Assembly: GCF_004342225.1 (NCBI RefSeq)
Contig: NZ_SMAR01000001.1
Span: 62,001-126,000, forward strand
Source: Martelella mediterranea
Lineage (GTDB): Bacteria > Pseudomonadota > Alphaproteobacteria > Rhizobiales > Rhizobiaceae
Length of the DNA: 64,000 nucleotides
Direction: 5' to 3'
Of the stretch, positions 1 to 64,000 are shown piece by piece. The stretch's first letter is position 1. Each line of letters begins with the position of its first letter. The notes below the pieces were generated by a model that saw only the letters and a list, made by a program, of their open reading frames with translations, searched no databases and was not told where the DNA came from. A program made the position numbers and the translations under genes.

Positions 1-2
1 CC

Positions 3-1577
3 GAACGCATGAAGGCGGCCGGGCTGGATGGGATCGAAATCCAGGCCTATGGCCATCTGATGGACCAGTTCTGGTCGCCGCTCACCAATGAGCTGGACGC
101 CCCCTATGGCGGCTCGCTTGATAACCGTCTGCGTTTCACCTTCGACGTGCTGAACGAAATCCGCAAGCGTGTCGGCCCGGATTTCCTTGTCGGTGTGCGT
201 TATACCGGCGACGAACAACTTGAAGGTGGTTTCGACCGCGATGAAGGCATCGAGATTTCGCATCGGCTGAAGGATAGCGGTCTTGTCGATTTCCTGAATG
301 TCGTGCGTGGGCACATCGATACCGATGCCGGGCTTACCGATGTTATTCCGGTGCAGGGCATGGCCAGCGCGCCGCACCTTGATTTCGCCGGTGAAATTCG
401 TGCGGCCACGGATTTCCCGACTTTCCACGCGGCGAAAATTCAGGATGTCGCGACAGCACGCCATGCAATTGCCAGCGGCAAGCTCGACATGGTGGGCATG
501 ACGCGCGCTCACATGACGGACCCGCATATCGTTGCCAAGATCATCGCCGGTGAGGAAGAGCGCATTCGCCCCTGCGTTGGCGCGAATTACTGTCTCGACA
601 GGATTTATCAGGGCGGTCTGGCGTTTTGTATTCATAACGCCGCCACAGGCCGTGAGGAGACAATGCCGCAGACCATTCCCCCGGCTCAAAAGAAGCGCCG
701 CGTGGTCATCGTCGGCGCGGGACCGGCTGGCATGGAGGCTGCGCGTGTCGCCGCAGAACGCGGCCATGAGGTGATCGTCCACGAAGCGGCAAACGATCCC
801 GGCGGGCAGGTGCGCCTTGCTGCCCAGAGCGAGCGCCGCCGCGAGATGATCTCGATTATCGACTGGCGTTTTTCGGAATGTCAGCGGCTGGGCGTGACCT
901 TCAATTTCAACAGTTTCGCCGATGGCGAGAGCGTGATGGAAGACAGGCCGGATGTGGTGATCATTGCCACGGGCGGGCTGCCCCACACAGAAGTTCTGAG
1001 CGAAGGCGACCCGCTTGTGGTTTCCGCCTGGGATATTCTGACCGGGGATGTCAAGCCCGGCGAAAATGTTCTGATCTATGATGATGCGGGCGACTATCCC
1101 GGGCTGCAGGCGGCTGAGAAAATCGCGGAGGCCGGCGCCAGGGTTGAAATCATGACCCGCGACCGCGCCTTCGCTCCGGAGGTGATGGCAATGTCGCTTA
1201 CGCCGTTCATGCGCGCCTTGCAGAAAGGCGATGTCACCTTCACCGTGACATGGAAGCTGCGCAGTGTTCAGCGTGACGGGAACCAGCTTCTGGCCACCAT
1301 CGACAGCGATTATGGCGGGGTGACGCGCACGCGGCTGGTTGATCAGGTGATTGTCAACCACGGCACACGCCCGCTGGACGATGTCTACTTCGAGCTGAAA
1401 CCCGGATCGTCAAATCTCGGTGCGGTTGATTACGAAGCTCTGGTTGCCGGTACTCCGCAAAAGGTCAACACCAATCCGGAAGGCACCTATCAGCTCTTCA
1501 GGATCGGGGATGCCGTTTCGGCGCGCAACACCCATGCAGCGATCTATGACGCATTGCGGCTGGTGAAGGACCTGTAA
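3..1577 (+). CDS. NADH:flavin oxidoreductase / DgcA-like N-methyl amine demethylase, 5'-truncated
   Basis: The 5' end lies outside the window: the reading frame is open to the first base, and the visible protein begins in the middle of an Old-Yellow-Enzyme TIM barrel. Two parts are visible: the rest of the barrel (to about residue 195), then an iron-sulfur linker, then an FAD/NAD(P)-binding half with a VVIVGAGPAGMEAARVAAER dinucleotide motif. This is the trimethylamine dehydrogenase / 2,4-dienoyl-CoA reductase architecture. The linker reads CVGANYC...C, so one of the four usual cluster cysteines is alanine. To my knowledge this pattern matches the DgcA/stachydrine-demethylase branch (dimethylglycine, N-methylproline and similar substrates) better than true dienoyl-CoA reductase. 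Such enzymes pass electrons to ETF; etfBA lies about 6 kb downstream but in another operon. The family is clear; the substrate is inferred. Confidence 0.85.
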   Translation, partial: ERMKAAGLDGIEIQAYGHLMDQFWSPLTNELDAPYGGSLDNRLRFTFDVLNEIRKRVGPDFLVGVRYTGDEQLEGGFDRDEGIEISHRLKDSGLVDFLNVVRGHIDTDAGLTDVIPVQGMASAPHLDFAGEIRAATDFPTFHAAKIQDVATARHAIASGKLDMVGMTRAHMTDPHIVAKIIAGEEERIRPCVGANYCLDRIYQGGLAFCIHNAATGREETMPQTIPPAQKKRRVVIVGAGPAGMEAARVAAERGHEVIVHEAANDPGGQVRLAAQSERRREMISIIDWRFSECQRLGVTFNFNSFADGESVMEDRPDVVIIATGGLPHTEVLSEGDPLVVSAWDILTGDVKPGENVLIYDDAGDYPGLQAAEKIAEAGARVEIMTRDRAFAPEVMAMSLTPFMRALQKGDVTFTVTWKLRSVQRDGNQLLATIDSDYGGVTRTRLVDQVIVNHGTRPLDDVYFELKPGSSNLGAVDYEALVAGTPQKVNTNPEGTYQLFRIGDAVSARNTHAAIYDALRLVKDL

Positions 1578-1630
1578 GGGCTTAACTTAAACCTAAAACG
1601 GCACGCGCCTTAAGAAAGATGTAGGCCGTT

Positions 1631-2016
1631 TTGCTTGTCAGAAAATCAGAGGTTTTAATAGCGGAAGGCGGAAAAGCTCGCGGCGAATTCACCGCTGGCC
1701 ACATCGGCCAGAAGGTTGGTTTCGGTATCCGTCCCGAACATATCGCAACGCCGGAAAGCGCTGCCTGCGCCGCAATGAGGATGCCGTCATTGCTGAGGCG
1801 ACGGGGCCTGTCCGGCTGGTCGAACACATGGGCAATGAAGTTTACGTCCATTGCGACATCGAAGGCCTGCCCTTTACCCGCCCGCTTTCCAACCGACGAC
1901 GCACGGATCGGATGCTGGATGACAGCATGCGCGGTGAGCCCTTCCGGTTCAGCTTCATCATGGAAAAATCGCACGTCTTCGCCGATGGCGAGGCTGGTAT
2001 CAATCTGACACTTTAA
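1631..2016 (+). pseudogene. Remnant of an ABC transporter ATPase (C-terminal TOBE region)
   Basis: Two frames together spell the C-terminal end of a UgpC/MalK-type ATPase. From about 1685 one frame gives AGHIGQKVGFGIRPEHIATP. After a shift of frame between roughly 1750 and 1790, another frame gives GPVRLVEHMGNEVYVHCDIE and runs to a stop at 2014-2016. The Walker A, signature and Walker B regions are absent, so the piece is both truncated and frameshifted. An intact ATPase of the same family lies at 6467-7573. This is most likely the residue of a deleted importer that once followed the demethylase gene. No start codon or ribosome binding site supports expression of the fragment. Confidence 0.75.
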
Positions 2017-2174
2017 TCGCAATCATGTGCGCCGTATGGCCGGATGTGGAAACATATCCGGCCAATTTGCATGTCAGTCCGGTTCTGGTCCATTGTTCCT
2101 GCGAAACGTGCTGGTGCGAAAAGCCATGATCTGGCATGAGTATTTGTGAATGCGTGTGCCAAGGGGAGTTGGAA

Positions 2175-2417
2175 ATGGCCGATAATTCAGGCTGGCGGCA
2201 GATGTTCGATCTGAAGCATCCGTCTTTAAAGCCGCTCTGGGTCAGGGTTTTACTGGTTGCGGTCTGCCTTGGCTGGGCGGTCGTGGAGCTGACAATGGGC
2301 TCGCGCGCCTGGGCCGCTGTGTCCGGTGCCATCGGCCTCTTCATGCTCTACTCCTTCTTTTTTTCCGCTGATAAGGACTATTTTTCGCGGTCAGAGGACG
2401 AAGAGAAGAAGGATTAA
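2175..2417 (+). CDS. Small membrane protein, DUF3329-like
   Basis: This encodes 80 residues. The start at MADNSGW is chosen over an upstream in-frame ATG because a purine-rich AAGGGGAG lies about 10 bases before it. Two hydrophobic stretches are visible (around VLLVAVCLGWAVVEL and AVSGAIGLFMLYSFFF), followed by an acidic, lysine-rich tail, so it is probably a two-pass inner membrane protein with a cytoplasmic tail. The pattern KPLWVRVLLVAVCLGWAVVE resembles small DUF3329 proteins of Rhizobiales, from memory only. The function is unknown. It stands alone between two degraded loci. Confidence 0.7.
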   Translation: MADNSGWRQMFDLKHPSLKPLWVRVLLVAVCLGWAVVELTMGSRAWAAVSGAIGLFMLYSFFFSADKDYFSRSEDEEKKD

Positions 2418-2758
2418 GCCCTGCGATTTTCTTTCGCCGTCAGGATGGTACCCAGAAGTTCAAGGCGTGCTGTCTGTGTCAGGCATAACCTGTCACCCTG
2501 ATCAATCAATGGCAGAACATAGCCCACCAGAAACTGGAAACTTAATCCGCCATTCTGGCTCATGAAGCTTGGCAGGGCTGCGGTCAGTTTCGTGAAACGC
2601 GACTTTTTCGCAAGATCGAGTTGCGCACCTGCCGCCTCGACGAGCAGATTTTCCAGTCGTTGATTGCCGGACTGTGCAAAGCAAAGCTCGCCATTGCCCG
2701 ACTGTGCCTGCGGAAAGTCGGCACGTGCCGGTGTGCTGACGATAAACCCGAAGAGTAG
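2414..2758 (-). pseudogene. Small, probably exported protein lacking a usable start (frame-broken)
   Basis: On the minus strand an open frame of 114 codons ends at 2414. It reads like a genuine protein: a hydrophobic start (LLFGFIVSTPARA, like the end of a signal peptide), then DFPQAQSGNGELCFAQSGNQ, then LVGYVLPLIDQGDRLCLTQT. Codon use resembles the neighbours. However, the frame begins directly after a TGA at 2759-2761 and has no ATG, GTG or TTG near its start. A nearby ATG in another frame (about 2776) would supply MTEMTT if a base were inserted or lost, so either a frameshift mutation or a sequencing error is likely. The two cysteines after the putative cleavage site suggest a periplasmic protein. 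I do not recognise the family. Confidence 0.4.
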
Positions 2759-2966
2759 TCATCTCTGTCATTATAGCAATCAAGGCCGGTGTCAGAGCAG
2801 GCTGCCAGAAATGCAACCGGCAGCGGGCAAGGAAGATGTTTGGAATGAGACATGGGTTGTCCCTCGTACAGTCATTGAAGCCTAAAGTTTTTGGTCAATT
2901 GGATCCGCGCGCAGCCCTCACCACGCGCAACTGAGTTTTTGATAAATGATCAGCCGCATGCGAGCG

Positions 2967-2981
2967 CCCCCCCCCCCCCCC
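2967..2981. repeat. Homopolymer of 15 C
   Basis: An uninterrupted run of 15 cytosines lies in the non-coding stretch 2854-3319, upstream of the sugar importer. A run of G (TAGGGGG) follows a few bases later. It is unlike anything else in the window. Tracts like this are slippage-prone, and the exact length may be an assembly artefact. Confidence 0.95.
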
Positions 2982-3053
2982 AATAGGGGGTATGTCAAAG
3001 ATCGTTGACTGATTGTGGTGGTAATAATCGCAAAAGTTGTTTTTAACGATTGG

Positions 3054-3067
3054 ACAGGTTTACCTGT
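3054..3067. promoter_or_regulatory. Inverted repeat ACAGGT-TT-ACCTGT upstream of sugar importer
   Basis: Perfect 6-bp arms around a TT centre, about 250 bases upstream of the binding-protein gene. The size fits an operator for a dimeric regulator. No regulator gene is adjacent, so the cognate protein is unknown. Confidence 0.4.
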
Positions 3068-3277
3068 GTTGCTCAGTAGAGTGGTCTGTAGCGTTTTCGC
3101 TGTGAGGTATGTTCCGGTATCTGTTCAACCGTCTCCAAGCGATGCTCCACCTGCACGGCCTGCGATGAGGACGGGGTGACACATTTCTGTTCAGCGGCTC
3201 TTAAGAGGCTGTTTTCGATGATGGAATTATTTTCCTTATTCAAAATCAACAAATATGGTTGCACGCATCAGGCGCTT

Positions 3278-3301
3278 AACGTACCGTTTCCCGGTAACGT
3301 T
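3278..3301 (+). promoter_or_regulatory. Hairpin/operator-like repeat just before the binding-protein start
   Basis: AACGTACCG and CGGTAACGTT form an inverted repeat with one bulged T, about 20 bases before the start codon and next to the GGGAGG ribosome binding site. It could be a LacI-type operator or a leader hairpin affecting translation. Confidence 0.35.
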
Positions 3302-3319
3302 TCAGTTTGGGAGGACATT

Positions 3320-4558
3320 ATGAAACGCGTACTGATTTCGGCTGCACTTGCGGCCGGTGTGGCTATGCCGCTGGGAGGCGCGAATGCCACCGATCTCGAA
3401 GTCACGCACTGGTGGACATCCGGCGGCGAAGCTGCTGCTGTGAAGGTGCTGGCTGACAACTTTAATGCGATGGAAGGCTACAACTGGGTTGATAGCGCAA
3501 TCGCAGGTTCCGGCTCCACCGCAAACCCGATCATCATCAGCCGTATCATCGGTGGTAACCCGATGGGTGCGACCCAGATGAACACGGGTCGTGACGCCGA
3601 AGAGCTGATCCAGGCGGGTCTGATGCTGGATCTGACAGAGCTTGCAGAAAAGGAGAACTGGGCGGAAAAGATCCGCCCCGCAAAGCTTCTCGGGGCCTGC
3701 GAGTTTGAAGGCCGCATCTATTGCGTGCCAATCAATATCCATTCCTGGCAGTGGATGTGGCTCAACCGTCATGTGTTTGAAGACAATGGCATGGAAGTTC
3801 CGGCCAACTGGAATGAGCTGGTGGCGGCCGCGCCAAAGCTTCGTGAAGCTGGCGTTATCCCGCTTGCCACTGGCCAGCCCTGGCAGGTTGATGGCATTCG
3901 TAATGTGATGCAGAGCGCGATTGGCGGTGTGGATAACTACATGGCGGTCAACGGTGAGAAAGATCCTGATGCCGTCATGAGCGATGAAAACCGCGCGATC
4001 TGGGAGTCCTTTGCTGATGCTCGCAGCATGGTCGATGATGCCTATTCCGGTCGTGACTGGAACGTTGCCACCAATATGGTGATCCAGGGCGATGCGGCAG
4101 CGCAGGTGATGGGCGACTGGGCGCAGGGCGAGTTCGCCATGGCCGGTCAGAAAGCCGGTGTCGACTATGACTGCCTGCCCGGGCTTGGACTGAACCCCGT
4201 TCTGGATACGAGCGGTGATGCTTTCTACTTCCCGAAAAACAGCGATCCGGAAATCACGGAAGCGCAGCTCGCGCTGGCTTCCATGCTGGTTTCACCGGAA
4301 GTGCAGGTGGAGTTTAACCTGACCAAGGGCTCTTTGCCGGTTCGTGGTGATGTCGATCTTGAGGCTGCCAATGCCTGCATGAAGAAAGGTCTGGAGATCC
4401 TTAAAAATCCGGACAACGTGCTGGCATCGACGGAAATGCTGCTTGATTCCGATACGCAGGGACAGATTACAGATCTGGCGCTTGAGTTCTTCTCTTCCGA
4501 CATGCCGGTTGATGAGGCACTGGAACGCCAGCAGGAGATCATCGAACAGGCCAGATAA
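3320..4558 (+). CDS. Carbohydrate ABC transporter, substrate-binding protein (GtsA-like)
   Basis: This is the periplasmic binding protein of a CUT1-type sugar importer, 412 residues. The start MKRVLISAALAAG is preceded by GGGAGG at good spacing; the longer in-frame upstream extension lacks one. The signal peptide probably ends at GGANA. The body reads THWWTSGGEAAAVKVLADNF, then NIHSWQWMWLNRHVFEDNGM and MGDWAQGEFAMAGQKAGVDY, which matches the glucose/mannose-binding family (Pseudomonas GtsA, Thermus glucose-binding protein). It is followed by a strong intercistronic hairpin, two permeases and an ATPase. The substrate is most likely a monosaccharide such as glucose, but this is inference. Confidence 0.88.
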   Translation: MKRVLISAALAAGVAMPLGGANATDLEVTHWWTSGGEAAAVKVLADNFNAMEGYNWVDSAIAGSGSTANPIIISRIIGGNPMGATQMNTGRDAEELIQAGLMLDLTELAEKENWAEKIRPAKLLGACEFEGRIYCVPINIHSWQWMWLNRHVFEDNGMEVPANWNELVAAAPKLREAGVIPLATGQPWQVDGIRNVMQSAIGGVDNYMAVNGEKDPDAVMSDENRAIWESFADARSMVDDAYSGRDWNVATNMVIQGDAAAQVMGDWAQGEFAMAGQKAGVDYDCLPGLGLNPVLDTSGDAFYFPKNSDPEITEAQLALASMLVSPEVQVEFNLTKGSLPVRGDVDLEAANACMKKGLEILKNPDNVLASTEMLLDSDTQGQITDLALEFFSSDMPVDEALERQQEIIEQAR

Positions 4559-4580
4559 CAGGCTGCATGGAGAAGGTTGG

Positions 4581-4619
4581 AACCGGCGGCTTTTCGTTTC
4601 TTAAAGACCGCCGCCGGTT
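4581..4619 (+). promoter_or_regulatory. Intercistronic hairpin after the binding-protein gene
   Basis: AACCGGCGGC pairs perfectly with GCCGCCGGTT (10 bp) in the gap between the binding-protein and first permease genes. Such hairpins commonly protect the upstream message and reduce read-through, so that binding protein is made in excess over the membrane parts. Confidence 0.7.
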
Positions 4620-4662
4620 TCCCGTTGCATCCATTATCTGAAGACCAGCGAGGAACGCTGCA

Positions 4663-5556
4663 ATGACTGCTGCTGCTCGCCGTCCGTTTGGCCTGTTCAA
4701 AAACATGAACGCCAAGATCGCGGCCATTCCGATGATGCTGACCTCTGTGGTCATCTTCATCGGCTGTACCGCCTGGACGGTCATTTACTCTTTCACCGAT
4801 TCCCGGCTGTTGCCGAGTGAGAATTTTGTCGGTTTCGCGCAATATGAACGCTTGTTCGATACGACGCGCTGGAATGTCGCGATCATCAATCTGTTTATCT
4901 ATGGCGGGCTGAGCCTTGTATTCTCATTCGTGGTCGGCTTCTTTCTGGCTACGTTGCTTGACCAGAAAATCCGGTTTGAGAACACGTTTCGAACGATTTT
5001 TCTTTACCCGTTCGCCCTTTCCTTCATCGTCACCGGACTCGTCTGGCAATGGATTCTCGATCCGGCGCTCGGGGTGCCGAAATTTCTTGATGGTCTGGGC
5101 CTGCCGGGAGGTGAACTCGCACTGCTCGGCAACAAGAATACGGTGATCTATGCCCTGGTGATTGCCGGATTGTGGCAGGGCACCGGGCTTGTCATGGTGC
5201 TGATGCTGGCCGGCTTGCGCGGCATTGATAACGAAATCTGGAAGGCCGCCCGCGTCGACGGCATTCCCGCCTGGCGAACCTATCTCTTCATCGTCATTCC
5301 CATGATGCGCGGTGTGTTCGTAACGACGCTGGTGATTGTCGCATCCGGGATTGTCCGCGTTTACGACCTTGTTGTCGCGATGACGCAGGGCGGGCCTGGC
5401 TTTGCTTCCGAAGTGCCTGCCAAATACGTCTACGACCTGATGTTCCAGCGCGGCAATATCGGGCAGGGGCTTGCGGCTTCAACTGTCATGCTGGTCACGG
5501 TTTTCATCATCCTTGTGCCCTGGGCCTGGATGGAATTCCGGCAGAAGAAGCGGTGA
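4663..5556 (+). CDS. Sugar ABC transporter permease (GtsB/MalF type)
   Basis: This encodes 297 residues with about six hydrophobic segments, starting MTAAARRPFGLFKNMNAKIA. The cytoplasmic EAA-type loop is visible as EIWKAARVDGIPAWRTYLFI followed by VIPMMR, the site that docks on the ATPase. The length and loop position fit the MalF/UgpA-type permease of CUT1 importers. It lies 104 bases after the binding-protein gene, the gap being filled by a hairpin, and 3 bases before the next permease. It forms a heterodimeric channel with that protein. The family call is secure; the transported sugar is inferred from the binding protein. Confidence 0.88.
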   Translation: MTAAARRPFGLFKNMNAKIAAIPMMLTSVVIFIGCTAWTVIYSFTDSRLLPSENFVGFAQYERLFDTTRWNVAIINLFIYGGLSLVFSFVVGFFLATLLDQKIRFENTFRTIFLYPFALSFIVTGLVWQWILDPALGVPKFLDGLGLPGGELALLGNKNTVIYALVIAGLWQGTGLVMVLMLAGLRGIDNEIWKAARVDGIPAWRTYLFIVIPMMRGVFVTTLVIVASGIVRVYDLVVAMTQGGPGFASEVPAKYVYDLMFQRGNIGQGLAASTVMLVTVFIILVPWAWMEFRQKKR

Positions 5557-5565
5557 GGGATGACA

Positions 5566-6462
5566 ATGGCTGATACAGCAATCAATGAACCGCATGGTCC
5601 TCGTCCAAAGCGCCGTTTCGCACCGTCCCGGATCATACTTTACAGCGTACTTTTCGTCGCCGCTGTCTATTACCTGATCCCGCTTTACGTGATGGTCGTC
5701 ACTTCGCTGAAAGGCATGCCGGAAATTCGTATGGGGAATATCTTTGCCCCGCCGGTGGAAATTACCTTTGAACCGTGGGTAAAGGCGTGGAGCCAGGCCT
5801 GCACGGGGCTTTACTGCGAAGGCATTCGCGTTGGTTTCTGGAATTCGGTGAAGATCACCGTGCCGGGCATTATCGTCTCAATCGCTGTCGCCTCGGTCAA
5901 CGGCTATGCGCTGGCAAACTGGCGTTTCAAGGGCTCGGAATTCTTCTTTACCGTGCTCTTGTTCGGGGCCTTTATTCCCTATCAGGTCATGCTCTATCCG
6001 CTGGTAATCATCCTGCGCGAGCTGCACCTCTTCTCGACGCTTCCGGGCATTGTGCTGGTGCATACGATTTTCGGCATGCCGATCCTGACGCTCCTTTTCA
6101 GAAACTATTTTGCCTCGCTGCCAGAGGAGCTGTTCAAGGCGGCGCGTGTCGATGGGGCCGGGTTCTGGCAGATTTTCTTCCGCATCATGCTGCCAATGTC
6201 ACTGCCGATTTTCGTCGTGGGCATGATCATTCAGACCACAGGCATCTGGAATGACTTCCTGTTTGGCGTGATTTTTGCCGGTCAGCAAAACTATCCGATG
6301 ACGGTGCAGCTGAACAATATCGTTAACGCTGTTCAGGGCGTGAAAGAATATAATGTCAATATGGCGGCCACACTTCTGACCGGCATCGTCCCGCTCATCG
6401 TCTACTTCGTGTCTGGCCCGCTTTTCGTTCGCGGCATCGCCGCCGGCGCGGTGAAAGGGTAA
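5566..6462 (+). CDS. Sugar ABC transporter permease (GtsC/MalG type)
   Basis: This is the second channel subunit, 298 residues from the preferred start MADTAINEPHGPR. An ATG two codons earlier (5560) sits too close to the GAGGG ribosome binding site; the second gives better spacing. Six hydrophobic segments are visible, and the EAA loop reads LPEELFKAARVDGAGFWQIF. A periplasmic insert (WSQACTGLYCEGIRVGFWNS) contains two cysteines that might form a disulfide. MalG-type sequences such as YLIPLYVMVVTSLKGMPEI near the N-terminus support the assignment. It overlaps neither neighbour, but the spacing (under 10 bases) shows one transcript. Confidence 0.88.
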   Translation: MADTAINEPHGPRPKRRFAPSRIILYSVLFVAAVYYLIPLYVMVVTSLKGMPEIRMGNIFAPPVEITFEPWVKAWSQACTGLYCEGIRVGFWNSVKITVPGIIVSIAVASVNGYALANWRFKGSEFFFTVLLFGAFIPYQVMLYPLVIILRELHLFSTLPGIVLVHTIFGMPILTLLFRNYFASLPEELFKAARVDGAGFWQIFFRIMLPMSLPIFVVGMIIQTTGIWNDFLFGVIFAGQQNYPMTVQLNNIVNAVQGVKEYNVNMAATLLTGIVPLIVYFVSGPLFVRGIAAGAVKG

Positions 6463-6466
6463 ACTC

Positions 6467-7573
6467 ATGAACAATGAAATCACCAACCCGAGCGTATCGA
6501 TTAAGGACCTGTCTTTGTCCTTCGGTGCGATTGAAGTGCTGAAGAACCTCAACCTGGATATTGCCGATGGCGAGTTTCTGGTGCTTCTGGGGTCTTCCGG
6601 TTGCGGAAAATCCACATTGCTGAACTGTATTGCCGGGCTTCTGGAAGCAACCGAGGGGCAGATCTTCATCAAGGGCAGGAACGTGACCTGGATGGAGCCG
6701 AAAGACCGTGGAATCGGCATGGTTTTTCAGTCCTATGCGCTTTACCCGCAAATGAGCGTTGAGAAGAACCTTTCCTTCGGGTTGCAGGTTGCGAAAATGC
6801 CGAAGGCGGAAATCGCGAAACGCGTTGAGCGTGCCGCCGGTATCCTGCAAATTGAACCGCTTCTGCAGCGCAAGCCAGCTGCGCTTTCCGGCGGTCAGCG
6901 GCAGCGTGTTGCCATCGGCCGGGCGCTGGTGCGTGATGTGGATGTGTTCCTGTTTGATGAGCCGCTTTCCAATCTGGATGCCAAGCTGCGATCAGAACTG
7001 CGCGTTGAGCTCAAACGGCTACACCAGTCTTTGAAGAACACGATGATCTACGTGACTCATGACCAGATTGAGGCGCTGACGCTGGCGGACCGCATTGCAA
7101 TCATGCGTAATGGCATCATCCAGCAGCTGGCTGATCCGGTGACGATTTATAACCGGCCAGTCAACAAGTATGTGGCTGGGTTTATCGGTTCACCTTCAAT
7201 GAATTTCATTGATGGCGCACTCGTGGAAAAAAACGGTGCAGTCGTGTTTCAGTCCAATGGCGTGGATTTCAGCCTGACGAACTATGACGCCAATGGCACC
7301 CTGACGGCAGGCAGGAAGGTCACACTCGGGATCAGGCCAGAGCATGTCATGGTCGATGAGGAAGTGCCGGATGGTCATGAAGTGCATGAAGCAACCGTTG
7401 ATCTGGAGGAGCCGATGGGGGCTGATAACCTCATATGGCTGAAACATGCCGGCCATCTTTTCTCGGTTCGGGTGGGCGGCAATCGGCGCTGCGCGACGGG
7501 CCAGACCCTCAAGCTCGGCTTTGATATGGAGCTTGCATCGCTGTTTGATGCGGATACCGAAAAGCGGCTCTGA
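6467..7573 (+). CDS. Sugar ABC transporter ATP-binding protein (UgpC/MalK family)
   Basis: This is the 368-residue ATPase that energises the importer. All nucleotide-binding motifs are present: Walker A GSSGCGKST, a Q-loop at MVFQSYALYPQMS, signature LSGGQRQRV, Walker B VFLFDEPLSNLDA and the switch histidine in YVTHDQIEAL. The C-terminal third is the TOBE/regulatory domain (TLGIRPEHVMV). It begins 4 bases after the permease stop and closes the operon before a terminator. ATPases of this type are often shared between several CUT1 importers, so it may also serve others in the genome. Confidence 0.92.
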   Translation: MNNEITNPSVSIKDLSLSFGAIEVLKNLNLDIADGEFLVLLGSSGCGKSTLLNCIAGLLEATEGQIFIKGRNVTWMEPKDRGIGMVFQSYALYPQMSVEKNLSFGLQVAKMPKAEIAKRVERAAGILQIEPLLQRKPAALSGGQRQRVAIGRALVRDVDVFLFDEPLSNLDAKLRSELRVELKRLHQSLKNTMIYVTHDQIEALTLADRIAIMRNGIIQQLADPVTIYNRPVNKYVAGFIGSPSMNFIDGALVEKNGAVVFQSNGVDFSLTNYDANGTLTAGRKVTLGIRPEHVMVDEEVPDGHEVHEATVDLEEPMGADNLIWLKHAGHLFSVRVGGNRRCATGQTLKLGFDMELASLFDADTEKRL

Positions 7574-7606
7574 GACTTTTATATATTTACAAGGCGATAT
7601 TTTCAG

Positions 7607-7641
7607 ATGCCCCGCAACAGTCATTGCTGCGGGGCATTTTT
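7607..7641 (+). terminator. Rho-independent terminator of the sugar importer operon
   Basis: ATGCCCCGCA pairs with TGCGGGGCAT (10 bp) and is followed by a T run. It lies 34 bases after the ATPase stop codon. Confidence 0.9.
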
Positions 7642-7656
7642 GCGTATTTGTTGTAA

Positions 7657-7704
7657 TTACCTATACGTCATTTAATTGACGAATATGTTATGCTCCGGTA
7701 TAGG
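7657..7704 (+). promoter_or_regulatory. etfBA promoter with paired operator-like motifs
   Basis: A good promoter is visible: -35 TTGACG (7676-7681), a 17-base spacer and -10 TATAGG (7699-7704). Two copies of a 14-bp motif face each other around it: TGACGTATAGGTAA on the minus strand (7657-7670) and TGACGAATATGTTA on the plus strand (7677-7690). Related motifs lie at the fadD and fadL promoters, suggesting a common regulator, possibly the MerR-family protein encoded at 13073. Confidence 0.6.
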
Positions 7705-7776
7705 AACTTGCAGGAACGGTGGAAGCAGCACGGGAGGTTTGCTGTCTCCGCCGGTTGAGTGAGGAGGAGCTACGCC

Positions 7777-8541
7777 ATGAAGATACTCGTGCCTGTAAAA
7801 CGGGTGATCGATTATAACGTGAAGGTGCGGGTCAAGCCGGACGGTTCCGGCCCTGATCTTTCCAACGTCAAAATGTCGATGAACCCTTTCGATGAAATTG
7901 CGCTGGAAGAGGCGATCCGGCTGAAAGAAAAGGGAGACGCCAGCGAGATTGTTGCCGTTTCCATCGGCGTGAAACAGGCGCAGGAAACACTGCGCACAGC
8001 GCTTGCCATGGGGGCGGACCGTGCGATCCTGATTATTGCAGCAGAGACGGCCGAAACCGACATCGAACCGCTTGCCGTCGCCAAACTTCTCAAGGCGGTC
8101 ATTGACGAAGAAGAACCGGCGCTGGTGATTGCCGGAAAGCAGGCTATCGACAACGATATGAATGCCACTGGCCAGATGCTGGCGGCACTGCTTGGCTGGC
8201 CTCAGGCAACATTTGCGTCCAGACTCGAAATGGCTGACGGCAAGGCGACAATCACGCGTGAGGTCGATGGCGGTCTGCAGACAATCTCGGTTTCGCTGCC
8301 TGCCATCGTTACAACAGATCTTCGGCTGAACGAGCCGCGCTATGCCTCACTGCCAAATATCATGAAGGCAAAGAAAAAGCCTCTCGATCAGAAAACACCG
8401 GAAGATTTTGGCGTCGACATTGCGCCCCGTCTGTCTGTCGTCTCGACCCGGGAACCGGAAGGACGCAAGGGCGGCATCAAGGTGTCGTCAGTAGATGAGC
8501 TCATTGAGAAACTGAAAACAGAAGCGGGAGTACTGTCATGA
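7777..8541 (+). CDS. etfB: Electron transfer flavoprotein beta subunit
   Basis: This is the small subunit of ETF, 254 residues, which binds AMP and takes electrons from acyl-CoA and other dehydrogenases to pass to ETF:ubiquinone oxidoreductase. The start [19 protein letters not shown] is the classic EtfB N-terminus and follows GAGGAGGAG. Other family sequences include [38 protein letters not shown] and [20 protein letters not shown]. The length is normal. The stop overlaps the etfA start by 4 bases, so the two subunits are translated together. Its place beside a complete beta-oxidation gene set fits a role as the acyl-CoA dehydrogenase acceptor. Confidence 0.96.
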
Positions 8542-9464
8542 ATATTCTTCTTCTGGCAGAAGTCAGCGGTGACGCACTTTTGCGCGATGCAACGGCCAAA
8601 GCTGTCAGTGCTGTGTCCGGTCTGGGTGACGTGACGGTGCTGGTTGCAGGCTATGGCATTTCCGGCGCAGCGCAACAGGCCGCAACGATCGATGGTGTCT
8701 CGAAAGTGCTGGCGGCCGACTCCGAAAGCCTTGGTCATCGGCTTGCAGAGGCCATGGCTGATCTGATCGTATCGATTACCGACGACTATGATTTGATTGC
8801 GGCGGCAGCCACCAGCGACGGCAAGAATATCATGCCGCGCGTCGCTGCACTTTTAGATGTCATGATCATTTCGGATGTGACGGCTGTCGTTGATGCAGAG
8901 ACGTTTGAACGGCCCATTTATGCCGGCAACGCCATCCAGACGGTGAAAACTGCTGATAAGAAGAAGGCTCTCACCATCCGCACATCCGGGTTCAGTGCAG
9001 CCGGTGAAGCTGCAGCGGCTCCGGTTGACATGGTCAACTATGCTGAGAGCGATCACGCTTCAGAATGGCTTGGGGATCAGGTGGCAGAAAGTGATCGCCC
9101 GGATCTGACCTCGGCGCGTGTCGTGGTCTCCGGCGGGCGTGGTGTCGGCTCGAAAGAGCAGTTTGCCGTCGTTGAAGGGCTTGCCGATAAGCTGGGCGCT
9201 GCCGTGGGCGCGTCGCGGGCTGCCGTGGATTCCGGGTATGCGCCGAATGACTGGCAGGTTGGCCAGACCGGCAAGGTTGTCGCACCGGAGCTTTATGTGG
9301 CCTGCGGCATATCCGGAGCAATCCAGCATCTGGCAGGCATGAAGGATTCCAGGATCATTGTGGCCATCAACAAAGATGAGGAAGCGCCGATTTTTCAGGT
9401 GGCCGATTATGGCATCGTCGGAGATTTGTTCGACATCGTGCCGGAGATGACTGAGAAACTCTAG
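8538..9464 (+). CDS. etfA: Electron transfer flavoprotein alpha subunit
   Basis: This is the FAD-carrying subunit of ETF, 308 residues. The C-terminal FAD domain is clear: [14 protein letters not shown], then [40 protein letters not shown] and [20 protein letters not shown]. The N-terminal half is the usual poorly conserved domain that contacts EtfB. The length is typical. It overlaps etfB by 4 bases (ATGA) and ends the operon, facing the nitronate monooxygenase gene on the other strand. Confidence 0.96.
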
Positions 9465-9475
9465 AACAAGCCGAT

Positions 9476-9515
9476 AGAGCGGGTTTGCGCTTCAGTGAAA
9501 CGCCAGGCCCGCTCT
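9476..9515. terminator. Hairpin between convergent etfA and nitronate monooxygenase genes
   Basis: AGAGCGGG and CCCGCTCT form a perfect 8-bp inverted repeat in the short convergent gap. No clear T run follows on either side, so it may block transcription weakly or only stabilise message ends. Confidence 0.4.
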
Positions 9516-9533
9516 AAAGCCGCTCGTCATATT

Positions 9534-10466
9534 TTAGGCCTCCCGGCCAAGCCGTTTGCAGGTTTCGTGATATTCTGACTCCAGCCTTGCAACAAGCGCG
9601 CGCACGGTCGGGATATCCTCCACGCAACCGACACCCTGACCGGCCGACCAGACCGTTTTCCACGCCTTTGCTTCTGAGCCCAGATCCATTTTTCCGTGGT
9701 CAGGAAGGTTATCAGGGTCCAGACCAGCCGCAAGCATGCTCGGCCGCATGAAGTTTGCCGGAACGCCGGAAATGCGCGGCGTGTAGAGAATATCAGCCGC
9801 GTGGCCCTCAACGATCATCTGCTTGTAATCCGCATCGACCATAGCTTCCTGCGTCGCGAGAAATCGCGTTCCCAGATAGGCAAAATCAGCGCCCAATGCG
9901 CGGGCTGCCACGATGTGTGCGCCGGTGGACATCGCGCCTGAAAGGATCACGGGTCCATCAAAAATTGCGCGAATTTCACTGACGAGAGCGAAGGGGCTCA
10001 GCGTGCCGGCATGGCCGCCAGCCCCAGCGCAAACGGCGATAATACCATCTGCGCCCGCTTCAATGGCCTTTTCTGCGTGGCGGCGGGTGGTGACATCATG
10101 AAACACCAGGCCGCCATAAGAATGCACGGCATCGACCACATCTTTCACAGCACCAAGCGAGGTAATGACCAGCGGCACTTTATGCGCAACACTCAGCTCC
10201 AGGTCGGCTTTCAGTCTTGTATTGGTCTTGTGGACGATCAGATTAACACCGAACGGTGCTGCCTCAGAATGCGCGCCGAGCCTGCTTTCGATCTCACTGA
10301 GCCATGTGGCATAGCCCTCGCTCGTGCGCTGATTAAGCGCCGGGAACGTGCCGCAGATGCCGGCCTTGCAACATTCGACGACCAGATCCGGACCCGAGGC
10401 CAGAAACATCGGCGCTGCAATGACCGGCAGTTTCAGTCGCCGGGCGAAACTTTGGGGTGTTGGCAT
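9534..10466 (-). CDS. Nitronate monooxygenase (2-nitropropane dioxygenase family)
   Basis: This is an FMN-dependent TIM-barrel enzyme of 310 residues that oxidises alkyl nitronates such as propionate-3-nitronate. Visible landmarks are the N-terminal LKLPVIAAPMFLASGPDLV, the middle GADGIIAVCAGAGGHAGTLS, which contains the active-site histidine, and the FMN phosphate region PVILSGAMSTGAHIVAARAL followed by GADFAYLGTRFLATQEAM. The length is normal. It lies 29 bases downstream of a hotdog-fold thioesterase gene on the same strand and is probably co-transcribed with it, opposite to the fatty-acid operon. Some members are annotated as trans-enoyl reductases, so a lipid-related role is possible. Confidence 0.85.
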   Translation of the reverse strand: MPTPQSFARRLKLPVIAAPMFLASGPDLVVECCKAGICGTFPALNQRTSEGYATWLSEIESRLGAHSEAAPFGVNLIVHKTNTRLKADLELSVAHKVPLVITSLGAVKDVVDAVHSYGGLVFHDVTTRRHAEKAIEAGADGIIAVCAGAGGHAGTLSPFALVSEIRAIFDGPVILSGAMSTGAHIVAARALGADFAYLGTRFLATQEAMVDADYKQMIVEGHAADILYTPRISGVPANFMRPSMLAAGLDPDNLPDHGKMDLGSEAKAWKTVWSAGQGVGCVEDIPTVRALVARLESEYHETCKRLGREA

Positions 10467-10495
10467 GCATGCTCCTCCTCATGGATGCAATCGGT

Positions 10496-11092
10496 CTATT
10501 GTGCGTTGACAGCGATGGCTTCCGCCATTGGCTTTTCATGCTTTTCAGCAAGTTTGCTTCGCTCTTCCGCTGAAAGCAGAACCGTGCAGGTTTCCGGCAG
10601 TGGCGGGCTTTCGGGCAGGGGGCCTAACGGGGCGAACAGATCGGCTGTTCTGACCTTTCTTGACTTTGCACCGGGTTCCAGCATGACAGCGCGCACGACA
10701 GCGGTAACAGCAATCTCGCCCTTGCTGCGTCCTGAAAGCGGGATAATGCGGTGCTCCATGAAGAGCGACTGTTCCGTCCAGCCAACCACCGCCGTTTCCA
10801 TGCGAAACCGCTGAAAGAGGCCAAGCGGGCGGCGATAGCGTGCGTTTAGGCCCGTCAGAACCGGTTGCCACTTCTTCCGGCGCATATGCTGACCGAGACC
10901 TGAGCGAAACAGGAGGTCCATGCGGCCAATATCCATGAGTGTCAGATAGCGGCCATTATTGACGTGTAGGTTGAGGTCGAGATCATGCGGCCAGACCCGC
11001 ATTGTGATCGCCGAGATATCTTCCGGTGGTCGCAATGGCGGTGCAGATTTGGTCTTGATCAGGGTTTTGAACAGTCTCAGCCAGACATACAT
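10496..11092 (-). CDS. Hotdog-fold acyl-CoA thioesterase
   Basis: This encodes 198 residues. The N-terminal half shows the 4-hydroxybenzoyl-CoA thioesterase-type pattern HDLDLNLHVNNGRYLTLMDI, where Asp and the HxNN segment mark the active site of this group. The C-terminal tail after about residue 150 is charged and proline-rich. It probably hydrolyses acyl-CoA thioesters, which fits its position divergent from fadD and next to the beta-oxidation genes. The shared 184-base intergenic region with fadD carries a candidate operator, so both sides could respond to the same signal. The substrate chain length cannot be judged. Confidence 0.78.
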   Translation of the reverse strand: MYVWLRLFKTLIKTKSAPPLRPPEDISAITMRVWPHDLDLNLHVNNGRYLTLMDIGRMDLLFRSGLGQHMRRKKWQPVLTGLNARYRRPLGLFQRFRMETAVVGWTEQSLFMEHRIIPLSGRSKGEIAVTAVVRAVMLEPGAKSRKVRTADLFAPLGPLPESPPLPETCTVLLSAEERSKLAEKHEKPMAEAIAVNAQ

Positions 11093-11168
11093 GGCGCTGC
11101 GAAGCCTTTGGTTCAGAAGTAAAAATTCGTTTTGTCAGTTGCCGTTTGACGGCAATCAATAATTTCCC

Positions 11169-11196
11169 TTGAAAAGGGGTGACGTATACGTATAGT
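11169..11196 (+). promoter_or_regulatory. fadD promoter with embedded operator-like motif
   Basis: -35 TTGAAA (11169-11174), a 16-base spacer and -10 TATAGT (11191-11196). The motif TGACGTATACGTAT (11180-11193), which contains the perfect palindrome ACGTATACGT, lies between and over these elements. It resembles the motifs near etfB and fadL. Confidence 0.6.
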
Positions 11197-11276
11197 ATGT
11201 TTCCTTATAGTCATGTCCAGTAAAAATTACCGGATCAACCGCCTTTGAGGAGAGGCGCCGGTGAGGAGGAGGCGAC

Positions 11277-13058
11277 GTGAAGCAGGATATGCATGCACAG
11301 GCGGCAGAAGATGCCGCATATGGCGGGGCTGAAGCATCGCCGACAAAAGGTGGGGTCCTACGCCCGTTTGATCCCGATGAAATTTTGCCGACTTTGCCGG
11401 CGTTTCTCGATGAATCGGTGGCACGTTTTGCAGACAAGGCTGCGATTGAATTCTTCGGTCGCAGCTGGTCGTATCGGGATATTGGCCAACTGGTGGACAA
11501 GATGGCTGCTGGCCTTGCTGCTCTTGGTGTGGAAAAGGGCATGCGGGTTGGGCTTTGTCTGCCGAATTCGCCCTATTCGGTAATTTCTTTTTTCGCCGTT
11601 TTAAAAGCCGGCGGTACGGTCGTTAATTACAATCCGCTTTACACCAGTCGCGAGTTGGCTGCGCAGATTGCCGATTCCGGAACAGAGCTGATGATCACGC
11701 TTGATCTGAAGGCGGTGTATCAGGGGCTGGGTCCCATCATTGCCGAAAGCGGGCTGAAACGTGTGGTCGTCTGCCCGATGGCCGATGCTCTGCCGCCTGC
11801 CAAGGGGCTGCTGTTCCGTATCTTCAAACGATCAGAGCGTGCCGATATTCCGGCAGATGATCGCCATATCGCCTTTGATGCTGTGATAAAGCGCGGCAGT
11901 GCAAGCAGGGTGCCAGGTGTCCATATCGAGCCGGAAGATATTGCCGTTCTGCAATATACCGGCGGCACCACCGGTGTTCCCAAAGGGGCGATGCTCTCAC
12001 ATCGCGCCCTTGTGGCCAATGCGCGCCAGCTTGTTGCCCAGCCAGGATGTGATGTGCTGATCGAGGGCGAGGAGAGTATCGTCGGCGTTTTGCCGTTTTT
12101 CCACGTTTTCGCGATGACGGTTTGCATGTTGTTTGCCATTGAGATCGGTGCCGTCATGGTGCTGGTTCCGCGTTTCAACAAGGAAGAGCTGATCGGGCTT
12201 ATGGAAAAGCGCAAGCCGACGCTGTTTCCAGCCGTTCCGACCATTTACGGCGCGATCAATGCCCTCGCCGAAACACGAAAGCTGCATCTGGAATCGCTGA
12301 AGATCTGCATCTCCGGAGGCGCGCCGTTGCCGCTTGAAGTGCGGGCAGACTTTGAGGAACTGACCGGCTGCAAACTTTCTGAAGGTTATGGTCTGACGGA
12401 ATGCTCTCCGGTTGTTTCAGTGAACCCCTTCGACGGACGTCCTGTCCGGGCGGGTTCTGCAGGATTGCCGATGCCCGGCACGAGCCTTGAAATTCGTGAC
12501 TCAGAAAACCCGGCTGTGCTGCTGCCCAGAAGTGTCAAAGGCGAGCTTTGGGTACGCGGGCCGCAGGTTATGTCCGGTTACTGGAACAAGCCGGATGAAA
12601 CCGCCCATGTGCTGCGCGATGGCGCTTTGAGGACCGGTGATGTCGGTTATGTCGATGAAGACGGCTATCTTTTCCTCGTCGATCGCCTGAAAGACATGAT
12701 TATCTGCTCGGGATACAATGTCTATCCGCGTGTGATTGAGGACGCGCTTTACGAGCATGATGCGATTGCGGAAGTGATCGTGATCGGCGTGCGTGATGCG
12801 TATCGCGGCGAAACGCCGAAGGCCTTTGTGACGCTGCGTGAGGGTGCGAGCGTTTCGATTGAAGATCTTCATGCATTTCTGGTGCCGCGTCTTTCAAAGA
12901 TCGAATTGCCACGTGAAATCGAAATCCGTGACAGCCTGCCGAAAACCATGATCGGCAAGCTTTCGAAGAAAGAGTTGATCGAGGAAGAACGGCGCTCAAC
13001 ACATCACAAGACCGGTGCGTCCGAAGATGAGGAGGCACGTCGTCATGTTGACGCATAG
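11277..13058 (+). CDS. fadD: Long-chain fatty-acid--CoA ligase
   Basis: This enzyme activates fatty acids to acyl-CoA via an acyl-adenylate; 593 residues. A GTG start is used, set by the ribosome binding site GAGGAGGAG. The ATP-binding loop YTGGTTGVPKGAMLSH is complete, as are the ISGGAPLPLEVRADFEEL region, the adenine-binding GYGLTECSPVV, and the hinge around RTGDVGYVDEDGYLFLVDR. The C-terminal catalytic lysine region PKTMIGKLSKKEL is present. It opens the beta-oxidation operon and is followed after 14 bases by a MerR-type regulator. The chain-length preference is inferred from context (FadL-like porin and long-chain enzymes nearby). Confidence 0.9.
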   Translation: MKQDMHAQAAEDAAYGGAEASPTKGGVLRPFDPDEILPTLPAFLDESVARFADKAAIEFFGRSWSYRDIGQLVDKMAAGLAALGVEKGMRVGLCLPNSPYSVISFFAVLKAGGTVVNYNPLYTSRELAAQIADSGTELMITLDLKAVYQGLGPIIAESGLKRVVVCPMADALPPAKGLLFRIFKRSERADIPADDRHIAFDAVIKRGSASRVPGVHIEPEDIAVLQYTGGTTGVPKGAMLSHRALVANARQLVAQPGCDVLIEGEESIVGVLPFFHVFAMTVCMLFAIEIGAVMVLVPRFNKEELIGLMEKRKPTLFPAVPTIYGAINALAETRKLHLESLKICISGGAPLPLEVRADFEELTGCKLSEGYGLTECSPVVSVNPFDGRPVRAGSAGLPMPGTSLEIRDSENPAVLLPRSVKGELWVRGPQVMSGYWNKPDETAHVLRDGALRTGDVGYVDEDGYLFLVDRLKDMIICSGYNVYPRVIEDALYEHDAIAEVIVIGVRDAYRGETPKAFVTLREGASVSIEDLHAFLVPRLSKIELPREIEIRDSLPKTMIGKLSKKELIEEERRSTHHKTGASEDEEARRHVDA

Positions 13059-13072
13059 GGCAGGAGACCGCT

Positions 13073-13501
13073 ATGGTAAGCCGTTCGAAAAAAAGAAGGT
13101 TTCCAGTGTCGGATCAGTTCTTCACAGTGACCCAGCTTGCCGAGGAGCTAGGGATGACGCCACGGGCCGTGCGGTTTTACGAAACCAAAGGGCTTATCAA
13201 TCCCGGTCGTGCGGGCAAGACGCGGATTTACACGCAGCGCGACCGTGCGCGTCTGATCCTCATTCTGCGCGGCAAGCGGCTTGGCTTTTCGCTTCAGGAG
13301 ATCAAGAATTTTCTCGATCTTTACGAAATCGACCGGACACAGCAGGAACAGCTGACAGCGCTGATTGCGGCGGTGCGCGAGCGCATGGGCATGCTTATCG
13401 AACAAAGAGAAGCGCTGGAACTTACGCTGAAAGAGCTGAAAGCCGTCGAGCGCGAGGCAGAGGAGCGCCTTTCACAAAAGGCAGGGAAACTGGCCAGCTA
13501 A
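13073..13501 (+). CDS. MerR-family transcriptional regulator
   Basis: This encodes 142 residues (the start at MVSRSKK; a GTG at 13106 is an alternative). The N-terminal winged helix-turn-helix reads FTVTQLAEELGMTPRAVRFY and continues YETKGLINPGRAGKTRIYT. The C-terminal half is a long, charged coiled coil for dimerisation (about residues 85-135) with no cysteines, so it does not sense metal or redox like classical MerR. Members of this kind, such as LiuR, control branched-chain amino acid and fatty acid degradation in proteobacteria. Its place inside the fadD operon supports control of fatty-acid oxidation, perhaps through the 14-bp motif seen upstream of etfB, fadD and fadL. Confidence 0.85.
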   Translation: MVSRSKKRRFPVSDQFFTVTQLAEELGMTPRAVRFYETKGLINPGRAGKTRIYTQRDRARLILILRGKRLGFSLQEIKNFLDLYEIDRTQQEQLTALIAAVRERMGMLIEQREALELTLKELKAVEREAEERLSQKAGKLAS

Positions 13502-13624
13502 ACGGCGCGGGATCGCCGCTCGGTGGTTTTGAACAAACTGGCACCCCGTCAGTCGAAACAAACAAGTATCGCGGCAATGCTCCGGCTTGTCAGCGCCCTT
13601 GGTCGCATCTTTTTATCTATTCAG

Positions 13625-13678
13625 GGCATGCAAGTGCAGTCACTCACGTGGCTGGGCAGCCTGGCTGCATGCCTTTTT
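13625..13678 (+). promoter_or_regulatory. Hairpin with T run between merR-type gene and thiolase
   Basis: GGCATGCA and TGCATGCC form an 8-bp outer stem enclosing an inner GGCTG/CAGCC stem; five T residues follow. It could end the fadD transcript or act as an attenuator in the 211-base gap before the thiolase gene. Confidence 0.45.
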
Positions 13679-13712
13679 CATCCAACAGCATTCAGGTTTT
13701 CGGGAGGATGCC

Positions 13713-14849
13713 ATGACGAATGTCGTCATCGCGGGCTATAAGCGCTCGCCATTTGCACTTGCTCACAAGGGTGAACTCAAACGGGTCCGCCCTGATGATC
13801 TGGCCGCACAGGTGGTCGGCGGACTGGTGGAGCAGTCCGGGGTTAATCCGGAAGATATTGAAGATCTGATTCTGGGCTGCGCGTTCCCGGAAGCCGAGCA
13901 AGGCCTCAATCTGGCGCGCCTGGTTGTTTTGCTTGCCGGTCTGCCACAGTCGGTCGGCGGCGTTACAGTCAACCGTTTCTGCGGCTCGTCGATGCAATCG
14001 ATCCACATGGCTGCCGGACAGATCCAGCTTGGTGCCGGTGAGGTGTTCGTATGTGCCGGCATCGAAAGCATGAGCCGCGTTCCGATGATGGGTTATAATC
14101 CGCTGCCTAATCCATCGCTGCATGCCAGGATCCCCGGGGCCTATATGGGCATGGGCGACACGGCAGAAAATGTCGCGACGAAATGGCAGATTTCGCGTGA
14201 AGAACAGGAAAGCTTTGCCGTCAAAAGCCAGGAAAAGGCAGCGGCAGCTCAAAATTCCGGGAAGTTTTCCGATGAGATCATACCGATCAAGGTGAACGGT
14301 TCTGCCGTCAGCGAAGATGGATGCATCCGGCCAGAAACGACGGCAGAGGTGCTGGCTGGGTTGAAATCTGCGTTTTCTGAAGACGGAACGGTGACGGCGG
14401 GCACGTCCTCGCCGCTTACAGATGGTGCTTCGGCAGTGCTGGTCTGCTCGGAAGCCTATGCAGAAAAGCACGGGCTGTCGCCGCTGGCACGCCTGACATC
14501 CGTCGGGATTGCCGGCTGTGCTCCGGAAATCATGGGCATCGGCCCGGTCGGTGCGACACGCAAGGCCTTGTCGCGCGCCGGTCTCGAAGCCGGGGCAATG
14601 GATGTTGTCGAGCTGAATGAAGCCTTTGCCAGCCAGTCGATTGCCTGCATGCGCGAGCTCGGGCTTGGCGCAGATAAGGTCAATCTGGACGGCGGTGCCA
14701 TCGCTCTTGGCCATCCGCTGGGTGCCACCGGTGCCCGCATTGTCGGCAAGGCCGCATCACTTCTGAAGCGTGAAGGCGGCCAGTATGCACTTGCCACCCA
14801 GTGCATTGGCGGCGGGCAGGGTATTGCAACCATTCTGGAGCGTGTCTGA
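13713..14849 (+). CDS. fadA: Acetyl-CoA acyltransferase (3-ketoacyl-CoA thiolase)
   Basis: This is the thiolytic step of beta-oxidation, 378 residues. The start MTNVVIAGYKRSPF follows CGGGAGG. The nucleophilic cysteine lies in VNRFCGSSMQSIHMAAGQIQ, the histidine motif in GGAIALGHPLGATGARI, and the second cysteine in QCIGGGQG. The segment GTVTAGTSSPLTDGASAVLV is typical of FadA/FadI-type degradative thiolases. The length is slightly short but complete. The stop overlaps the start of the next gene by one base (TGATG), giving the usual thiolase-multifunctional enzyme pair. It is preceded by a 211-base gap with a hairpin, so it may have its own promoter. Confidence 0.92.
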   Translation: MTNVVIAGYKRSPFALAHKGELKRVRPDDLAAQVVGGLVEQSGVNPEDIEDLILGCAFPEAEQGLNLARLVVLLAGLPQSVGGVTVNRFCGSSMQSIHMAAGQIQLGAGEVFVCAGIESMSRVPMMGYNPLPNPSLHARIPGAYMGMGDTAENVATKWQISREEQESFAVKSQEKAAAAQNSGKFSDEIIPIKVNGSAVSEDGCIRPETTAEVLAGLKSAFSEDGTVTAGTSSPLTDGASAVLVCSEAYAEKHGLSPLARLTSVGIAGCAPEIMGIGPVGATRKALSRAGLEAGAMDVVELNEAFASQSIACMRELGLGADKVNLDGGAIALGHPLGATGARIVGKAASLLKREGGQYALATQCIGGGQGIATILERV

Positions 14850-17170
14850 TGAGCAAGATCAACAAGGTCGCGGTTATCGGCGCCGGCGTCATGGGGTCCG
14901 GCATTGCCGCTCAGGTCGCCAATGCCGGTCATTCCGTGCTGCTTCTGGATATCGTGCCGGAAGGGGCTGAAAACCGGAATATCATTGCCGAAACCGCGTT
15001 GCAGAAAATGATGAAGGCCGACCCGGCGCCGTTCATGTCCAAACGGGCGGCGAAGCTGGTTGAAACCGGTAATGTCGAAGATGACCTTGAAAAACTGGCG
15101 GATGTCGACTGGGTTATCGAGGTTGTGATCGAAAAGCTGGACGTCAAGCAGGCCCTTTACCGCCGGATCGACACCGTCAGAAAGCCGGGCACAGCCATCT
15201 CATCCAACACCTCGACAATACCGCTTGAGAAGCTGGTTGAGGGGATGCCGGAAGCGTTTCAACGTGATTTCATGATCACGCACTTCTTCAATCCACCGCG
15301 TTACATGCGGCTGATGGAGCTGGTGCTGGGTGCAAAGACGGATAAGGCGCTGGCTCAGTCAGTGGAGGATTTTGCCGACCGGAAGCTCGGCAAGAGCGTT
15401 GTCCATTGCAATGATCGTCCCGGCTTTGTTGCCAACCGTCTCGGAACAACATGGATCCAGCTCGGTGTGTTGAAGGCGCTTGAAGAGGGCTTGAGCGTTG
15501 AAGAAGCTGATGCCGTTATGGGCAAGCCGTTCGGTATTCCTAAAACCGGCATTTTCGGGCTGATTGATCTGGTCGGGCTGGATCTGATGCCGCATATCGG
15601 TGCCAGCCTGAAAAGCACGCTGCCGGAAGGTGATCTGTTCCATGAAACCAACCGTGATCTTCCGCTCGTCAATCGCATGATTGAGGAGGGCTATACCGGC
15701 CGCAAGGGGAAGGGCGGTTTCTATCGTCTCAACCGCGCAACAGGCCAGAAGATCAAAGAGGGCATCGATCTTGAAACTGGTGAATACCGTGTTTCTGTCA
15801 AACCAGACCACCCGAAACTCAAGGCGGCGAAGAAACCGCGTCAGGTTCTGGAGATTGATGGGCCGCTGGGCCGTTATGCGCTCGGTGTGATGACCAATAC
15901 ACTTGCCTATGCGGCGCGTCTTGTTGGCGATGCGGCCGATGACATTGCCTCGATCGATGAGGTGATGCGTCTCGGCTATAACTGGCGCTGGGGGCCATTT
16001 GAGCTGGTCGACCTAATCGGTAGCGAATGGCTGGTTGCGAAAATGCGGGAAAACGGTATCGACGTGCCGGAACTTCTCGACAATCTGGGCGACAAAACCT
16101 TCTACCGCATCGAAGACGGTCGCCGTCAGGCTCTGCAGCCTGATGGTTCCTACCGCGACATTGCACGGCCGGAAGGCGTTATCATGCTTGAGGATTTCAA
16201 GCGCACGCAAGAACCGCTTCTGAAAAACGGCTCGGCTGCTGTCTGGGATATCGGCGATGATGTTCTGTGCTTTGAGTTTACATCCAAGGCCAATGCCATG
16301 GATGACCAGATCATGGACCTGCTCAACAAGACCATCGGTCTGGTCAAGCGTAAATACAAGGCACTGGTGATCTATAATGAAGGCACGAATTTCTCGGTTG
16401 GCGCCAATCTGGGGCTGGCTTTGTTCGTGGCCAATATCGCGGCCTGGGGGGAAATCGAGAAGCTCGTTTCCAGCGGTCAGAGCACCTACAAGAAGATGAA
16501 ATATGCGCCATTCCCGGTTGTGGCAGCGCCGTCCGGCATGGCGCTTGGCGGCGGCTGCGAAGTCCTCCTTCATGTCGATGCCGTTCAGGCACATGCGGAA
16601 AGTTATATCGGGCTCGTCGAATGCGGTGTCGGTCTGGTTCCGGCATGGGGCGGGTGCAAGGAAATGCTGACCCGCTGGCAAAAAAGCGGCAAGCTGCCAA
16701 ACGGCCCAATGCCAGCGGCATCCAAAGTTTTCGAGATGATTTCGACCGCAACCGTTGCCAAATCGGCGGAAGAGGCTCGTGAGCTGATGTTCCTGAAAAC
16801 AGATGACGCCGTGACCATGAACCGCTACCGCCTCCTGGCCGATGCCAAGGCGAAGGCGCTTTCATTGGTCGATGGCTACCAACCGCCCGAACCGGAGGAG
16901 GTCTATCTGCCGGGGCCGGCAGGCAAGGTTGCCTTCCAAATGGCTGCTGAAGGATTTGCGAGGCGTGGAATCGCCACCCCGCATGACCTGACAGTGGCGG
17001 ATGAACTGGCAACGGTTCTTTCCGGCGGCCAGACCGATATCTTCGACACGATGGATGAAGACGCGATCATGGAGCTGGAACAGGACAGTTTCATGCGTCT
17101 GGTGAAGAACAACAAAACACTGGCCCGGTTCGAAAGCGTTGTTGAAACCGGAAAACCTTTGAGGAACTGA
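14849..17170 (+). CDS. 3-hydroxyacyl-CoA dehydrogenase / enoyl-CoA hydratase fusion
   Basis: This is a two-domain beta-oxidation enzyme of 773 residues. The order is dehydrogenase first (VAVIGAGVMGSGIAAQVANA at residues 7-26; catalytic region ITHFFNPPRYMRLMEL), then a hydratase/crotonase-like domain in the C-terminal half (FSVGANLGLALFVANIAAWG, VVAAPSGMALGGGCEVLLHV). That is the reverse of E. coli FadB but is a known arrangement (B. subtilis FadN and many alphaproteobacteria). In the crotonase half the glutamate-bearing LVECGVGLVPAWGGCKEML is seen. It is translationally coupled to the thiolase and followed by the acyl-CoA dehydrogenase 17 bases later. Confidence 0.92.
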   Translation: MSKINKVAVIGAGVMGSGIAAQVANAGHSVLLLDIVPEGAENRNIIAETALQKMMKADPAPFMSKRAAKLVETGNVEDDLEKLADVDWVIEVVIEKLDVKQALYRRIDTVRKPGTAISSNTSTIPLEKLVEGMPEAFQRDFMITHFFNPPRYMRLMELVLGAKTDKALAQSVEDFADRKLGKSVVHCNDRPGFVANRLGTTWIQLGVLKALEEGLSVEEADAVMGKPFGIPKTGIFGLIDLVGLDLMPHIGASLKSTLPEGDLFHETNRDLPLVNRMIEEGYTGRKGKGGFYRLNRATGQKIKEGIDLETGEYRVSVKPDHPKLKAAKKPRQVLEIDGPLGRYALGVMTNTLAYAARLVGDAADDIASIDEVMRLGYNWRWGPFELVDLIGSEWLVAKMRENGIDVPELLDNLGDKTFYRIEDGRRQALQPDGSYRDIARPEGVIMLEDFKRTQEPLLKNGSAAVWDIGDDVLCFEFTSKANAMDDQIMDLLNKTIGLVKRKYKALVIYNEGTNFSVGANLGLALFVANIAAWGEIEKLVSSGQSTYKKMKYAPFPVVAAPSGMALGGGCEVLLHVDAVQAHAESYIGLVECGVGLVPAWGGCKEMLTRWQKSGKLPNGPMPAASKVFEMISTATVAKSAEEARELMFLKTDDAVTMNRYRLLADAKAKALSLVDGYQPPEPEEVYLPGPAGKVAFQMAAEGFARRGIATPHDLTVADELATVLSGGQTDIFDTMDEDAIMELEQDSFMRLVKNNKTLARFESVVETGKPLRN

Positions 17171-17187
17171 GGCGAGGAGCTTTACCC

Positions 17188-18978
17188 ATGCAAGTATACA
17201 ATGCACCGCTCCGGGACATGCGTTTCGTTCTGCATGAACTGATTGGCATCAGCGATTACGCCGAGCTTCCCGGTCTTGAAGATGTCAGCCCCGATCTTGC
17301 CGACGCCATTCTGGAGGAGGCCGGTAAGTTCTGTACCGAAGTGCTTCTGCCTCTGAATGCTTCCGGCGATGAGGAGGGTTGTGTGCTGGAAAACGGGGTT
17401 GTGCGCACACCTAAAGGCTTCAAGGAGGCCTATAAGGCCTTTGCAGAAGGTGGATGGACGGCCATGGCCTCTGATCCGGAATGGGGTGGGCAGGGCCTGC
17501 CGGAAACCATCAACAAGCTGGTCGAGGAGATGAGCTGTGCCGCGAACCTGTCTTTCGGGCTTTATCCGGGACTGACACACGGGGCTTATCAGGCGATTGC
17601 CGATCATGCCACACAGGAGCTGAAAGAGCGCTATCTGCCGAAAATGGTCGACGGTACCTGGTCCGGCACAATGTGCCTGACCGAAGCCCATTGCGGCACG
17701 GATCTGGGACTGCTGCGCACCCGCGCAGAGCCGCAGGATAACGGGTCTTACAAGATTACCGGCTCAAAGATCTTCATTTCAGCCGGTGAACACGATCTGA
17801 CTGAAAATATCATCCATCTGGTTCTTGCCCGTATGCCTGATGCACCGAAGGGTGTGAAAGGTATCAGCTTGTTTCTGGTGCCGAAATTCTTGCCGAATGA
17901 GGACGGAACGCCCGGTCAGCGCAATGGCGTTTCCTGCTCGGGGCTTGAGCACAAGATGGGTATCAAGGCTTCGGCAACCTGCCAGATGTCGTTTGATGAT
18001 GCCACCGGATGGCTGGTCGGAGAGCCGCACAAGGGCATGCGCGCCATGTTTACGATGATGAACAGCGAACGGCTTTCCGTCGGAATTCAGGGCCTGGGTG
18101 CTGCCGAAGCGGCCTATCAGGGCGCGGTTGCCTACGCTAAAGAGCGGCTTCAGGGCCGTTCGCTTTCCGGCGCGAAACATCCTGACAAGGCCGCCGATCC
18201 GATCATTGTTCATCCCGATGTTCGCCGGATGCTGATGACCATTCGTGCCTACACCGAAGGTTGCCGTGCGTTTGGCGGCTGGGTGGCCCGCAATCTGGAT
18301 ATGCTGAAACACCATCCGGACCCGGAAAAACGGCAGGAGGCGGAAGATTTCACGGCTCTGATGACGCCAATTGTAAAGGCTCTCTTCACCGATCTTGGTT
18401 TTGAGTGTGCCTCGATCGGTATGCAGGTCTATGGTGGTCACGGCTTTATTCGCGACCATGGGATGGAACAGTATGTGCGCGATAGCCGCATTTCGATGAT
18501 CTATGAGGGGACGAACGGCGTTCAGGCGCTCGATCTGGTTGGGCGCAAGATGCCTGCCCATATGGGCCGCTACCTGCGTTCGTTCTTCCATCCGGTGCTG
18601 GCTGAAATCGATGCGGCTGTCGATGATGACCGTCTGGCCGAGCTTGTGCAGCCGCTGTCCAAGGCGTTTGGCGGGCTTCAGCTCTGCACCGGTGAGATCG
18701 CCCAGAAAGCGATGCGCGACCCGGAAGAAGCCGGTGCGGCTGCGACCGAGTATCTGAGGCTCTTCGGTCTGGTGGCGCTTGGCTATATGTGGCTGAGGTC
18801 GGCCAAGGTTGCCCATGCCGCTCTGGACGAAGGCTGCGATGATCCTGGGTTCTACAAGGCAAAACTGACCACTGCGCATTTTTACATGAAGAAGATCCTG
18901 CCACAGGCCGCCGGCCTTGTTGCTTCCATTCGTTCCGGCAAGGAAACGATGATGGCGCTGGATGAAATGGCATTTTGA
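17188..18978 (+). CDS. Acyl-CoA dehydrogenase
   Basis: This is an FAD-dependent acyl-CoA dehydrogenase of 596 residues, larger than the 380-residue short/medium-chain type because of an N-terminal helical extension and a C-terminal domain. FAD/substrate motifs are MCLTEAHCGTDLGLLRTRAE and SGLEHKMGIKASATCQMSFD. The C-terminal catalytic-base region is GMEQYVRDSRISMIYEGTNG followed by VQALDLVGRK. This subfamily is often labelled FadE-like, and also 3-methylmercaptopropionyl-CoA dehydrogenase (DmdC), so an assignment to DMSP metabolism would be unsafe here. The operon context (thiolase and multifunctional enzyme upstream, etfBA nearby) favours ordinary long-chain fatty acid oxidation. Confidence 0.9.
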   Translation: MQVYNAPLRDMRFVLHELIGISDYAELPGLEDVSPDLADAILEEAGKFCTEVLLPLNASGDEEGCVLENGVVRTPKGFKEAYKAFAEGGWTAMASDPEWGGQGLPETINKLVEEMSCAANLSFGLYPGLTHGAYQAIADHATQELKERYLPKMVDGTWSGTMCLTEAHCGTDLGLLRTRAEPQDNGSYKITGSKIFISAGEHDLTENIIHLVLARMPDAPKGVKGISLFLVPKFLPNEDGTPGQRNGVSCSGLEHKMGIKASATCQMSFDDATGWLVGEPHKGMRAMFTMMNSERLSVGIQGLGAAEAAYQGAVAYAKERLQGRSLSGAKHPDKAADPIIVHPDVRRMLMTIRAYTEGCRAFGGWVARNLDMLKHHPDPEKRQEAEDFTALMTPIVKALFTDLGFECASIGMQVYGGHGFIRDHGMEQYVRDSRISMIYEGTNGVQALDLVGRKMPAHMGRYLRSFFHPVLAEIDAAVDDDRLAELVQPLSKAFGGLQLCTGEIAQKAMRDPEEAGAAATEYLRLFGLVALGYMWLRSAKVAHAALDEGCDDPGFYKAKLTTAHFYMKKILPQAAGLVASIRSGKETMMALDEMAF

Positions 18979-18983
18979 GAAGC

Positions 18984-19013
18984 TTCCTGGCGGGTCTGGA
19001 GGCCCGTCAGGAA
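18984..19013 (+). promoter_or_regulatory. Intercistronic hairpin after acyl-CoA dehydrogenase
   Basis: TTCCTGGCGGG pairs with CCCGTCAGGAA (11 bp with one G-U pair) just after the stop codon. There is no T run, so partial termination or message protection before the SCP2 gene is more likely than full termination. Confidence 0.5.
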
Positions 19014-19064
19014 AACGACGCGATGTATCATAATACTTGTCTGTGCTGGTTATGAGGAGAAGAA

Positions 19065-19382
19065 ATGTCCGAGATTGACGACGTTATCGCCAGAATGAGG
19101 GAGCGGGAAGACCGGCTTGAAGAGCTTGGGTATCGAATCCGATTTGACATCAAGGGTTCTGGCTCTATTCTACTGGATGCAACAGGTAGTGATCTTGAGA
19201 TTTCAGAGGATCAAAGCGGCGAAGCGGATGCTGACACCGTATTGGTGATATCCTATGATAACCTTATCAAGCTGGTTTCAGGCAAGCTTAGCCCGATGCT
19301 GGCCTTCTCAACGGGACGGTTGAAGGTTCGCGGGTCGCAGGGTGTGGCGCTGAAGCTGGCCGGTCTGCTGGATGCCGACTAA
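19065..19382 (+). CDS. SCP2 sterol-binding domain protein
   Basis: This encodes 105 residues, a single SCP2-like domain. The pattern YRIRFDIKGSGSILLDATGS, then ADTVLVISYDNLIKLVSGKL and SPMLAFSTGRLKVRGSQGVA is typical of bacterial sterol-carrier-protein-2 domains, which bind lipids or acyl-CoA in a hydrophobic tunnel. The ribosome binding site GAGGAG lies before ATG. It follows the acyl-CoA dehydrogenase by 86 bases and ends the cluster before a clear terminator. The likely role is fatty acyl-CoA or lipid carrying within beta-oxidation. Confidence 0.85.
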   Translation: MSEIDDVIARMREREDRLEELGYRIRFDIKGSGSILLDATGSDLEISEDQSGEADADTVLVISYDNLIKLVSGKLSPMLAFSTGRLKVRGSQGVALKLAGLLDAD

Positions 19383-19550
19383 TCGGTTTGCGTATCGTTC
19401 GGAAAACCGGTCACGGTTTTGGAAATGGCGATATGGAAATTGAATTCGACGAAGCAGGCTATGTGCGTTTGAACAGGCACAGGGCGGTCGCTCGACGAAG
19501 ACAGGAAACAGTTTCGAAGCAGTACGGCGCACTCAGTTCTGCTTCTTTTT

Positions 19551-19586
19551 GCGCGATCGGGAGGATTTCCTGATCGCGCTTTTTTG
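19551..19586 (+). terminator. Rho-independent terminator of the fatty-acid oxidation operon
   Basis: GCGCGATC pairs with GATCGCGC across a 12-base loop, followed by six T. About 170 bases of apparently non-coding DNA separate it from the SCP2 stop. Confidence 0.88.
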
Positions 19587-19647
19587 TGGGCGCTCCAATG
19601 AAGCCGGTGTTCGGGAAATGTGATGGACACCGGCTGAATTGGTTTTG

Positions 19648-20064
19648 TTATTTCACTTTTCGCCAAGTCTGGCTTTTACAGATAGCACCGCCAAGAATGC
19701 AGCCTGAAAGCCTGAGCGTGTTCGTGCTCATCATCTGCATTTTCCCGGTATAGGTTTTGCCGTTTTCAAAATTGTAGAGTTTGCCCTTCCACGTATTGTC
19801 GCCTTCGGCCTTTAGGTTGTAGAGCATCTGGCTGCCCACGAGATCGCGGCTTTGCCTGGCGGGATCCGGGTTCTCGGTATCTTTGGCCGGCGTCTTCATC
19901 CAGACGACGGTTCCGCAGTAGTTACCGCCGCAAGGTGCGATTCGAACCTGCGTTTTGCCGCTTTCCGTCAGCCATGTTCCATCTGGTGAAGCTGCGTTAG
20001 CAAGCGAAGCTGAAAGCGAAAGTGCAGCTATCGCAGCCAGAGTGGTTGAAATTCGTTTGAGCAT
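19648..20064 (-). CDS. DUF2147 periplasmic protein
   Basis: This encodes 138 residues. The start MLKRISTTLAAIAALSL is chosen because a GGAGGAGGA ribosome binding site lies just upstream. The signal peptide ends near ASLANA. The mature part contains SPDGTWLTESGKTQVRIAPC, GGNYCGTVVWMKTPAKD, then GKLYNFENGKTYTGKMQMMS and LSGCILGGAICKSQTW, the DUF2147 pattern. Four cysteines suggest disulfides in the periplasm. The family has a lipocalin-like fold and no firm function. It lies downstream of the fadL-like gene on the same strand but past a terminator, so it is probably a separate unit. Confidence 0.85.
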   Translation of the reverse strand: MLKRISTTLAAIAALSLSASLANAASPDGTWLTESGKTQVRIAPCGGNYCGTVVWMKTPAKDTENPDPARQSRDLVGSQMLYNLKAEGDNTWKGKLYNFENGKTYTGKMQMMSTNTLRLSGCILGGAICKSQTWRKVK

Positions 20065-20139
20065 CGTTCCTCCTCCTTCAGATGAGCGCACTCCATCCTC
20101 CGGGGGGGCTGCATCTGATTGCTTTTTTCACACTGGTAC

Positions 20140-20166
20140 AAAAAAGCCCCGGATCTTCTCCGGGGC
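20140..20166 (-). terminator. Rho-independent terminator after the FadL-like gene
   Basis: On the minus strand GCCCCGGA pairs with TCCGGGGC, followed by a run of T. It lies just past the stop of the outer membrane protein gene. Confidence 0.85.
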
Positions 20167-20178
20167 GATTTTCCGTTA

Positions 20179-21480
20179 TCAGAAGCGGTAGCGCAGACTT
20201 GCCGAAACAATATCGACGCGTGAATCGACATCGCCGAAATAGGGCAGTCCGGCATAATGCGGGTTATCACTGTCCAGCTTGATGTCTGTGTCGCCGGTCG
20301 TGAAGATGTGTTCATAGGCGAAATCAAGCGACAGGTTTTCTGTCCAGTTGTAGCTGCCGCCAATGGAGGCGTGAATACGGTTGCTGTCGGGAAGTCTCAG
20401 GTCGCGGTTTCGTGTCGAAATCGGTGACCATTCATAGCCAAGACCGCCGCGAATGGTAAACTGCTGTGTCCAGTCGTATTCGAGGCCCAGCGAAACATAG
20501 TATCCGTCGTCATATTCAAACGGCAGATCTGTGATCTCAACGCCATTGGTTATGCCGGACGTTCCGACCACCGGGAAATTGTTGAACACACTCCAGTTGG
20601 TCCACTCAAAACCTGCATTCAGTGTCAGGTCATCGGTCAGATCCTGACTGAGGCCGACCGTGATCTGGTCGGGCAGGGTCAGGTCGGATTTCACGTCATA
20701 CCGTCCGGCTGGAAGTGTTCCAAGACTGGTTGAAACCGGAGCACCGAAATTGATGTCACCGGTCAGGCTCTGTTTGATCTGCGAGCGATAGCCGACACCG
20801 ATTGTAGTGCCGTCCATTGGCGTTAAAGTGAAGCCGAGCGTGAAGCCGACGCCCCAGGAATCCCCCTGAAGATCAGCGCTGGCTGCATTCGGCATGATGC
20901 CCATGGCCTGTGTCAGCCGCGTTTTGAAATACATCGCTTCAATTCCGGCACCCAATGCCAGCCAGTCATTCACCTGCCAGGCAATCGTCGGCGTAATATT
21001 GTAGCTGATCACTTCCGAGGTTCGTGCATAGATTTGGCCCGGGGCATTGGGTGGGTTCTTCGTCTCAAGGCCGAAGGGGGTGTTAAGACCAAGGCCAATC
21101 CAGATATCGTCATCCAGCTGATAGCTCACATATCCGGCAGGCAGTGCTGCATCGAGCGCAATGTCACCGGTTGAAGCCGTGCCGCCAGCGCCAAGCAGAA
21201 ACGGGCTTGTTCCGGTTGTCGGGGTGATGTCGGAATAGGGAAAGATACCGGAGAGGTTCATTTCCACCTGAAAGCCTTCAAAGGCTGCCATTGTGGCCGG
21301 GTTCCAGTACATCGAGCCGAGCCCTGCCTGCCCGGCCGCCGCACCGGCAAACGCCTGCCCCTGTCCGCGCGCGCTTTGTTCACGCAGTGCAAATGATCCG
21401 GCTGAAGCGGTTCCCGCCGTCAGCGCAGCCGCTGCGGCCGAAGCCAGCAGTAGCAGGCTTGTCCTGTTCAGAAATGGCAT
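20179..21480 (-). CDS. fadL: Outer membrane long-chain fatty acid transporter, FadL/OmpP1 family
   Basis: This encodes 433 residues and forms a 14-strand outer membrane barrel that brings hydrophobic compounds such as long-chain fatty acids across the outer membrane. The signal peptide ends at AGTASAGSFALREQ. The N-terminal hatch is visible as SARGQGQAFAGAAAGQAGLG followed by SMYWNPATMA, the family's NPA motif. Many alternating aromatic strands follow, and the protein ends in a barrel-type YRF at the C-terminus. It stands about 800 bases after the beta-oxidation operon on the opposite strand. An operator-like repeat upstream matches those at etfB and fadD. Confidence 0.9.
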   Translation of the reverse strand: MPFLNRTSLLLLASAAAAALTAGTASAGSFALREQSARGQGQAFAGAAAGQAGLGSMYWNPATMAAFEGFQVEMNLSGIFPYSDITPTTGTSPFLLGAGGTASTGDIALDAALPAGYVSYQLDDDIWIGLGLNTPFGLETKNPPNAPGQIYARTSEVISYNITPTIAWQVNDWLALGAGIEAMYFKTRLTQAMGIMPNAASADLQGDSWGVGFTLGFTLTPMDGTTIGVGYRSQIKQSLTGDINFGAPVSTSLGTLPAGRYDVKSDLTLPDQITVGLSQDLTDDLTLNAGFEWTNWSVFNNFPVVGTSGITNGVEITDLPFEYDDGYYVSLGLEYDWTQQFTIRGGLGYEWSPISTRNRDLRLPDSNRIHASIGGSYNWTENLSLDFAYEHIFTTGDTDIKLDSDNPHYAGLPYFGDVDSRVDIVSASLRYRF

Positions 21481-21546
21481 TATGTCCTCCTCTTTGCAAC
21501 AAACGCCAGTTACAGAACGTCAGATGTTTCCGAACTCCCATTTAGA

Positions 21547-21571
21547 AATATAAATGACGTTTAGGTCATTT
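21547..21571 (-). promoter_or_regulatory. fadL promoter region with inverted repeat AAATGAC-N6-GTCATTT
   Basis: A perfect 7-bp inverted repeat (21552-21571) contains TGACGTTTAGGTCA, close to the motifs at the etfB and fadD promoters. On the minus strand a -10-like TATATT (21552-21547) follows immediately. Confidence 0.55.
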
Positions 21572-21740
21572 AATATTCGAAAACGACGGAGGTCCAGTCG
21601 CTTTTGTGATTTAAGGTGAATTTAGCATGACATTACGCAAGTCTCTGTGGCAGGTCTGCAACGCAGGGTCGAGGATGCCGCCGTCACTTTTCGCGTTGAT
21701 CTGCCGGCCGGCGCAGCGGACTTAAAAGCTTCTGTCGCCT

Positions 21741-22793
21741 TTAAAGCAGACCGCTCTGTTTTTCCGGCGGTGGATCGCTTTCGCCTTCAACAAGTTCCAT
21801 TGGCCAGATTTTGGTCGTTGGTACGTCGGAATAGAGATCCGCAAAGGCGGGTAGCTGGGAAAGCAGCATTTTACCAAGCATCTGTCCAACTGCTATCGGG
21901 TCAAGGCGGAAGCATGTCAGCCGGGGAAGCAGGAACCGTCCGACCGGACTTTCGCGTTCCGCGATGATTGCAAGATCTCGACCCGGCTGCAGCCCGGCTT
22001 CTCCAAAGCTGCGATAAAGTCCGACTGACATCATTTCAGCGTTCAGCAGAATAGCCGTTGGCCGGTTCCTCAGGCCGATGATGCGCTGACCGACCGCATA
22101 GCCACCTTGCTCATGGGCTTCCGCGCGGAAAACCAGGTCAGGATCGTAATCCAGCCCGCAATGCGCAAGACCGCGTCGGTAGCCATCGAGAAAAAGCTCG
22201 GCGAGCTGAACGTCGGTGTCCGGGGCGGCGACGGCGATCTTTCTGTGTCCGTGCTGATACAATCGCTCAACTGCCCGTTCAGCAATGCCTTCGAAATCAA
22301 GGTCAACCCAACGATTGTCTGCTGTGGCCGAATGGCTGCGCCCGAGCGAAACAAAGGGCATCCCGGCCTTATTCAGGAAGGGAAAGCGCGGGTCCTCAAG
22401 GCGTGTCGAAGAGATCACCATCGCATCGACAATACGCTGTGCGACCATTCTGCGCAGAAAGTCATCCGGCGCTTCGCCCCGCTGACACAGAAGCAGGATA
22501 AGGTCCAGGCTATGGACGCTGAGCGCTTCCTGCAAACCGTTGATGACGAGAGGAAAAAAGGTGTCGCTGGCTCCACCTACCATCGAATCATGGCTCAGCA
22601 TCAGGCCGATTGTCCGGCTTCGGCCCTGCCTCAGGCTGCGTCCGGCCTGATTGGGGACATAGCCAAGCGTTTCTGCCGCTTCAAGCACACGCCGCCGGGT
22701 CTCCGCGTTTACGTCAGCCTTGCCGTTCAGCGCCCGCGAAACCGTACCTGTCGAAATTTGCAGATGCTCTGCAAGCTGGCGAATGCCTTTCAT
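21741..22793 (-). CDS. LacI-family transcriptional regulator of the alpha-xyloside locus
   Basis: This encodes 350 residues. The N-terminal DNA-binding head is MKGIRQLAEHLQISTGTVSR followed by ALNGKADVNAETRRRVLEAA, with the hinge at GYVPNQAGRSLRQGRSRTIG. The rest is a periplasmic-binding-protein-like effector domain (GRSHSATADNRWVDLDFEGI, RKIAVAAPDTDVQLAE). It resembles AglR-type regulators. It is transcribed away from an ABC importer and an alpha-xylosidase, and a perfect palindromic operator lies in the shared gap. It most likely represses that operon until an oligosaccharide binds. Confidence 0.9.
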   Translation of the reverse strand: MKGIRQLAEHLQISTGTVSRALNGKADVNAETRRRVLEAAETLGYVPNQAGRSLRQGRSRTIGLMLSHDSMVGGASDTFFPLVINGLQEALSVHSLDLILLLCQRGEAPDDFLRRMVAQRIVDAMVISSTRLEDPRFPFLNKAGMPFVSLGRSHSATADNRWVDLDFEGIAERAVERLYQHGHRKIAVAAPDTDVQLAELFLDGYRRGLAHCGLDYDPDLVFRAEAHEQGGYAVGQRIIGLRNRPTAILLNAEMMSVGLYRSFGEAGLQPGRDLAIIAERESPVGRFLLPRLTCFRLDPIAVGQMLGKMLLSQLPAFADLYSDVPTTKIWPMELVEGESDPPPEKQSGLL

Positions 22794-22821
22794 GTTATTT
22801 CCTTTGATTTGCGTACCTCTA

Positions 22822-22865
22822 TTGACACTTCACATTCTGCAGGTCTAATGTCGTAAACGTTTACG
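22822..22865 (+). promoter_or_regulatory. Promoter and perfect LacI-type operator of the alpha-xyloside operon
   Basis: -35 TTGACA (22822-22827), a 16-base spacer and -10 TCTAAT (22844-22849). The 14-bp perfect palindrome CGTAAACGTTTACG (22852-22865) follows, where transcription should begin. Repressor bound there would block the promoter. The 5' leader would be about 150 bases. Confidence 0.8.
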
Positions 22866-23006
22866 GTGCTTGTTTTTAGCGTTTTCCATCGGAAATTGCC
22901 AATATGGTCCTGTCCTGGACTATAGAGCGAGAGTTGAAGGGAATGCCTGAACAAGTGCTAAATCGCCGCTTTTCTTTTTAGGAAAGATCTATTCGGGAGG
23001 TTATCA

Positions 23007-24233
23007 ATGAAACATTTTCGCGCTGTCGCCTGCGCTTCCGTTGCTGCTGTGAGCCTGTCGCTTGCTGCCCCGGCGCTAGCTCAGGATCCGGTCACCATTC
23101 AGCTTTGGGCGGTTGACCGTCCGGATCAGCCTGCGCCGCAGCTGGTTGATGAGTTCAACGCCAGCCAGGACGAGATCCACGTCGAATATCGTCAGTTGCA
23201 GTTTTCCGATCTTCTCAGCGACGTGATGCGTGCCTACGCCGTTGGCAAGGCGCCGGATATCTATGCCGTGGACGTGCCCTTTAATGCCATGATGGCTTCG
23301 AAGGGTGCGCTTCTGGACCTCACCGATATGGTTGAGAGTTCTGACGTCATTCAGATTGACGATTATTATCCAGGCCCGGTCGAATCTGCGACATGGGACG
23401 GGAAACTTTACGGTGTTCCGAAATCGACCAACACCATTGCGCTCTATTACAATGCTGACATGCTTGAAGCCGCTGGCATCGAAGAGCCTCCGAAAACCTG
23501 GGACGAGCTTTATGAAGACGCGAAAGCTCTGACCAACAAGGATGAAGGTGTTTACGGTCTGGCCTTTTCTGCGCAGGCCAATGAAGAGGGTACTTTCCAG
23601 TTCCTGCCCTGGATTCAGATGGGCGGTGGCTCATGGGATAATGTCAACACGCCCGGCGCCGTTGATGCTCTGACGCTCTGGAAGACGTTCCTTGATGAGG
23701 GGCTTGCTTCTCCTGATACGATCAGCCGCTCGCAGTGGGATTCGACATCGACCTTCATCAGTGGCAATGCCGCCATGGCGATTTCCGGTCCTTGGGAGCT
23801 CGACCGCATGGTGCGTGAAGCTGACTTCAACTGGGATGTTGCGCTTCTGCCAGTTCCGGAAGAAGGTGCCAAGCGTTCTTCGGCCATGGGCGACTATAAC
23901 TGGGTGATGTTCAAGTCAACCAAACACCCGGAAGAAACCTTCAAGGTTCTTGAATATATCGCGTCTAAGGATCCGGAGATGTTTGAGCGCTTCGGCCAGC
24001 TTCCTCCCGAGGAAAATGTCGAAATCGAGCCAACCGGTAATGCCGAACTCGACAGCGCTCTGGCCACGTTCCAGGAGCAGTTGAAATATGCTCAGCCGCG
24101 TGGTCCGTCAGCCAACTGGCCTCAGGTTTCCAAGGCTGTTCAGGACGCGCTTCAGGCTGCTCTGACCGGCTCAAAGACGCCGCAGCAGGCCCTCGACGAT
24201 GCTCAGTCTCAGATCGAGCGTGCTACCAACTAA
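23007..24233 (+). CDS. Sugar ABC transporter, substrate-binding protein
   Basis: This is a periplasmic binding protein of 408 residues, CUT1 family. The ribosome binding site GGGAGG precedes [20 protein letters not shown], and the signal peptide ends at APALAQ. Family sequences include [40 protein letters not shown] and [20 protein letters not shown]. It is the first gene after the LacI-controlled promoter and the first of five genes ending in an alpha-xylosidase. The ligand is therefore probably an alpha-linked oligosaccharide such as isoprimeverose. Two hairpins follow the gene, a common way of raising binding-protein yield. Confidence 0.88.
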
Positions 24234-24241
24234 ATCCCAAG

Positions 24242-24291
24242 GCGTGACCGTCACGCAAAGCCCGACCCGCACCCTGTTTCAGGGGTGCGGG
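24242..24291 (+). promoter_or_regulatory. Two intercistronic hairpins after the binding-protein gene
   Basis: GCGTGA/TCACGC (24243-24256) and then CCCGCACCC/GGGTGCGGG (24266-24291) form consecutive stems before the permease gene. There is no T run, so this looks like message stabilisation or partial attenuation. Confidence 0.65.
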
Positions 24292-24332
24292 AACGGCGAA
24301 GCTTATCCGGCGGCCCCAAGGAGTTCCTCGTC

Positions 24333-25235
24333 ATGCGTAACCGACTTTCCACATTATGGGACGGGCGCGGATTCGACCTCATTCTGATCGGCATACCGCT
24401 TGCCTTTCTGATTGCGATCTCCGGTGCCGCGATCCTTTATAATGTTCTGATGAGCTTCCAGGCGGTTGATATGTTCAGCCTCGGACAGCTCATACGCCCG
24501 TTCGTCGGGTTTGAAAATTACCGGCGGATCCTGTCTGATCCGCAGACTTGGCCGATTTTTGGCAACACCTTGATTTTCGTCGTTGGCTCAATCGTTGGCC
24601 AGTTTATTCTTGGGCTTGGGCTGGCGCTTTTCTTCCAGCAGCGCTTTCCCGGATCGACTTATCTGCGCGGCCTGTTTCTGGTGTCGTGGGTCATGCCCGG
24701 CCTTGTTGCAGGGGCGATCTGGAACTGGCTGCTTTCGGGCGACTTCGGTGTCATCAACTTCTTTCTGTCGCAGATGGGTATCATCGATGCGCCGATCTTC
24801 TGGCGTTCAAACCCGGACTTTGCACTCTGGAGCGTTGTCATTGCCAATATCTGGCTTGGTACGTCTTTCAACATGATCCTGCTCTCAGTTGGTCTGGCTG
24901 CTATTCCGCAAGATCTTTATGAGGCTGCTGCGCTGGATGGTGCTGGTCCGCTGCGCCGTTTCTTCACCATCACTCTGCCGATGATGCGCGCAACAATCGG
25001 TGCGCTTCTGTCGCTTGGCCTCATCTTCACGCTTCAGCAGTTCGACCTGTTCGCCTCGATCACCAACGGCGGACCAAATAACGCATCTAACGTTGCCCAG
25101 TACTGGGCATGGCAACTGTCGTTCCAGGAGTTTGATTTTGCAGGCGGTGCCACCGTATCGGTCATGATGATCGTGGTCGTGATTGTTGCCGCGGCCTATT
25201 ACGTCCGCTCCACCCGCGGGGAGGTAAGAGGATGA
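24333..25235 (+). CDS. Sugar ABC transporter permease
   Basis: This encodes 300 residues from MRNRLSTLWDGRGFDLILIG; the start is set by AAGGAG nine bases upstream, rather than an earlier ATG that would lie inside the second hairpin region. About six membrane segments are visible. The ATPase-docking loop is LYEAAALDGAGPLRRFFTIT followed by LPMMRATIG. It is the MalF-type partner. Its stop overlaps the next permease start by 4 bases (ATGA). Confidence 0.88.
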   Translation: MRNRLSTLWDGRGFDLILIGIPLAFLIAISGAAILYNVLMSFQAVDMFSLGQLIRPFVGFENYRRILSDPQTWPIFGNTLIFVVGSIVGQFILGLGLALFFQQRFPGSTYLRGLFLVSWVMPGLVAGAIWNWLLSGDFGVINFFLSQMGIIDAPIFWRSNPDFALWSVVIANIWLGTSFNMILLSVGLAAIPQDLYEAAALDGAGPLRRFFTITLPMMRATIGALLSLGLIFTLQQFDLFASITNGGPNNASNVAQYWAWQLSFQEFDFAGGATVSVMMIVVVIVAAAYYVRSTRGEVRG

Positions 25236-26062
25236 CCCGTTACGCCTCAAGAAATACCGTTCTGGTTCTCGTCGCGATTGCTTTTGCAATTATCTATCTG
25301 TTTCCGCTTTACTGGATGTATATCACGGCGATCAAAACCTCTTCAGAGGCTTTTGCAAATCCGCCGATCTTCATTCCCACCCATGCGCAATGGTCCAATT
25401 TCGTCGATGTCTGGGTCAGCCGCGGCATGGGCCGGTATTTGTGGAACTCGTTTTACATTGCCACCGGTTCCGTGATCCTGATTGCGGCGCTGGGTTCGGG
25501 CTGTGCCTATGTTCTGGCACGCTATCGCAGCATCTGGATCGATATCGGCCTGTTCCTGATCCTCATGCTTCAGGTTCTGCCGCCATCGCTGATGGTGACA
25601 CCGATCTTTGTTGGCTTTTCGCAGCTTGGCATTCTGGAATATCCGCGCTTTGCGACGATCCTTGGGATTACCGCCAAGAGCATGCCGTTCTTCGTTGTGC
25701 TCGTGCGAGCCACTTTCATGAGTGTTCCCATGGAGCTGGAAGAGGCCGCGCTTGTCGATGGCAATTCCCGTATCGGTGCATTCTTCCACATCGTTCTGCC
25801 TTTGGCCAGAAACGGCATCCTCGTCAGCGCGATTCTGATTTACATGCAGGCTTTCGGTGAATTCGTCTATTCCAAGACCTTCATAGCCGACGCCATCTAT
25901 CAGCCGGCAAGCGTCGGGCTGAACACCTTCATGGGGCCGAACACGGTCGAGTGGGACAAGATCATGGCGTACTCGTCGATCTATGTAACCCCCATCCTCG
26001 CTGTCTTTGTGCTTCTTCAGCGCAAGATTGTCTCCGGCCTGACCTCGGGAGCTTTGAAATGA
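25232..26062 (+). CDS. Sugar ABC transporter permease
   Basis: This encodes 276 residues with six predicted membrane segments, the MalG-type partner. It starts MTRYASRNTVLVLVAIAFAI and carries LYWMYITAIKTSSEAF after the first segment, characteristic of this subunit. The docking loop reads PMELEEAALVDGNSRIGAFF. It overlaps both neighbours by 4 bases, so the permease-permease-ATPase block is translationally coupled. Confidence 0.88.
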   Translation: MTRYASRNTVLVLVAIAFAIIYLFPLYWMYITAIKTSSEAFANPPIFIPTHAQWSNFVDVWVSRGMGRYLWNSFYIATGSVILIAALGSGCAYVLARYRSIWIDIGLFLILMLQVLPPSLMVTPIFVGFSQLGILEYPRFATILGITAKSMPFFVVLVRATFMSVPMELEEAALVDGNSRIGAFFHIVLPLARNGILVSAILIYMQAFGEFVYSKTFIADAIYQPASVGLNTFMGPNTVEWDKIMAYSSIYVTPILAVFVLLQRKIVSGLTSGALK

Positions 26063-27126
26063 CAACCCAGATCGAATTCAACGCGGTTGAGAAATATTAT
26101 GGCCGCTTCCATGCCCTCAAAAACATCAGCCTGGAGATTGAAAAAGGGGCGTTTGTCGCTCTTGTCGGGCCATCCGGCTGCGGGAAGTCGACGCTTCTGA
26201 GGTCTCTGGCCGGGCTGGAGAAAATCTCCTCAGGCGAGATCAAGATTGCCGGTGAGAAGATGAACCACATGCCGCCGCGCAAGCGCGATATCGCGATGGT
26301 GTTTCAGTCTTACGCGCTCTATCCGCATATGTCGGTGGAGGAGAACCTGACCTACAGCTTGCGCACCCATGGCGTGAAAAAGAAAGATGCCCAGGCAAAA
26401 GCCCGTGAAGTGGCCGACACCACAGGCCTTTCCAATCTTCTGACGCGTTACCCGCGTGAGCTTTCCGGCGGACAGCGCCAGCGTGTGGCCATGAGCCGTG
26501 CCATTATTCGTGACCCGAAGGCATTTCTGTTCGACGAGCCACTTTCAAACCTCGATGCGGCGCTGCGTGTGCATATGCGCAAGGAAATTCGCACGCTTCA
26601 TGATCGTCTTGGTGCCACTTCGGTTTATGTCACACATGACCAGATCGAGGCCATGACGATGGCTGATCGTGTGGTTTTGATGAAGGAAGGCCGGATCGAG
26701 CAGGAAGGTGCGCCACTTGAACTTTACGATAAACCGGTCAACCAGTTTGTCGCTGGCTTCATCGGCTCTCCGGCGATGAACTTCATTCCGGCAACAGTGG
26801 GTGAGGATGGTCAGTCGCTGAAACTCGACATCGGTGAAGGCCAGACACTGCCCTATCCGGGACGGCTGGAGGCTGGAAAGGCCGTCACAGTCGGTCTTCG
26901 CCCGGAACATCTGATGCTGGTTTCAAAAGAAGAAGCACAGCTGAGCCTGAAGCTGCGCATTGGCGAGGCGACCGGTGCGACCACCTATCTGTTCACCGAT
27001 AGTGACCCGGAAGTGGCTGTTGTTGTCAATGACCGTACGACGGTGACACCGGGCGAGACGTTCCATCTGCGCATCGATCCTGAGCGCATTCACCTCTTCG
27101 ACCGCGAAACCGGCGTTCGCCTGTAA
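26059..27126 (+). CDS. Sugar ABC transporter ATP-binding protein (UgpC/MalK family)
   Basis: This encodes 355 residues from MTTQIEFNAVEKYYGRFHAL, starting inside the permease stop (ATGA). Walker A is GPSGCGKSTLLRSLAGLEKI, the signature LSGGQRQRVAMSRAI, Walker B AFLFDEPLSNLDA and the switch histidine VTHDQIEAMTMADR. The TOBE domain (VTVGLRPEHLML) is shorter than in the ATPase at 6467. It energises the alpha-xyloside importer. Confidence 0.92.
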   Translation: MTTQIEFNAVEKYYGRFHALKNISLEIEKGAFVALVGPSGCGKSTLLRSLAGLEKISSGEIKIAGEKMNHMPPRKRDIAMVFQSYALYPHMSVEENLTYSLRTHGVKKKDAQAKAREVADTTGLSNLLTRYPRELSGGQRQRVAMSRAIIRDPKAFLFDEPLSNLDAALRVHMRKEIRTLHDRLGATSVYVTHDQIEAMTMADRVVLMKEGRIEQEGAPLELYDKPVNQFVAGFIGSPAMNFIPATVGEDGQSLKLDIGEGQTLPYPGRLEAGKAVTVGLRPEHLMLVSKEEAQLSLKLRIGEATGATTYLFTDSDPEVAVVVNDRTTVTPGETFHLRIDPERIHLFDRETGVRL

Positions 27127-27212
27127 CGCCTTTTCGCAACGGTCGCACGGCGCGGAAGAGGGGCGACCTCCCGCTTCCTCTTCCGCCCGTGCTGCAACAA
27201 AGGACTGATACG

Positions 27213-29534
27213 ATGAAATTTTCTGACGGCAACTGGCATGTGCCGGAACACCTCCACCTGCTCAATCCGGTCGAAGTTTTTGACGCTCGTGATGAAGGTG
27301 ACAGCCTTCTCATTCTCGCGCCGACCACGCCGCAGCCGGATCGCGCCAACCAGATCAACGCCAAGCTTTTGCGCCTTCGCTTTTTCTCCCCGATGGAGGG
27401 CGTGATCGGCGTGCGCTTTGAGCACTTCCGCGGCGGACTCGACAAAGGCCCGCATTTCGAACTCTATCCGGACGCTGCTTTCAAGCCGGAAATCTCGATT
27501 GGCGAAAAGGCGGCCGAGCTGAAAAGCGGTAATCTGACGGTTCGCGTTTCGACCGCTGAGGGATGGCGCATTGACTTCCTGCGGGATGGCAAGGTGATCT
27601 CCGGCTCCGATTATAAGGCCGCCGGTCACTGCACCGATAAATCCGATAACGACCAGACTTACATGTTTGAACGCCTCGATCTTGGTGTCGGTACAAAGGT
27701 TTACGGTCTTGGTGAACGCTTCACCGATTTCGTCAAAAACGGTCAGATGGTGGATATCTGGAACCGTGATGGCGGCGCCAATACCGATCAGGCTTACAAG
27801 AACATTCCATTCTTCCTCACCAACCGTGGCTGGGGCCTGTTTGTTAACGATCCGGGACGTGTTGAATTCGAAATCGGCTCTGAAAAGGTTTCCAAGGCCA
27901 CCTTCTCGGTGCCCGGCGAAGCGCTTGAATACTATTTCATCGATGGGCCGGATCCAAAGAGCGTGATCGACCGCTACACGCAGTTGACCGGTCGTCCGGC
28001 ACTTCCCAAACAGTGGTCCTTCGGCCTTTGGCTGACCACATCTTTCACCACGGAATACGATGAAAACACGGTCACCGGTTTCCTGGACGGGATGGCTGAA
28101 CGCAATATTCCGTTGCATGTCTTCCATTTTGACTGCTTCTGGATGCGCGGCCTGCACTGGTGCGATTTTGAGTGGGATCCTGAAACTTTCCCCGATCCTG
28201 AAGCGATGCTGGCGCGCTACAAGGAGCGCGGTCTGCATATCTGCGTCTGGATCAACCCTTACATTGCGCAGGAATCCAGACTGTTTGATGAGGGCAAGGA
28301 AAACGGCTACCTGATCAAGCGCGAAGACGGTTCAGTCTGGCAGTGGGATATGTGGCAGCCGGGTCAGGCCGTGGTCGACTTCACCAACCCTGAGGCCTGC
28401 GACTGGTATGCGGGTTACCTGAAGGGTCTTGTCGGCCAGGGGGTCGATTGCTTCAAAACCGATTTTGGCGAGCGCATTCCGACCGACGTTGCCTATCACG
28501 ATGGTTCCGATCCGGAGACCATGCATAACTACTACACTTTCCTTTATAACAAGGTGGTGTTTGACGCGCTGGAAGAAAGCAAAGGCAAGGGTGAAGCCGT
28601 CCTGTTCGCCCGCTCTGCCACGACCGGCGGTCAGCAGTTTCCGGTTCACTGGGGCGGCGACTGCTATTCCGATTACGATTCCATGGCAGAAACGCTGCGC
28701 AGCGGTCTTTCGCTGGGGCTTTGCGGCTTTGGTTACTGGAGCCACGACATTGGCGGCTTCGAGGCGACAGCTGCAGCAGATGTCTACAAGCGCTGGTGTG
28801 CTTTTGGTCTGATGTCCAGCCACTCGCGTCTGCACGGATCGAAGTCCTATCGCGTGCCGTGGCTTTATGATGACGAGGCCGTCGACGTTCTGCGGTTCTT
28901 TGTCAATCTGAAGTGCACGCTGATGCCGACCCTTTATGCTTCTGCTGTTGAAGCGCCGAAAACCGGCCTGCCGATGATGCGCCCGATGATGCTGGAGTTC
29001 CCCGAAGACCGGGCCTGCGATCCGCTCGACCGCCAGTATATGCTGGGTGACCGGCTGATGGTTGCGCCGGTGCTGGATCAGTCCGGTGATGTGGAATTCT
29101 ATCTGCCGAAAGGGCGCTGGACCCATCTTCTTTCCGGTGATGAAGTCGAAGGCGGTAGCTGGCGTGTTGAAAGCCACGGCTTCATGAGCATGCCGCTTTA
29201 CGTTCGTCCAAACAGTATCATGGTCTTTGGTGCCAATGATCAGCGCCCTGATTATGACTATGCCGATGGTGCCACATATGCGCTTTATGCGCTGGAGGAT
29301 GGCAAGACCGCAGAAGCAGTGGTCTATGCCGAAGGTGGTGCTATCGAGCAGAGCGTTTCGGTTTTACGTTCCGGTAACAAGCTGGCTGTCAGTGTTGCTG
29401 ACGCGGCACGTCCTTGGAAGCTGCTTCTGACCAATGTCGTCTCGATTGAAGGCGCCGGCGAAGGCGTAACAATCTCCGAAAGTGCCGAAGGCGTTGTTCT
29501 GGAAGGCAAGGGCAATACAGAAATCACGCTCTGA
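27213..29534 (+). CDS. yicI: Alpha-xylosidase, GH31 (YicI/XylS type)
   Basis: This encodes 773 residues, the same size as E. coli YicI, to which it is strikingly similar by eye (from memory). The catalytic nucleophile is the Asp in CFKTDFGERIPTD (residue about 417; D416 in YicI). The acid/base Asp lies in HWGGDCYSDYDSMAETLRSG (about 483; D482 in YicI). The segments ARSATTGGQQFPVHWGGDCY and RWCAFGLMSSHSRLHGSKSY are hallmarks of this subfamily. It has no signal peptide, so it acts in the cytoplasm on imported alpha-xylosides such as isoprimeverose from xyloglucan. It closes the operon, 86 bases after the ATPase gene. Confidence 0.93.
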   Translation: MKFSDGNWHVPEHLHLLNPVEVFDARDEGDSLLILAPTTPQPDRANQINAKLLRLRFFSPMEGVIGVRFEHFRGGLDKGPHFELYPDAAFKPEISIGEKAAELKSGNLTVRVSTAEGWRIDFLRDGKVISGSDYKAAGHCTDKSDNDQTYMFERLDLGVGTKVYGLGERFTDFVKNGQMVDIWNRDGGANTDQAYKNIPFFLTNRGWGLFVNDPGRVEFEIGSEKVSKATFSVPGEALEYYFIDGPDPKSVIDRYTQLTGRPALPKQWSFGLWLTTSFTTEYDENTVTGFLDGMAERNIPLHVFHFDCFWMRGLHWCDFEWDPETFPDPEAMLARYKERGLHICVWINPYIAQESRLFDEGKENGYLIKREDGSVWQWDMWQPGQAVVDFTNPEACDWYAGYLKGLVGQGVDCFKTDFGERIPTDVAYHDGSDPETMHNYYTFLYNKVVFDALEESKGKGEAVLFARSATTGGQQFPVHWGGDCYSDYDSMAETLRSGLSLGLCGFGYWSHDIGGFEATAAADVYKRWCAFGLMSSHSRLHGSKSYRVPWLYDDEAVDVLRFFVNLKCTLMPTLYASAVEAPKTGLPMMRPMMLEFPEDRACDPLDRQYMLGDRLMVAPVLDQSGDVEFYLPKGRWTHLLSGDEVEGGSWRVESHGFMSMPLYVRPNSIMVFGANDQRPDYDYADGATYALYALEDGKTAEAVVYAEGGAIEQSVSVLRSGNKLAVSVADAARPWKLLLTNVVSIEGAGEGVTISESAEGVVLEGKGNTEITL

Positions 29535-29556
29535 TTTCTGTTCAAAGATATGAGAA

Positions 29557-29589
29557 GGGGACCGGTCGTTTGGCCGGCCCCCTTTTTTA
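29557..29589 (+). terminator. Rho-independent terminator of the alpha-xyloside operon
   Basis: GGGGACCGG pairs with CCGGCCCCC with one mismatch, followed by a run of T. It lies 22 bases after the alpha-xylosidase stop. Confidence 0.88.
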
Positions 29590-29592
29590 TGC

Positions 29593-30789
29593 CTACTCGC
29601 CCGGCGTGAGCCGGATCAACTGGCCGTTGCTGGCATCTGTCAGCACCATGATGGCTCCGTCTTCGGCATTGACATCAACGTCGCGGATGCGATCGTCGCC
29701 CTGAAGATAACGCGCCTCACCGCGGACACGGCCTTCTTCCAGTTCGAGACGCACAAGCGCCTGACCGGCCAGTGCCCCGATCAGAGCGTCGCCCTGCCAT
29801 TCAGGGAACATCTCACCGTCGTAAAACACCATGCCGGATGGGGCGATCACAGGATCCCAGTAATAGACCGGCTGTTCAACGCCTTCGCGCGCGGTGATGC
29901 CTTCGCCAATCGTCGCGCCTGAATAGGCAACGCCATAGGTGACGTCTGGCCATCCGTAATTCTTGCCAGCCTCAGGGCGGTTTAGTTCATCGCCGCCACG
30001 CGGGCCATGTTCAACAATCCACAGGTCCCCATCCGGTCCAAGCGCGGCGGACTGGATATTGCGGTGGCCGTATGACCAGATTTCAGGCGCACCACCTTCG
30101 ATCTCAGGGTTGCCATCGGCAGCCCCACCCATCGGGTTAATCCGCAGGACCTTGCCGATATGCGTGCTGACATCCTGCGAAAGCGGCCGCGATTCCGGTG
30201 TGGAGCGTTCACCCGTCGTTATATAGAGTGCACCATCGGAGCCAAAGACAAGCCGTGAGCCGAAATGCTTTGTCGAGCGCCAGGCGGGTTGCTGCTGAAA
30301 GATGACTTCAGAATTTTCAATGCGTGTTTCATCGTCTGAAAGCGTGCCGGTTGCCACAGATGTTGCGTTGCGCCCATCGCCGTGCGGCTCCGAAAAGCTC
30401 CACCAGATCCGCCGTGTCTCATCAAAATCACTGCGAACGACAACATCAAGCAGTCCGCCCTGTCCGCGGTCATCAACCTCGGGCAGTCCGGTGACCGGCT
30501 CTGAAACACCATCGGCAGAAACAATGCGCATGGTTCCGGCCTGTTCTGTGACGATCCAGCGGCCATCAGGCAGCTGATCCATGCCCCATGGGCTTTGCAG
30601 CCCGTCTGCAATGACTGTTTTTTCCAGTGTGCCGGTATCCTTGATGGCCGGAGCGCGGGTCTGGTTTTTAAAGGCGGGTGTCTGACCTTCGGCATTTGGC
30701 GGCGCAGCGTTGAAATTCTGGGCGCTGGCATAGGAAAATCCGGCCAGAAGACCGGCGGCTGTCAGGCTGAGGCGAAGAGATGCAGGCAT
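29593..30789 (-). CDS. PQQ-dependent aldose sugar dehydrogenase (YliI/GDH-B-like)
   Basis: This is a periplasmic six-bladed beta-propeller of 398 residues. The signal peptide MPASLRLSLTAAGLLAGFSY ends at ASA. Family sequences include LQSPWGMDQLPDGRWIVTEQ, HFGSRLVFGSDGALYITTGE followed by RSTPESRPLSQDVSTHIGKV, and SYGHRNIQSAALGPDGDLWI with VEHGPRGGDELN. These match the glucose/sorbosone dehydrogenase family that oxidises the C1 of sugars with bound PQQ and Ca2+. It stands alone, convergent with the alpha-xylosidase gene. No PQQ synthesis genes are in the window. It may be a periplasmic sugar oxidation outlet, but the substrate is unknown. Confidence 0.85.
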   Translation of the reverse strand: MPASLRLSLTAAGLLAGFSYASAQNFNAAPPNAEGQTPAFKNQTRAPAIKDTGTLEKTVIADGLQSPWGMDQLPDGRWIVTEQAGTMRIVSADGVSEPVTGLPEVDDRGQGGLLDVVVRSDFDETRRIWWSFSEPHGDGRNATSVATGTLSDDETRIENSEVIFQQQPAWRSTKHFGSRLVFGSDGALYITTGERSTPESRPLSQDVSTHIGKVLRINPMGGAADGNPEIEGGAPEIWSYGHRNIQSAALGPDGDLWIVEHGPRGGDELNRPEAGKNYGWPDVTYGVAYSGATIGEGITAREGVEQPVYYWDPVIAPSGMVFYDGEMFPEWQGDALIGALAGQALVRLELEEGRVRGEARYLQGDDRIRDVDVNAEDGAIMVLTDASNGQLIRLTPGE

Positions 30790-31016
30790 TTTTAAAACTC
30801 CCGTCTTTTGATGTCGGTTTTAATGCGTGACACTGAGATGGGGCAGGGCGCTGCGGCATGAAGGTGCCGAGCGCTTCACGATTATGTGTGAACGCCGTGC
30901 AAATAGCTGTATGATCGGGTCTGCCTGCTGATCGCCTGGCGAGCGGGTGGACGGATCATTTGCTGTTTCATACACACGAAAACGTGATGAATGGTGGTTT
31001 TCGGGCCGTTCTCCGC

Positions 31017-31046
31017 CTTGCAGAGCTATTTCACCCTCATTATATA
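31017..31046 (+). promoter_or_regulatory. dnaK promoter, possible heat-shock type
   Basis: TTGCAG (31018-31023), a 17-base spacer and TATATA (31041-31046) make a housekeeping promoter. The same bases also partly fit the alphaproteobacterial RpoH pattern (CTTG, then TTATATA about 18 bases later). No CIRCE element is present. Transcription would begin about 107 bases before dnaK. The rest of 30790-31160 shows no gene. Confidence 0.5.
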
Positions 31047-31160
31047 GCGCTCACCACGGTGTAAAAAGACCGCGAAGTTTTAAACAAGACCATCGCTCAA
31101 GGGGCCGTCACGGAATGCCTGAAGGGTTCGGACGGTCTGCTTAAAAGGAGAGAAGATAAA

Positions 31161-33089
31161 ATGGCAAAAGTTATTGGTATCGACCTGGGAACGACCAACT
31201 CCTGTGTGGCCATCATGGATGGCAAGGATTCCAAGGTGATCGAAAACGCTGAAGGTGCACGCACGACCCCTTCCATGGTGGCCTTCTCTGAAGATGGCGA
31301 GCGTCTGGTCGGTCAGCCCGCCAAGCGCCAGGCCGTCACCAACCCGACCAACACGCTCTTCGCCGTTAAGCGCCTCATCGGCCGCCGGTTTGAAGATCCG
31401 ACTGTCGCCAAGGACAAGGGACTTGTGCCCTTTGAAATCGTCAAGGGTGAGAACGGCGACGCTTGGGTGAAGGCTTCGGGTGAAACCTATTCACCGTCGC
31501 AGGTTTCGGCGATGGTTCTTCAGAAAATGAAGGAAACCGCAGAAGCCTATCTCGGTGAAAAGGTCGAGCAGGCTGTTATCACGGTTCCCGCATACTTTAA
31601 CGATGCGCAGCGTCAGGCAACGAAGGATGCCGGAAAGATTGCCGGTCTTGAAGTCCTTCGCATCATCAACGAGCCGACAGCTGCTGCTCTGGCCTATGGT
31701 CTCGATAAATCCGAAGGCAAGACGATTGCCGTTTATGACCTTGGCGGTGGTACTTTCGACGTATCCATCCTCGAAATCGGCGATGGCGTCTTTGAAGTGA
31801 AGTCGACCAATGGCGACACCTTCCTTGGCGGTGAAGACTTCGATATGCGTCTGGTCGAATATCTTGCCGATGAGTTCAAGAAGGAAAACGGCATTGATCT
31901 GCGTTCCGACAAGCTGGCTCTGCAGCGTCTGAAGGAAGCTGCCGAAAAGGCCAAGATCGAGCTGTCTTCTGCTCAGCAGACCGAAGTCAACCTGCCGTTC
32001 ATCACGGCTGATGCTTCCGGTCCGAAGCACCTGACGATGAAGCTGACGCGCGCCAAGTTCGAAAGCCTGGTTGCCGATCTCGTCAAGCGCACGATTGATC
32101 CGTGCAAGGCCGCTTTGAAGGACGCTGGCGTTTCTGCAAGCGAAATCGACGAAGTCGTTCTCGTTGGCGGTATGACCCGTATGCCGAAGGTTCAGGAAGC
32201 TGTTAAGCAGCTGTTTGGCAAGGAAGCGCATAAGGGTGTGAACCCGGATGAAGTTGTTGCCATGGGTGCTGCCATTCAGGGCGGCGTTCTGCAGGGCGAT
32301 GTCAAGGACGTTCTCCTGCTCGACGTCACACCGCTGTCACTCGGTATCGAAACACTTGGTGGTGTCTTCACCCGTCTGATCGATCGCAACACGACGATCC
32401 CGACCAAGAAAAGCCAGACCTTCTCGACCGCCGAAGACAATCAGTCTGCCGTGACCATCCGTGTTGCGCAGGGTGAGCGTGAGATGGCTGCCGACAACAA
32501 GATGCTTGGCCAGTTCGATCTCGTTGGCATTCCACCGGCTCCGCGCGGCGTACCGCAGATCGAAGTCACCTTTGACATCGACGCCAATGGTATTGTGAAC
32601 GTTTCGGCCAAGGACAAAGGCACGGGTAAGGAACATCAGATCCGTATCCAGGCTTCCGGTGGTCTTTCCGACGATGATATCGAACAGATGGTCAAGGATG
32701 CGGAAGCCAACGCAGAAGCCGACAAGAAGCGTCGCGCTGCTGTGGAAGCCCGCAACCAGGCTGAAAGTCTGATCCATTCGACGGAAAGCTCGCTCAACGA
32801 GCACGGTGACAAGGTTTCGGAAGAAGATCGCAATGCCATCACGGCTGCGATTGAAGAGCTGAAAACAGCAGTTGCTGCCGAAGAGCCGGATGCTGATGAC
32901 CTGCAGGCCAAGACGCAGACTCTGATGGAAGCTTCGATGAAGCTTGGTCAGGCCGTCTATGAAGCACAGCAGGCTGATGAGAATGCTCAGGCCTCTGCCG
33001 ATGCTGAGAAGGATGCCAAGGCCGAAGACGTTGTTGACGCTGATTTCGAAGATGTCAGCGATGATGACGACGGCAAGAAATCGGCCTGA
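31161..33089 (+). CDS. dnaK: Chaperone DnaK (Hsp70)
   Basis: This encodes 642 residues, a full-length Hsp70. It starts [20 protein letters not shown] after AAAAGGAG. The ATPase domain contains [40 protein letters not shown] and [20 protein letters not shown]; the linker [18 protein letters not shown] leads to the substrate-binding domain. The C-terminus is acidic ([17 protein letters not shown]), as usual in alphaproteobacteria. It folds and protects cytoplasmic proteins with DnaJ and GrpE. dnaJ follows 91 bases later; grpE is not in the window. Confidence 0.98.
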
Positions 33090-33180
33090 TCTGATTTTTC
33101 AGACAGCATCATCACTCCTTAAAAATGCCGGTCGTCCCATATGTGGCGGCCGGAAAATCCTGTAAGAGGTTGGCATCTCC

Positions 33181-34329
33181 ATGGCAAAAGCGGACTATTA
33201 CGAGACACTCGGCGTTGGCCGTTCGGCTGACGAAAAGGAGCTGAAAAGCGCCTTCCGCAAGCTGGCGATGAAGTACCATCCGGACCGCAATCCCGACAAT
33301 GCTGAAGCTGAGCAGAAGTTCAAGGAAGTCAACGAGGCCTATGAAACGCTGAAGGACCCTCAGAAACGGGCAGCCTATGACCGTTTCGGTCATGCCGCTT
33401 TTGAAAATGGTGGCGGTGGCGGACCGGGCGCCGGTGGTTTCGGTGCTGGCGGATTTGGCGGCGCCGGTGGTTTCTCCGATATCTTTGAAGATATTTTTGG
33501 CGAAATGATGGGTGGTGCACGCGGTCGCCGGTCTTCCGGTGGACGCGAGCGTGGCGCTGATTTGCGTTACAACATGGAAATCAGCCTGGAAGAAGCCTTC
33601 GAAGGTAAGACAGCACAAATCCGGGTTCCGACATCTGTAGTCTGTGACGAATGTTCAGGCTCGGGCGCCAAACCCGGTTCAACGCCGAAAACCTGCACGA
33701 CGTGTCATGGCGCTGGTCGCGTGCGCGCTGCTCAGGGCTTTTTCTCGGTTGAGCGCACCTGTCCGACCTGTCATGGACGTGGCACGATTATTTCCGATCC
33801 GTGCACGAAATGCCATGGTGAAGGCCGTACGGTTGAAGAGCGTTCGCTCTCCGTCAATATTCCCGCAGGCATTGAAGACGGCACCCGTATCCGCCTTCAG
33901 GGCGAGGGGGAAGCAGGCCTTCGTGGCGGTCCGGCTGGTGATCTTTATATCTTCCTTTCGGTTAAGCCGCATCCCTTCTTCCAGCGTGATGGTGCGGATC
34001 TGCATTGTACCGTTCCGATTTCGATGACGCAGGCGACGCTCGGCGGCAAGTTCGAAGTGACCACGCTTGATGGATCGAAGTCGCGGGTTTCCGTGCCGGA
34101 AGGTACGCAGACTGGCAAGCAGTTCCGTATGAAGGGCAAAGGTATGCCGGTGTTAAGGTCGTCACACAAGGGCGATCTCTACATTCAGGTTCGTGTGGAA
34201 ACACCGCAGAAGCTCACCAAACGGCAGCGCGAGCTGCTGCAGGAATTCGATGAACTTTCATCCAATGAGAACAATCCCGAATCCAACGGTTTTTTCTCCC
34301 GGATGAAGGACTTTTTCGGTTCCGAGTAA
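33181..34329 (+). CDS. dnaJ: Chaperone DnaJ (Hsp40)
   Basis: This is the co-chaperone of DnaK, 382 residues. The J domain carries HPD at residues 33-35 ([20 protein letters not shown]). A glycine-rich linker follows ([20 protein letters not shown]). Four CxxCxGxG zinc motifs are intact: [24 protein letters not shown] and CTKCHGEG. The C-terminal substrate domains then include [20 protein letters not shown]. It is in the usual position behind dnaK. Confidence 0.98.
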
Positions 34330-34361
34330 ACGCATCTGACTGCGGTCAGAGTTGATTGAAG

Positions 34362-34394
34362 AAAAGGCACTGGATCACGTCCGGTGCCTTTTTG
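34362..34394 (+). terminator. Rho-independent terminator after dnaJ
   Basis: AAAAGGCAC pairs with GTGCCTTTT around a 13-base loop, ending in a T run. The A-rich 5' flank means it could also work on the minus strand. Confidence 0.88.
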
Positions 34395-34506
34395 CTGATA
34401 TTCCAATGCAAGGTCATCAATCCGTGCGCTTCATTGGTCAAAAAACTTTTTTCGGGTGACGTTTTGGCCCATAAGAGGCAAACGTGATTTGAACCGAAAC
34501 CTCGAT

Positions 34507-35631
34507 ATGTCATCTTCCATTTTCCTGACAGCACTGAAACTGACCGACTTCCGGAACTATTCGCAGGTGTCACTTGCGTTTGACGGGCGTCATGTCGTGC
34601 TGACGGGCGAAAACGGATCTGGCAAGACCAACCTGATGGAAGCGGTTTCGTTTCTTTCTCCCGGGCGAGGTCTGCGTCGGGCTGCCTATGCACAGGTTGC
34701 CCGCAAAGACGCTGCCGCCGGTTTCACGATTTTCACAGAGCTTGAAGGCATGTCCGGTGATGTGGCTATCGGAACCGGAACCGATGGCAGTGAAGGTTCG
34801 GGACGCAAAGTGCGGATTAACGGCACGCCTGCGGGCTCCAGCGATGAACTTCTGGATCACGCGCGTGTTGTCTGGCTGACACCTGCGATGGACGGGCTTT
34901 TCACCGGGTCTGCGGGGGAGCGCCGCCGGTTCCTTGATCGAATGGTTTTGTCCATCGACCCGGCACATGGGCGGCGGGTGGCCGATTTCGAGCGGGCGAT
35001 GCGTTCACGAAACCGTCTGCTTTCCGAGCGGCGAATGGAGCCGGTCTGGCTTTCAGGCCTGGAGGAGCAGATGGCCGGCCTCGGTGTGGCAATGGCGCTG
35101 GCGCGGCGCGAGCTGCTGTCTCTGCTGACAGGGCTGATCGCGGAGGCTGACGGTGAAGGCCCGTTTCCTGCGCCTGAAGTTGCCTTGAGCGGCTTCTTTG
35201 CCGATCGGGCCGAGGGCCCGGCTATTGATCTGGAGGATCGCTACCGTGCCATGCTGGAAGAAGGACGCCATCGCGATGCTGCGGCCGGTCGCACCCTTGA
35301 AGGTCCGCATCGCAGCGAGATGGCTGTGCGCCATGCTCAAAAACAAATGGATGCCGCACTTTGCTCCACCGGAGAGCAGAAAGCGCTTCTTCTGGGGCTG
35401 GTCCTGGCTCATGCGCGGCTTACAAACCGGATCAGTGGACATCCGCCGATCATGCTGTTTGATGAGGTCGCAGCACACCTTGATGCCGGACGGCGTGCGG
35501 CGCTTTTCGAGCGGATCGACGAGATCGGTGGTCAGGCCTTCATGACCGGGACTGACCGCTCCCTCTTTGAGGCGCTTGAGGATCGCGGCCAGTTTTTCAA
35601 TGTTTCAAATGGTGCTATCCGCGAAAACTGA
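34507..35631 (+). CDS. recF: DNA replication and repair protein RecF
   Basis: This is an SMC-like ATPase of 374 residues that helps load RecA at gaps through RecFOR. The start MSSSIFLTALKLTDFRNYSQ is chosen over an upstream ATG because homologues begin there. Walker A is GENGSGKT (residues 34-41), the family segment is AGERRRFLDRMVLSIDPAHG, and the C-terminal signature/Walker B region is STGEQKALLLGLVLAHARL followed by PIMLFDEVAAHLDAGRR. It is not beside dnaN here, which is common in Rhizobiales, but near dnaKJ. Confidence 0.94.
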   Translation: MSSSIFLTALKLTDFRNYSQVSLAFDGRHVVLTGENGSGKTNLMEAVSFLSPGRGLRRAAYAQVARKDAAAGFTIFTELEGMSGDVAIGTGTDGSEGSGRKVRINGTPAGSSDELLDHARVVWLTPAMDGLFTGSAGERRRFLDRMVLSIDPAHGRRVADFERAMRSRNRLLSERRMEPVWLSGLEEQMAGLGVAMALARRELLSLLTGLIAEADGEGPFPAPEVALSGFFADRAEGPAIDLEDRYRAMLEEGRHRDAAAGRTLEGPHRSEMAVRHAQKQMDAALCSTGEQKALLLGLVLAHARLTNRISGHPPIMLFDEVAAHLDAGRRAALFERIDEIGGQAFMTGTDRSLFEALEDRGQFFNVSNGAIREN

Positions 35632-35648
35632 CGCCAGGTCCGGATGGT

Positions 35649-35852
35649 TCAGTAATGCGGTGGCTTTGTCACTTCCGGCTTGACGCTGGCCTGTTCTTCC
35701 AGCTCAAGGAACTGTTCAGCCAGTGATTTAAACTGTTTTTGCAGCCGGTCGATCTGCTTCCACTGTTCGGCGACCTGCTCGGACAATTCATCGATTGTCT
35801 TTGTCTGGTAGGCGACGGTTTCCTCGAGTTTGACGATACGCTCTTCACTCAT
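35649..35852 (-). CDS. slyX: SlyX family protein
   Basis: This encodes 67 residues from MSEERIVKLEETVAYQTKTI, preceded by the excellent ribosome binding site AAAGGAGG. An ATG seven codons earlier would place that site inside the gene. The protein is almost wholly a coiled coil (heptads through LSEQVAEQWKQIDRLQKQFK) with a short proline-rich tail ending KPPHY, typical of SlyX. The function is unknown despite wide occurrence. It is divergent from the MoeB/ThiF gene and convergent with recF. Confidence 0.88.
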   Translation of the reverse strand: MSEERIVKLEETVAYQTKTIDELSEQVAEQWKQIDRLQKQFKSLAEQFLELEEQASVKPEVTKPPHY

Positions 35853-35956
35853 ATCTGGCCTCCTTTCGTTCATAACGATTTTGTATTTGTGATAAAATTT
35901 TCAAGTCTGGTAGGTGTGGTATCCACATCAGAAACAGGGATTTCGGCAGACCGCCC

Positions 35957-36718
35957 ATGAGCGACCACGAACCATTTTCGAAAGAAGAAATTGACCGGTA
36001 TGCGCGCCATATCGTTTTGCCTGAAATCGGCGGTGAAGGCCAGCAGGCATTGAAAAATGCGCGCGTTCTGGTGATTGGGGCGGGCGGGCTTGGCAGTCCG
36101 GTTCTGCTTTATCTGGCTGCGGCAGGCGTGGGTACCATCGGCATAGCCGATGATGACGGCGTCAGCCTTTCCAATCTGCAGCGTCAGGTGATCCATGATA
36201 TTGGAACCGTGGGCGAGGCGAAAACCGAAAGTGCGGCGCGCGCCATTGTTCAGATCAACCCGCATGTGACCTGCCGCCGCTATCATGAGCGGCTGAGTCG
36301 TGAAAACATCGGCGGGATTCTGAGCGGGTATGACCTGCTGCTTGATGGATCGGACAATTTCGAGACCCGCTATATGGCGGCAGATGCGGCGGAGGCCGCA
36401 ACTGTCCCGCTCGTGACCGGTGCGGTTGGTCGCTTCGATGGATCTCTGACCGTTCTTAAACCGTATGAGAAGAATGCGGATGGTAAACTCAACCCGCGCT
36501 ACCGCGATCTCTATCCCAAGGCCCCGCCGCCCGGTCTGATACCAAGCTGTGCCGAAGCCGGTGTGATCGGCCCTGTAACAGGGGTGATCGGTACGCTGAT
36601 GGCCATGGAGGCGGTTAAACTGATCACCGGCGCCGGTGAGCCGCTGGTTGGGCGCCTGCTGCTTTATGATGGCCTGAACGCGCGCTTTGATACAATCTCA
36701 TATGCGCGCAAGATCTAG
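35957..36718 (+). CDS. moeB: HesA/MoeB/ThiF family adenylyltransferase
   Basis: This E1-like enzyme of 253 residues adenylates the C-terminal glycine of a small sulfur-carrier protein such as MoaD or ThiS. The ATP-binding motif is VLVIGAGGLGSPVLLYLAAA, followed by DDDGVSLSNLQRQVIHDIGT. The segment PGLIPSCAEAGVIGPVTGVI contains a conserved cysteine and the usual GPVTGVIG helix start. The CxxC zinc pairs of E. coli MoeB are absent, as in many alphaproteobacterial members. Whether it serves molybdopterin or thiamine synthesis cannot be told, since no carrier-protein gene is nearby. Confidence 0.88.
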   Translation: MSDHEPFSKEEIDRYARHIVLPEIGGEGQQALKNARVLVIGAGGLGSPVLLYLAAAGVGTIGIADDDGVSLSNLQRQVIHDIGTVGEAKTESAARAIVQINPHVTCRRYHERLSRENIGGILSGYDLLLDGSDNFETRYMAADAAEAATVPLVTGAVGRFDGSLTVLKPYEKNADGKLNPRYRDLYPKAPPPGLIPSCAEAGVIGPVTGVIGTLMAMEAVKLITGAGEPLVGRLLLYDGLNARFDTISYARKI

Positions 36719-36724
36719 TGTGGA

Positions 36725-36778
36725 GAATTTGAAATTCACCGCATTGTTGCAGTAACCTCAAGTACGAATTTCAAATTC
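36725..36778. repeat. 13-bp perfect inverted repeat between moeB and phoX
   Basis: GAATTTGAAATTC (36725-36737) and GAATTTCAAATTC (36766-36778) are exact reverse complements 28 bases apart. Each arm is also nearly self-complementary. They lie between the convergent moeB and phoX genes with no T run, so a simple terminator is unlikely. The remaining bases 36779-36944 show nothing else. Confidence 0.75.
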
Positions 36779-36944
36779 GAAAACCACAATAGAAACAAAA
36801 ACCTGCTAGTCACGCTCCTTGAATCTGACGTTCATTCAGAGCAAGCGGAGCAATGAAACGAACTTCATATTCGGGTGACCAGTTCAAACGGATCCACCCC
36901 CGGTTCAGTGGCGAGGGTGGGATTTTGGCGATCTTGGCAACTGG

Positions 36945-38840
36945 TCAGCCAATCAGGTCGTTGTCGTCACGCTTGATGGCGACAACAGATGACCGCGGCA
37001 AGCCGGCTTCTGCAGGCCATGAGCCACCCGGATGCTGAACGCCGACAAACATGGTGCGCCGGTCAGCCGACCAGCAAAGGCCGGTGATTTCCGAACCATA
37101 GGGGCCGGTCAGAAAGCGGACGATTTCACCTGTCGCCGGGTCACCGGCAAGCTGCTGGTTGTTGCCCATTCCGGCAAAATCACCCTCGTTTGAGTAATTG
37201 CCGTCGGTCTGGATCCAGACAATGCCGCTGGTATCAAAGGCCATACCATCGGGTGAATTGAACAGGTTGCCTTCGTTGATATTGTCCGAGCCAGCCTTGA
37301 GGCCTTCGTGCACGGTCGGGTTTCCGGCCATGACAAACAGGTCCCAGTTGAATGTTTCAGCGGCATGATCTTCATTTGCCGGATACCAGCGAACAATCTG
37401 TCCGTATTTGTTGGCCTCGCGCGGGTTGGGGCCACCCACTGGCGTCTCGTCGCCACCGGCATTGGTTTTGATGCCGCGGTTTTTGTTATTGGTGAGACAG
37501 CAATAAGCCTCGACGGCATAGGGGTTGGTTGCGATCCACTCCGGACGGTCCATTGTTGTCGCGCCGACCTTTGATGCGGCCATACGGGTGAAGATCAGCA
37601 TTTCGGCCTGATCCATGCCGGTTGTTTCCGGTGTCAGAGCCAGCCATTCGCCGGTCTGATCATCATTGAATTTGGCAACATAGAGGGTGCCGTCATCCAG
37701 AAGGTGATCGGTGTTCTCACCGGGCACATATGGATGCGTCGACACGAAGCGATAGAGAAATTCGCCACGCTCGTCATCGCCGAGATAGACGACAACACGG
37801 CCATCGGGAGCCAGTGTTGCTTCAGCATTTTCATGCTTGAAGCGGCCAAGGGCTGTACGTTTGACCGGCGTGCTTTCGGGGTCTGTCGGATCGATTTCGA
37901 CAACCCAGCCGAAGCGATGTGGCTCGTTCGGATCTTTCGACGTATCGAAACGGGGATCGAATTTTTCATAGCCGTAGCGACCTTCCGGGGCTATGCCATA
38001 GCGCTCATAGCCTGCCTTCACGGTATCGCTGTACCGCGCATCCGAGGTGGCGCCGAAATAGCCGTTGAAGTTTTCCTCACAGGTCAGATAGGTGCCCCAG
38101 GGCGTTTTGCCTGCGCCGCAATTGCCCATCGTGCCGAGAATGTGCTTGCCGTCGGGATCAGCCGAAGTCTTCAGCAGGTCATGACCGGCAGCGGGACCGG
38201 AAGCCGTCATCGGTGCATTGTGATGCAGGCGTCGATTAAACGGGCTATTGCGGACAATGCGCCAGCCATCGTCATCTTCCGTGATCTCCATCACCGTCAC
38301 GCCTTGCAGGTTCTGGAGTTTCAGCACATCGGCTTTACTTTGCGGAATGCCGTCTTCGGTCTGTGGCAGGTTGATATCGCTGTTGACATACTCATTGTTG
38401 ATCGCGATCACCTGATGACCGCGGATCTGATAGGTTTCCATGCCATCGGTGTTCTCGCCGAAAACCTTGTCCGATTCCTCAACTGAGCCGCCGGTCTCAT
38501 GGTCGAACTCGGAAACGCCGTCAAAAAGCGGGTCGCCCCAGCTTGCGAGGATTTTCCAGCTATAGCCTTCAGGCACATGAATATCGAAGTCGGTGTGTGG
38601 CGGGATCGGCTTGAACGGGAAGCGTGATGCTGACACAGTCTGCGCTTTGGCAAGGCCGGGTGTCATCAGGCCGGAACTCATGGCCACTGCACCCGAACCA
38701 AATGCCACTACGCCGCCCAGAAAGCCGCGGCGGGGAATGGCGCGTTCAACGACGCGGTCGAACTCGCTTTCATCCGGACGCGGGAAGTGCAACTCATCCC
38801 ATTCGTCATCAGACATCTTGCTCGGCGGAATCTTCGTCAT
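36945..38840 (-). CDS. phoX: PhoX family alkaline phosphatase
   Basis: This exported phosphatase of 631 residues releases phosphate from organic esters, using Ca2+ and Fe3+ in characterised members. A twin-arginine signal is visible after an N-terminal extension: AIPRRGFLGGVVAFGSGAVA, with cleavage near GLAKAQT. Family sequences include GTMGNCGAGKTPWGTYLTCE followed by ENFNGYFG, RFGWVVEIDPTDPESTPVKR, GRFKHENAEATLAPDGRVVV and NSPDGMAFDTSGIVWIQTDG. Tat export fits the need to load metal in the cytoplasm. I looked for a Pho box upstream and found only a poor match. It stands alone. Confidence 0.92.
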   Translation of the reverse strand: MTKIPPSKMSDDEWDELHFPRPDESEFDRVVERAIPRRGFLGGVVAFGSGAVAMSSGLMTPGLAKAQTVSASRFPFKPIPPHTDFDIHVPEGYSWKILASWGDPLFDGVSEFDHETGGSVEESDKVFGENTDGMETYQIRGHQVIAINNEYVNSDINLPQTEDGIPQSKADVLKLQNLQGVTVMEITEDDDGWRIVRNSPFNRRLHHNAPMTASGPAAGHDLLKTSADPDGKHILGTMGNCGAGKTPWGTYLTCEENFNGYFGATSDARYSDTVKAGYERYGIAPEGRYGYEKFDPRFDTSKDPNEPHRFGWVVEIDPTDPESTPVKRTALGRFKHENAEATLAPDGRVVVYLGDDERGEFLYRFVSTHPYVPGENTDHLLDDGTLYVAKFNDDQTGEWLALTPETTGMDQAEMLIFTRMAASKVGATTMDRPEWIATNPYAVEAYCCLTNNKNRGIKTNAGGDETPVGGPNPREANKYGQIVRWYPANEDHAAETFNWDLFVMAGNPTVHEGLKAGSDNINEGNLFNSPDGMAFDTSGIVWIQTDGNYSNEGDFAGMGNNQQLAGDPATGEIVRFLTGPYGSEITGLCWSADRRTMFVGVQHPGGSWPAEAGLPRSSVVAIKRDDNDLIG

Positions 38841-38918
38841 ATTGTCACTCCCTGATCTATGACGTTGTCATGCGCCGCGAAGTCTAGGGTGAAAATGACG
38901 AATGTTATGTGACAGAAA

Positions 38919-39257
38919 TCAGGCACCTGCCTGTAGTGCAAGCTGATAGAGGCTGGCGCAACGGCCACCGGAGGCGCAAAAGGCCAAAACCTTGCCATCC
39001 GTCACACTCAGTATTTTTTTAAGCTTCGGTGCCTGGGTGATCGGAGAGTGAGAACCACCGACAGGCAGGTAGTGACACGTCAGGCCCGCCGCTTTGGCGG
39101 CTGTCTCGATTTCTGCATATTTCGGCTGAAAGAAACCTTCCCCATCAGGGCGCATGCAGATAACGGCAGAAAAGCCCTCGCGGGCCACGTCTGCCATATC
39201 TTTTGCTTTCAGCTGGCCGGTGACATGGTAGTTGCCGGTGATTGCTCGTGCGCGCAT
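38919..39257 (-). CDS. TIGR01244/DUF442 sulfur transferase-phosphatase-like protein
   Basis: This encodes 112 residues with a rhodanese/cysteine-phosphatase-like fold. YHVTGQLKAKDMADVAREGF followed by SAVICMRPDGEGFFQPKY is the family's N-terminus. The active-site loop is LAFCASGGRCASLYQLA, a Cys-x4-Arg pattern. It follows the metallo-beta-lactamase-fold gene on the same strand by 82 bases. This pair is typical of the BigR/Blh sulfide-detoxification operon of rhizobia and Xylella, where the two domains process persulfide to sulfite or thiosulfate. Its regulator is not adjacent here. Confidence 0.85.
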   Translation of the reverse strand: MRARAITGNYHVTGQLKAKDMADVAREGFSAVICMRPDGEGFFQPKYAEIETAAKAAGLTCHYLPVGGSHSPITQAPKLKKILSVTDGKVLAFCASGGRCASLYQLALQAGA

Positions 39258-39333
39258 TTTCCTCGAACCTCATCCAGGTGCGCCGCCTTCTGCAGGAGGT
39301 ACGGGCGGCGACATATTGCATATTATGATATTG

Positions 39334-39345
39334 CTATAGCTATAG
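39334..39345. promoter_or_regulatory. Palindrome CTATAGCTATAG at the end of the hydrolase gene
   Basis: A 12-bp perfect palindrome lies across the stop codon of the persulfide-dioxygenase-like gene and upstream of the DUF442 gene. An AT-rich stretch (AATATCATAATATG on the minus strand) follows. It might be an operator or a -10 region for separate expression of the DUF442 gene. Confidence 0.35.
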
Positions 39346-40233
39346 AGCGTTGATCGGCAGCTTCAGCATGGGGCGTCCGTCTTCATCCTGCGGAATTTCA
39401 CCGGCACGCATGTTGACCTGCAGCGAGGGCAGGATCAACCGCGGCATTGAAAGCGTTGCATCGCGCGCTTCGCGCATATTGACGAATTCGTCTTCATCGA
39501 TGCCATCACGCAGGTGAATATTGTGCTGACGTTCTGCGCCGACCGACGTTTCCCACTGGATTTCACGACCGTTTGGTCCATAGTCGTGACACATGAACAG
39601 ACGGGTTTCTTCCGGTAGCTGCAGAACGCGTTTTGATGAACGATAGAGCGTGCGGGCATCGCCGCCGGGAAAATCAGCACGCGCCGAACCGCCATCAGGC
39701 ATAAACAGCGTGTCGCCTACAAAGGCAGCATCACCGATTACATGGGTCATGCAGGCAGGTGTATGGCCCGGCGTATGCATGACACAGGCTATCATTTCTC
39801 CGATCCGATAGGTGTCACCATCGCTGAAGAGCCTGTCAAACTGCGAGCCATCACGCTGAAATTCCGTACCCTCGTTGAAAACCTTGCCGAAGGTTTCCTG
39901 CACGATGGTGATGTTCTCGCCAATGCCGAGCTTTCCGCCCAGCTTCTCCTGAATATAGGGCGCACCGGACAGATGGTCGGCATGAACATGTGTTTCAATG
40001 ATCCATTCAAGCTGCCACTCGTTGTCACGAATAAAGGCAATCAGCCTGTCGGCGCTTCGATAGGTTATGCGGCCTGCGGCGTGATCGATATCCATCACGC
40101 TGTCGATGACGGCGCAGGCGCTGGAGGCCGGATCCCTCACGACATATGAGATCGTGTTGGTATCCGGGTCAAAAAAACCGTGAACCTCGGGCTTGATATC
40201 CGGCGCCGGTTTAAAGGGCAGGGGCGGAACCAT
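39340..40233 (-). CDS. MBL-fold hydrolase, persulfide dioxygenase-like (Blh type)
   Basis: This metallo-beta-lactamase-fold enzyme has 297 residues. The metal ligands are in ETHVHADHLSGAPYIQEKLG (THxHxDH), VMHTPGHTPACMTHVIGD, the Asp of GDAAFVGDTLFMPDGGSARA, and the His of LFMCHDYGPNGREIQWE. The pattern SARADFPGGDARTLYRSSKR matches ETHE1/Blh-type persulfide dioxygenases, which oxidise glutathione persulfide with one Fe(II). Together with the DUF442 gene behind it, it likely detoxifies sulfide. The start follows GAGGAGGAT. Confidence 0.87.
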   Translation of the reverse strand: MVPPLPFKPAPDIKPEVHGFFDPDTNTISYVVRDPASSACAVIDSVMDIDHAAGRITYRSADRLIAFIRDNEWQLEWIIETHVHADHLSGAPYIQEKLGGKLGIGENITIVQETFGKVFNEGTEFQRDGSQFDRLFSDGDTYRIGEMIACVMHTPGHTPACMTHVIGDAAFVGDTLFMPDGGSARADFPGGDARTLYRSSKRVLQLPEETRLFMCHDYGPNGREIQWETSVGAERQHNIHLRDGIDEDEFVNMREARDATLSMPRLILPSLQVNMRAGEIPQDEDGRPMLKLPINAL

Positions 40234-40421
40234 GCGATATCCTCCTCAGACTGTTTATCTATAACGTAAATGATAATACGTATATACGCAACTATGAATT
40301 ATAGATAGATGAAGCAACGCCATCGGCATGATCGATAAATCAGAAACCGGCTGATACTGTGACAGGCCGTGCAAGCGCGGCCTGATGCCTACCTGTTTAA
40401 GTTTTGCCGGCAGACCTGATG

Positions 40422-42197
40422 TCAGGTGCGGTTTGTGATCCAGCGACACTGATACGGGGCAAAGCTGATCTTTTTGTCACCGGCGCTGATTGGTTCTCCG
40501 GTAATGAGATCATACCAGCTTTCACCACCAATCAGATTGAGCGACATGGCTGGAATTTCCATGTCTTCGTCGGTCACATTGTTGATTGCAAAGATACTCT
40601 GCGAGCGATCAACACTCTGGCGCCAGAAGCCGAACAGCTTTTCGCCAAGGTGAAGCGTGAACTGCGTTGCATTGGGGTGAAAGGCCGGCTGCTGCGTGCG
40701 GATAGCAATCAGCTTGCGCATTGCGTCGAAAACCTGAGCGTGCTGGCTGGTTTCGTCCGCCAGAGCGTCCTGCAGGGCACCATAGTTCCAGCGATGGCGG
40801 TTGATTGCCCGGTTATGACCAGTTTTCTCGACGCCCTCATAGTCATTGCTCGTTGCCAGAAGAGAGTGAATATAAAAAGCGGGAATGCCTTCAAGTGCCA
40901 TGGCTATGGTCTGGCTGCAAAGGAAGCGAGCAATGTTGTGATTGTCTTCGCCCCTGACGGTGCCTTTCAGTGCATCAAACAGTGAAACGTTCATTTCATA
41001 AGGCCGCATCGTCCCGTCGGAGAGCTGACGCATTGACACCTTCCCGCCGAAGCCCTGAACCGTTTCCACCATTTCAGAAATGGCATCGTCGGAAAGCAGG
41101 CTTTCTGCCGGGCGCAACCCAATGCCGTCATGGGATGCGGTGAAATTGAAATAGGCGCACCCCATCTGCGCTGGCGGCATCGCCATCTGCCAGGCGTTTA
41201 GGAATTGCGAAGTTCCCGTCAGCAGCGCATGGACGATCAGCGGCGGCAGCGAGAAGTTATAGATCATATGGGCTTCGTTGCGATTGCCGAAGTAACTCAA
41301 ATTCTCGATATTCGGCACATTGGTCTCTGTGATGAGCACAATGCTTTCTTCGCTATAGTCGGCCAGAAGCCGCATCAGACGGATGATTTCATGCGTTTGC
41401 GGCAGATGAATGCAGGATGTTCCGATTTCCTTCCAGATAAACGCGCAGGCATCGAGACGAATGGTTCGCACGCCGCGGTCAATGTGGAAGCGCATAATCT
41501 TCAAAAATTCCAGCAACACATCCGGATTGGAGAAGTCGAAATCCACCTGATCGTGGCTGAAAGTGCACCACACATATTTTTCGCCATCGGCAGTTTCCAC
41601 TTTCCGCAAAAGCGGGTGAGCACGCGGGCGGACCACATCGGTGAGATCGTCTTCCGGAGAGGCCGTGAAGAAGAAGTCCTTATAAGGCTTGTGTCCCATC
41701 CGGAATTCATTGAACCAGCTGCTCTGGCTGGAACAGTGATTGAGCACCAGATCCGACATCAGCCGGAATTCGCGACCGATGCGTTCGATATCTTCCCAGC
41801 CACCGAGGCCGGAATCAATTGCTCGGTAGTCGGTGATCGCAAAGCCGTCATCCGAGGTGTAGGGAAAATAGGGCAGAATATGCACGCCCTTGATCACCCC
41901 TTTGAGATTCTCGGTCAGAAAATCCTGCAACAGCGAAAGCGGCTTGTGCTCGCCATCGACAATCGAATTGCCATAGGTGATGACATAAGCATTATCGGCG
42001 CTCCACATGCCGTTTCCGGCCACGCGGCCACGCCGTCTTGGATGCGTTTCGCCGGACCAGAAGGCCTCCAGAACCTGACGCGTCAGAGCGCGTGAGTCCT
42101 TTTCCGGGTAGATGTTTTCGAGATGAAGCCGGATGCTTTCGCGAAGCCGGCGCGGAATCGTCGTGCCTGTTTGCGGCGTTTCTGATAGCGTCGTCAT
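40422..42197 (-). CDS. GH13 subfamily 18 sugar phosphorylase (glucosylglycerate/sucrose phosphorylase type)
   Basis: This encodes 591 residues from MTTLSETPQTGTTIPRRLRE, behind an AAGGAT ribosome binding site. It is an alpha-amylase-fold enzyme: the nucleophile Asp is in TIRLDACAFIWKEIGTSCIH, the acid/base Glu in ESIVLITETNVPNIENLSYF and the third acid in NFTASHDGIGLRPAE. These match GH13_18 phosphorylases that split sucrose, glucosylglycerate or related alpha-glucosides with phosphate, saving ATP. Homologues resembling E. coli YcjM are often glucosylglycerate phosphorylases; the substrate here is unproven. It stands alone. Confidence 0.85.
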   Translation of the reverse strand: MTTLSETPQTGTTIPRRLRESIRLHLENIYPEKDSRALTRQVLEAFWSGETHPRRRGRVAGNGMWSADNAYVITYGNSIVDGEHKPLSLLQDFLTENLKGVIKGVHILPYFPYTSDDGFAITDYRAIDSGLGGWEDIERIGREFRLMSDLVLNHCSSQSSWFNEFRMGHKPYKDFFFTASPEDDLTDVVRPRAHPLLRKVETADGEKYVWCTFSHDQVDFDFSNPDVLLEFLKIMRFHIDRGVRTIRLDACAFIWKEIGTSCIHLPQTHEIIRLMRLLADYSEESIVLITETNVPNIENLSYFGNRNEAHMIYNFSLPPLIVHALLTGTSQFLNAWQMAMPPAQMGCAYFNFTASHDGIGLRPAESLLSDDAISEMVETVQGFGGKVSMRQLSDGTMRPYEMNVSLFDALKGTVRGEDNHNIARFLCSQTIAMALEGIPAFYIHSLLATSNDYEGVEKTGHNRAINRHRWNYGALQDALADETSQHAQVFDAMRKLIAIRTQQPAFHPNATQFTLHLGEKLFGFWRQSVDRSQSIFAINNVTDEDMEIPAMSLNLIGGESWYDLITGEPISAGDKKISFAPYQCRWITNRT

Positions 42198-42589
42198 TAT
42201 ATCCTTCTTTCCCCACACGCTGAAGTTAGCATGTCGAGTCCATTTAGCAATTGCGAATTGCCCCGGTGGAAATGAAAGCATGAGAGAATTGGTGCACTGC
42301 CGCATCGAACACTGTCTTGGAATTCAAAGCGGGGTTAAGGCGTATGGCTTAAGCGCCGTGGCTTGCGATTATGCTGGACCTGTCAGCGCAACTAGCCGCC
42401 TGGCTGATGCTCAAGATGCGTTGATGTGCTTTTGTGTGCTTACGATCTTACAGTTTATCATGCGTGTGCCGGAGGGGCGATACGATTGAAGGCATGGGGC
42501 CGAGATCAATATTGCGAAGACTGAAGGTGTGCTACCGGCCGCTTAAGATCACAGTCACCCGATATGGTCGCAACATCGCCTCCCGCTGA

Positions 42590-42849
42590 GTGGATATGAA
42601 TATTCTATTTATATACATATTAAAAATTTAACTCTGCATGAATATTTATGACTGAATATAAATGAAAATATCATCCTTGATTTATTATGTAAATTACTTT
42701 AGGTTGTAGTTGGTTGAATATTAAATAATTATTTTTTGATGGTTTTTATTTATTTTTATATAAAAATAAGTATCAACAAATTTGCAGGCGTTCATGATGG
42801 TGAAGATATTTATATTATGAACCACTAATAAATCAAATGGAGATATTTA
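42590..42849. other. AT-rich non-coding island
   Basis: Between about 42590 and the ArsR-like gene the sequence is very AT-rich; my hand count for 42601-42780 is 30 G+C out of 180. The rest of 42198-42590 has ordinary composition and no supported gene. The abrupt change suggests foreign DNA or a strongly regulated, H-NS-like-bound promoter. No transposase or integrase is visible. Confidence 0.8.
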
Positions 42850-43209
42850 ATGAGCTGCGTTGCGTCGTCGCATTTTCCTATATTCGCTCCGAAAAGGAGT
42901 AAGCGTTTCAATTCAATGTCTGTGTTGCTGGCTGCTCTGGCTGATGAAAATCGTCTGGCGATCGTGAGAGCGTTATCGATGGGTGCCCGCACGTTGGCTG
43001 AGTTATGTTCGTTGACAGGGCAAACCCAATTTCTGGCTATGCGCTGTTTGCGCGTTCTGCACGATGATGGCGTTGTCATCTCCTGGTCGACGCAATCCGG
43101 CCGTCTTCATCAGTTGTCGCATCCGTCCATGCGAAAGGTTGCCGATATTGTTGCCGCCATGGAACAGGACACTCAGTCTGACCTGAACACGGCTTGCGAG
43201 GTTGAGTGA
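42850..43209 (+). CDS. ArsR-like helix-turn-helix transcriptional regulator
   Basis: This encodes 119 residues. The start at 42850 has GGAG seven bases upstream; a later ATG (42916) is less well placed. The winged-helix core runs MSVLLAALADENRLAIVRAL, GARTLAELCSLTGQTQFLAM and then RCLRVLHDDGVVISW, which is ArsR-like. Metal-binding CxC pairs typical of metal sensors are missing, though two cysteines lie in the recognition region. It is not obviously BigR, despite the sulfide-oxidation genes 2.6 kb away. It stands alone beside the AT-rich island, upstream of a tRNA gene, so a target is hard to guess. Confidence 0.7.
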   Translation: MSCVASSHFPIFAPKRSKRFNSMSVLLAALADENRLAIVRALSMGARTLAELCSLTGQTQFLAMRCLRVLHDDGVVISWSTQSGRLHQLSHPSMRKVADIVAAMEQDTQSDLNTACEVE

Positions 43210-43273
43210 TCCGGGCAGACATCCGGTGGCGTGTGGATAGTGTGAAAAAACTGACAATTTCTCGAAATTGCCG

Positions 43274-43302
43274 CTGGACTTGAAAAAACAAGATGCTATA
43301 AC
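43274..43302 (+). promoter_or_regulatory. Putative tRNA-Phe promoter
   Basis: A -10 TATAAC (43297-43302) is preceded by a 17-base spacer and a weak -35 CTGGAC (43274-43279). About 48 bases separate it from the tRNA. The palindrome CAATTTC-TC-GAAATTG (43255-43270) lies just upstream. Confidence 0.45.
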
Positions 43303-43349
43303 CGCGCTCACTTGAGGGGGGACCTCCTCACCGCCATCTCAACGGCGAT

Positions 43350-43425
43350 GCCCAGATAGCTCAGTTGGTAGAGCAGCGGATTGAAAATCCGCGTGTCCGT
43401 GGTTCGAATCCGCGTCTGGGCACCA
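43350..43425 (+). tRNA. tRNA-Phe (anticodon GAA)
   Basis: This is a complete 76-base tRNA with an encoded CCA end. The acceptor stem GCCCAGA pairs with TCTGGGC. The D loop contains AGCTCAGTTGGTAGAGC, the anticodon loop is ATTGAAAAT with GAA, and the T arm contains GTTCGAATC. GAA reads Phe codons UUC and UUU. It lies between an ArsR-like gene and a DJ-1 gene and could serve as an integration site, but no attachment duplicate was seen. Confidence 0.97.
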
Positions 43426-43554
43426 CTCATCTCCTACGGAATTTCAGTGAAATATCAAGTTTTGCGGAACGGTCAGTTGCCTCTTGCGTTCCAGTCATCG
43501 AAGGCGCTTGCAAAGAGCCAGCGCCAGTTATGCCGGAAACACGAACAGGAGGAT

Positions 43555-44118
43555 ATGATGACTGCGATCAATCAATCCAAGATTCTGATTATGGCAACGG
43601 ATGGCTATGAACGCTCAGAATTACGCGTCCCTTACGACGAGCTGATGAACCGTGGGGCCGACGTCAAGATCGTGTCCTTCGAGAAGGGACAGATAGCCAG
43701 CTGGGCCGGGAAAGACTGGGGTGACAGCATTGATGCTTCGCTGACGCTCGAAGACGTCAACGTTTCCGATTTCGACGCGCTCGTTATTCCCGGCGGTCAG
43801 ATCAATCCGGACGTTTTGCGCACCAGCGAAAAAGCCGTTGGTATCGTCGATGCATTTTACAAATCGGGCAAGATTATCGCTGCCATTTGTCATGCCCCAT
43901 GGCTTTTGGTTGAGGCGGATCTGTTAAAGGGGCGCGATGCAACATCCTATCATTCGATCAGGACGGATGTGAAAAATGCCGGCGCCAACTGGGTCGACCG
44001 TGAAGTGGTTGCCGATAATGGCATTATCACATCGCGCTCGCCGAAGGACCTTGACGCTTTCGTCAATAAGATCGTCGAGGAAGTGGAAGAGGGGCGTCAC
44101 CAGCGTAAAGCGGCCTGA
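43555..44118 (+). CDS. DJ-1/PfpI family protein
   Basis: This encodes 187 residues from MMTAINQSKILIMATDGYER (or the second ATG), after AGGAGG. The nucleophilic cysteine is in IIAAICHAPWLLVEADLLKG, and the acidic partner is the Glu in GYERSELRVPYDEL, as in PfpI/YhbO proteins. Proposed roles of this group are protein deglycation or stress protection; older annotations call them proteases. The C-terminal end is charged and complete. It is separated from the tRNA by 129 bases and shares a terminator region with the convergent Lrp gene. Confidence 0.88.
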   Translation: MMTAINQSKILIMATDGYERSELRVPYDELMNRGADVKIVSFEKGQIASWAGKDWGDSIDASLTLEDVNVSDFDALVIPGGQINPDVLRTSEKAVGIVDAFYKSGKIIAAICHAPWLLVEADLLKGRDATSYHSIRTDVKNAGANWVDREVVADNGIITSRSPKDLDAFVNKIVEEVEEGRHQRKAA

Positions 44119-44143
44119 TGCCGCCAGCCTCTCATTTGGTCAT

Positions 44144-44176
44144 GAGGCCGTTCGGTTTCGCCGGGCGGCCTCTTTA
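44144..44176 (+). terminator. Terminator between DJ-1 gene and Lrp-type regulator
   Basis: GAGGCCG pairs with CGGCCTC, followed by TTTAT. It overlaps the 3' end of the convergent regulator gene by three bases. Confidence 0.6.
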
Positions 44177-44644
44177 TATGAGATAATTCATCGGGACAGC
44201 TGTTGTGTATTTCAGCTCTTCCATGCCGATGAACGATGAGATGTCGGTAAAGTCCAGCCTTGCGATCAGCTGCTTGTAGACAGCGTCGTAGACTTCCACA
44301 TCCGGTACGACCATGCGCAGCAGATAATCCATGTCACCGGTCAGCCTGTATGCTTCAACGATTTCGGGAATATCGGCGATGGCGCTGCGAAAGCTCTCCA
44401 GCCACTCGATCGAATGGCGCGAGGTGCGCACAGCCACAAACACGGTCATGCCGACATTGGCTTTTCTGCGGTCAACCAGCGCGACACGCCGGGTAATCAA
44501 CCCGCTTTCCTCCAGGCTTTTGATCCGCCGCCAACACGCGGATGCTGATAATCCGACAAGGTCAGCCAAGTCTGTCACCGGCATATCGGCGTCATGCTGA
44601 AGATATTCGACGATTCTGCGGTCGCGTTGATCGAGCATCTGCAA
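44174..44644 (-). CDS. Lrp/AsnC-family transcriptional regulator
   Basis: This encodes 156 residues. The N-terminal helix-turn-helix is DQRDRRIVEYLQHDADMPVT then DLADLVGLSASACWRRIKSL. The C-terminal RAM ligand-binding domain includes EIVEAYRLTGDMDYLLRMVV. Lrp/AsnC proteins usually sense amino acids. It is divergent from the racemase gene that heads an amino-acid-type import and catabolic block. The shared gap holds three copies of an ATAATGC motif, so it is the likely local regulator. Confidence 0.9.
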   Translation of the reverse strand: MQMLDQRDRRIVEYLQHDADMPVTDLADLVGLSASACWRRIKSLEESGLITRRVALVDRRKANVGMTVFVAVRTSRHSIEWLESFRSAIADIPEIVEAYRLTGDMDYLLRMVVPDVEVYDAVYKQLIARLDFTDISSFIGMEELKYTTAVPMNYLI

Positions 44645-44677
44645 TAATCTCGCTCTTTATAATTTATTAGTGAGAAA

Positions 44678-44720
44678 ATAATGCGTAAATAGCCGATAAT
44701 GCAATAAAAAATCGCATTAT
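44678..44720. promoter_or_regulatory. Three ATAATGC motifs in the Lrp-racemase intergenic region
   Basis: ATAATGCG (44678-44685), ATAATGCA (44696-44703) and its inverse CGCATTAT (44713-44720) recur in a 43-base AT-rich stretch. Repeated half-sites of this kind suit multimeric Lrp-type binding. Confidence 0.5.
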
Positions 44721-44801
44721 GGATCGACAAACGTTCATAATTCAATCTGATTTTGCAGGCCACCCAGCTTATCCTCCTGACAAAAGATAAGGAGAAAGAC
44801 C

Positions 44802-45527
44802 TTGCAGAAAACAATCGGTCTGATCGGTGGCATGAGCTGGGAATCCACAGCCGTCTATTACAAGGAAATCAATGAAATCGTCCGGCGCCGGTATGGCGGT
44901 TTGTCATCGGCAGACGTGCTGATACACTCTGTGGATTTCTCGCGGATTGTGGCCTGGCAAAAGGCCGGGGAATGGGGCAAGGCAGCCGAATATCTCGGTG
45001 ATGTCGGCAAAAAGCTTCAGGATGCTGGTGCTGATTGTACGCTCATTTGCACAAACACAATGCATATTATCGCAGACGAAGTCTCCGCGCATTTCGATAT
45101 CCCGCTGATCCATATCGTGGATGTAACGGGCTCAGCGCTGAAAGCTGCTGGTGCCAAAAAGCCGCTTCTTCTGGCTACGCGTTACACGATGGAGCAAAGC
45201 TTTTATCGCGACCGTCTGAAAGCGGAATATGGTATTGAAGCGATCGTCCCGGATGAGGCAGATCGCGCCGGTGTACATAATGTGATCTTCGAGGAGCTTT
45301 GCTGCGGCGTTATCAGAAAAAGTTCGCATGATCTTTATTGCCAGGCGATTGAAAAGGCGAAGGCTTCCGGCTGTGATGCCGTTATTCTTGGCTGTACGGA
45401 AATTGGTCTCCTGATCGGCCCCGATGATACAGATCTTCCGGTTTTTGATTCCACCAAGCTGCATGCTGCTGCTGCCGTCGATTTTGCGTGCGGTGTTGAT
45501 GACAATCAGCTTCTGGCGACCGGCTGA
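44802..45527 (+). CDS. Aspartate/glutamate racemase family protein
   Basis: This encodes 241 residues with a TTG start, supported by AAGGAG seven bases before it. The two catalytic cysteines of the PLP-independent racemase fold are present: ICTNTMHIIADEVSAH and AVILGCTEIGLLIGPDD. The N-terminus MQKTIGLIGGMSWESTAVYY is the YgeA/RacX-type signature. Such enzymes racemise amino acids or, in related groups, cyclic compounds such as hydantoins. Its neighbours (an amino-acid-type importer, an ATC-hydrolase-family protein and a flavin monooxygenase) suggest racemisation of an unusual amino-acid-like substrate. The specific substrate cannot be read from sequence. Confidence 0.88.
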   Translation: MQKTIGLIGGMSWESTAVYYKEINEIVRRRYGGLSSADVLIHSVDFSRIVAWQKAGEWGKAAEYLGDVGKKLQDAGADCTLICTNTMHIIADEVSAHFDIPLIHIVDVTGSALKAAGAKKPLLLATRYTMEQSFYRDRLKAEYGIEAIVPDEADRAGVHNVIFEELCCGVIRKSSHDLYCQAIEKAKASGCDAVILGCTEIGLLIGPDDTDLPVFDSTKLHAAAAVDFACGVDDNQLLATG

Positions 45528-45751
45528 ATGCCGGCGTCTGCCGAAATGGCACATCGCTTGCTTGATTTTTTAAAGGAATGAACTTTTAGGAAAAGTTTTT
45601 ACCAGACGGGGGTATCGCGCAAATCACGAACTCATAACGGAGCACGAAAACTGCTAGCAGCATGAAGGACTGCAACAGACAAAAGCAGGTGTTTGCCGTG
45701 ACTAAAGATCATTCACATAAAAATATAAGAATGACCTCAGAGGAGAACGAA

Positions 45752-46882
45752 ATGAACAGTTTCCACAAGACCGCGCTTGCCCTTTCGGCAGGTCTGGCGG
45801 CCATGATGCTTTCGGCTGGCATGTCGCTCGCCGCAGATGGTGATCCGATCAAGATTGGCTATCAGCTTCCGCTGACCGGCAACACCGCGCAGTACGGGCA
45901 GGATTTCGAAACAGCGTCACAGATTGCGCTTAAGGCGTTTAACGCCTCCGGTCAGTTACCGGTTCCGGTCGAAATCATTTATGAAGATTCGCGCTCGGAC
46001 GCGAAGGAAGGCGTGACAATCGCTCGCAAATTCGCCGACAATGACGAGATTGTCGGTGTGCTGGGTGATTTCACTTCAGGCGTCTCGATGGCTTCGGCTC
46101 AGGTGTATAAGCGTGAGGGCATTCCGCAACTTTCACAAACTGCCTCGCATCCTGACTATACCAAGATCTCGCCCTACCAGTTCCGCAACATCACCACCCA
46201 GGCGCAGGAAGGCCCGTTTAATGCCGACTGGATGAATGCGCTGGGCTACAAGAAAATCGCCGTCATCTCAGAACAGACCGACTGGGGACAGACTGTCGTT
46301 GATAATTTCACCGATGAGGTGAAGGCCAATGGCGGTGAAATCGTGTTTTCGGAATATTTCAACCGTGGTTTGCCGGATTTCCGTTCGATCATCACCAAGA
46401 TTGAACGTGCTGAACCGGATGCGATTTATACCGGCTTCTTCTATGAAGACGCCGCCAATTTCCTGAAACAGGCCCGTCAGCTTGGTCTGGATATTCCGAT
46501 CTTCTCCACGTCTGCTGCCTATAGCCCGCAGCTGATTGAACTGGCGGGTGAAGATGCCAACGGCCTGCATCTGACGGCGACTTTCATGCCGAATGATGAC
46601 CGGCCCGAAGTGCAGGAATTCGTGAGCGCCTGGGAAGAAGAGCGCGGCGACAAGCCGGGCCAGTTCCCGGCACAGGCTTATGATGCGACCAATATCATGC
46701 TGGATGCCATCGTCCGTGCCTATCCTGATGTCACGCGTGAAAGCCTTCGCGATGCGCTGGCGGAAACGAAGGATTTTCCCGGCGTGACCGGTGTAACCAC
46801 CTTTGGCCCCGATCGCGAGCCGCAGAAGGTTCTGACAAAGGCAGTCGTTGAAAACGGCGCATTTGAACCGGTCAGCAACTGA
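45752..46882 (+). CDS. Branched-chain-amino-acid-type ABC transporter, substrate-binding protein
   Basis: This encodes 376 residues, from MNSFHKTALALSAGLAAMML after GGAG; the signal peptide ends at MSLA-A. It is a LivJ-type periplasmic protein: DPIKIGYQLPLTGNTAQYGQ, EIIYEDSRSDAKEGVTIARK, VGVLGDFTSGVSMASAQVYK and AVISEQTDWGQTVVDNFTDE. LivJ-family proteins bind many small amides and amino-acid-like compounds besides leucine. The catabolic genes on both sides suggest a non-standard substrate. A hairpin follows the gene. Confidence 0.88.
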   Translation: MNSFHKTALALSAGLAAMMLSAGMSLAADGDPIKIGYQLPLTGNTAQYGQDFETASQIALKAFNASGQLPVPVEIIYEDSRSDAKEGVTIARKFADNDEIVGVLGDFTSGVSMASAQVYKREGIPQLSQTASHPDYTKISPYQFRNITTQAQEGPFNADWMNALGYKKIAVISEQTDWGQTVVDNFTDEVKANGGEIVFSEYFNRGLPDFRSIITKIERAEPDAIYTGFFYEDAANFLKQARQLGLDIPIFSTSAAYSPQLIELAGEDANGLHLTATFMPNDDRPEVQEFVSAWEEERGDKPGQFPAQAYDATNIMLDAIVRAYPDVTRESLRDALAETKDFPGVTGVTTFGPDREPQKVLTKAVVENGAFEPVSN

Positions 46883-46896
46883 TCCTGAGAAACTCA

Positions 46897-46927
46897 GAAG
46901 GCGGTGGTTGCTCTTGCTACCGTCTTC
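46897..46927 (+). promoter_or_regulatory. Intercistronic hairpin after the binding-protein gene
   Basis: GAAGGCGGT pairs with ACCGTCTTC (one G-U) after a small CTGAG/CTCAG stem. The position matches the hairpins behind the two sugar-binding protein genes. Confidence 0.55.
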
Positions 46928-47026
46928 AACAGTTGTCGTTTCCCTTAAAAAACGGATGACAATTTCGCTGCCCGCTCTTTGATGCAAAAAAAAGGCGGGT
47001 GCGGCGACCTTGCGGAGACCTGCATC

Positions 47027-47941
47027 TTGCTAGATCCATATTACCTGCAGCAATTGCTGATTGGCCTGTCACTCGGCGTTACCTACGCTCTGATGGCTAT
47101 CGGCTTTACGCTGATCTTCGGTGTTTTGAACGTCGTCAACTTTGCGCATGGCGAAGTATACACGCTGGGCGCGTTTGCCGGTCTTCTGGCCATAACCACC
47201 TTTGCGCCGCCATTGCTGATCGTTCTGTTTATTGCGCTGGCTGTTGGCGCGCTCGCCGGCTTTGGGCTGGAGCGGATCGCTTTCAGACCCTTTCGCCGGT
47301 TTTCGGATGAAGCCTCCTTGAAATCACGCGCGATGCGGGAAGCAACCCTGATGTCGTCGCTGGCTGTCTCTATCGTCGTGCGTGAGGCGCTGGAACTGGT
47401 CTTCGGGTCGCAGATGCAGAGCATTCCTTTTGACTACATGATCAACAAGCCGATCCAGATCGGCGAAGTCACCATTTCGAACGGCGATATCATCATCCTG
47501 GCGGTCGCCATTATCATGCTGGTTGGCCTGCAATATATTCTCAGGAGAACCCGGATCGGGCTTGCCATCCGCGCCGTCTCCAACAATCCGCTTGGCGCAA
47601 AATATGTCGGTATCAACACCGACAGAACCATTGTTTCGACGTTTGTCGTCGGCTCGATGATGGGCGCTGCTGCCGGGCTTCTGGTTGGGCTCTATTATGG
47701 TGTGATCTTTCCGGCGATGGGTTTTGTGCCGGGTATCAAGGCCTTCGTCGCAATGATTATGGGTGGCCTGACCTCCATTCCCGGTGCAGTGATCTGTGCA
47801 TTGCTTCTCGGTGTCTCTGAAGGTCTGGCAACCACATTCATTTCTGCCAACTGGGCGGATATGGTGGCTTATGGCTTCTTGATCGTGACGCTGATTTTCT
47901 TCCCGCGTGGCCTTTTCGGCGGAAGGAGGGAGCGTGTTTAA
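47027..47941 (+). CDS. Branched-chain-amino-acid-type ABC permease (LivH family)
   Basis: This encodes 304 residues from a TTG (LLDPYYLQQLLIGLSLGVTY) with GGAG upstream; an ATG at 46979 would add a poorly conserved, hydrophilic leader. About eight membrane segments are visible. The family segments are MAIGFTLIFGVLNVVNFAHG and GAAAGLLVGLYYGVIFPAMG followed by IMGGLTSIPGAVICALLLGV. It forms the translocation channel with the LivM-type protein, whose start it overlaps by 8 bases. Confidence 0.86.
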   Translation: MLDPYYLQQLLIGLSLGVTYALMAIGFTLIFGVLNVVNFAHGEVYTLGAFAGLLAITTFAPPLLIVLFIALAVGALAGFGLERIAFRPFRRFSDEASLKSRAMREATLMSSLAVSIVVREALELVFGSQMQSIPFDYMINKPIQIGEVTISNGDIIILAVAIIMLVGLQYILRRTRIGLAIRAVSNNPLGAKYVGINTDRTIVSTFVVGSMMGAAAGLLVGLYYGVIFPAMGFVPGIKAFVAMIMGGLTSIPGAVICALLLGVSEGLATTFISANWADMVAYGFLIVTLIFFPRGLFGGRRERV

Positions 47942-48944
47942 TATCCCTTCGTCCCGTCTTTTTTCGGTGGCTTTGCCGCTGGTCTTTCTGTTCGTGATCG
48001 TCCCGCTCGCCCTTCATGGCTTTGACCGTGGTTACTTTTACCAGATCGCCAGTCTTGTTCTGATCTTCGTGCTGCTGGCTGCCTCGCTGAATCTCGTCGC
48101 CGGAACAGCAGGATTGCTCCATCTCGGTCACGCTGCCTTTTATGGTGTAGGCGCTTATACGGCGGCCCTTCTGGGCGCTGATTATGGCGTTGGATTTACG
48201 CTAGGGCTACCGCTTGCCGGTGTTGTCGCCGCGTTTCTGGCGTTTCTGGTGGCACTTCCAACCATGCGTCTGGTGTCGATCTACTTTGCGGTTGCCACGC
48301 TTGCTATCGGCCAGATGCTTTATCTGATCATGTTGAACTGGGTTGGTTTTACCAAGGGGCCGAACGGCGTGATGCTGTTCGATGGCATGAACCTGTTCGG
48401 CTTTGACATCACTTCCGACAATGGCATCTATTTCGTGGTGGCAGCGGTCGTGACAATCTCGATCTACCTCATTCACCGGATCAGTCATTCCTATTATGGC
48501 AATGGGCTAAGGGCGCTCAGAGAAGACGATCAGTGCACCGATGCGATGGGCGTCAATACGGTGCGTCTGAAGATTGAGGTGTTCACGCTTTCCGCTTTCT
48601 TCGCGGGCCTTGCCGGTGCGCTCTGGAGTTATACCACCGGCTATATTTCACCGAAGGATTTCGACTTCTCTGTTTCAATCCAGATCCTGGCGATGGTTGT
48701 GGTTGGCGGGCTTGGCTCCTTGCCGGGTGCCATCATCGGGGCGGCGCTGCTGATTCTTCTGCCGGAAGTGCTGCGCGATGTCGGTGATTTCCGCAATATC
48801 GCTGTCGGGCTTGTGATGTTCTTTGCCATTCTTTTCTTGCCGAAGGGCCTGTTCGGCGAAGTGTCTGCCCTGTCACTTGTCCGCCGTCATATCGGCGATC
48901 GCTGGCAGCATGCTCCGGGCGATAAGAAGGTGGGCTGGCGATGA
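47934..48944 (+). CDS. Branched-chain-amino-acid-type ABC permease (LivM family)
   Basis: This encodes 336 residues with a GTG start set by GGAAGGAGGG. Hydrophobic throughout; typical sequences are LLAASLNLVAGTAGLLHLGH, AAFYGVGAYTAALLGADYG and ALREDDQCTDAMGVNTVRLK, the last being the cytoplasmic docking loop. It is the second half of the channel. It overlaps livH by 8 bases and livG by 4. Confidence 0.88.
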   Translation: MFNIPSSRLFSVALPLVFLFVIVPLALHGFDRGYFYQIASLVLIFVLLAASLNLVAGTAGLLHLGHAAFYGVGAYTAALLGADYGVGFTLGLPLAGVVAAFLAFLVALPTMRLVSIYFAVATLAIGQMLYLIMLNWVGFTKGPNGVMLFDGMNLFGFDITSDNGIYFVVAAVVTISIYLIHRISHSYYGNGLRALREDDQCTDAMGVNTVRLKIEVFTLSAFFAGLAGALWSYTTGYISPKDFDFSVSIQILAMVVVGGLGSLPGAIIGAALLILLPEVLRDVGDFRNIAVGLVMFFAILFLPKGLFGEVSALSLVRRHIGDRWQHAPGDKKVGWR

Positions 48945-49696
48945 ATATTCTGGAAATTGAAAATCTGTCCCGCTCCTTCGGCGGACTGAAAGCCGTTGAC
49001 AATATCACCACTCATGTCGGTGAAGGCGAACTGGTTGGCCTGATCGGACCGAATGGTGCCGGCAAGACAACTCTGTTTAATCTGATATCCGGTTTTACGC
49101 CGGTTTCCGGCGGGCGTGTCCGCTTCAAAGGTGAGGATATCACGGGCCAGAAGCCCTTTAAAATCGCCAAGCATGGTATGTCGCGAACATTTCAGAACCT
49201 GCGTATTTTTCCGAACATGACGGTATTTGACAATGTTTCGGTCGGCGCGCTGGGCGACACAGGCATGAATTTTTTCCAGTCCCTTGTCGGCGGCGGGATG
49301 CGGGCTGAACGCATTTCCGAACAAAGCTGGAAAGCACTGGAAATGACCGGCCTGACAGATGTGGCGGATGATCTGGCGGCGAACCTTTCCTATGGGCGTC
49401 GCAAATATCTCGAAATCGCTCGCGCATTGGCCATGGAACCAGATTTTCTGATCCTCGATGAACCGGCCGCCGGGCTGAATGATACTGAAACCGCAGAGCT
49501 TTCCACCTTCGTTCAGAAGCTGAATGCTGATGGTTTGCCCATCATGCTGGTGGAGCATGACATGAACCTTGTGATGGGAATTTGCGAGCGCGTCGTCGTG
49601 ATCGCCTCCGGGCGCAAGATTGCCGATGACGTGCCCTCGGTCGTGCGCATTGACCCGGTCGTTCTGGAAGCATATCTCGGAGGGGATGACGAATGA
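48941..49696 (+). CDS. Branched-chain-amino-acid-type ABC ATPase (LivG family)
   Basis: This encodes 251 residues. Walker A is [17 protein letters not shown]; the characteristic LivG insert is [20 protein letters not shown]. The signature is degenerate, [20 protein letters not shown], as is normal for LivG. Walker B is [16 protein letters not shown] and the switch histidine is in [11 protein letters not shown]. It overlaps both flanking genes by 4 bases. Confidence 0.92.
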
Positions 49697-50403
49697 GTGC
49701 TGTTCTCGAAATCGAAAACCTCACCGTGTCGATGGGCGTTCAGGAAATTCTGCATGGCGTTTCGCTGAACGTTGAGGAAAAGGGCATTTTCGGCGTTTTG
49801 GGCTCAAACGGCGTTGGCAAGACAACGCTGATGCGGGCCATCTCAGGCATCTATACGCCAGCATCCGGGACCATCCGTTTCAAAGGTGAGGTGGTCAGTG
49901 GTCTGCCGAGCCATGCTGTGGTCAGGGCCGGCATCAGTCAGGCTCCGGAAGGTCGGCAGATTTTCTCCAACATGTCGGTGCGGGAAAATCTTCTGATCGG
50001 TGGCGGTCCGCATGGCCTTTCGGAGCTGGACCATGTCTGCCACCTGTTTCCAACGCTGAAAGAGCGGATCAATCAGGAGGCTGGCTCACTGTCAGGCGGT
50101 GAGCAACAGATGCTCTGTATTGGCCGGGCACTGATGGGCAAACCGGAAATACTGCTTCTGGATGAACCATCGCTGGGTCTTGCCCCGAAAATTGTAAAGG
50201 CGATTTTTGACCTCGTGGAGACGATCCGCAATGAAGGGTTGTCGATTCTGATTGTGGAGCAGAATGCCAAATCAGTACTGCGTATTGCCGATCAGGCCGC
50301 AGTGATGGAAGGCGGGCGGATTGTATTGAGCGGACCGGCTAAGAACCTCGCTGCGGATCCGCGTGTCGCAGAAGCCTATCTAGGAGGTCACGTCCATGTC
50401 TGA
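49693..50403 (+). CDS. Branched-chain-amino-acid-type ABC ATPase (LivF family)
   Basis: This is the second ATPase, 236 residues. Walker A is GSNGVGKTTLMRAISGIY, followed by the LivF-type VRAGISQAPEGRQIFSNMSV. The signature is SLSGGEQQMLCIGRALMGKP, Walker B EILLLDEPSLGLAPKIVKAI, and the switch histidine position is occupied by Gln in ILIVEQNAKSVLRIAD, which is normal for LivF. It overlaps the next gene by 8 bases, tying the importer to the catabolic genes. Confidence 0.92.
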   Translation: MSAVLEIENLTVSMGVQEILHGVSLNVEEKGIFGVLGSNGVGKTTLMRAISGIYTPASGTIRFKGEVVSGLPSHAVVRAGISQAPEGRQIFSNMSVRENLLIGGGPHGLSELDHVCHLFPTLKERINQEAGSLSGGEQQMLCIGRALMGKPEILLLDEPSLGLAPKIVKAIFDLVETIRNEGLSILIVEQNAKSVLRIADQAAVMEGGRIVLSGPAKNLAADPRVAEAYLGGHVHV

Positions 50404-50896
50404 AGCCACATCGAAAAAGAAAGAACGCCTGCCGGTTATCGAACAGCGCCGCATCGAGGCCAATGTCCTGGCGAGTGTCTATGATGAGATTGAGGCGCGT
50501 CACGGCAGAGATGAAGCGCGGAAGATTATCGGCGATGCCGTGACCCGTGCGGCTATCCGTCAGGGTGAAAGTTTCGCCGAAGAACTGGACCGCCCGGCGG
50601 ACTTCTTCGACTTTGCCGACTCTTTGAAATACTGGACAGCCAATGGCGCGCTCGAAATCGAGGTGCTGGAGACAACAGAAAAGAGCTTTGCCTATAATGT
50701 CACGCGTTGTCGCTATGCGGAAATGTACCGCGACATGGGGCTGGGCGATATCGGCGATATCCTATCCTGCAATCGCGATGGCGCTTTCTGTCAGGGGTTC
50801 AATCCGAAAATGACGCTCACACGCAATCAGACAATCATGTCTGGCGCAAGCCACTGTGATTTTCGTTATTCAATGGAAGAGGGTGCTGAAAAGTAG
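50396..50896 (+). CDS. ATC-hydrolase family protein (L-2-amino-thiazoline-4-carboxylic acid hydrolase-like)
   Basis: This encodes 166 residues. The pattern VTRCRYAEMYRDMGLGDIGD, then ILSCNRDGAFCQGFNPKMTL and MSGASHCDFRYSMEEG fits the family named after L-2-amino-thiazoline-4-carboxylate hydrolase, which opens a thiazoline ring on the way to cysteine in Pseudomonas. Many relatives are of unknown substrate. It overlaps livF by 8 bases and is followed 23 bases later by a flavin monooxygenase, so import and ring chemistry appear to be linked. The family is moderately sure; the reaction is open. Confidence 0.75.
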   Translation: MSEATSKKKERLPVIEQRRIEANVLASVYDEIEARHGRDEARKIIGDAVTRAAIRQGESFAEELDRPADFFDFADSLKYWTANGALEIEVLETTEKSFAYNVTRCRYAEMYRDMGLGDIGDILSCNRDGAFCQGFNPKMTLTRNQTIMSGASHCDFRYSMEEGAEK

Positions 50897-50919
50897 CGCC
50901 GATAAGGAACTGAAACGCA

Positions 50920-52392
50920 ATGTCCACGCTTTTAAAGTCCACTGAAAACCGCAAATTCTCTGAAAGCGGTCTGTCTGCACTGAATGAGAAGGTCAAGGCT
51001 GATATGGCGGTTTTGAAGCTGCCTCCAGCGGAGTGGACAGCCCCCAAAACAGGTGGTGACGGTGAAAAACTGCTGGACGTTGTGATCATCGGGGCTGGCA
51101 TGTTCGGCCTGTCAGCGGCAGGCAGCCTGATGTTTAAGGGCGTTCAGAATATAAAGCTTCTTGACAGGGCGGCAGAGGGGCAGGAAGGCCCGTGGGTGAC
51201 CTATGCCCGAATGCTGACACTGCGCTCGAAAAAGGATCTACCCGGCTCACCTTTCGGTATTCCCTCGCTCACATTCCGTGCGTGGTATGAGGCCTGCTTT
51301 GGGCTGGAAGCATGGGAAGAGCTCTACAAGATCCCCAATGCGGTCTGGCAGGATTACCTGCTATGGCTTCGCAAAATGCTGGCGCTTCCGGTTGAAAATG
51401 ACTGCGATGTGACTGCCGTTGAGCCGTTGAGCGATCACGTCAAGGTCACGACGGCTGATGGCCGTATTTTCCGCGCAAAGCGGGTCGTGGTCGCCACCGG
51501 GCGCGCGGGCGCTGGCGGCTTCAACAGGCCGGAGGGTATTGCAGCAGATCTATGGCAGCATCTGGCTGCGCATACCAGCGAGATGATTGATTTTAAGCGC
51601 CTTGAGGGCAAGCGCGTCGCTGTTATCGGCGCAGGTTCATCCGCGTGGGACAATGCTGCAACCGCGCTGGAAAATGGCGCGCAATCGGTCGATATGTTCT
51701 GTCGCCGCAAAGCGCTGCCGCAACTGAACAAGGGGCGCGCCAATGCCAATCCGGGCTTTTTTTCCGGCTGGCGCGGTCTCTCGGATGCAAAACGTTGGGA
51801 AATGGCGGTCTATCTGGAGCGGGTACAGACCCCGCCGCCGCATGAAACTGTGCTCAGAACCATCGCTCACGATTGCTTCAGTGTGCATTTCGGCATGCCC
51901 TTCGAAACAGTCAGGCAGGCCGGTGACAAAGTGTCGATTACCTTCACCAATGGTGATATGCAGGTTTTCGACTTTCTTATTCTGGGCACGGGTTTTGCCG
52001 TCGATCTTTCCAAAGAACCGATGTTCTCCGGAATTGCGGATCGTATCGTGACCTGGGGAGATTGTTACCAGCCGCCGGACAACCTGCAGAATGCGGGCCT
52101 GTCGCGTATGCCATATCTTGGCGAAGGCTTCGAACTGGCTGAGCGTGGCTCGAAAACGAGCCCACTTAATCGTATCCATATCTTCAACACCGGATCTTAC
52201 TTGAGCTTTGGAACGCTTTCTCTGGATGTGCCAAGCGTCAATCCGGCGGGTGAACGCCTTGCCGCGCATATCGCCAGCCATTTGTTTGTCGAAGACTTCG
52301 ATGTCCTGTTTGAGCGTCTGAAGGACTGGGATGAGGAACATGAACTCGAACCAACGCCCTTTTATGCACCCGATTATGTGAACCGGGTATGA
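50920..52392 (+). CDS. Flavin-containing monooxygenase-like protein
   Basis: This encodes 490 residues. An FAD motif lies near residue 55 (VVIIGAGMFGLSAAGSLMFK) and a second, NADPH-type motif near 235 (RVAVIGAGSSAWDNAATALE), with VVVATGRAG and LILGTGFAVDLS between and after: the two-dinucleotide layout of class B monooxygenases. The C-terminal third (FNTGSYLSFGTLSLDVPSVN) is complete. It probably hydroxylates or oxygenates the imported compound at N, S or C. It closes the block begun by the racemase. Confidence 0.82.
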   Translation: MSTLLKSTENRKFSESGLSALNEKVKADMAVLKLPPAEWTAPKTGGDGEKLLDVVIIGAGMFGLSAAGSLMFKGVQNIKLLDRAAEGQEGPWVTYARMLTLRSKKDLPGSPFGIPSLTFRAWYEACFGLEAWEELYKIPNAVWQDYLLWLRKMLALPVENDCDVTAVEPLSDHVKVTTADGRIFRAKRVVVATGRAGAGGFNRPEGIAADLWQHLAAHTSEMIDFKRLEGKRVAVIGAGSSAWDNAATALENGAQSVDMFCRRKALPQLNKGRANANPGFFSGWRGLSDAKRWEMAVYLERVQTPPPHETVLRTIAHDCFSVHFGMPFETVRQAGDKVSITFTNGDMQVFDFLILGTGFAVDLSKEPMFSGIADRIVTWGDCYQPPDNLQNAGLSRMPYLGEGFELAERGSKTSPLNRIHIFNTGSYLSFGTLSLDVPSVNPAGERLAAHIASHLFVEDFDVLFERLKDWDEEHELEPTPFYAPDYVNRV

Positions 52393-52561
52393 TTTCACCC
52401 TGCCGGAAAGCCACCACAGGTTTTCTGCTTTTCCACCGGTGATATCCGATGTGAAAAGGCCTTGAGAAATTGCACACTCGACGGATGCGGCTGTTTGCGT
52501 AATAACGTGACTTTATTTCAAAGAAGAAAGCCGGTCACGTTTCGGCATTGGTGCAGCGTCT

Positions 52562-54343
52562 ATGATTTCGAAGAAGATCTTTATCTCGGTTGTCTATTTC
52601 AAGCCCGCGCCATTGGTCCAAACGGAATACCTCAACCCTGTGCAGGCCGGCAAAGCGCTTGGCCGCTATGACGTTGAAGGTGCGATTGGTGATGATAACG
52701 GGAAAAATATCTCGGAAAAGAATGTCAGCTGGAACGAACTGACGGCTCTCTACTGGATGCGTCATAACGTTGACGCGGACTATTACGGCCTGATGCATTA
52801 TCGCAGGCTCATGGTTTTTGCCGAGAAAAAGCCGAAAGCCGTTACATTTTCAGATATTACCGAGCGTGAATTTGAGCGATACGGCTGGAACGACGCGCTG
52901 ATCGAAAAGGCTTGTGAAAGCGCGGACATTCTCACGCCGCCGGTTCGGGATATCTATCTGCCGGGCATGCCGGAAGTTTTGATGACGGCCGGTGAATTTT
53001 ACGCGCATCAGCATCATAGCCGGGATATGGATATTCTGGAGGCGGTCGTCAAAGAGCGTTCGCCGGAAATCTATCCCTATTTTGTCGATATGCTGGTGGG
53101 GCGGAAGATTTTCTTCAACAGCATCACGGTTATGCGAAAGCCCTTCTTTGAAGAATACAGCGACTGGCTTTTTGATATTCTGGAAGAGGTGGAGAAGCGG
53201 AGCGACACAAGCGACTACGACAGTTATCAGTCACGTATCTGGGGTTTTTTGGCCGAGTATCTTGCAAATGTTTACGTCTCTTATGCCAAGTTCGTCCACG
53301 GAGCAAAGGTGCGTGAATGCCCTTTGACATGGGGTGTAAGGCAAAGGCCAGCGGTTGCTCCCGAGACCGTCTTGTCTCAGGCGCGGACGAAAGCTGAGAG
53401 CAAGCGCGTCGCAAAAGTAATTGATGAAAACGACGGAATTAATGTGGTTCTGGCCGTTGATGACAACTACATTCCGCATGCGTCTGTCACAATACTTTCT
53501 GCGATTCGGACCTCATCGACGCCCAATCAGCTTCGTTTTTTCATATTAAATGGCCGGAGTGTTTCAGGCGACAACCGCACGAAGCTTAAAAAGCTGGCTG
53601 AAAATGAAGGGGCAAGGCTAACCTTCCTTGATATTGACGACCGTGACCTCCGTTGGCTGCCGTTGAACCGGGACTATATTTCGATCGCAACCTATTACCG
53701 GCTTGTGATGCATGCCTATCTTCCCGAAACGGTCAAAAAGGCTATTTATCTTGATGCCGATACGATCGTTATCGATCCTATCGAAGAACTCTGGTCCACC
53801 AGTATGGACGGGCATCCTGTTGCCGGTGCTCCCGATGATGCGGGCTTTCTGCAGGCAAGACGGCTTCAGCTGACGAGCCACCACCGCTATTTCAATGCCG
53901 GAATTATGCTTTTCGATATCGCGAAGTTCAGGGCTATGGATCTTCAGAACGAGATCATTTCGGCGTTCAGAAAGCACGGAGCCTATATCGTCTCACAGGA
54001 TCAGGATATTCTGAATATTCTGTTTGAGCAGAACACGAAGATGCTGCATCTGCGCTGGAATGCCGGGTCGCGGATTTATCGGGCCAACCCGCTTGAGCCG
54101 TCTTACGATGAGCAGGAAGCATTTGAGGCGGCCAGCGATCCGGCGATTGTGCATTTCACCGACAAGCGCAAGCCGTGGCATCTGAAATGCACACATCCCT
54201 TGACCGAGCTATACTGGGACTACCGGAATGAAACGCCATGGGCCGAGACCCAGGCCGAACGCGTAAAACGCAAGACTGTATACTGGCTTCGCCGCCATCT
54301 GCGCGCCCGCGACCGGCGGTTTGACAGCAAGCTCGGGCGGTAG
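52562..54343 (+). CDS. DUF4422 - GT8 two-domain glycosyltransferase
   Basis: This encodes 593 residues in two parts. Residues about 5-250 are a DUF4422 domain, recognised by ADYYGLMHYRRLMVFAEKKP and the earlier NVSWNELTALYWMRHN. Residues about 290-565 are a GT8 glycosyltransferase: the start INVVLAVDDNYIPHASVTIL, the metal-binding DxD in KKAIYLDADTIVIDPIEELW, HHRYFNAGIMLFDIAKFR and a KPW motif in VHFTDKRKPWHLK. There are no membrane segments, so it is cytoplasmic and probably adds a hexose to a cell-surface glycan such as LPS core or exopolysaccharide. It stands alone, with no glycan genes nearby. DUF4422 is thought to be a glycosyltransferase domain too, so it may carry two activities. Confidence 0.85.
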   Translation: MISKKIFISVVYFKPAPLVQTEYLNPVQAGKALGRYDVEGAIGDDNGKNISEKNVSWNELTALYWMRHNVDADYYGLMHYRRLMVFAEKKPKAVTFSDITEREFERYGWNDALIEKACESADILTPPVRDIYLPGMPEVLMTAGEFYAHQHHSRDMDILEAVVKERSPEIYPYFVDMLVGRKIFFNSITVMRKPFFEEYSDWLFDILEEVEKRSDTSDYDSYQSRIWGFLAEYLANVYVSYAKFVHGAKVRECPLTWGVRQRPAVAPETVLSQARTKAESKRVAKVIDENDGINVVLAVDDNYIPHASVTILSAIRTSSTPNQLRFFILNGRSVSGDNRTKLKKLAENEGARLTFLDIDDRDLRWLPLNRDYISIATYYRLVMHAYLPETVKKAIYLDADTIVIDPIEELWSTSMDGHPVAGAPDDAGFLQARRLQLTSHHRYFNAGIMLFDIAKFRAMDLQNEIISAFRKHGAYIVSQDQDILNILFEQNTKMLHLRWNAGSRIYRANPLEPSYDEQEAFEAASDPAIVHFTDKRKPWHLKCTHPLTELYWDYRNETPWAETQAERVKRKTVYWLRRHLRARDRRFDSKLGR

Positions 54344-54405
54344 TGCAGCTTCCGCCCGCCAAAGCCTCTGGCAAGACCGCTGAAGCCGTGATCTGGTTGT
54401 TTATA

Positions 54406-55104
54406 CTATAGCAGAAGAAGCCTTAGAAACGGGGCGGCGAGCACATTGACGACGCCGACCAGAACCATGACAAGGCCTGCGACGGAGCTTTCTTCCTGGC
54501 CGATCTCGGTGGCTTTGGCGACACCCGCGCCGTGTGCTCCCATGCCGAACAGTGCACCGCGTGCAAGCGCTGAGCGCAGAGGCAGAAAGCGAATAAGTGC
54601 TTCGCCAATCAGTGCGCCTGAAACACCGGTGATGACAACGAAAACAGCAGTCAGGTCCGGAACGCCGCCAATATCCTCCGACACTTCCATGGCAAACGGT
54701 GTGCTGAAAGAGCGTGGCAACAGGCTTAACCGCAGGCTTTCATCCAGACCGAGCCATGATGCCAGCCCCCAGGCGGTCAGCATGGCCGTGCCGCTTCCGG
54801 CAAGCACACCGAAAATGAGAACCGGCCAGTATCGCCGGATCATGGCGCGCTGTTCATAAATGGGCAGGGCAAAGGCCACCGTCGCCGGTCCCAGCATCAA
54901 AACCAGCCAGTGCGTTGCGTGGATATAGCCAGCATAATTTTGATGCAGTATCAGCGCCACGACGATCAGAAGACCCGGAGTGACCAGAAGCGGCGCGGTC
55001 AAAGCGGATGGAAAGCGCCGGTTCAGCCGTTTTGCAATCATGTAAAAGGCGATGGTCAGAACAGACCAGAAGGCCGTTGCCGCAATCGTTTCAAGCAGGC
55101 TCAT
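54406..55104 (-). CDS. lrgB: LrgB/CidB family membrane protein
   Basis: This encodes 232 residues and several membrane helices. Family sequences are LLPRSFSTPFAMEVSEDIGG followed by VPDLTAVFVVITGVSGALIG and LRSALARGALFGMGAHGAGV then AKATEIGQEESSVAGLVMVL. LrgAB-type pairs are holin/antiholin-like or, in recent work, transporters of pyruvate or glycolate-type acids. It overlaps lrgA by 4 bases. Confidence 0.88.
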   Translation of the reverse strand: MSLLETIAATAFWSVLTIAFYMIAKRLNRRFPSALTAPLLVTPGLLIVVALILHQNYAGYIHATHWLVLMLGPATVAFALPIYEQRAMIRRYWPVLIFGVLAGSGTAMLTAWGLASWLGLDESLRLSLLPRSFSTPFAMEVSEDIGGVPDLTAVFVVITGVSGALIGEALIRFLPLRSALARGALFGMGAHGAGVAKATEIGQEESSVAGLVMVLVGVVNVLAAPFLRLLLL

Positions 55105-55547
55105 GGCCGGGGCTTCTCAAGCCGGGCCATCATGCGGAACCCGAAGTCCACAGCCAGCGCGGTAGTGACCATGACGCAGATGACACCAACCAGGATCACT
55201 GCGAGGACTTTTACCCCCGTCATGCCAAGGAATTCAGGGTGATCAAGAACGGCGAGAACAGCCGGCACGAAGAACAGCAACAGCTCTGCCAGAAACCAGC
55301 GCGCACCGCGGCGAATACTTGCCGTTTTAACAATGCCGACCGTCAATGCGCCAAGAAGGGCAAAGAGCCCGATGACGCTTCCAGGAATCGGCAATCCCAT
55401 ATGGCGGGCGAGCGCGTCGCAGATAAACCAGATCGCAACAAGCACGGCAATCTGTGCGACACCGCTTTGGCGCAATTTCCGTCTGACGATCAGTGAAGGT
55501 TTATGAAGAGCAACTGTATAAGGCAGGATTTGGGGCGAGCGCAGCAT
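55101..55547 (-). CDS. lrgA: LrgA/CidA family membrane protein
   Basis: This encodes 148 residues and about four membrane helices. The family core is LPIPGSVIGLFALLGALTVG, then RWFLAELLLFFVPAVLAVLD and HPEFLGMTGVKVLAVILVG. The N-terminus (about 30 residues, charged) is longer than in Staphylococcus. A 21-bp palindrome lies immediately upstream and overlaps its ribosome binding site (AAAGGA). It is the partner of LrgB in a two-gene operon. Confidence 0.87.
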   Translation of the reverse strand: MLRSPQILPYTVALHKPSLIVRRKLRQSGVAQIAVLVAIWFICDALARHMGLPIPGSVIGLFALLGALTVGIVKTASIRRGARWFLAELLLFFVPAVLAVLDHPEFLGMTGVKVLAVILVGVICVMVTTALAVDFGFRMMARLEKPRP

Positions 55548-55550
55548 CGA

Positions 55551-55571
55551 AGTGTCCTTTGAAAAGACACT
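55551..55571 (-). promoter_or_regulatory. 21-bp palindrome over the lrgA ribosome binding site
   Basis: On the plus strand AGTGTC-c-TTT-g-AAA-a-GACACT is an inverted repeat with one mismatched pair and one central base. It ends four bases from the lrgA start. It could be a repressor operator or a hairpin hiding the ribosome binding site. Confidence 0.6.
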
Positions 55572-55651
55572 ATAAAATTATCTGTCAGCAAATGAAATTG
55601 AACAGTAAGCATGGGCAATATGCTGAAACAGCATAGCTAACATGATGAATA

Positions 55652-57817
55652 TCAGCCGCCGCCGAACAGTTGCAGTATTCCGCGTCGCTTCTGTTGTTCC
55701 GGTGCTGGTTGTGCCTCTCCAACCGAGCCTGGCGGAACGGGCATTCCATCATTTCCGGTACTGGCATTGGTGCCGCTTTTGTTGTTTCCGTTCAGCCGTC
55801 CCAAAAGCTCGACCAGCGTTGTGCCGTTGCCATTGTCGCCGGAACTGTTTGGACGGGCGGGGGCCGGTTCGATCAGTTTGCCACCCCCATAAAGCGGTTT
55901 CGGCTTCAGACCCTGATGTGCTTCGGCCATGAAATCATGCCAGACTTCAGCCGGAAGCCGTCCGCCGGTCACATTTCTCATCGGCGAATTGTCATCGTTT
56001 CCGAGCCAGACACCGGCTGTAAGGTTCGAGGTGAAACCGACGAAAAGCGCATCGCGGGAGGACTGGGTTGTTCCGGTCTTGCCTGCGACCTGCCAGCCGG
56101 GAATTTGTGCATTATGGCCTGTACCCTCGGTGACAACCCGCATCAGCATTCCGTTCATATTGGCCGCAACCTGCGGCGAGAGAACCCGCGGCGGATTGGC
56201 ATAGTCTGCCTTGTAAAGCGGCTTGCCCTTCGTCGTTTCAATGCTCGAAATCAAGTAGGGCGTTGCCTTGAACCCGCCATTCATGAAGGCGGTATAGGCA
56301 CCGGTCAGCTCCAGAAGTGTGACTTCTGACGTGCCAAGCGCAAGCGAGGCATTGGCGGTTATATCGGATTCGATGCCCAGTTTGTGCGCCAGCTTGACCA
56401 CTTCTTCCGGACTGGCTTCCATCACCAGCTGGGCAGCGATCGTATTGACCGATTCCGCCAGTGCCTCGGTCAGCAGCATCGGCCCTGCATAGGTTTTCTC
56501 ATAGTTTTCAGGAGTCCAGTCGCCGATGCGGATGGGTGCATCATTGCGCACTGAGCTTGGGTGATCCCCGATTTCCAGAGCTTTGGCATAAACGAAGGGC
56601 TTGAAGGCCGAGCCGGGCTGGCGCTTGGCAACGGCTGCACGGTTATACTGGCTCTTGGCATAATCCCGTCCACCGACAATGGCACGGATTGCCCCTGTTG
56701 CATCAAGGGCGACAAGAGCGCCCTGGCCAACGCGGTCCTTCTTGCCGTTTTTATCGAGCGCATTCTTCAGGCTGGTTTCCGCATCACGTTCAAGGCCGGG
56801 ATCGAGGGTCGTGTGCACCACGATATCGGTTTCAACCTTCCCGACGAGGTCAGGCAAGTCCTGCATCACCATATCGGCGGCGTAATGCTCAGCGCCAGAC
56901 CAGTAGCTCGGAGCTTTTTTCGGCTCGCGAGCCATAGCGGTTGCCATGTCGCTATCGCTGATCATGTTCTGATCGTGCATTGCGCCGAGAACCACCTGTG
57001 CACGGGACTCTGCTGCTTGCGGGTCGCGCGCCGGCGAAAGCCTGGAAGGGGCTTTCAACAATCCAGCCAGAAGTGCTGCTTCCCCCAGCGTCACATCGCG
57101 GGCGGATTTATCGAAATAGCGCTGGGAGGCGGCCTCAACGCCATAGGCGCCGGAGCCGAAATAGACCCGGTTCAGGTACATCGCCAGGATCTGGTCCTTG
57201 GTGTATTTGTGCTCCAGCCAGAGCGCCATCAGCGCTTCCTGAACCTTGCGTTCCAGCGTCTGGGCGTGGGTCAGCAACACATTCTTGGCCAGTTGCTGGG
57301 TCAGCGTAGAGCCGCCCTGAACGACATCGCCATGCATGATGTTTGTAACCATTGCCCGGGCGAGGCCGATCGGGTCCACGCCGAAATGCGAATAGAAACG
57401 CCGGTCCTCAATGGCGACAACGGCCATCGGGATATAGGGTGACATTTCGTTGATGGAGAGCGCTTCACCGCCATTGGCACCGCGATTGGCGATCAGCGAG
57501 CCGTCATTGGCAACGATTTTCACATTGGGTGCTCGGTCGGGAATGGCCCATTCATCGACCGGTGGCAGCTTCGCGCCATAATAGATGATGATCCCTGCAA
57601 CAACGATCCCGCCCCAGATGGCGGCAACACATCCCCAGTAAAAGACAAAGCGGACAGACCGGCCGAAAACGCCGCGCTTTGGTCGTCTCGTGCTCGTTCT
57701 TCTCGCGCTGGCAGTGCTGACCTTGCCGGATTTCTTTTTCGCAGGCTTTCTGGACGCCGCTGTTTTTCCGGACAGGGACGGTTCGGTCTTGCTGCGGTTC
57801 TTTTTCTTTCCGGCCAT
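55652..57817 (-). CDS. Penicillin-binding protein 1A-type peptidoglycan synthase
   Basis: This bifunctional class A PBP has 721 residues from MAGKKKNRSK; an in-frame ATG 17 codons upstream is possible, though neither has a clear ribosome binding site. A basic, lysine-rich cytoplasmic head is followed by one membrane anchor (FYWGCVAAIWGGIVVAGIII). The GT51 glycosyltransferase carries AIEDRRFYSHFGVDPIGLAR and GGSTLTQQLAKNVLL. The transpeptidase has the SxxK serine in KRQPGSAFKPFVY, SVN in ALAESVNTIAAQL and KTG in WQVAGKTGTTQSSRDALFV. The C-terminal tail is low-complexity, rich in Gly, Asn and Pro. It builds and cross-links peptidoglycan in the periplasm. Confidence 0.93.
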   Translation of the reverse strand: MAGKKKNRSKTEPSLSGKTAASRKPAKKKSGKVSTASARRTSTRRPKRGVFGRSVRFVFYWGCVAAIWGGIVVAGIIIYYGAKLPPVDEWAIPDRAPNVKIVANDGSLIANRGANGGEALSINEMSPYIPMAVVAIEDRRFYSHFGVDPIGLARAMVTNIMHGDVVQGGSTLTQQLAKNVLLTHAQTLERKVQEALMALWLEHKYTKDQILAMYLNRVYFGSGAYGVEAASQRYFDKSARDVTLGEAALLAGLLKAPSRLSPARDPQAAESRAQVVLGAMHDQNMISDSDMATAMAREPKKAPSYWSGAEHYAADMVMQDLPDLVGKVETDIVVHTTLDPGLERDAETSLKNALDKNGKKDRVGQGALVALDATGAIRAIVGGRDYAKSQYNRAAVAKRQPGSAFKPFVYAKALEIGDHPSSVRNDAPIRIGDWTPENYEKTYAGPMLLTEALAESVNTIAAQLVMEASPEEVVKLAHKLGIESDITANASLALGTSEVTLLELTGAYTAFMNGGFKATPYLISSIETTKGKPLYKADYANPPRVLSPQVAANMNGMLMRVVTEGTGHNAQIPGWQVAGKTGTTQSSRDALFVGFTSNLTAGVWLGNDDNSPMRNVTGGRLPAEVWHDFMAEAHQGLKPKPLYGGGKLIEPAPARPNSSGDNGNGTTLVELLGRLNGNNKSGTNASTGNDGMPVPPGSVGEAQPAPEQQKRRGILQLFGGG

Positions 57818-57948
57818 CGGCGACGTCGCCTCGAATCTTCCGTTCAGTGCTGATCCTAGATGGATCATTTTAAGTTCATATTAAGGCGAGGCTGCTGTCT
57901 CTATCTTCGGAAGCTAAATGACCATTTGTAAAGTTAACAGAAGCTGAA

Positions 57949-57967
57949 GGCCGGCATTTTGCCGGCC
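57949..57967 (-). terminator. Hairpin after the M20 dipeptidase gene
   Basis: GGCCGGCA and TGCCGGCC form an 8-bp stem with a 3-base loop, 18 bases past the dipeptidase stop on the minus strand. Only a weak T content follows, so termination may be partial. Confidence 0.55.
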
Positions 57968-57984
57968 TCTGCCTGTCTGAGCTG

Positions 57985-59373
57985 TTATTTCGCCAGCGCA
58001 TTCATGATGCGAATCCACGAGCGAATGCCCTTGTGGAAAGAGTTCATCTCATATTTTTCGTTCGGCGAATGAATCCGGTCATCATTCAGGCCGAAGCCAA
58101 CCAGAAGCGAATCCATGCCAAGTTTTGACTGAAAATCGCCCACGATCGGGATCGAGCCACCCATGCCGATGACAACAGCCGGTTTGGGCCATTCGTCGCT
58201 GAGTGCCCCTTGAGCCTTTTTCAGGAAGGGTGCGTTGTAATCAAGCTGAATGGCGGGTGAGCCGCCATGGGGGTGGAAGTCTACCTTGCAGTCGTCCGGC
58301 AGTTTGGACTGAACATAGGCCCGGAAATTTTCGCGGATTTTCGCCGGATCCTGCTTGCCCACAAGACGGAATGAAACCTTTGCTGAAGCCTGAGCGGCGA
58401 TCACGGTCTTGAAGCCGTCGCCAGTGTAGCCCCCGGCGACGCCGTTTACTTCTGCTGTCGGACGTGCCCAGGTCAGTTCCAATGCCGAATAACCTTTTTC
58501 GCCGGCAGGCACGGAAAGTCCGATTTCGCCCAGAAAACGCTCATCGGTTTCACCAAGCGCTTCCCATGTTTTCTTCACGTCTTCCGGCGTTTCTTCAACA
58601 CCGTCATAAAAACCGGGCAGTGTCACACGGCCGTTTTCGTCATGCAGACCAGCCAGAATGTCGGCCAGAATGTGAATCGGGTTGGCCGCAGCACCCCCGA
58701 AGAAGCCTGAATGCAGGTCGCGGTCTGCAGCCGTGATGACCACTTCATCGCCAACGAGGCCGCGTAGTGTCGCTGCAATTGCAGGCGTTTCACGATCCCA
58801 CATGCCGGTGTCGCAAACCAGGGCAAAGTCGGCTTTTACGAGGTCTCCATGCTCTTCCAAAAAGGCTGGCAGCGAGGGGGAGCCGGATTCTTCCTCACCT
58901 TCAAACATGATGGTGATTTTCAAAGGCAGCTCGCCTTCTTCTTCGCGATAGGCTCTGCAGGCTTGCAAAAAGGTCATCAACTGGCCCTTGTCATCGGAAG
59001 AGCCGCGCCCGGTTATGATCTTGCGGCCTTGACCCATATCCTTGATTTTCGGATCGAAAGGCTCGTCATCCCACAGGTTCAGGGGATCCACTGGCTGAAC
59101 GTCATAGTGGCCATAAAACAGCACATGCGGCGCATTTTCCGGCGCATTTTCGCTGGTGGCAACGATGATCGGATGCCCCTTTGTTTTATGTGCTGTTGCC
59201 ATGAAGCCCAGTGTCTTCAACTCATCGACCAGCCAGTTTGCAGCGGCGGTGCAGTCCTTCTTGTATGCCGGATCGGTCGAGATCGACGGTATGCGAAGGA
59301 GGTCAAAAAGCTTATCCAGACTGGAAGGAAGGTTGTCGTCGGCGCGTTTTAAAAGCGCATTCAGGTCGCTCAT
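57985..59373 (-). CDS. M20 family dipeptidase
   Basis: This zinc peptidase has 462 residues from MSDLNALLKRADDNLPSSLD, set by GAGG seven bases upstream; an earlier in-frame ATG would add a hydrophobic segment unlikely to be real. Metal ligands are in HVLFYGHYDVQPVDPLNLWD, GRGSSDDKGQLMTFLQACRA and IMFEGEEESGSPSLPAFLEE. The dimerisation/lid domain contains GDEVVITAADRDLHSGFFGG. The last His ligand region is NEKYEMNSFHKGIRSW. No signal peptide: cytoplasmic peptide or carnosine-like turnover. Confidence 0.92.
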   Translation of the reverse strand: MSDLNALLKRADDNLPSSLDKLFDLLRIPSISTDPAYKKDCTAAANWLVDELKTLGFMATAHKTKGHPIIVATSENAPENAPHVLFYGHYDVQPVDPLNLWDDEPFDPKIKDMGQGRKIITGRGSSDDKGQLMTFLQACRAYREEEGELPLKITIMFEGEEESGSPSLPAFLEEHGDLVKADFALVCDTGMWDRETPAIAATLRGLVGDEVVITAADRDLHSGFFGGAAANPIHILADILAGLHDENGRVTLPGFYDGVEETPEDVKKTWEALGETDERFLGEIGLSVPAGEKGYSALELTWARPTAEVNGVAGGYTGDGFKTVIAAQASAKVSFRLVGKQDPAKIRENFRAYVQSKLPDDCKVDFHPHGGSPAIQLDYNAPFLKKAQGALSDEWPKPAVVIGMGGSIPIVGDFQSKLGMDSLLVGFGLNDDRIHSPNEKYEMNSFHKGIRSWIRIMNALAK

Positions 59374-59504
59374 CGTAAACCTCGATCTAAGTGCAATAAA
59401 GAAAGCTATAACTGCGGCAACATAGGCCAAGCGCTACCGGAATGAAACGGTGGCATGTTGTCAGGCATTAAAGAATTATTTCTGATCTTTTTGGGAGATT
59501 TGGT

Positions 59505-59640
59505 CAAAATATAACCGCCATGGCCTGGAGGGGGGCGGGCCATGGCGGTACTTTAGTGGACAAAGGCCGGAGAGGGGGGATGGAGCCTTTGTCCTTTTGT
59601 CTGATGAGGCGGGGGACGAGCCTCTATCAGGCATCGGCGT
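59505..59640 (-). ncRNA. Candidate small RNA with three C-rich-loop hairpins
   Basis: Read on the minus strand, three stem-loops follow each other. First: 59630-59620 pairs with 59610-59601 (one bulge). Second: GGACAAAGGC pairs with GCCTTTGTCC (59594-59585 with 59567-59558, 10 bp). Third: ACCGCCATGGCC pairs with GGCCATGGCGGT (59549-59538 with 59525-59514, 12 bp), followed by TTATATTTT, a terminator-like tail. All three loops are runs of C with CCCTCC or similar, complementary to Shine-Dalgarno sequences. This matches alphaproteobacterial CCUCC-loop RNAs (the alpha-r14/CcsR type). A CTTGAA -35-like element lies upstream on the minus strand (about 59690). The exact ends are uncertain. The rest of 59374-59835 shows no gene. 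Confidence 0.65.
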
Positions 59641-59835
59641 TTTCGTGCGCCGTTGATTTGTATTTGTACTTCGAAATGTGTCGATTCAAGGGAAACGCAG
59701 CTGCGTTTCGTTACAAATCGGTAATAAACTCATGCTTTGTCGCTTTTTTCTGCGATTTCCGGTTTTGACGCGCATCAAAATGGACATGACGGTGATATCA
59801 AAGCTTTGTGATGGACGTTTTCGGGCGCTCGGGTT

Positions 59836-62817
59836 ATGCCTTCTGCCATGAAAAAAGACGACCACATTTTCCTGATCGACGGCTCGGGCTTCATTTTCCG
59901 CGCCTTTCATGCGTTGCCGCCTTTAACGCGCAAATCCGACGGCTTGCCGGTTGGTGCGGTTTCGGGTTTCTGCAATATGCTCTGGAAGCTTTTGACACAG
60001 GCGCGCGATACATCTGTGGGCGTAACGCCGACACATCTGGCTGTGATCTTTGATTTCTCATCGAAGACTTTCCGCAAGGAGATCTACCCCGAATATAAGG
60101 CGCATCGTCCACCGCCGCCGGAAGATCTGGTGCCGCAGTTCGCGCTGATTCGCGAGGCAACGCGGGCATTCAATCTACCCTGTATCGAGATGGAAGGTTA
60201 TGAGGCCGACGATATTATCGCGACCTATGCTGATCTGGCGGTGAAAGCCGGCGCTGAAGCAACCATCATTTCTTCTGACAAGGATCTGATGCAGCTGGTT
60301 GGGCCAAAGGTCCATATGTATGACGGCATGAAAGACCGACAGATCGGTGTTGCTGAAGTCATCGAGAAATGGGGCGTGCCACCGGAAAAGATGATCGATC
60401 TTCAGTCGTTGACCGGCGATTCAGTGGACAATGTTCCCGGCGTTCCGGGCATTGGGCCGAAAACGGCGGCGACACTGCTTGAAGAGTTTGGCGATCTCGA
60501 CACACTTCTGGAGAAGGCCGAGACGATAAAGCAGAAGAAACGACGCGAGAATATCGTGGCTAACAAGGATCTGGTGAAGGTTTCGCGTGAACTGGTGACG
60601 CTGAAGCGCGATTGCCCGGTTGAACTGGATCTCGATTCGCTGGCACTGGATGATCAGGATGGTCCGAAGCTGGTCGCATTTTTGAAGGCGATGAGTTTCA
60701 ATTCGCTGACGCGCCGTGTTGCGGAGGCGACGGGTACGGAAGCATCTGAGATTGAACCGGCAGATGTCAGCGTTGAATGGGGCGCGGATGCGCATGGCCC
60801 CGATCTCGATACCGGCGATGCAGATACCGAAGCATCATCTGCATCCGCGCCAAAAGCGAATGAGCCCAGCTTAAGCGGAGAAGCGACCGCGGCGGCGCTC
60901 GCCCAAGCGCGGGCTGAGCGTTTTTCCTCGCTGCCGATTGATAACAAGGCCTATGTGACCATTCGCGATCTCGATACGCTGGCAGCCTGGGTTGATGCAG
61001 CCCGCGATAAGGGATTGTGTGCGTTTGACACTGAGACCACATCTCTGGATGCGATGCAGGCAGAACTCGTCGGTTTTTCACTCGCGCTTTATGATGAAGA
61101 CGCTGAAGACGACAAGCAGGTCATTCGCGCTGCCTATATTCCTCTGGCGCACAAAAGCGGACAAGGCGATCTTCTCGGTGGCGGGCTGGCAGAAGGACAG
61201 ATCCCGTTTGACGATGCACTGGCGACGCTAAAAGAGCTGCTTGAAGATGAGGCTGTTCTCAAGGTCGCGCAGAACCTCAAATATGATTATCTCGTCATGC
61301 TGCGTTATGGCATTGCCGTGAAAGCCTTCGATGACACGATGCTTCTGTCTTATGTGCTGGATTCCGGCATGGGCGGTCATGGCATGGATGCGCTTTCGGA
61401 AAAATGGCTGGGTCACAAGCCGATTCCCTACAAGGAGGTCGCCGGTTCCGGAAAGTCGATGATCACATTCGATTATGTCGATATCGACCGCGCCACCGCT
61501 TATGCGGCAGAGGATGCCGATGTCACCCTGCGCCTTTGGCTGGTGCTGAAGCCACGGCTGATAGCAGAACGTGTGGCCACGGTTTATGAGCGGCTGGAAC
61601 GGCCCTTACTTCCGGTTCTGGCGCGCATGGAAGAGCGTGGAATATCCGTCGACCGTCAGATTTTGTCCCGGCTTTCCGGCGAGCTGGCGCAGCGCGCCGC
61701 CGCTTATGAAGACGAGATTTATGAGCTGGCGGACGAGAAATTCAATATCGGCTCGCCCAAGCAGCTGGGCGAAATCCTGTTCGGCAAGATGGGTTTGCCC
61801 GGAGGCAAGAAAACCAAGAGCGGACAGTGGTCAACATCGGTGCAGGTGCTGGATGATCTGGCGGCTGAAGGACATCCGCTGCCCTCCAAGATCGTTGAAT
61901 GGCGTCAGGTCTCGAAGCTGAAGTCAACTTATACGGATGCGTTGCCGGGCTATATTCATCCTGAGGACAAGCGGGTTCATACATCTTACTCGCTGGCCGC
62001 GACCACGACAGGGCGTCTGTCTTCATCGGAGCCGAACCTTCAGAATATTCCGGTGCGTACAGCCGATGGTCGCAAGATCAGAACCGCCTTTGTCGCCAAC
62101 AAGGGCCACAAGCTGCTATCGGCTGACTACAGCCAGATCGAACTGCGCGTTCTGGCCCATGTTGCCGATATCGCTCAACTGAAACAGGCGTTCGCCGATG
62201 GGATCGACATTCATGCGATGACAGCTTCGGAAATGTTCGGCGTGCCGGTGGAAGGCATGCCCGGTGAGGTGCGCCGCCGTGCCAAGGCGATCAACTTTGG
62301 CATCATTTACGGTATTTCCGCATTCGGGCTTGCCAATCAGCTTGGTATCGAACGTTCAGAAGCAAGCGAATATATCAAACGCTATTTCGAGCGCTTTCCA
62401 GGTATCAAGGACTATATGGAAGCCACGAAGGCGCAGGCCCGCGATCATGGTTTCGTCGAGACTATTTTTGGGCGTCGCATCCATTATCCGGAGATCAGGT
62501 CATCCAATCATCAGGTGCGCAGCTTCAATGAGCGTGCGGCAATCAATGCGCCAATTCAGGGCTCGGCGGCAGATGTGATCCGCCGCGCCATGATCCGTGT
62601 GGAGCCGGCGCTTGTTGAGGCAGGCCTCGGCGATCAGGTCAAGATGTTGCTACAGGTGCATGACGAACTGATTTTCGAAATTGAAGATGCCGCTGTCGAT
62701 CAGGCCAGGGATCTGATCGTCTCCGTGATGGAGAATGCGTCGATGCCTGCTGTTTCCATGGCCGTGCCGCTCCAGGTCGATGCCCGCGCTGCACTGAACT
62801 GGGACGAGGCCCACTAG
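59836..62817 (+). CDS. polA: DNA polymerase I
   Basis: This encodes 993 residues, full length, and all three domains seem active. The 5'-3' exonuclease comes first (FLIDGSGFIFRAFHALPPLT; SSDKDLMQLVGPKVHMYDGM; GDSVDNVPGVPGIGPKTAAT). The 3'-5' proofreading domain has its acidic residues (CAFDTETTSLDAMQAELVGF, FDDTMLLSYVLDSG, YAAEDADVTLRL). The polymerase has LLSADYSQIELRVLAHVADI, RRRAKAINFGIIYGISAFGL and LLQVHDELIFEIEDAAV. The start is at the first ATG of the frame or at MKKDDHI four codons later. It fills gaps in repair and removes Okazaki primers. An acidic linker of about 60 residues follows the first domain. Confidence 0.97.
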   Translation: MPSAMKKDDHIFLIDGSGFIFRAFHALPPLTRKSDGLPVGAVSGFCNMLWKLLTQARDTSVGVTPTHLAVIFDFSSKTFRKEIYPEYKAHRPPPPEDLVPQFALIREATRAFNLPCIEMEGYEADDIIATYADLAVKAGAEATIISSDKDLMQLVGPKVHMYDGMKDRQIGVAEVIEKWGVPPEKMIDLQSLTGDSVDNVPGVPGIGPKTAATLLEEFGDLDTLLEKAETIKQKKRRENIVANKDLVKVSRELVTLKRDCPVELDLDSLALDDQDGPKLVAFLKAMSFNSLTRRVAEATGTEASEIEPADVSVEWGADAHGPDLDTGDADTEASSASAPKANEPSLSGEATAAALAQARAERFSSLPIDNKAYVTIRDLDTLAAWVDAARDKGLCAFDTETTSLDAMQAELVGFSLALYDEDAEDDKQVIRAAYIPLAHKSGQGDLLGGGLAEGQIPFDDALATLKELLEDEAVLKVAQNLKYDYLVMLRYGIAVKAFDDTMLLSYVLDSGMGGHGMDALSEKWLGHKPIPYKEVAGSGKSMITFDYVDIDRATAYAAEDADVTLRLWLVLKPRLIAERVATVYERLERPLLPVLARMEERGISVDRQILSRLSGELAQRAAAYEDEIYELADEKFNIGSPKQLGEILFGKMGLPGGKKTKSGQWSTSVQVLDDLAAEGHPLPSKIVEWRQVSKLKSTYTDALPGYIHPEDKRVHTSYSLAATTTGRLSSSEPNLQNIPVRTADGRKIRTAFVANKGHKLLSADYSQIELRVLAHVADIAQLKQAFADGIDIHAMTASEMFGVPVEGMPGEVRRRAKAINFGIIYGISAFGLANQLGIERSEASEYIKRYFERFPGIKDYMEATKAQARDHGFVETIFGRRIHYPEIRSSNHQVRSFNERAAINAPIQGSAADVIRRAMIRVEPALVEAGLGDQVKMLLQVHDELIFEIEDAAVDQARDLIVSVMENASMPAVSMAVPLQVDARAALNWDEAH

Positions 62818-62924
62818 AGCGCCGTGCATCCATTCGGATGCACAACGGACGCTCTGGCCTATTGAATCTAAGCATCGTGCTTTCCGAAAATCGATTCCGG
62901 TTTTGGGCCGATGCTATAGAGCAT
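62816..62924. repeat. Two-part palindromic intergenic repeat (Bru-RS/RIME-like)
   Basis: It begins inside the polA stop codon. AGAGCG/CGCTCT encloses the hairpin GTGCATCC-ATT-CGGATGCAC; a second half contains CCGAAAATCGATTCCGGTTTTGG within AGCATCG/CGATGCT. This resembles the roughly 100-bp repeat found many times in Brucella, Ochrobactrum and other Rhizobiales (from memory). It may act as a transcript end for polA. Confidence 0.75.
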
Positions 62925-63010
62925 TTGGCAGTCAGACGGAAACAACTGAGGTTTGCGAAACGGCGACAGCGTTAGCAAAAGCGATATTTTAACGAATAAA
63001 GGACTTCACA

Positions 63011-63355
63011 ATGAACCCGGCAATCGCGGCTTATAGCGCACTTGGTTTTGCAATCGTCTGCGAGGTGATCGGTTCGACCCTGCTGCAGAAATCCGAGGGA
63101 TTTTCCCGGCTTTTGCCGACGCTTGGTGTGGTCGTATTTTACCTTGTGGCTTTCTTCTGCCTTTCGCAGGCGCTGAAGGTCATTCCACTGGGTATCGCCT
63201 ATGCGATCTGGGCCGGGCTGGGCATTGTACTAACGGCCATGATCAGCGTTTTCTATCTGAAACAGAATCTTGATCTGGCCGGAGCGATCGGAATCGCGAT
63301 GATCATTGGTGGCGTGGTGGTGATGAACCTGTTTTCCAGCGCCACTGGTCACTGA
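63011..63355 (+). CDS. SMR family multidrug efflux protein (EmrE-like)
   Basis: This encodes 114 residues and four membrane helices. The essential glutamate of helix 1 is Glu18 in ALGFAIVCEVIGSTLLQKSE, and GIAYAIWAGLGIVLTAMISV is the helix-3 family motif. SMR proteins work as antiparallel dimers that exchange cationic drugs or guanidinium for protons. It stands alone, 193 bases after polA, with no second SMR gene, so it is probably a homodimer. Confidence 0.92.
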   Translation: MNPAIAAYSALGFAIVCEVIGSTLLQKSEGFSRLLPTLGVVVFYLVAFFCLSQALKVIPLGIAYAIWAGLGIVLTAMISVFYLKQNLDLAGAIGIAMIIGGVVVMNLFSSATGH

Positions 63356-63389
63356 GAAAACCCGCGAAGGGCAGAGGCTTGATACTGCC

Positions 63390-63965
63390 CTACCGATCTG
63401 CGGTCAGGGCAGCCTTGATGACGGCAATGAGCCTGTCTCCTGCGTCTTCCAGCGCGCCGGAATTGTCGATGGTAACAACATCGAAATCGCCACGCACATC
63501 CATGGTCGAACGGGCGAGGCGCCGCAAAATGTCGTCGCGGCTTTCGCGTCCACGTGCTTCCAACCGCGCTGCCAGAATCTCTGGCCGTGCCGTGACGTTG
63601 ATGACGGTCAGATGACCAAAGGCTTCCTGAAAAAGCGGCAGGGCAGAGCGCGACCCGTTGCAGATTGCTATGCCGCCGGAAAGGACGAAATCGCGGATTT
63701 CAGCTGGAATGCCGTATTTCAGGCCGTGAGCTGCCCAAGAAACGGCGAATGCGCCGTCAGCTTCTGATTGATCAAAAGCCGCCATTGTCATGGTCGCATG
63801 GTCTTCTGTCGTGCCATCGCAGGGGCGGGTGATGACGCGGCGGACCGGCTGAACCTTTTCTTCTCCATCGAAATGATCGAGCGTGTGATTGATGAGGCTG
63901 TCTTTGCCTGCACCGCTCGGGCCGACCACAACAATGATCCGCCCGCTTTCTTTCCTCTCAGCCAT
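63390..63965 (-). CDS. phnN: Ribose 1,5-bisphosphate phosphokinase PhnN
   Basis: This encodes 191 residues. Walker A is VVVGPSGAGKDSLINHTL (GPSGAGKD at 15-22), close to guanylate kinases; RRVITRPCDGTTEDHATMTM and FAVSWAAHGLKYGIPAEIRD are PhnN features. It phosphorylates ribose 1,5-bisphosphate to PRPP, the last step of C-P lyase phosphonate breakdown. The preceding gene on the minus strand ends like phnM, 5 bases upstream, so it belongs to a phn operon continuing beyond the window. Confidence 0.92.
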   Translation of the reverse strand: MAERKESGRIIVVVGPSGAGKDSLINHTLDHFDGEEKVQPVRRVITRPCDGTTEDHATMTMAAFDQSEADGAFAVSWAAHGLKYGIPAEIRDFVLSGGIAICNGSRSALPLFQEAFGHLTVINVTARPEILAARLEARGRESRDDILRRLARSTMDVRGDFDVVTIDNSGALEDAGDRLIAVIKAALTADR

Positions 63966-63970
63966 GGCGA

Positions 63971-64000
63971 TTAAGCCACGCGCTTTCCACCGCGCCAGAC
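63971..64000 (-). CDS. phnM: Last codons of phnM (C-P lyase pathway diphosphatase), truncated by window
   Basis: Only nine codons and the stop are visible on the minus strand: VWRGGKRVA then TAA at 63973-63971. This ending is typical of PhnM (5-phosphoribosyl 1-methylphosphonate 5-triphosphate diphosphatase), which commonly precedes phnN. The ending plus gene order supports the call; the main part of the gene is out of view. Confidence 0.6.
   Translation of the reverse strand, partial: VWRGGKRVA

Follow-up and report, generated by a model that had tools for sequence, protein, structure and literature searches.

The hairpin element between the polA and M20 family peptidase genes of the window (the whole 64,000-nucleotide stretch that was analyzed) is, almost beyond doubt, the Martelella ortholog of the small RNA ar7 (SmrC7/sra03/SmelC023). 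When the whole window was scanned with covariance models, two Rfam matches above cut-off were observed, namely one tRNA and a match to RF02342 (ar7) at 59655-59509 on the minus strand, with 80.9 bits against a cut-off of 60 and an E-value of 6.8e-14. This match covers the full length of the model (positions 1-145 of 145) and places the ar7 small RNA gene at 59509-59655 (minus strand), with its 5′ end at 59655. An RF02342 search of the genome returned the window copy as the only match. The element combines a full-length score of at least 60 bits, an adjoining polA gene and conserved middle loops on covarying stems. A sequence-only reading of this DNA had described an unannotated small RNA; this was not borne out, as the element belongs to a catalogued Rfam family, RF02342. 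The letters alone nevertheless sufficed to pick out a genuine, conserved small RNA, whose Rfam family includes a member studied in S. meliloti. The window copy, with its real and conserved hairpins, is an ordinary member of this known family. The structure, covariation and locus of ar7 are not new, because they have been reported for the S. meliloti counterpart family (PMC2245857, PMC2780559 and PMC3927594).

When the minus strand of positions 59485-59660 (176 bases) was folded, an energy of -65.4 kcal/mol was obtained, compared with a mean of -38.2 (sd 3.5) for shuffled sequences (z -7.8), and none of 200 shuffles matched the real value. Thus, the stems are indeed unlikely to arise by chance, as had been claimed. 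All three back-to-back stems announced between the M20 gene and polA (given as 12, 10 and about 10 bp) are present on the minus strand. Hairpin 1 (59601-59630) consists of two 5-bp runs with a bulge and carries the loop GUCCCCCGCC. Hairpin 2 (59558-59594) has an 11-bp stem around a 15-base loop containing CCCCUCUCC. Hairpin 3 (59514-59549), the last one, has the perfect 12-bp stem (59514-59525 with 59538-59549) and a CCUCC loop, and is terminator-like. The U-rich stretch reported after the last stem was also found, and reads as an interrupted U tract (TATATTTTG, 59505-59513, minus strand) 3′ of hairpin 3. A fourth hairpin was overlooked in the count of three: the fold contains a 5′ hairpin at 59635-59652 (minus strand, 5 bp, variable loop), which is unpaired in the Rfam model, and therefore the element extends to 59655.

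Two alignments were used for covariation analysis. The first was sequence-based (30 family members, 28 distinct) and was evaluated against a 35-pair structure including the 5′ hairpin. It contained 93.2% standard pairs, and 27 of the 35 pairs had changed on both sides; none of 500 shuffles was as high on any measure, and structures slid along the alignment paired at 26-51%. The second comprised 76 matches from 77 loci (73 distinct; locus L030 fell below the threshold), for which loop sequence was not a selection criterion. Here both-side changes were seen in 31 of the 35 pairs, with 95.8% of cells paired; this alignment was fitted to the ar7 model and leans towards it. The sequence-only reading had proposed a search for compensatory changes, with unconserved stems counting as its refutation. 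This comparison was run and passed in both data sets (27/35 pairs with 28 distinct sequences, 31/35 with 73), and its claim of a minus-strand small RNA with conserved stems is supported by the covariation together with the RF02342 match. In the 5′ hairpin, both-side changes were observed in 4 of 5 pairs with 92.1% of cells paired (73 distinct sequences, model-fitted alignment), and in 2 of 5 pairs with 90.1% of cells paired in the 28-sequence alignment. The Rfam ar7 model leaves this 5′ part unpaired, and a covarying hairpin is present there in most members.

Chance hairpins or back-to-back intrinsic terminators, for which the terminator-like last stem could be cited, are refuted by the z-score of -7.8, by covariation that no shuffle out of 500 reached and by the RF02342 match, and we regard their probability as negligible. 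A plus-strand gene for a small protein (59520-59768, 82 codons) is also very improbable. An open frame is present, and overlapping predicted peptides have been reported in Brucellaceae (PMC3927594), but the frame is 44, 67 and 28 codons long in three Martelella relatives sharing its start, and the pattern of base-pair exchanges is of the RNA type. This comparison covered 12 Martelella loci, of which the start was matched in those three; the other nine, including that of the window genome, hit a different CCGCCATGG elsewhere in the locus, which makes this a small sample.

The three loops of the window element are GUCCCCCGCC (loop 1), CCCCCCUCUCC (loop 2) and CCCCCCUCC (loop 3). It had been claimed that every loop is C-rich, complementary to ribosome binding sites and of the same composition. 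All three are C-rich, and the complementarity stands for loops 2 and 3, which look anti-Shine-Dalgarno in sequence. It does not stand for loop 1, which complements GGCGGGGGAC, a sequence that is not a Shine-Dalgarno. CCUCC occurs in loop 3 only; loop 2 has CCCCUCUCC and loop 1 has GUCCCCCGCC. Among the 73 distinct ar7 sequences, UCCCCCG was found in loop 1 of 72, CCCCUCUCC in loop 2 of 70 and CCUCC in loop 3 of 67 (loci selected by loop pattern were excluded from these counts), and none of the loop 1-3 motifs was found in the 5′ hairpin loop. Each loop retains its own motif while the stem pairs vary. Mean column identity in the same 73 sequences was 0.82 for loops 1-3 and 0.79 for the stems, with 0.99-1.0 in the loop 1 core. 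As the two means are nearly equal, the contrast sits in the motifs and the paired exchanges and not in the average. The possible function is sharpened by these results, in that two loops resemble ribosome-site seeds and the third does not.

When RF02342 was searched at an E-value of at most 0.001, 32 of 61 relatives matched. All of these are among the 37 relatives in the same family, and the 24 that belong to other families within the order gave no match; 26 of the 32 were above the ar7 cut-off. Within the family, 206 of 247 genomes had an ar7 match (170 above cut-off). Both searches applied stricter filters under which some weak matches were lost. Among loci collected by loop pattern, at least 86 of 118 had an ar7 match of at least 61.9 bits among the matches listed; L056 (35.2 bits) was left out, and many of the remaining loci are pattern matches in distant bacteria.

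The neighbours of the element in the window are polA (59836-62817, plus strand; Pfam DNA_pol_A and exonuclease domains), which is divergent, and the M20 family peptidase gene (57985-59373, minus strand; Pfam Peptidase_M20; start codon of our own choice), which lies downstream on the same strand. In a sample of 162 ar7 loci, with some genomes represented twice, a divergent polA gene precedes ar7 in 123 of the 135 loci where 700 or more bases were available, and a co-oriented M20 gene follows it in 112 of the 137 where 1200 or more were available. The latter frequency, like the interrupted U tract in the window genome, would suit a 5′ leader or attenuator of the M20 gene, which begins 135 bases downstream on the same strand. 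We consider such a leader improbable: the M20 start is about 750 bases or more from the RNA start in many Rhizobium, Agrobacterium and Sinorhizobium loci, a MarR-type gene reportedly adjoins the RNA in Rhizobiaceae (PMC3927594), and a discrete transcript of 148-150 bases has been reported in S. meliloti (PMC2780559). Elsewhere in the window, a 593-codon frame (52562-54343) apparently consists of two joined glycosyltransferase-type parts, as judged from its translation.

The S. meliloti counterpart has been described repeatedly. As sra03, it was reported from the polA-Y02851 intergenic region by northern blots with a stated size of 120 bases, with three long hairpins, a strictly conserved central 15-base loop and a possible target in the zapA operon (PMC2245857). 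As SmrC7, it had its start and processing sites mapped, giving the 148-150-base transcript and a 106-base processed form, and was about 13-fold up in nodules (PMC2780559). The same transcript is listed again in PMC2573895 and PMC2873474, and Smr7C is named among the RNAs not discovered in a survey of M. huakuii 7653R (PMC5596092). The SmelC023 family, as reported in 2011, had 29 relatives, four hairpins, two highly conserved middle loops and stem base-pair exchanges, and adjoined polA except in one A. tumefaciens case, with the MarR-type gene adjacent in Rhizobiaceae; the anti-Shine-Dalgarno label was given there to SmelA075 and SmelA099 and not to SmelC023 (PMC3927594). No anti-Shine-Dalgarno reading of ar7 was found in our literature search, the cuckoo RNA paper (PMC4615179) and the paper defining the ar families lying outside it. 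A term search of PMC9751625 and PMC3616915 gave no mention of ar7. The search likewise returned neither a sub-cut-off match of the ar14 model to ar7 nor a near-unique promoter palindrome at two spacings.

Upstream of the RNA start, a -10-like element (TACAAAT, 59662-59668, minus strand) and a -35 element (CTTGAA, 59685-59690, minus strand) were observed, followed by a palindrome, TTACCGATTTGTAA (59711-59724), which is presumed to be an operator and is the only exact TTACNNATTTGTAA site in the genome. The family pattern of the -10 region is roughly CCCAWWT (letter counts in 69 promoters). CTTGA, which is conserved in the upstream regions, was present at -50 to -28 in 71 of 75 distinct ones and exactly at -35 in 66, compared with 3.3% of random stretches from the same loci. 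TTAC-N6-GTAA was present in 66 of the 75 (6.8% of such random stretches). In the 66 regions with both, the distance from the start of the palindrome to CTTGA is either 24-26 bases (37 cases) or 34-36 bases (29 cases), with no intermediate values. A polA tree built quickly from 46 rows, of which 42 have a spacing state, requires a minimum of three switches; several of its forks are weak. Positions 59674-59682, between the -35 and -10 elements, are conserved too (a GCCAC.TT block in the family).

The strict form of the palindrome occurred 17 times in 13 Martelella genomes, against nine occurrences of a reversed control pattern. One strict palindrome per genome lies just upstream of ar7, and 10 of the 13 genomes have no other site; the palindrome of one genome (G002) counts as ar7-linked only if its contig is circular, as palindrome and ar7 are at opposite ends. 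The presumed operator is near-unique per Martelella genome, and the regulator that binds it could be sought directly through the palindrome.

The -35 element agrees with the reported RpoH1 consensus (CTTGAA-N16-CCTATAT), while the -10 region (about CCCAWWT) agrees in part only. The S. meliloti ar7 gene is listed with RpoD and RpoH1/2 promoters (PMC7143759). Together, the CTTGAA -35, this RpoH1/2 entry and a weak -10 below a conserved palindrome suggest that ar7 transcription may be linked to stress and aided by a DNA-binding activator. That the palindrome is the putative activator site we hold to be an evenly balanced proposition. By our own count it conforms to the T-N11-A pattern of LysR sites, and its position is near that reported for LsrB on the NfeR1 promoter (-72 to -57). 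The regulator is left unnamed because the halves of the palindromes differ (TTAC and TGCA). In 2007, the promoter region of smrC7 was predicted to contain a UlaR site.

Membership in ar7, the conserved structure with its loop motifs and the conserved promoter elements are directly supported by these data. The best explanation, and in our judgement a probable one, is a free-standing trans-acting ar7 RNA with ribosome-site seeds and its own promoter. An RNA of about 147 bases would be transcribed leftward from that promoter between polA and the M20 gene and ended by the third C-loop hairpin. The stems would hold loops 2 and 3 open as independent seeds, and these may pair with purine-rich ribosome binding sites and so block the translation of several mRNAs, while some other factor is probably the pairing partner of loop 1 or the agent that processes it. 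Ribosome-site occlusion by ar7, which we favour by a little, is argued by analogy with NfeR1 (ar14) and AbcR, both of which are reported to silence mRNAs in S. meliloti by pairing with ribosome sites.

When duplex energies were calculated for 46 window genes (called roughly as the longest ATG frames), the pairing of loops 1-3 was stronger at start regions than inside genes (p 0.024, 5e-5 and 0.0016, respectively). However, permuted loops were equal to or better than the real ones at start regions in 47, 50 and 36 of 60 permutations for loops 1, 2 and 3. As loops permuted from the same letters pair equally well, the preference for start regions needs C-richness only. Perfect complements of loop 2 located 3-14 bases before an ATG amounted to 50 rows in the 13 Martelella genomes, against 19 for the reversed pattern. 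Among 30 of these 50 rows and five CGGAGAGGGG sites of the own genome, compared by eye from the first residues, no recurrent orthologous gene was observed, repeat-like sequence aside (the own genome has six such sites, the sixth being ar7 itself, and two inspected places appear twice). The zapA-operon target of 2007 was not prominent in the 13 genomes when inspected by eye, without energies.

The same RNA could also act differently, its C-rich loops titrating a protein or an RNA as a sponge, or binding G-rich sites outside ribosome binding sites. The equal performance of permuted loops points in this direction, as does the fact that loop 1 is the most fixed loop (72/73) and yet complements GGCGGGGGAC and no Shine-Dalgarno. 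SmrC7 also gave no Hfq co-purification signal in S. meliloti, which its authors read as absence or low affinity (PMC2848018). Against this, loop 3 retains CCUCC in 67 of 73 sequences, and silencing of mRNAs at ribosome binding sites has been reported for families with loops of this kind, among them NfeR1 (SmrC14), which was likewise without Hfq recovery (PMC2848018). Such a sponge-like action is considered fairly unlikely in comparison with the trans-acting RNA that carries ribosome-site seeds.

Compared with known ar7 members (RF02342; SmrC7, sra03 or SmelC023 in S. meliloti, C2 in A. tumefaciens and ReC06 in R. etli), the window element shares the full-length above-cut-off match, the polA neighbour, four hairpins, conserved loops and covarying stems, and differs in nothing essential, apart from its own interrupted U tract. 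AbcR1/2 (ar15) is similar in its reported anti-Shine-Dalgarno seeds, three stem-loops and alphaproteobacterial distribution, and unlike ar7 it is reported to bind Hfq, to have two seeds and to occupy another locus; no match to an AbcR-type family was observed in the Rfam scans of the window and of the 601-base element region. The sequence-only reading had likened the element to the CCUCC-loop RNAs ar14 and CcsR. The likeness to ar14 is real, but the family is ar7 and neither of the two. CcsR1 (RF02791) resembles ar7 in its CCUCC-type loops, and weak matches to it, far below its cut-off of 65.3 bits, were found in eight of 19 further ar7 loci (E 0.006 to 0.64); membership was rejected, as the window element had no match up to an E-value of 10.

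The ar14 model (RF02344), in contrast, matched the window element end-to-end with 42.4 bits (E 1.7e-6 in the 601-base scan; cut-off 58.8), and four other weak matches in that scan had E-values of 3.9 to 9.3. In the 19 other ar7 loci, 20 non-ar7 Rfam matches were found up to an E-value of 1, namely ar14 in eight loci (E up to 0.013), CcsR1 in eight, 6C in two, and ncS035 and BASRCI408 in one each. Conversely, the ar7 model matched two of the three ar14 copies of the same genome (G000:C8:94031, C2:144108 and C1:269537, all above cut-off) at about 31 bits. In nine loci it also matched an ar14 copy situated within a few kilobases of ar7, and three more matches of this kind are candidate ar14 copies. 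These nine loci, with ar7 and ar14 a few kb apart, belong to Agrobacterium and relatives (L097, L064, L060, L089 and five others); four of them also match ar35 and two match the C1_109596F thermometer next to ar14. Membership in ar14 was rejected, because 42.4 bits is below 58.8 and CCUCCUCCC does not occur in all three loops.

The ar14/NfeR1/cuckoo RNA is like ar7 in its three hairpins with C-rich loops, and its model aligns hairpin for hairpin. It reportedly repeats a single motif, CCUCCUCCC, in every loop and has three copies in the genome, whereas in ar7 the motif differs from loop to loop, a further hairpin lies at the 5′ end and there is a single copy; ar7 also scores below the ar14 cut-off. 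The resemblance could stem from a shared hairpin form and C-rich loops without common descent. More tentatively, and with considerable doubt, we propose that ar7 and ar14 form one superfamily. In it, ar7 would be the single-copy, polA-linked member, with three loops that have become distinct seeds, two of them anti-Shine-Dalgarno and the third not. Its regulator would recognize a strict palindrome that most Martelella genomes carry only at the ar7 promoter, where it takes either of two positions separated by roughly a helical turn.
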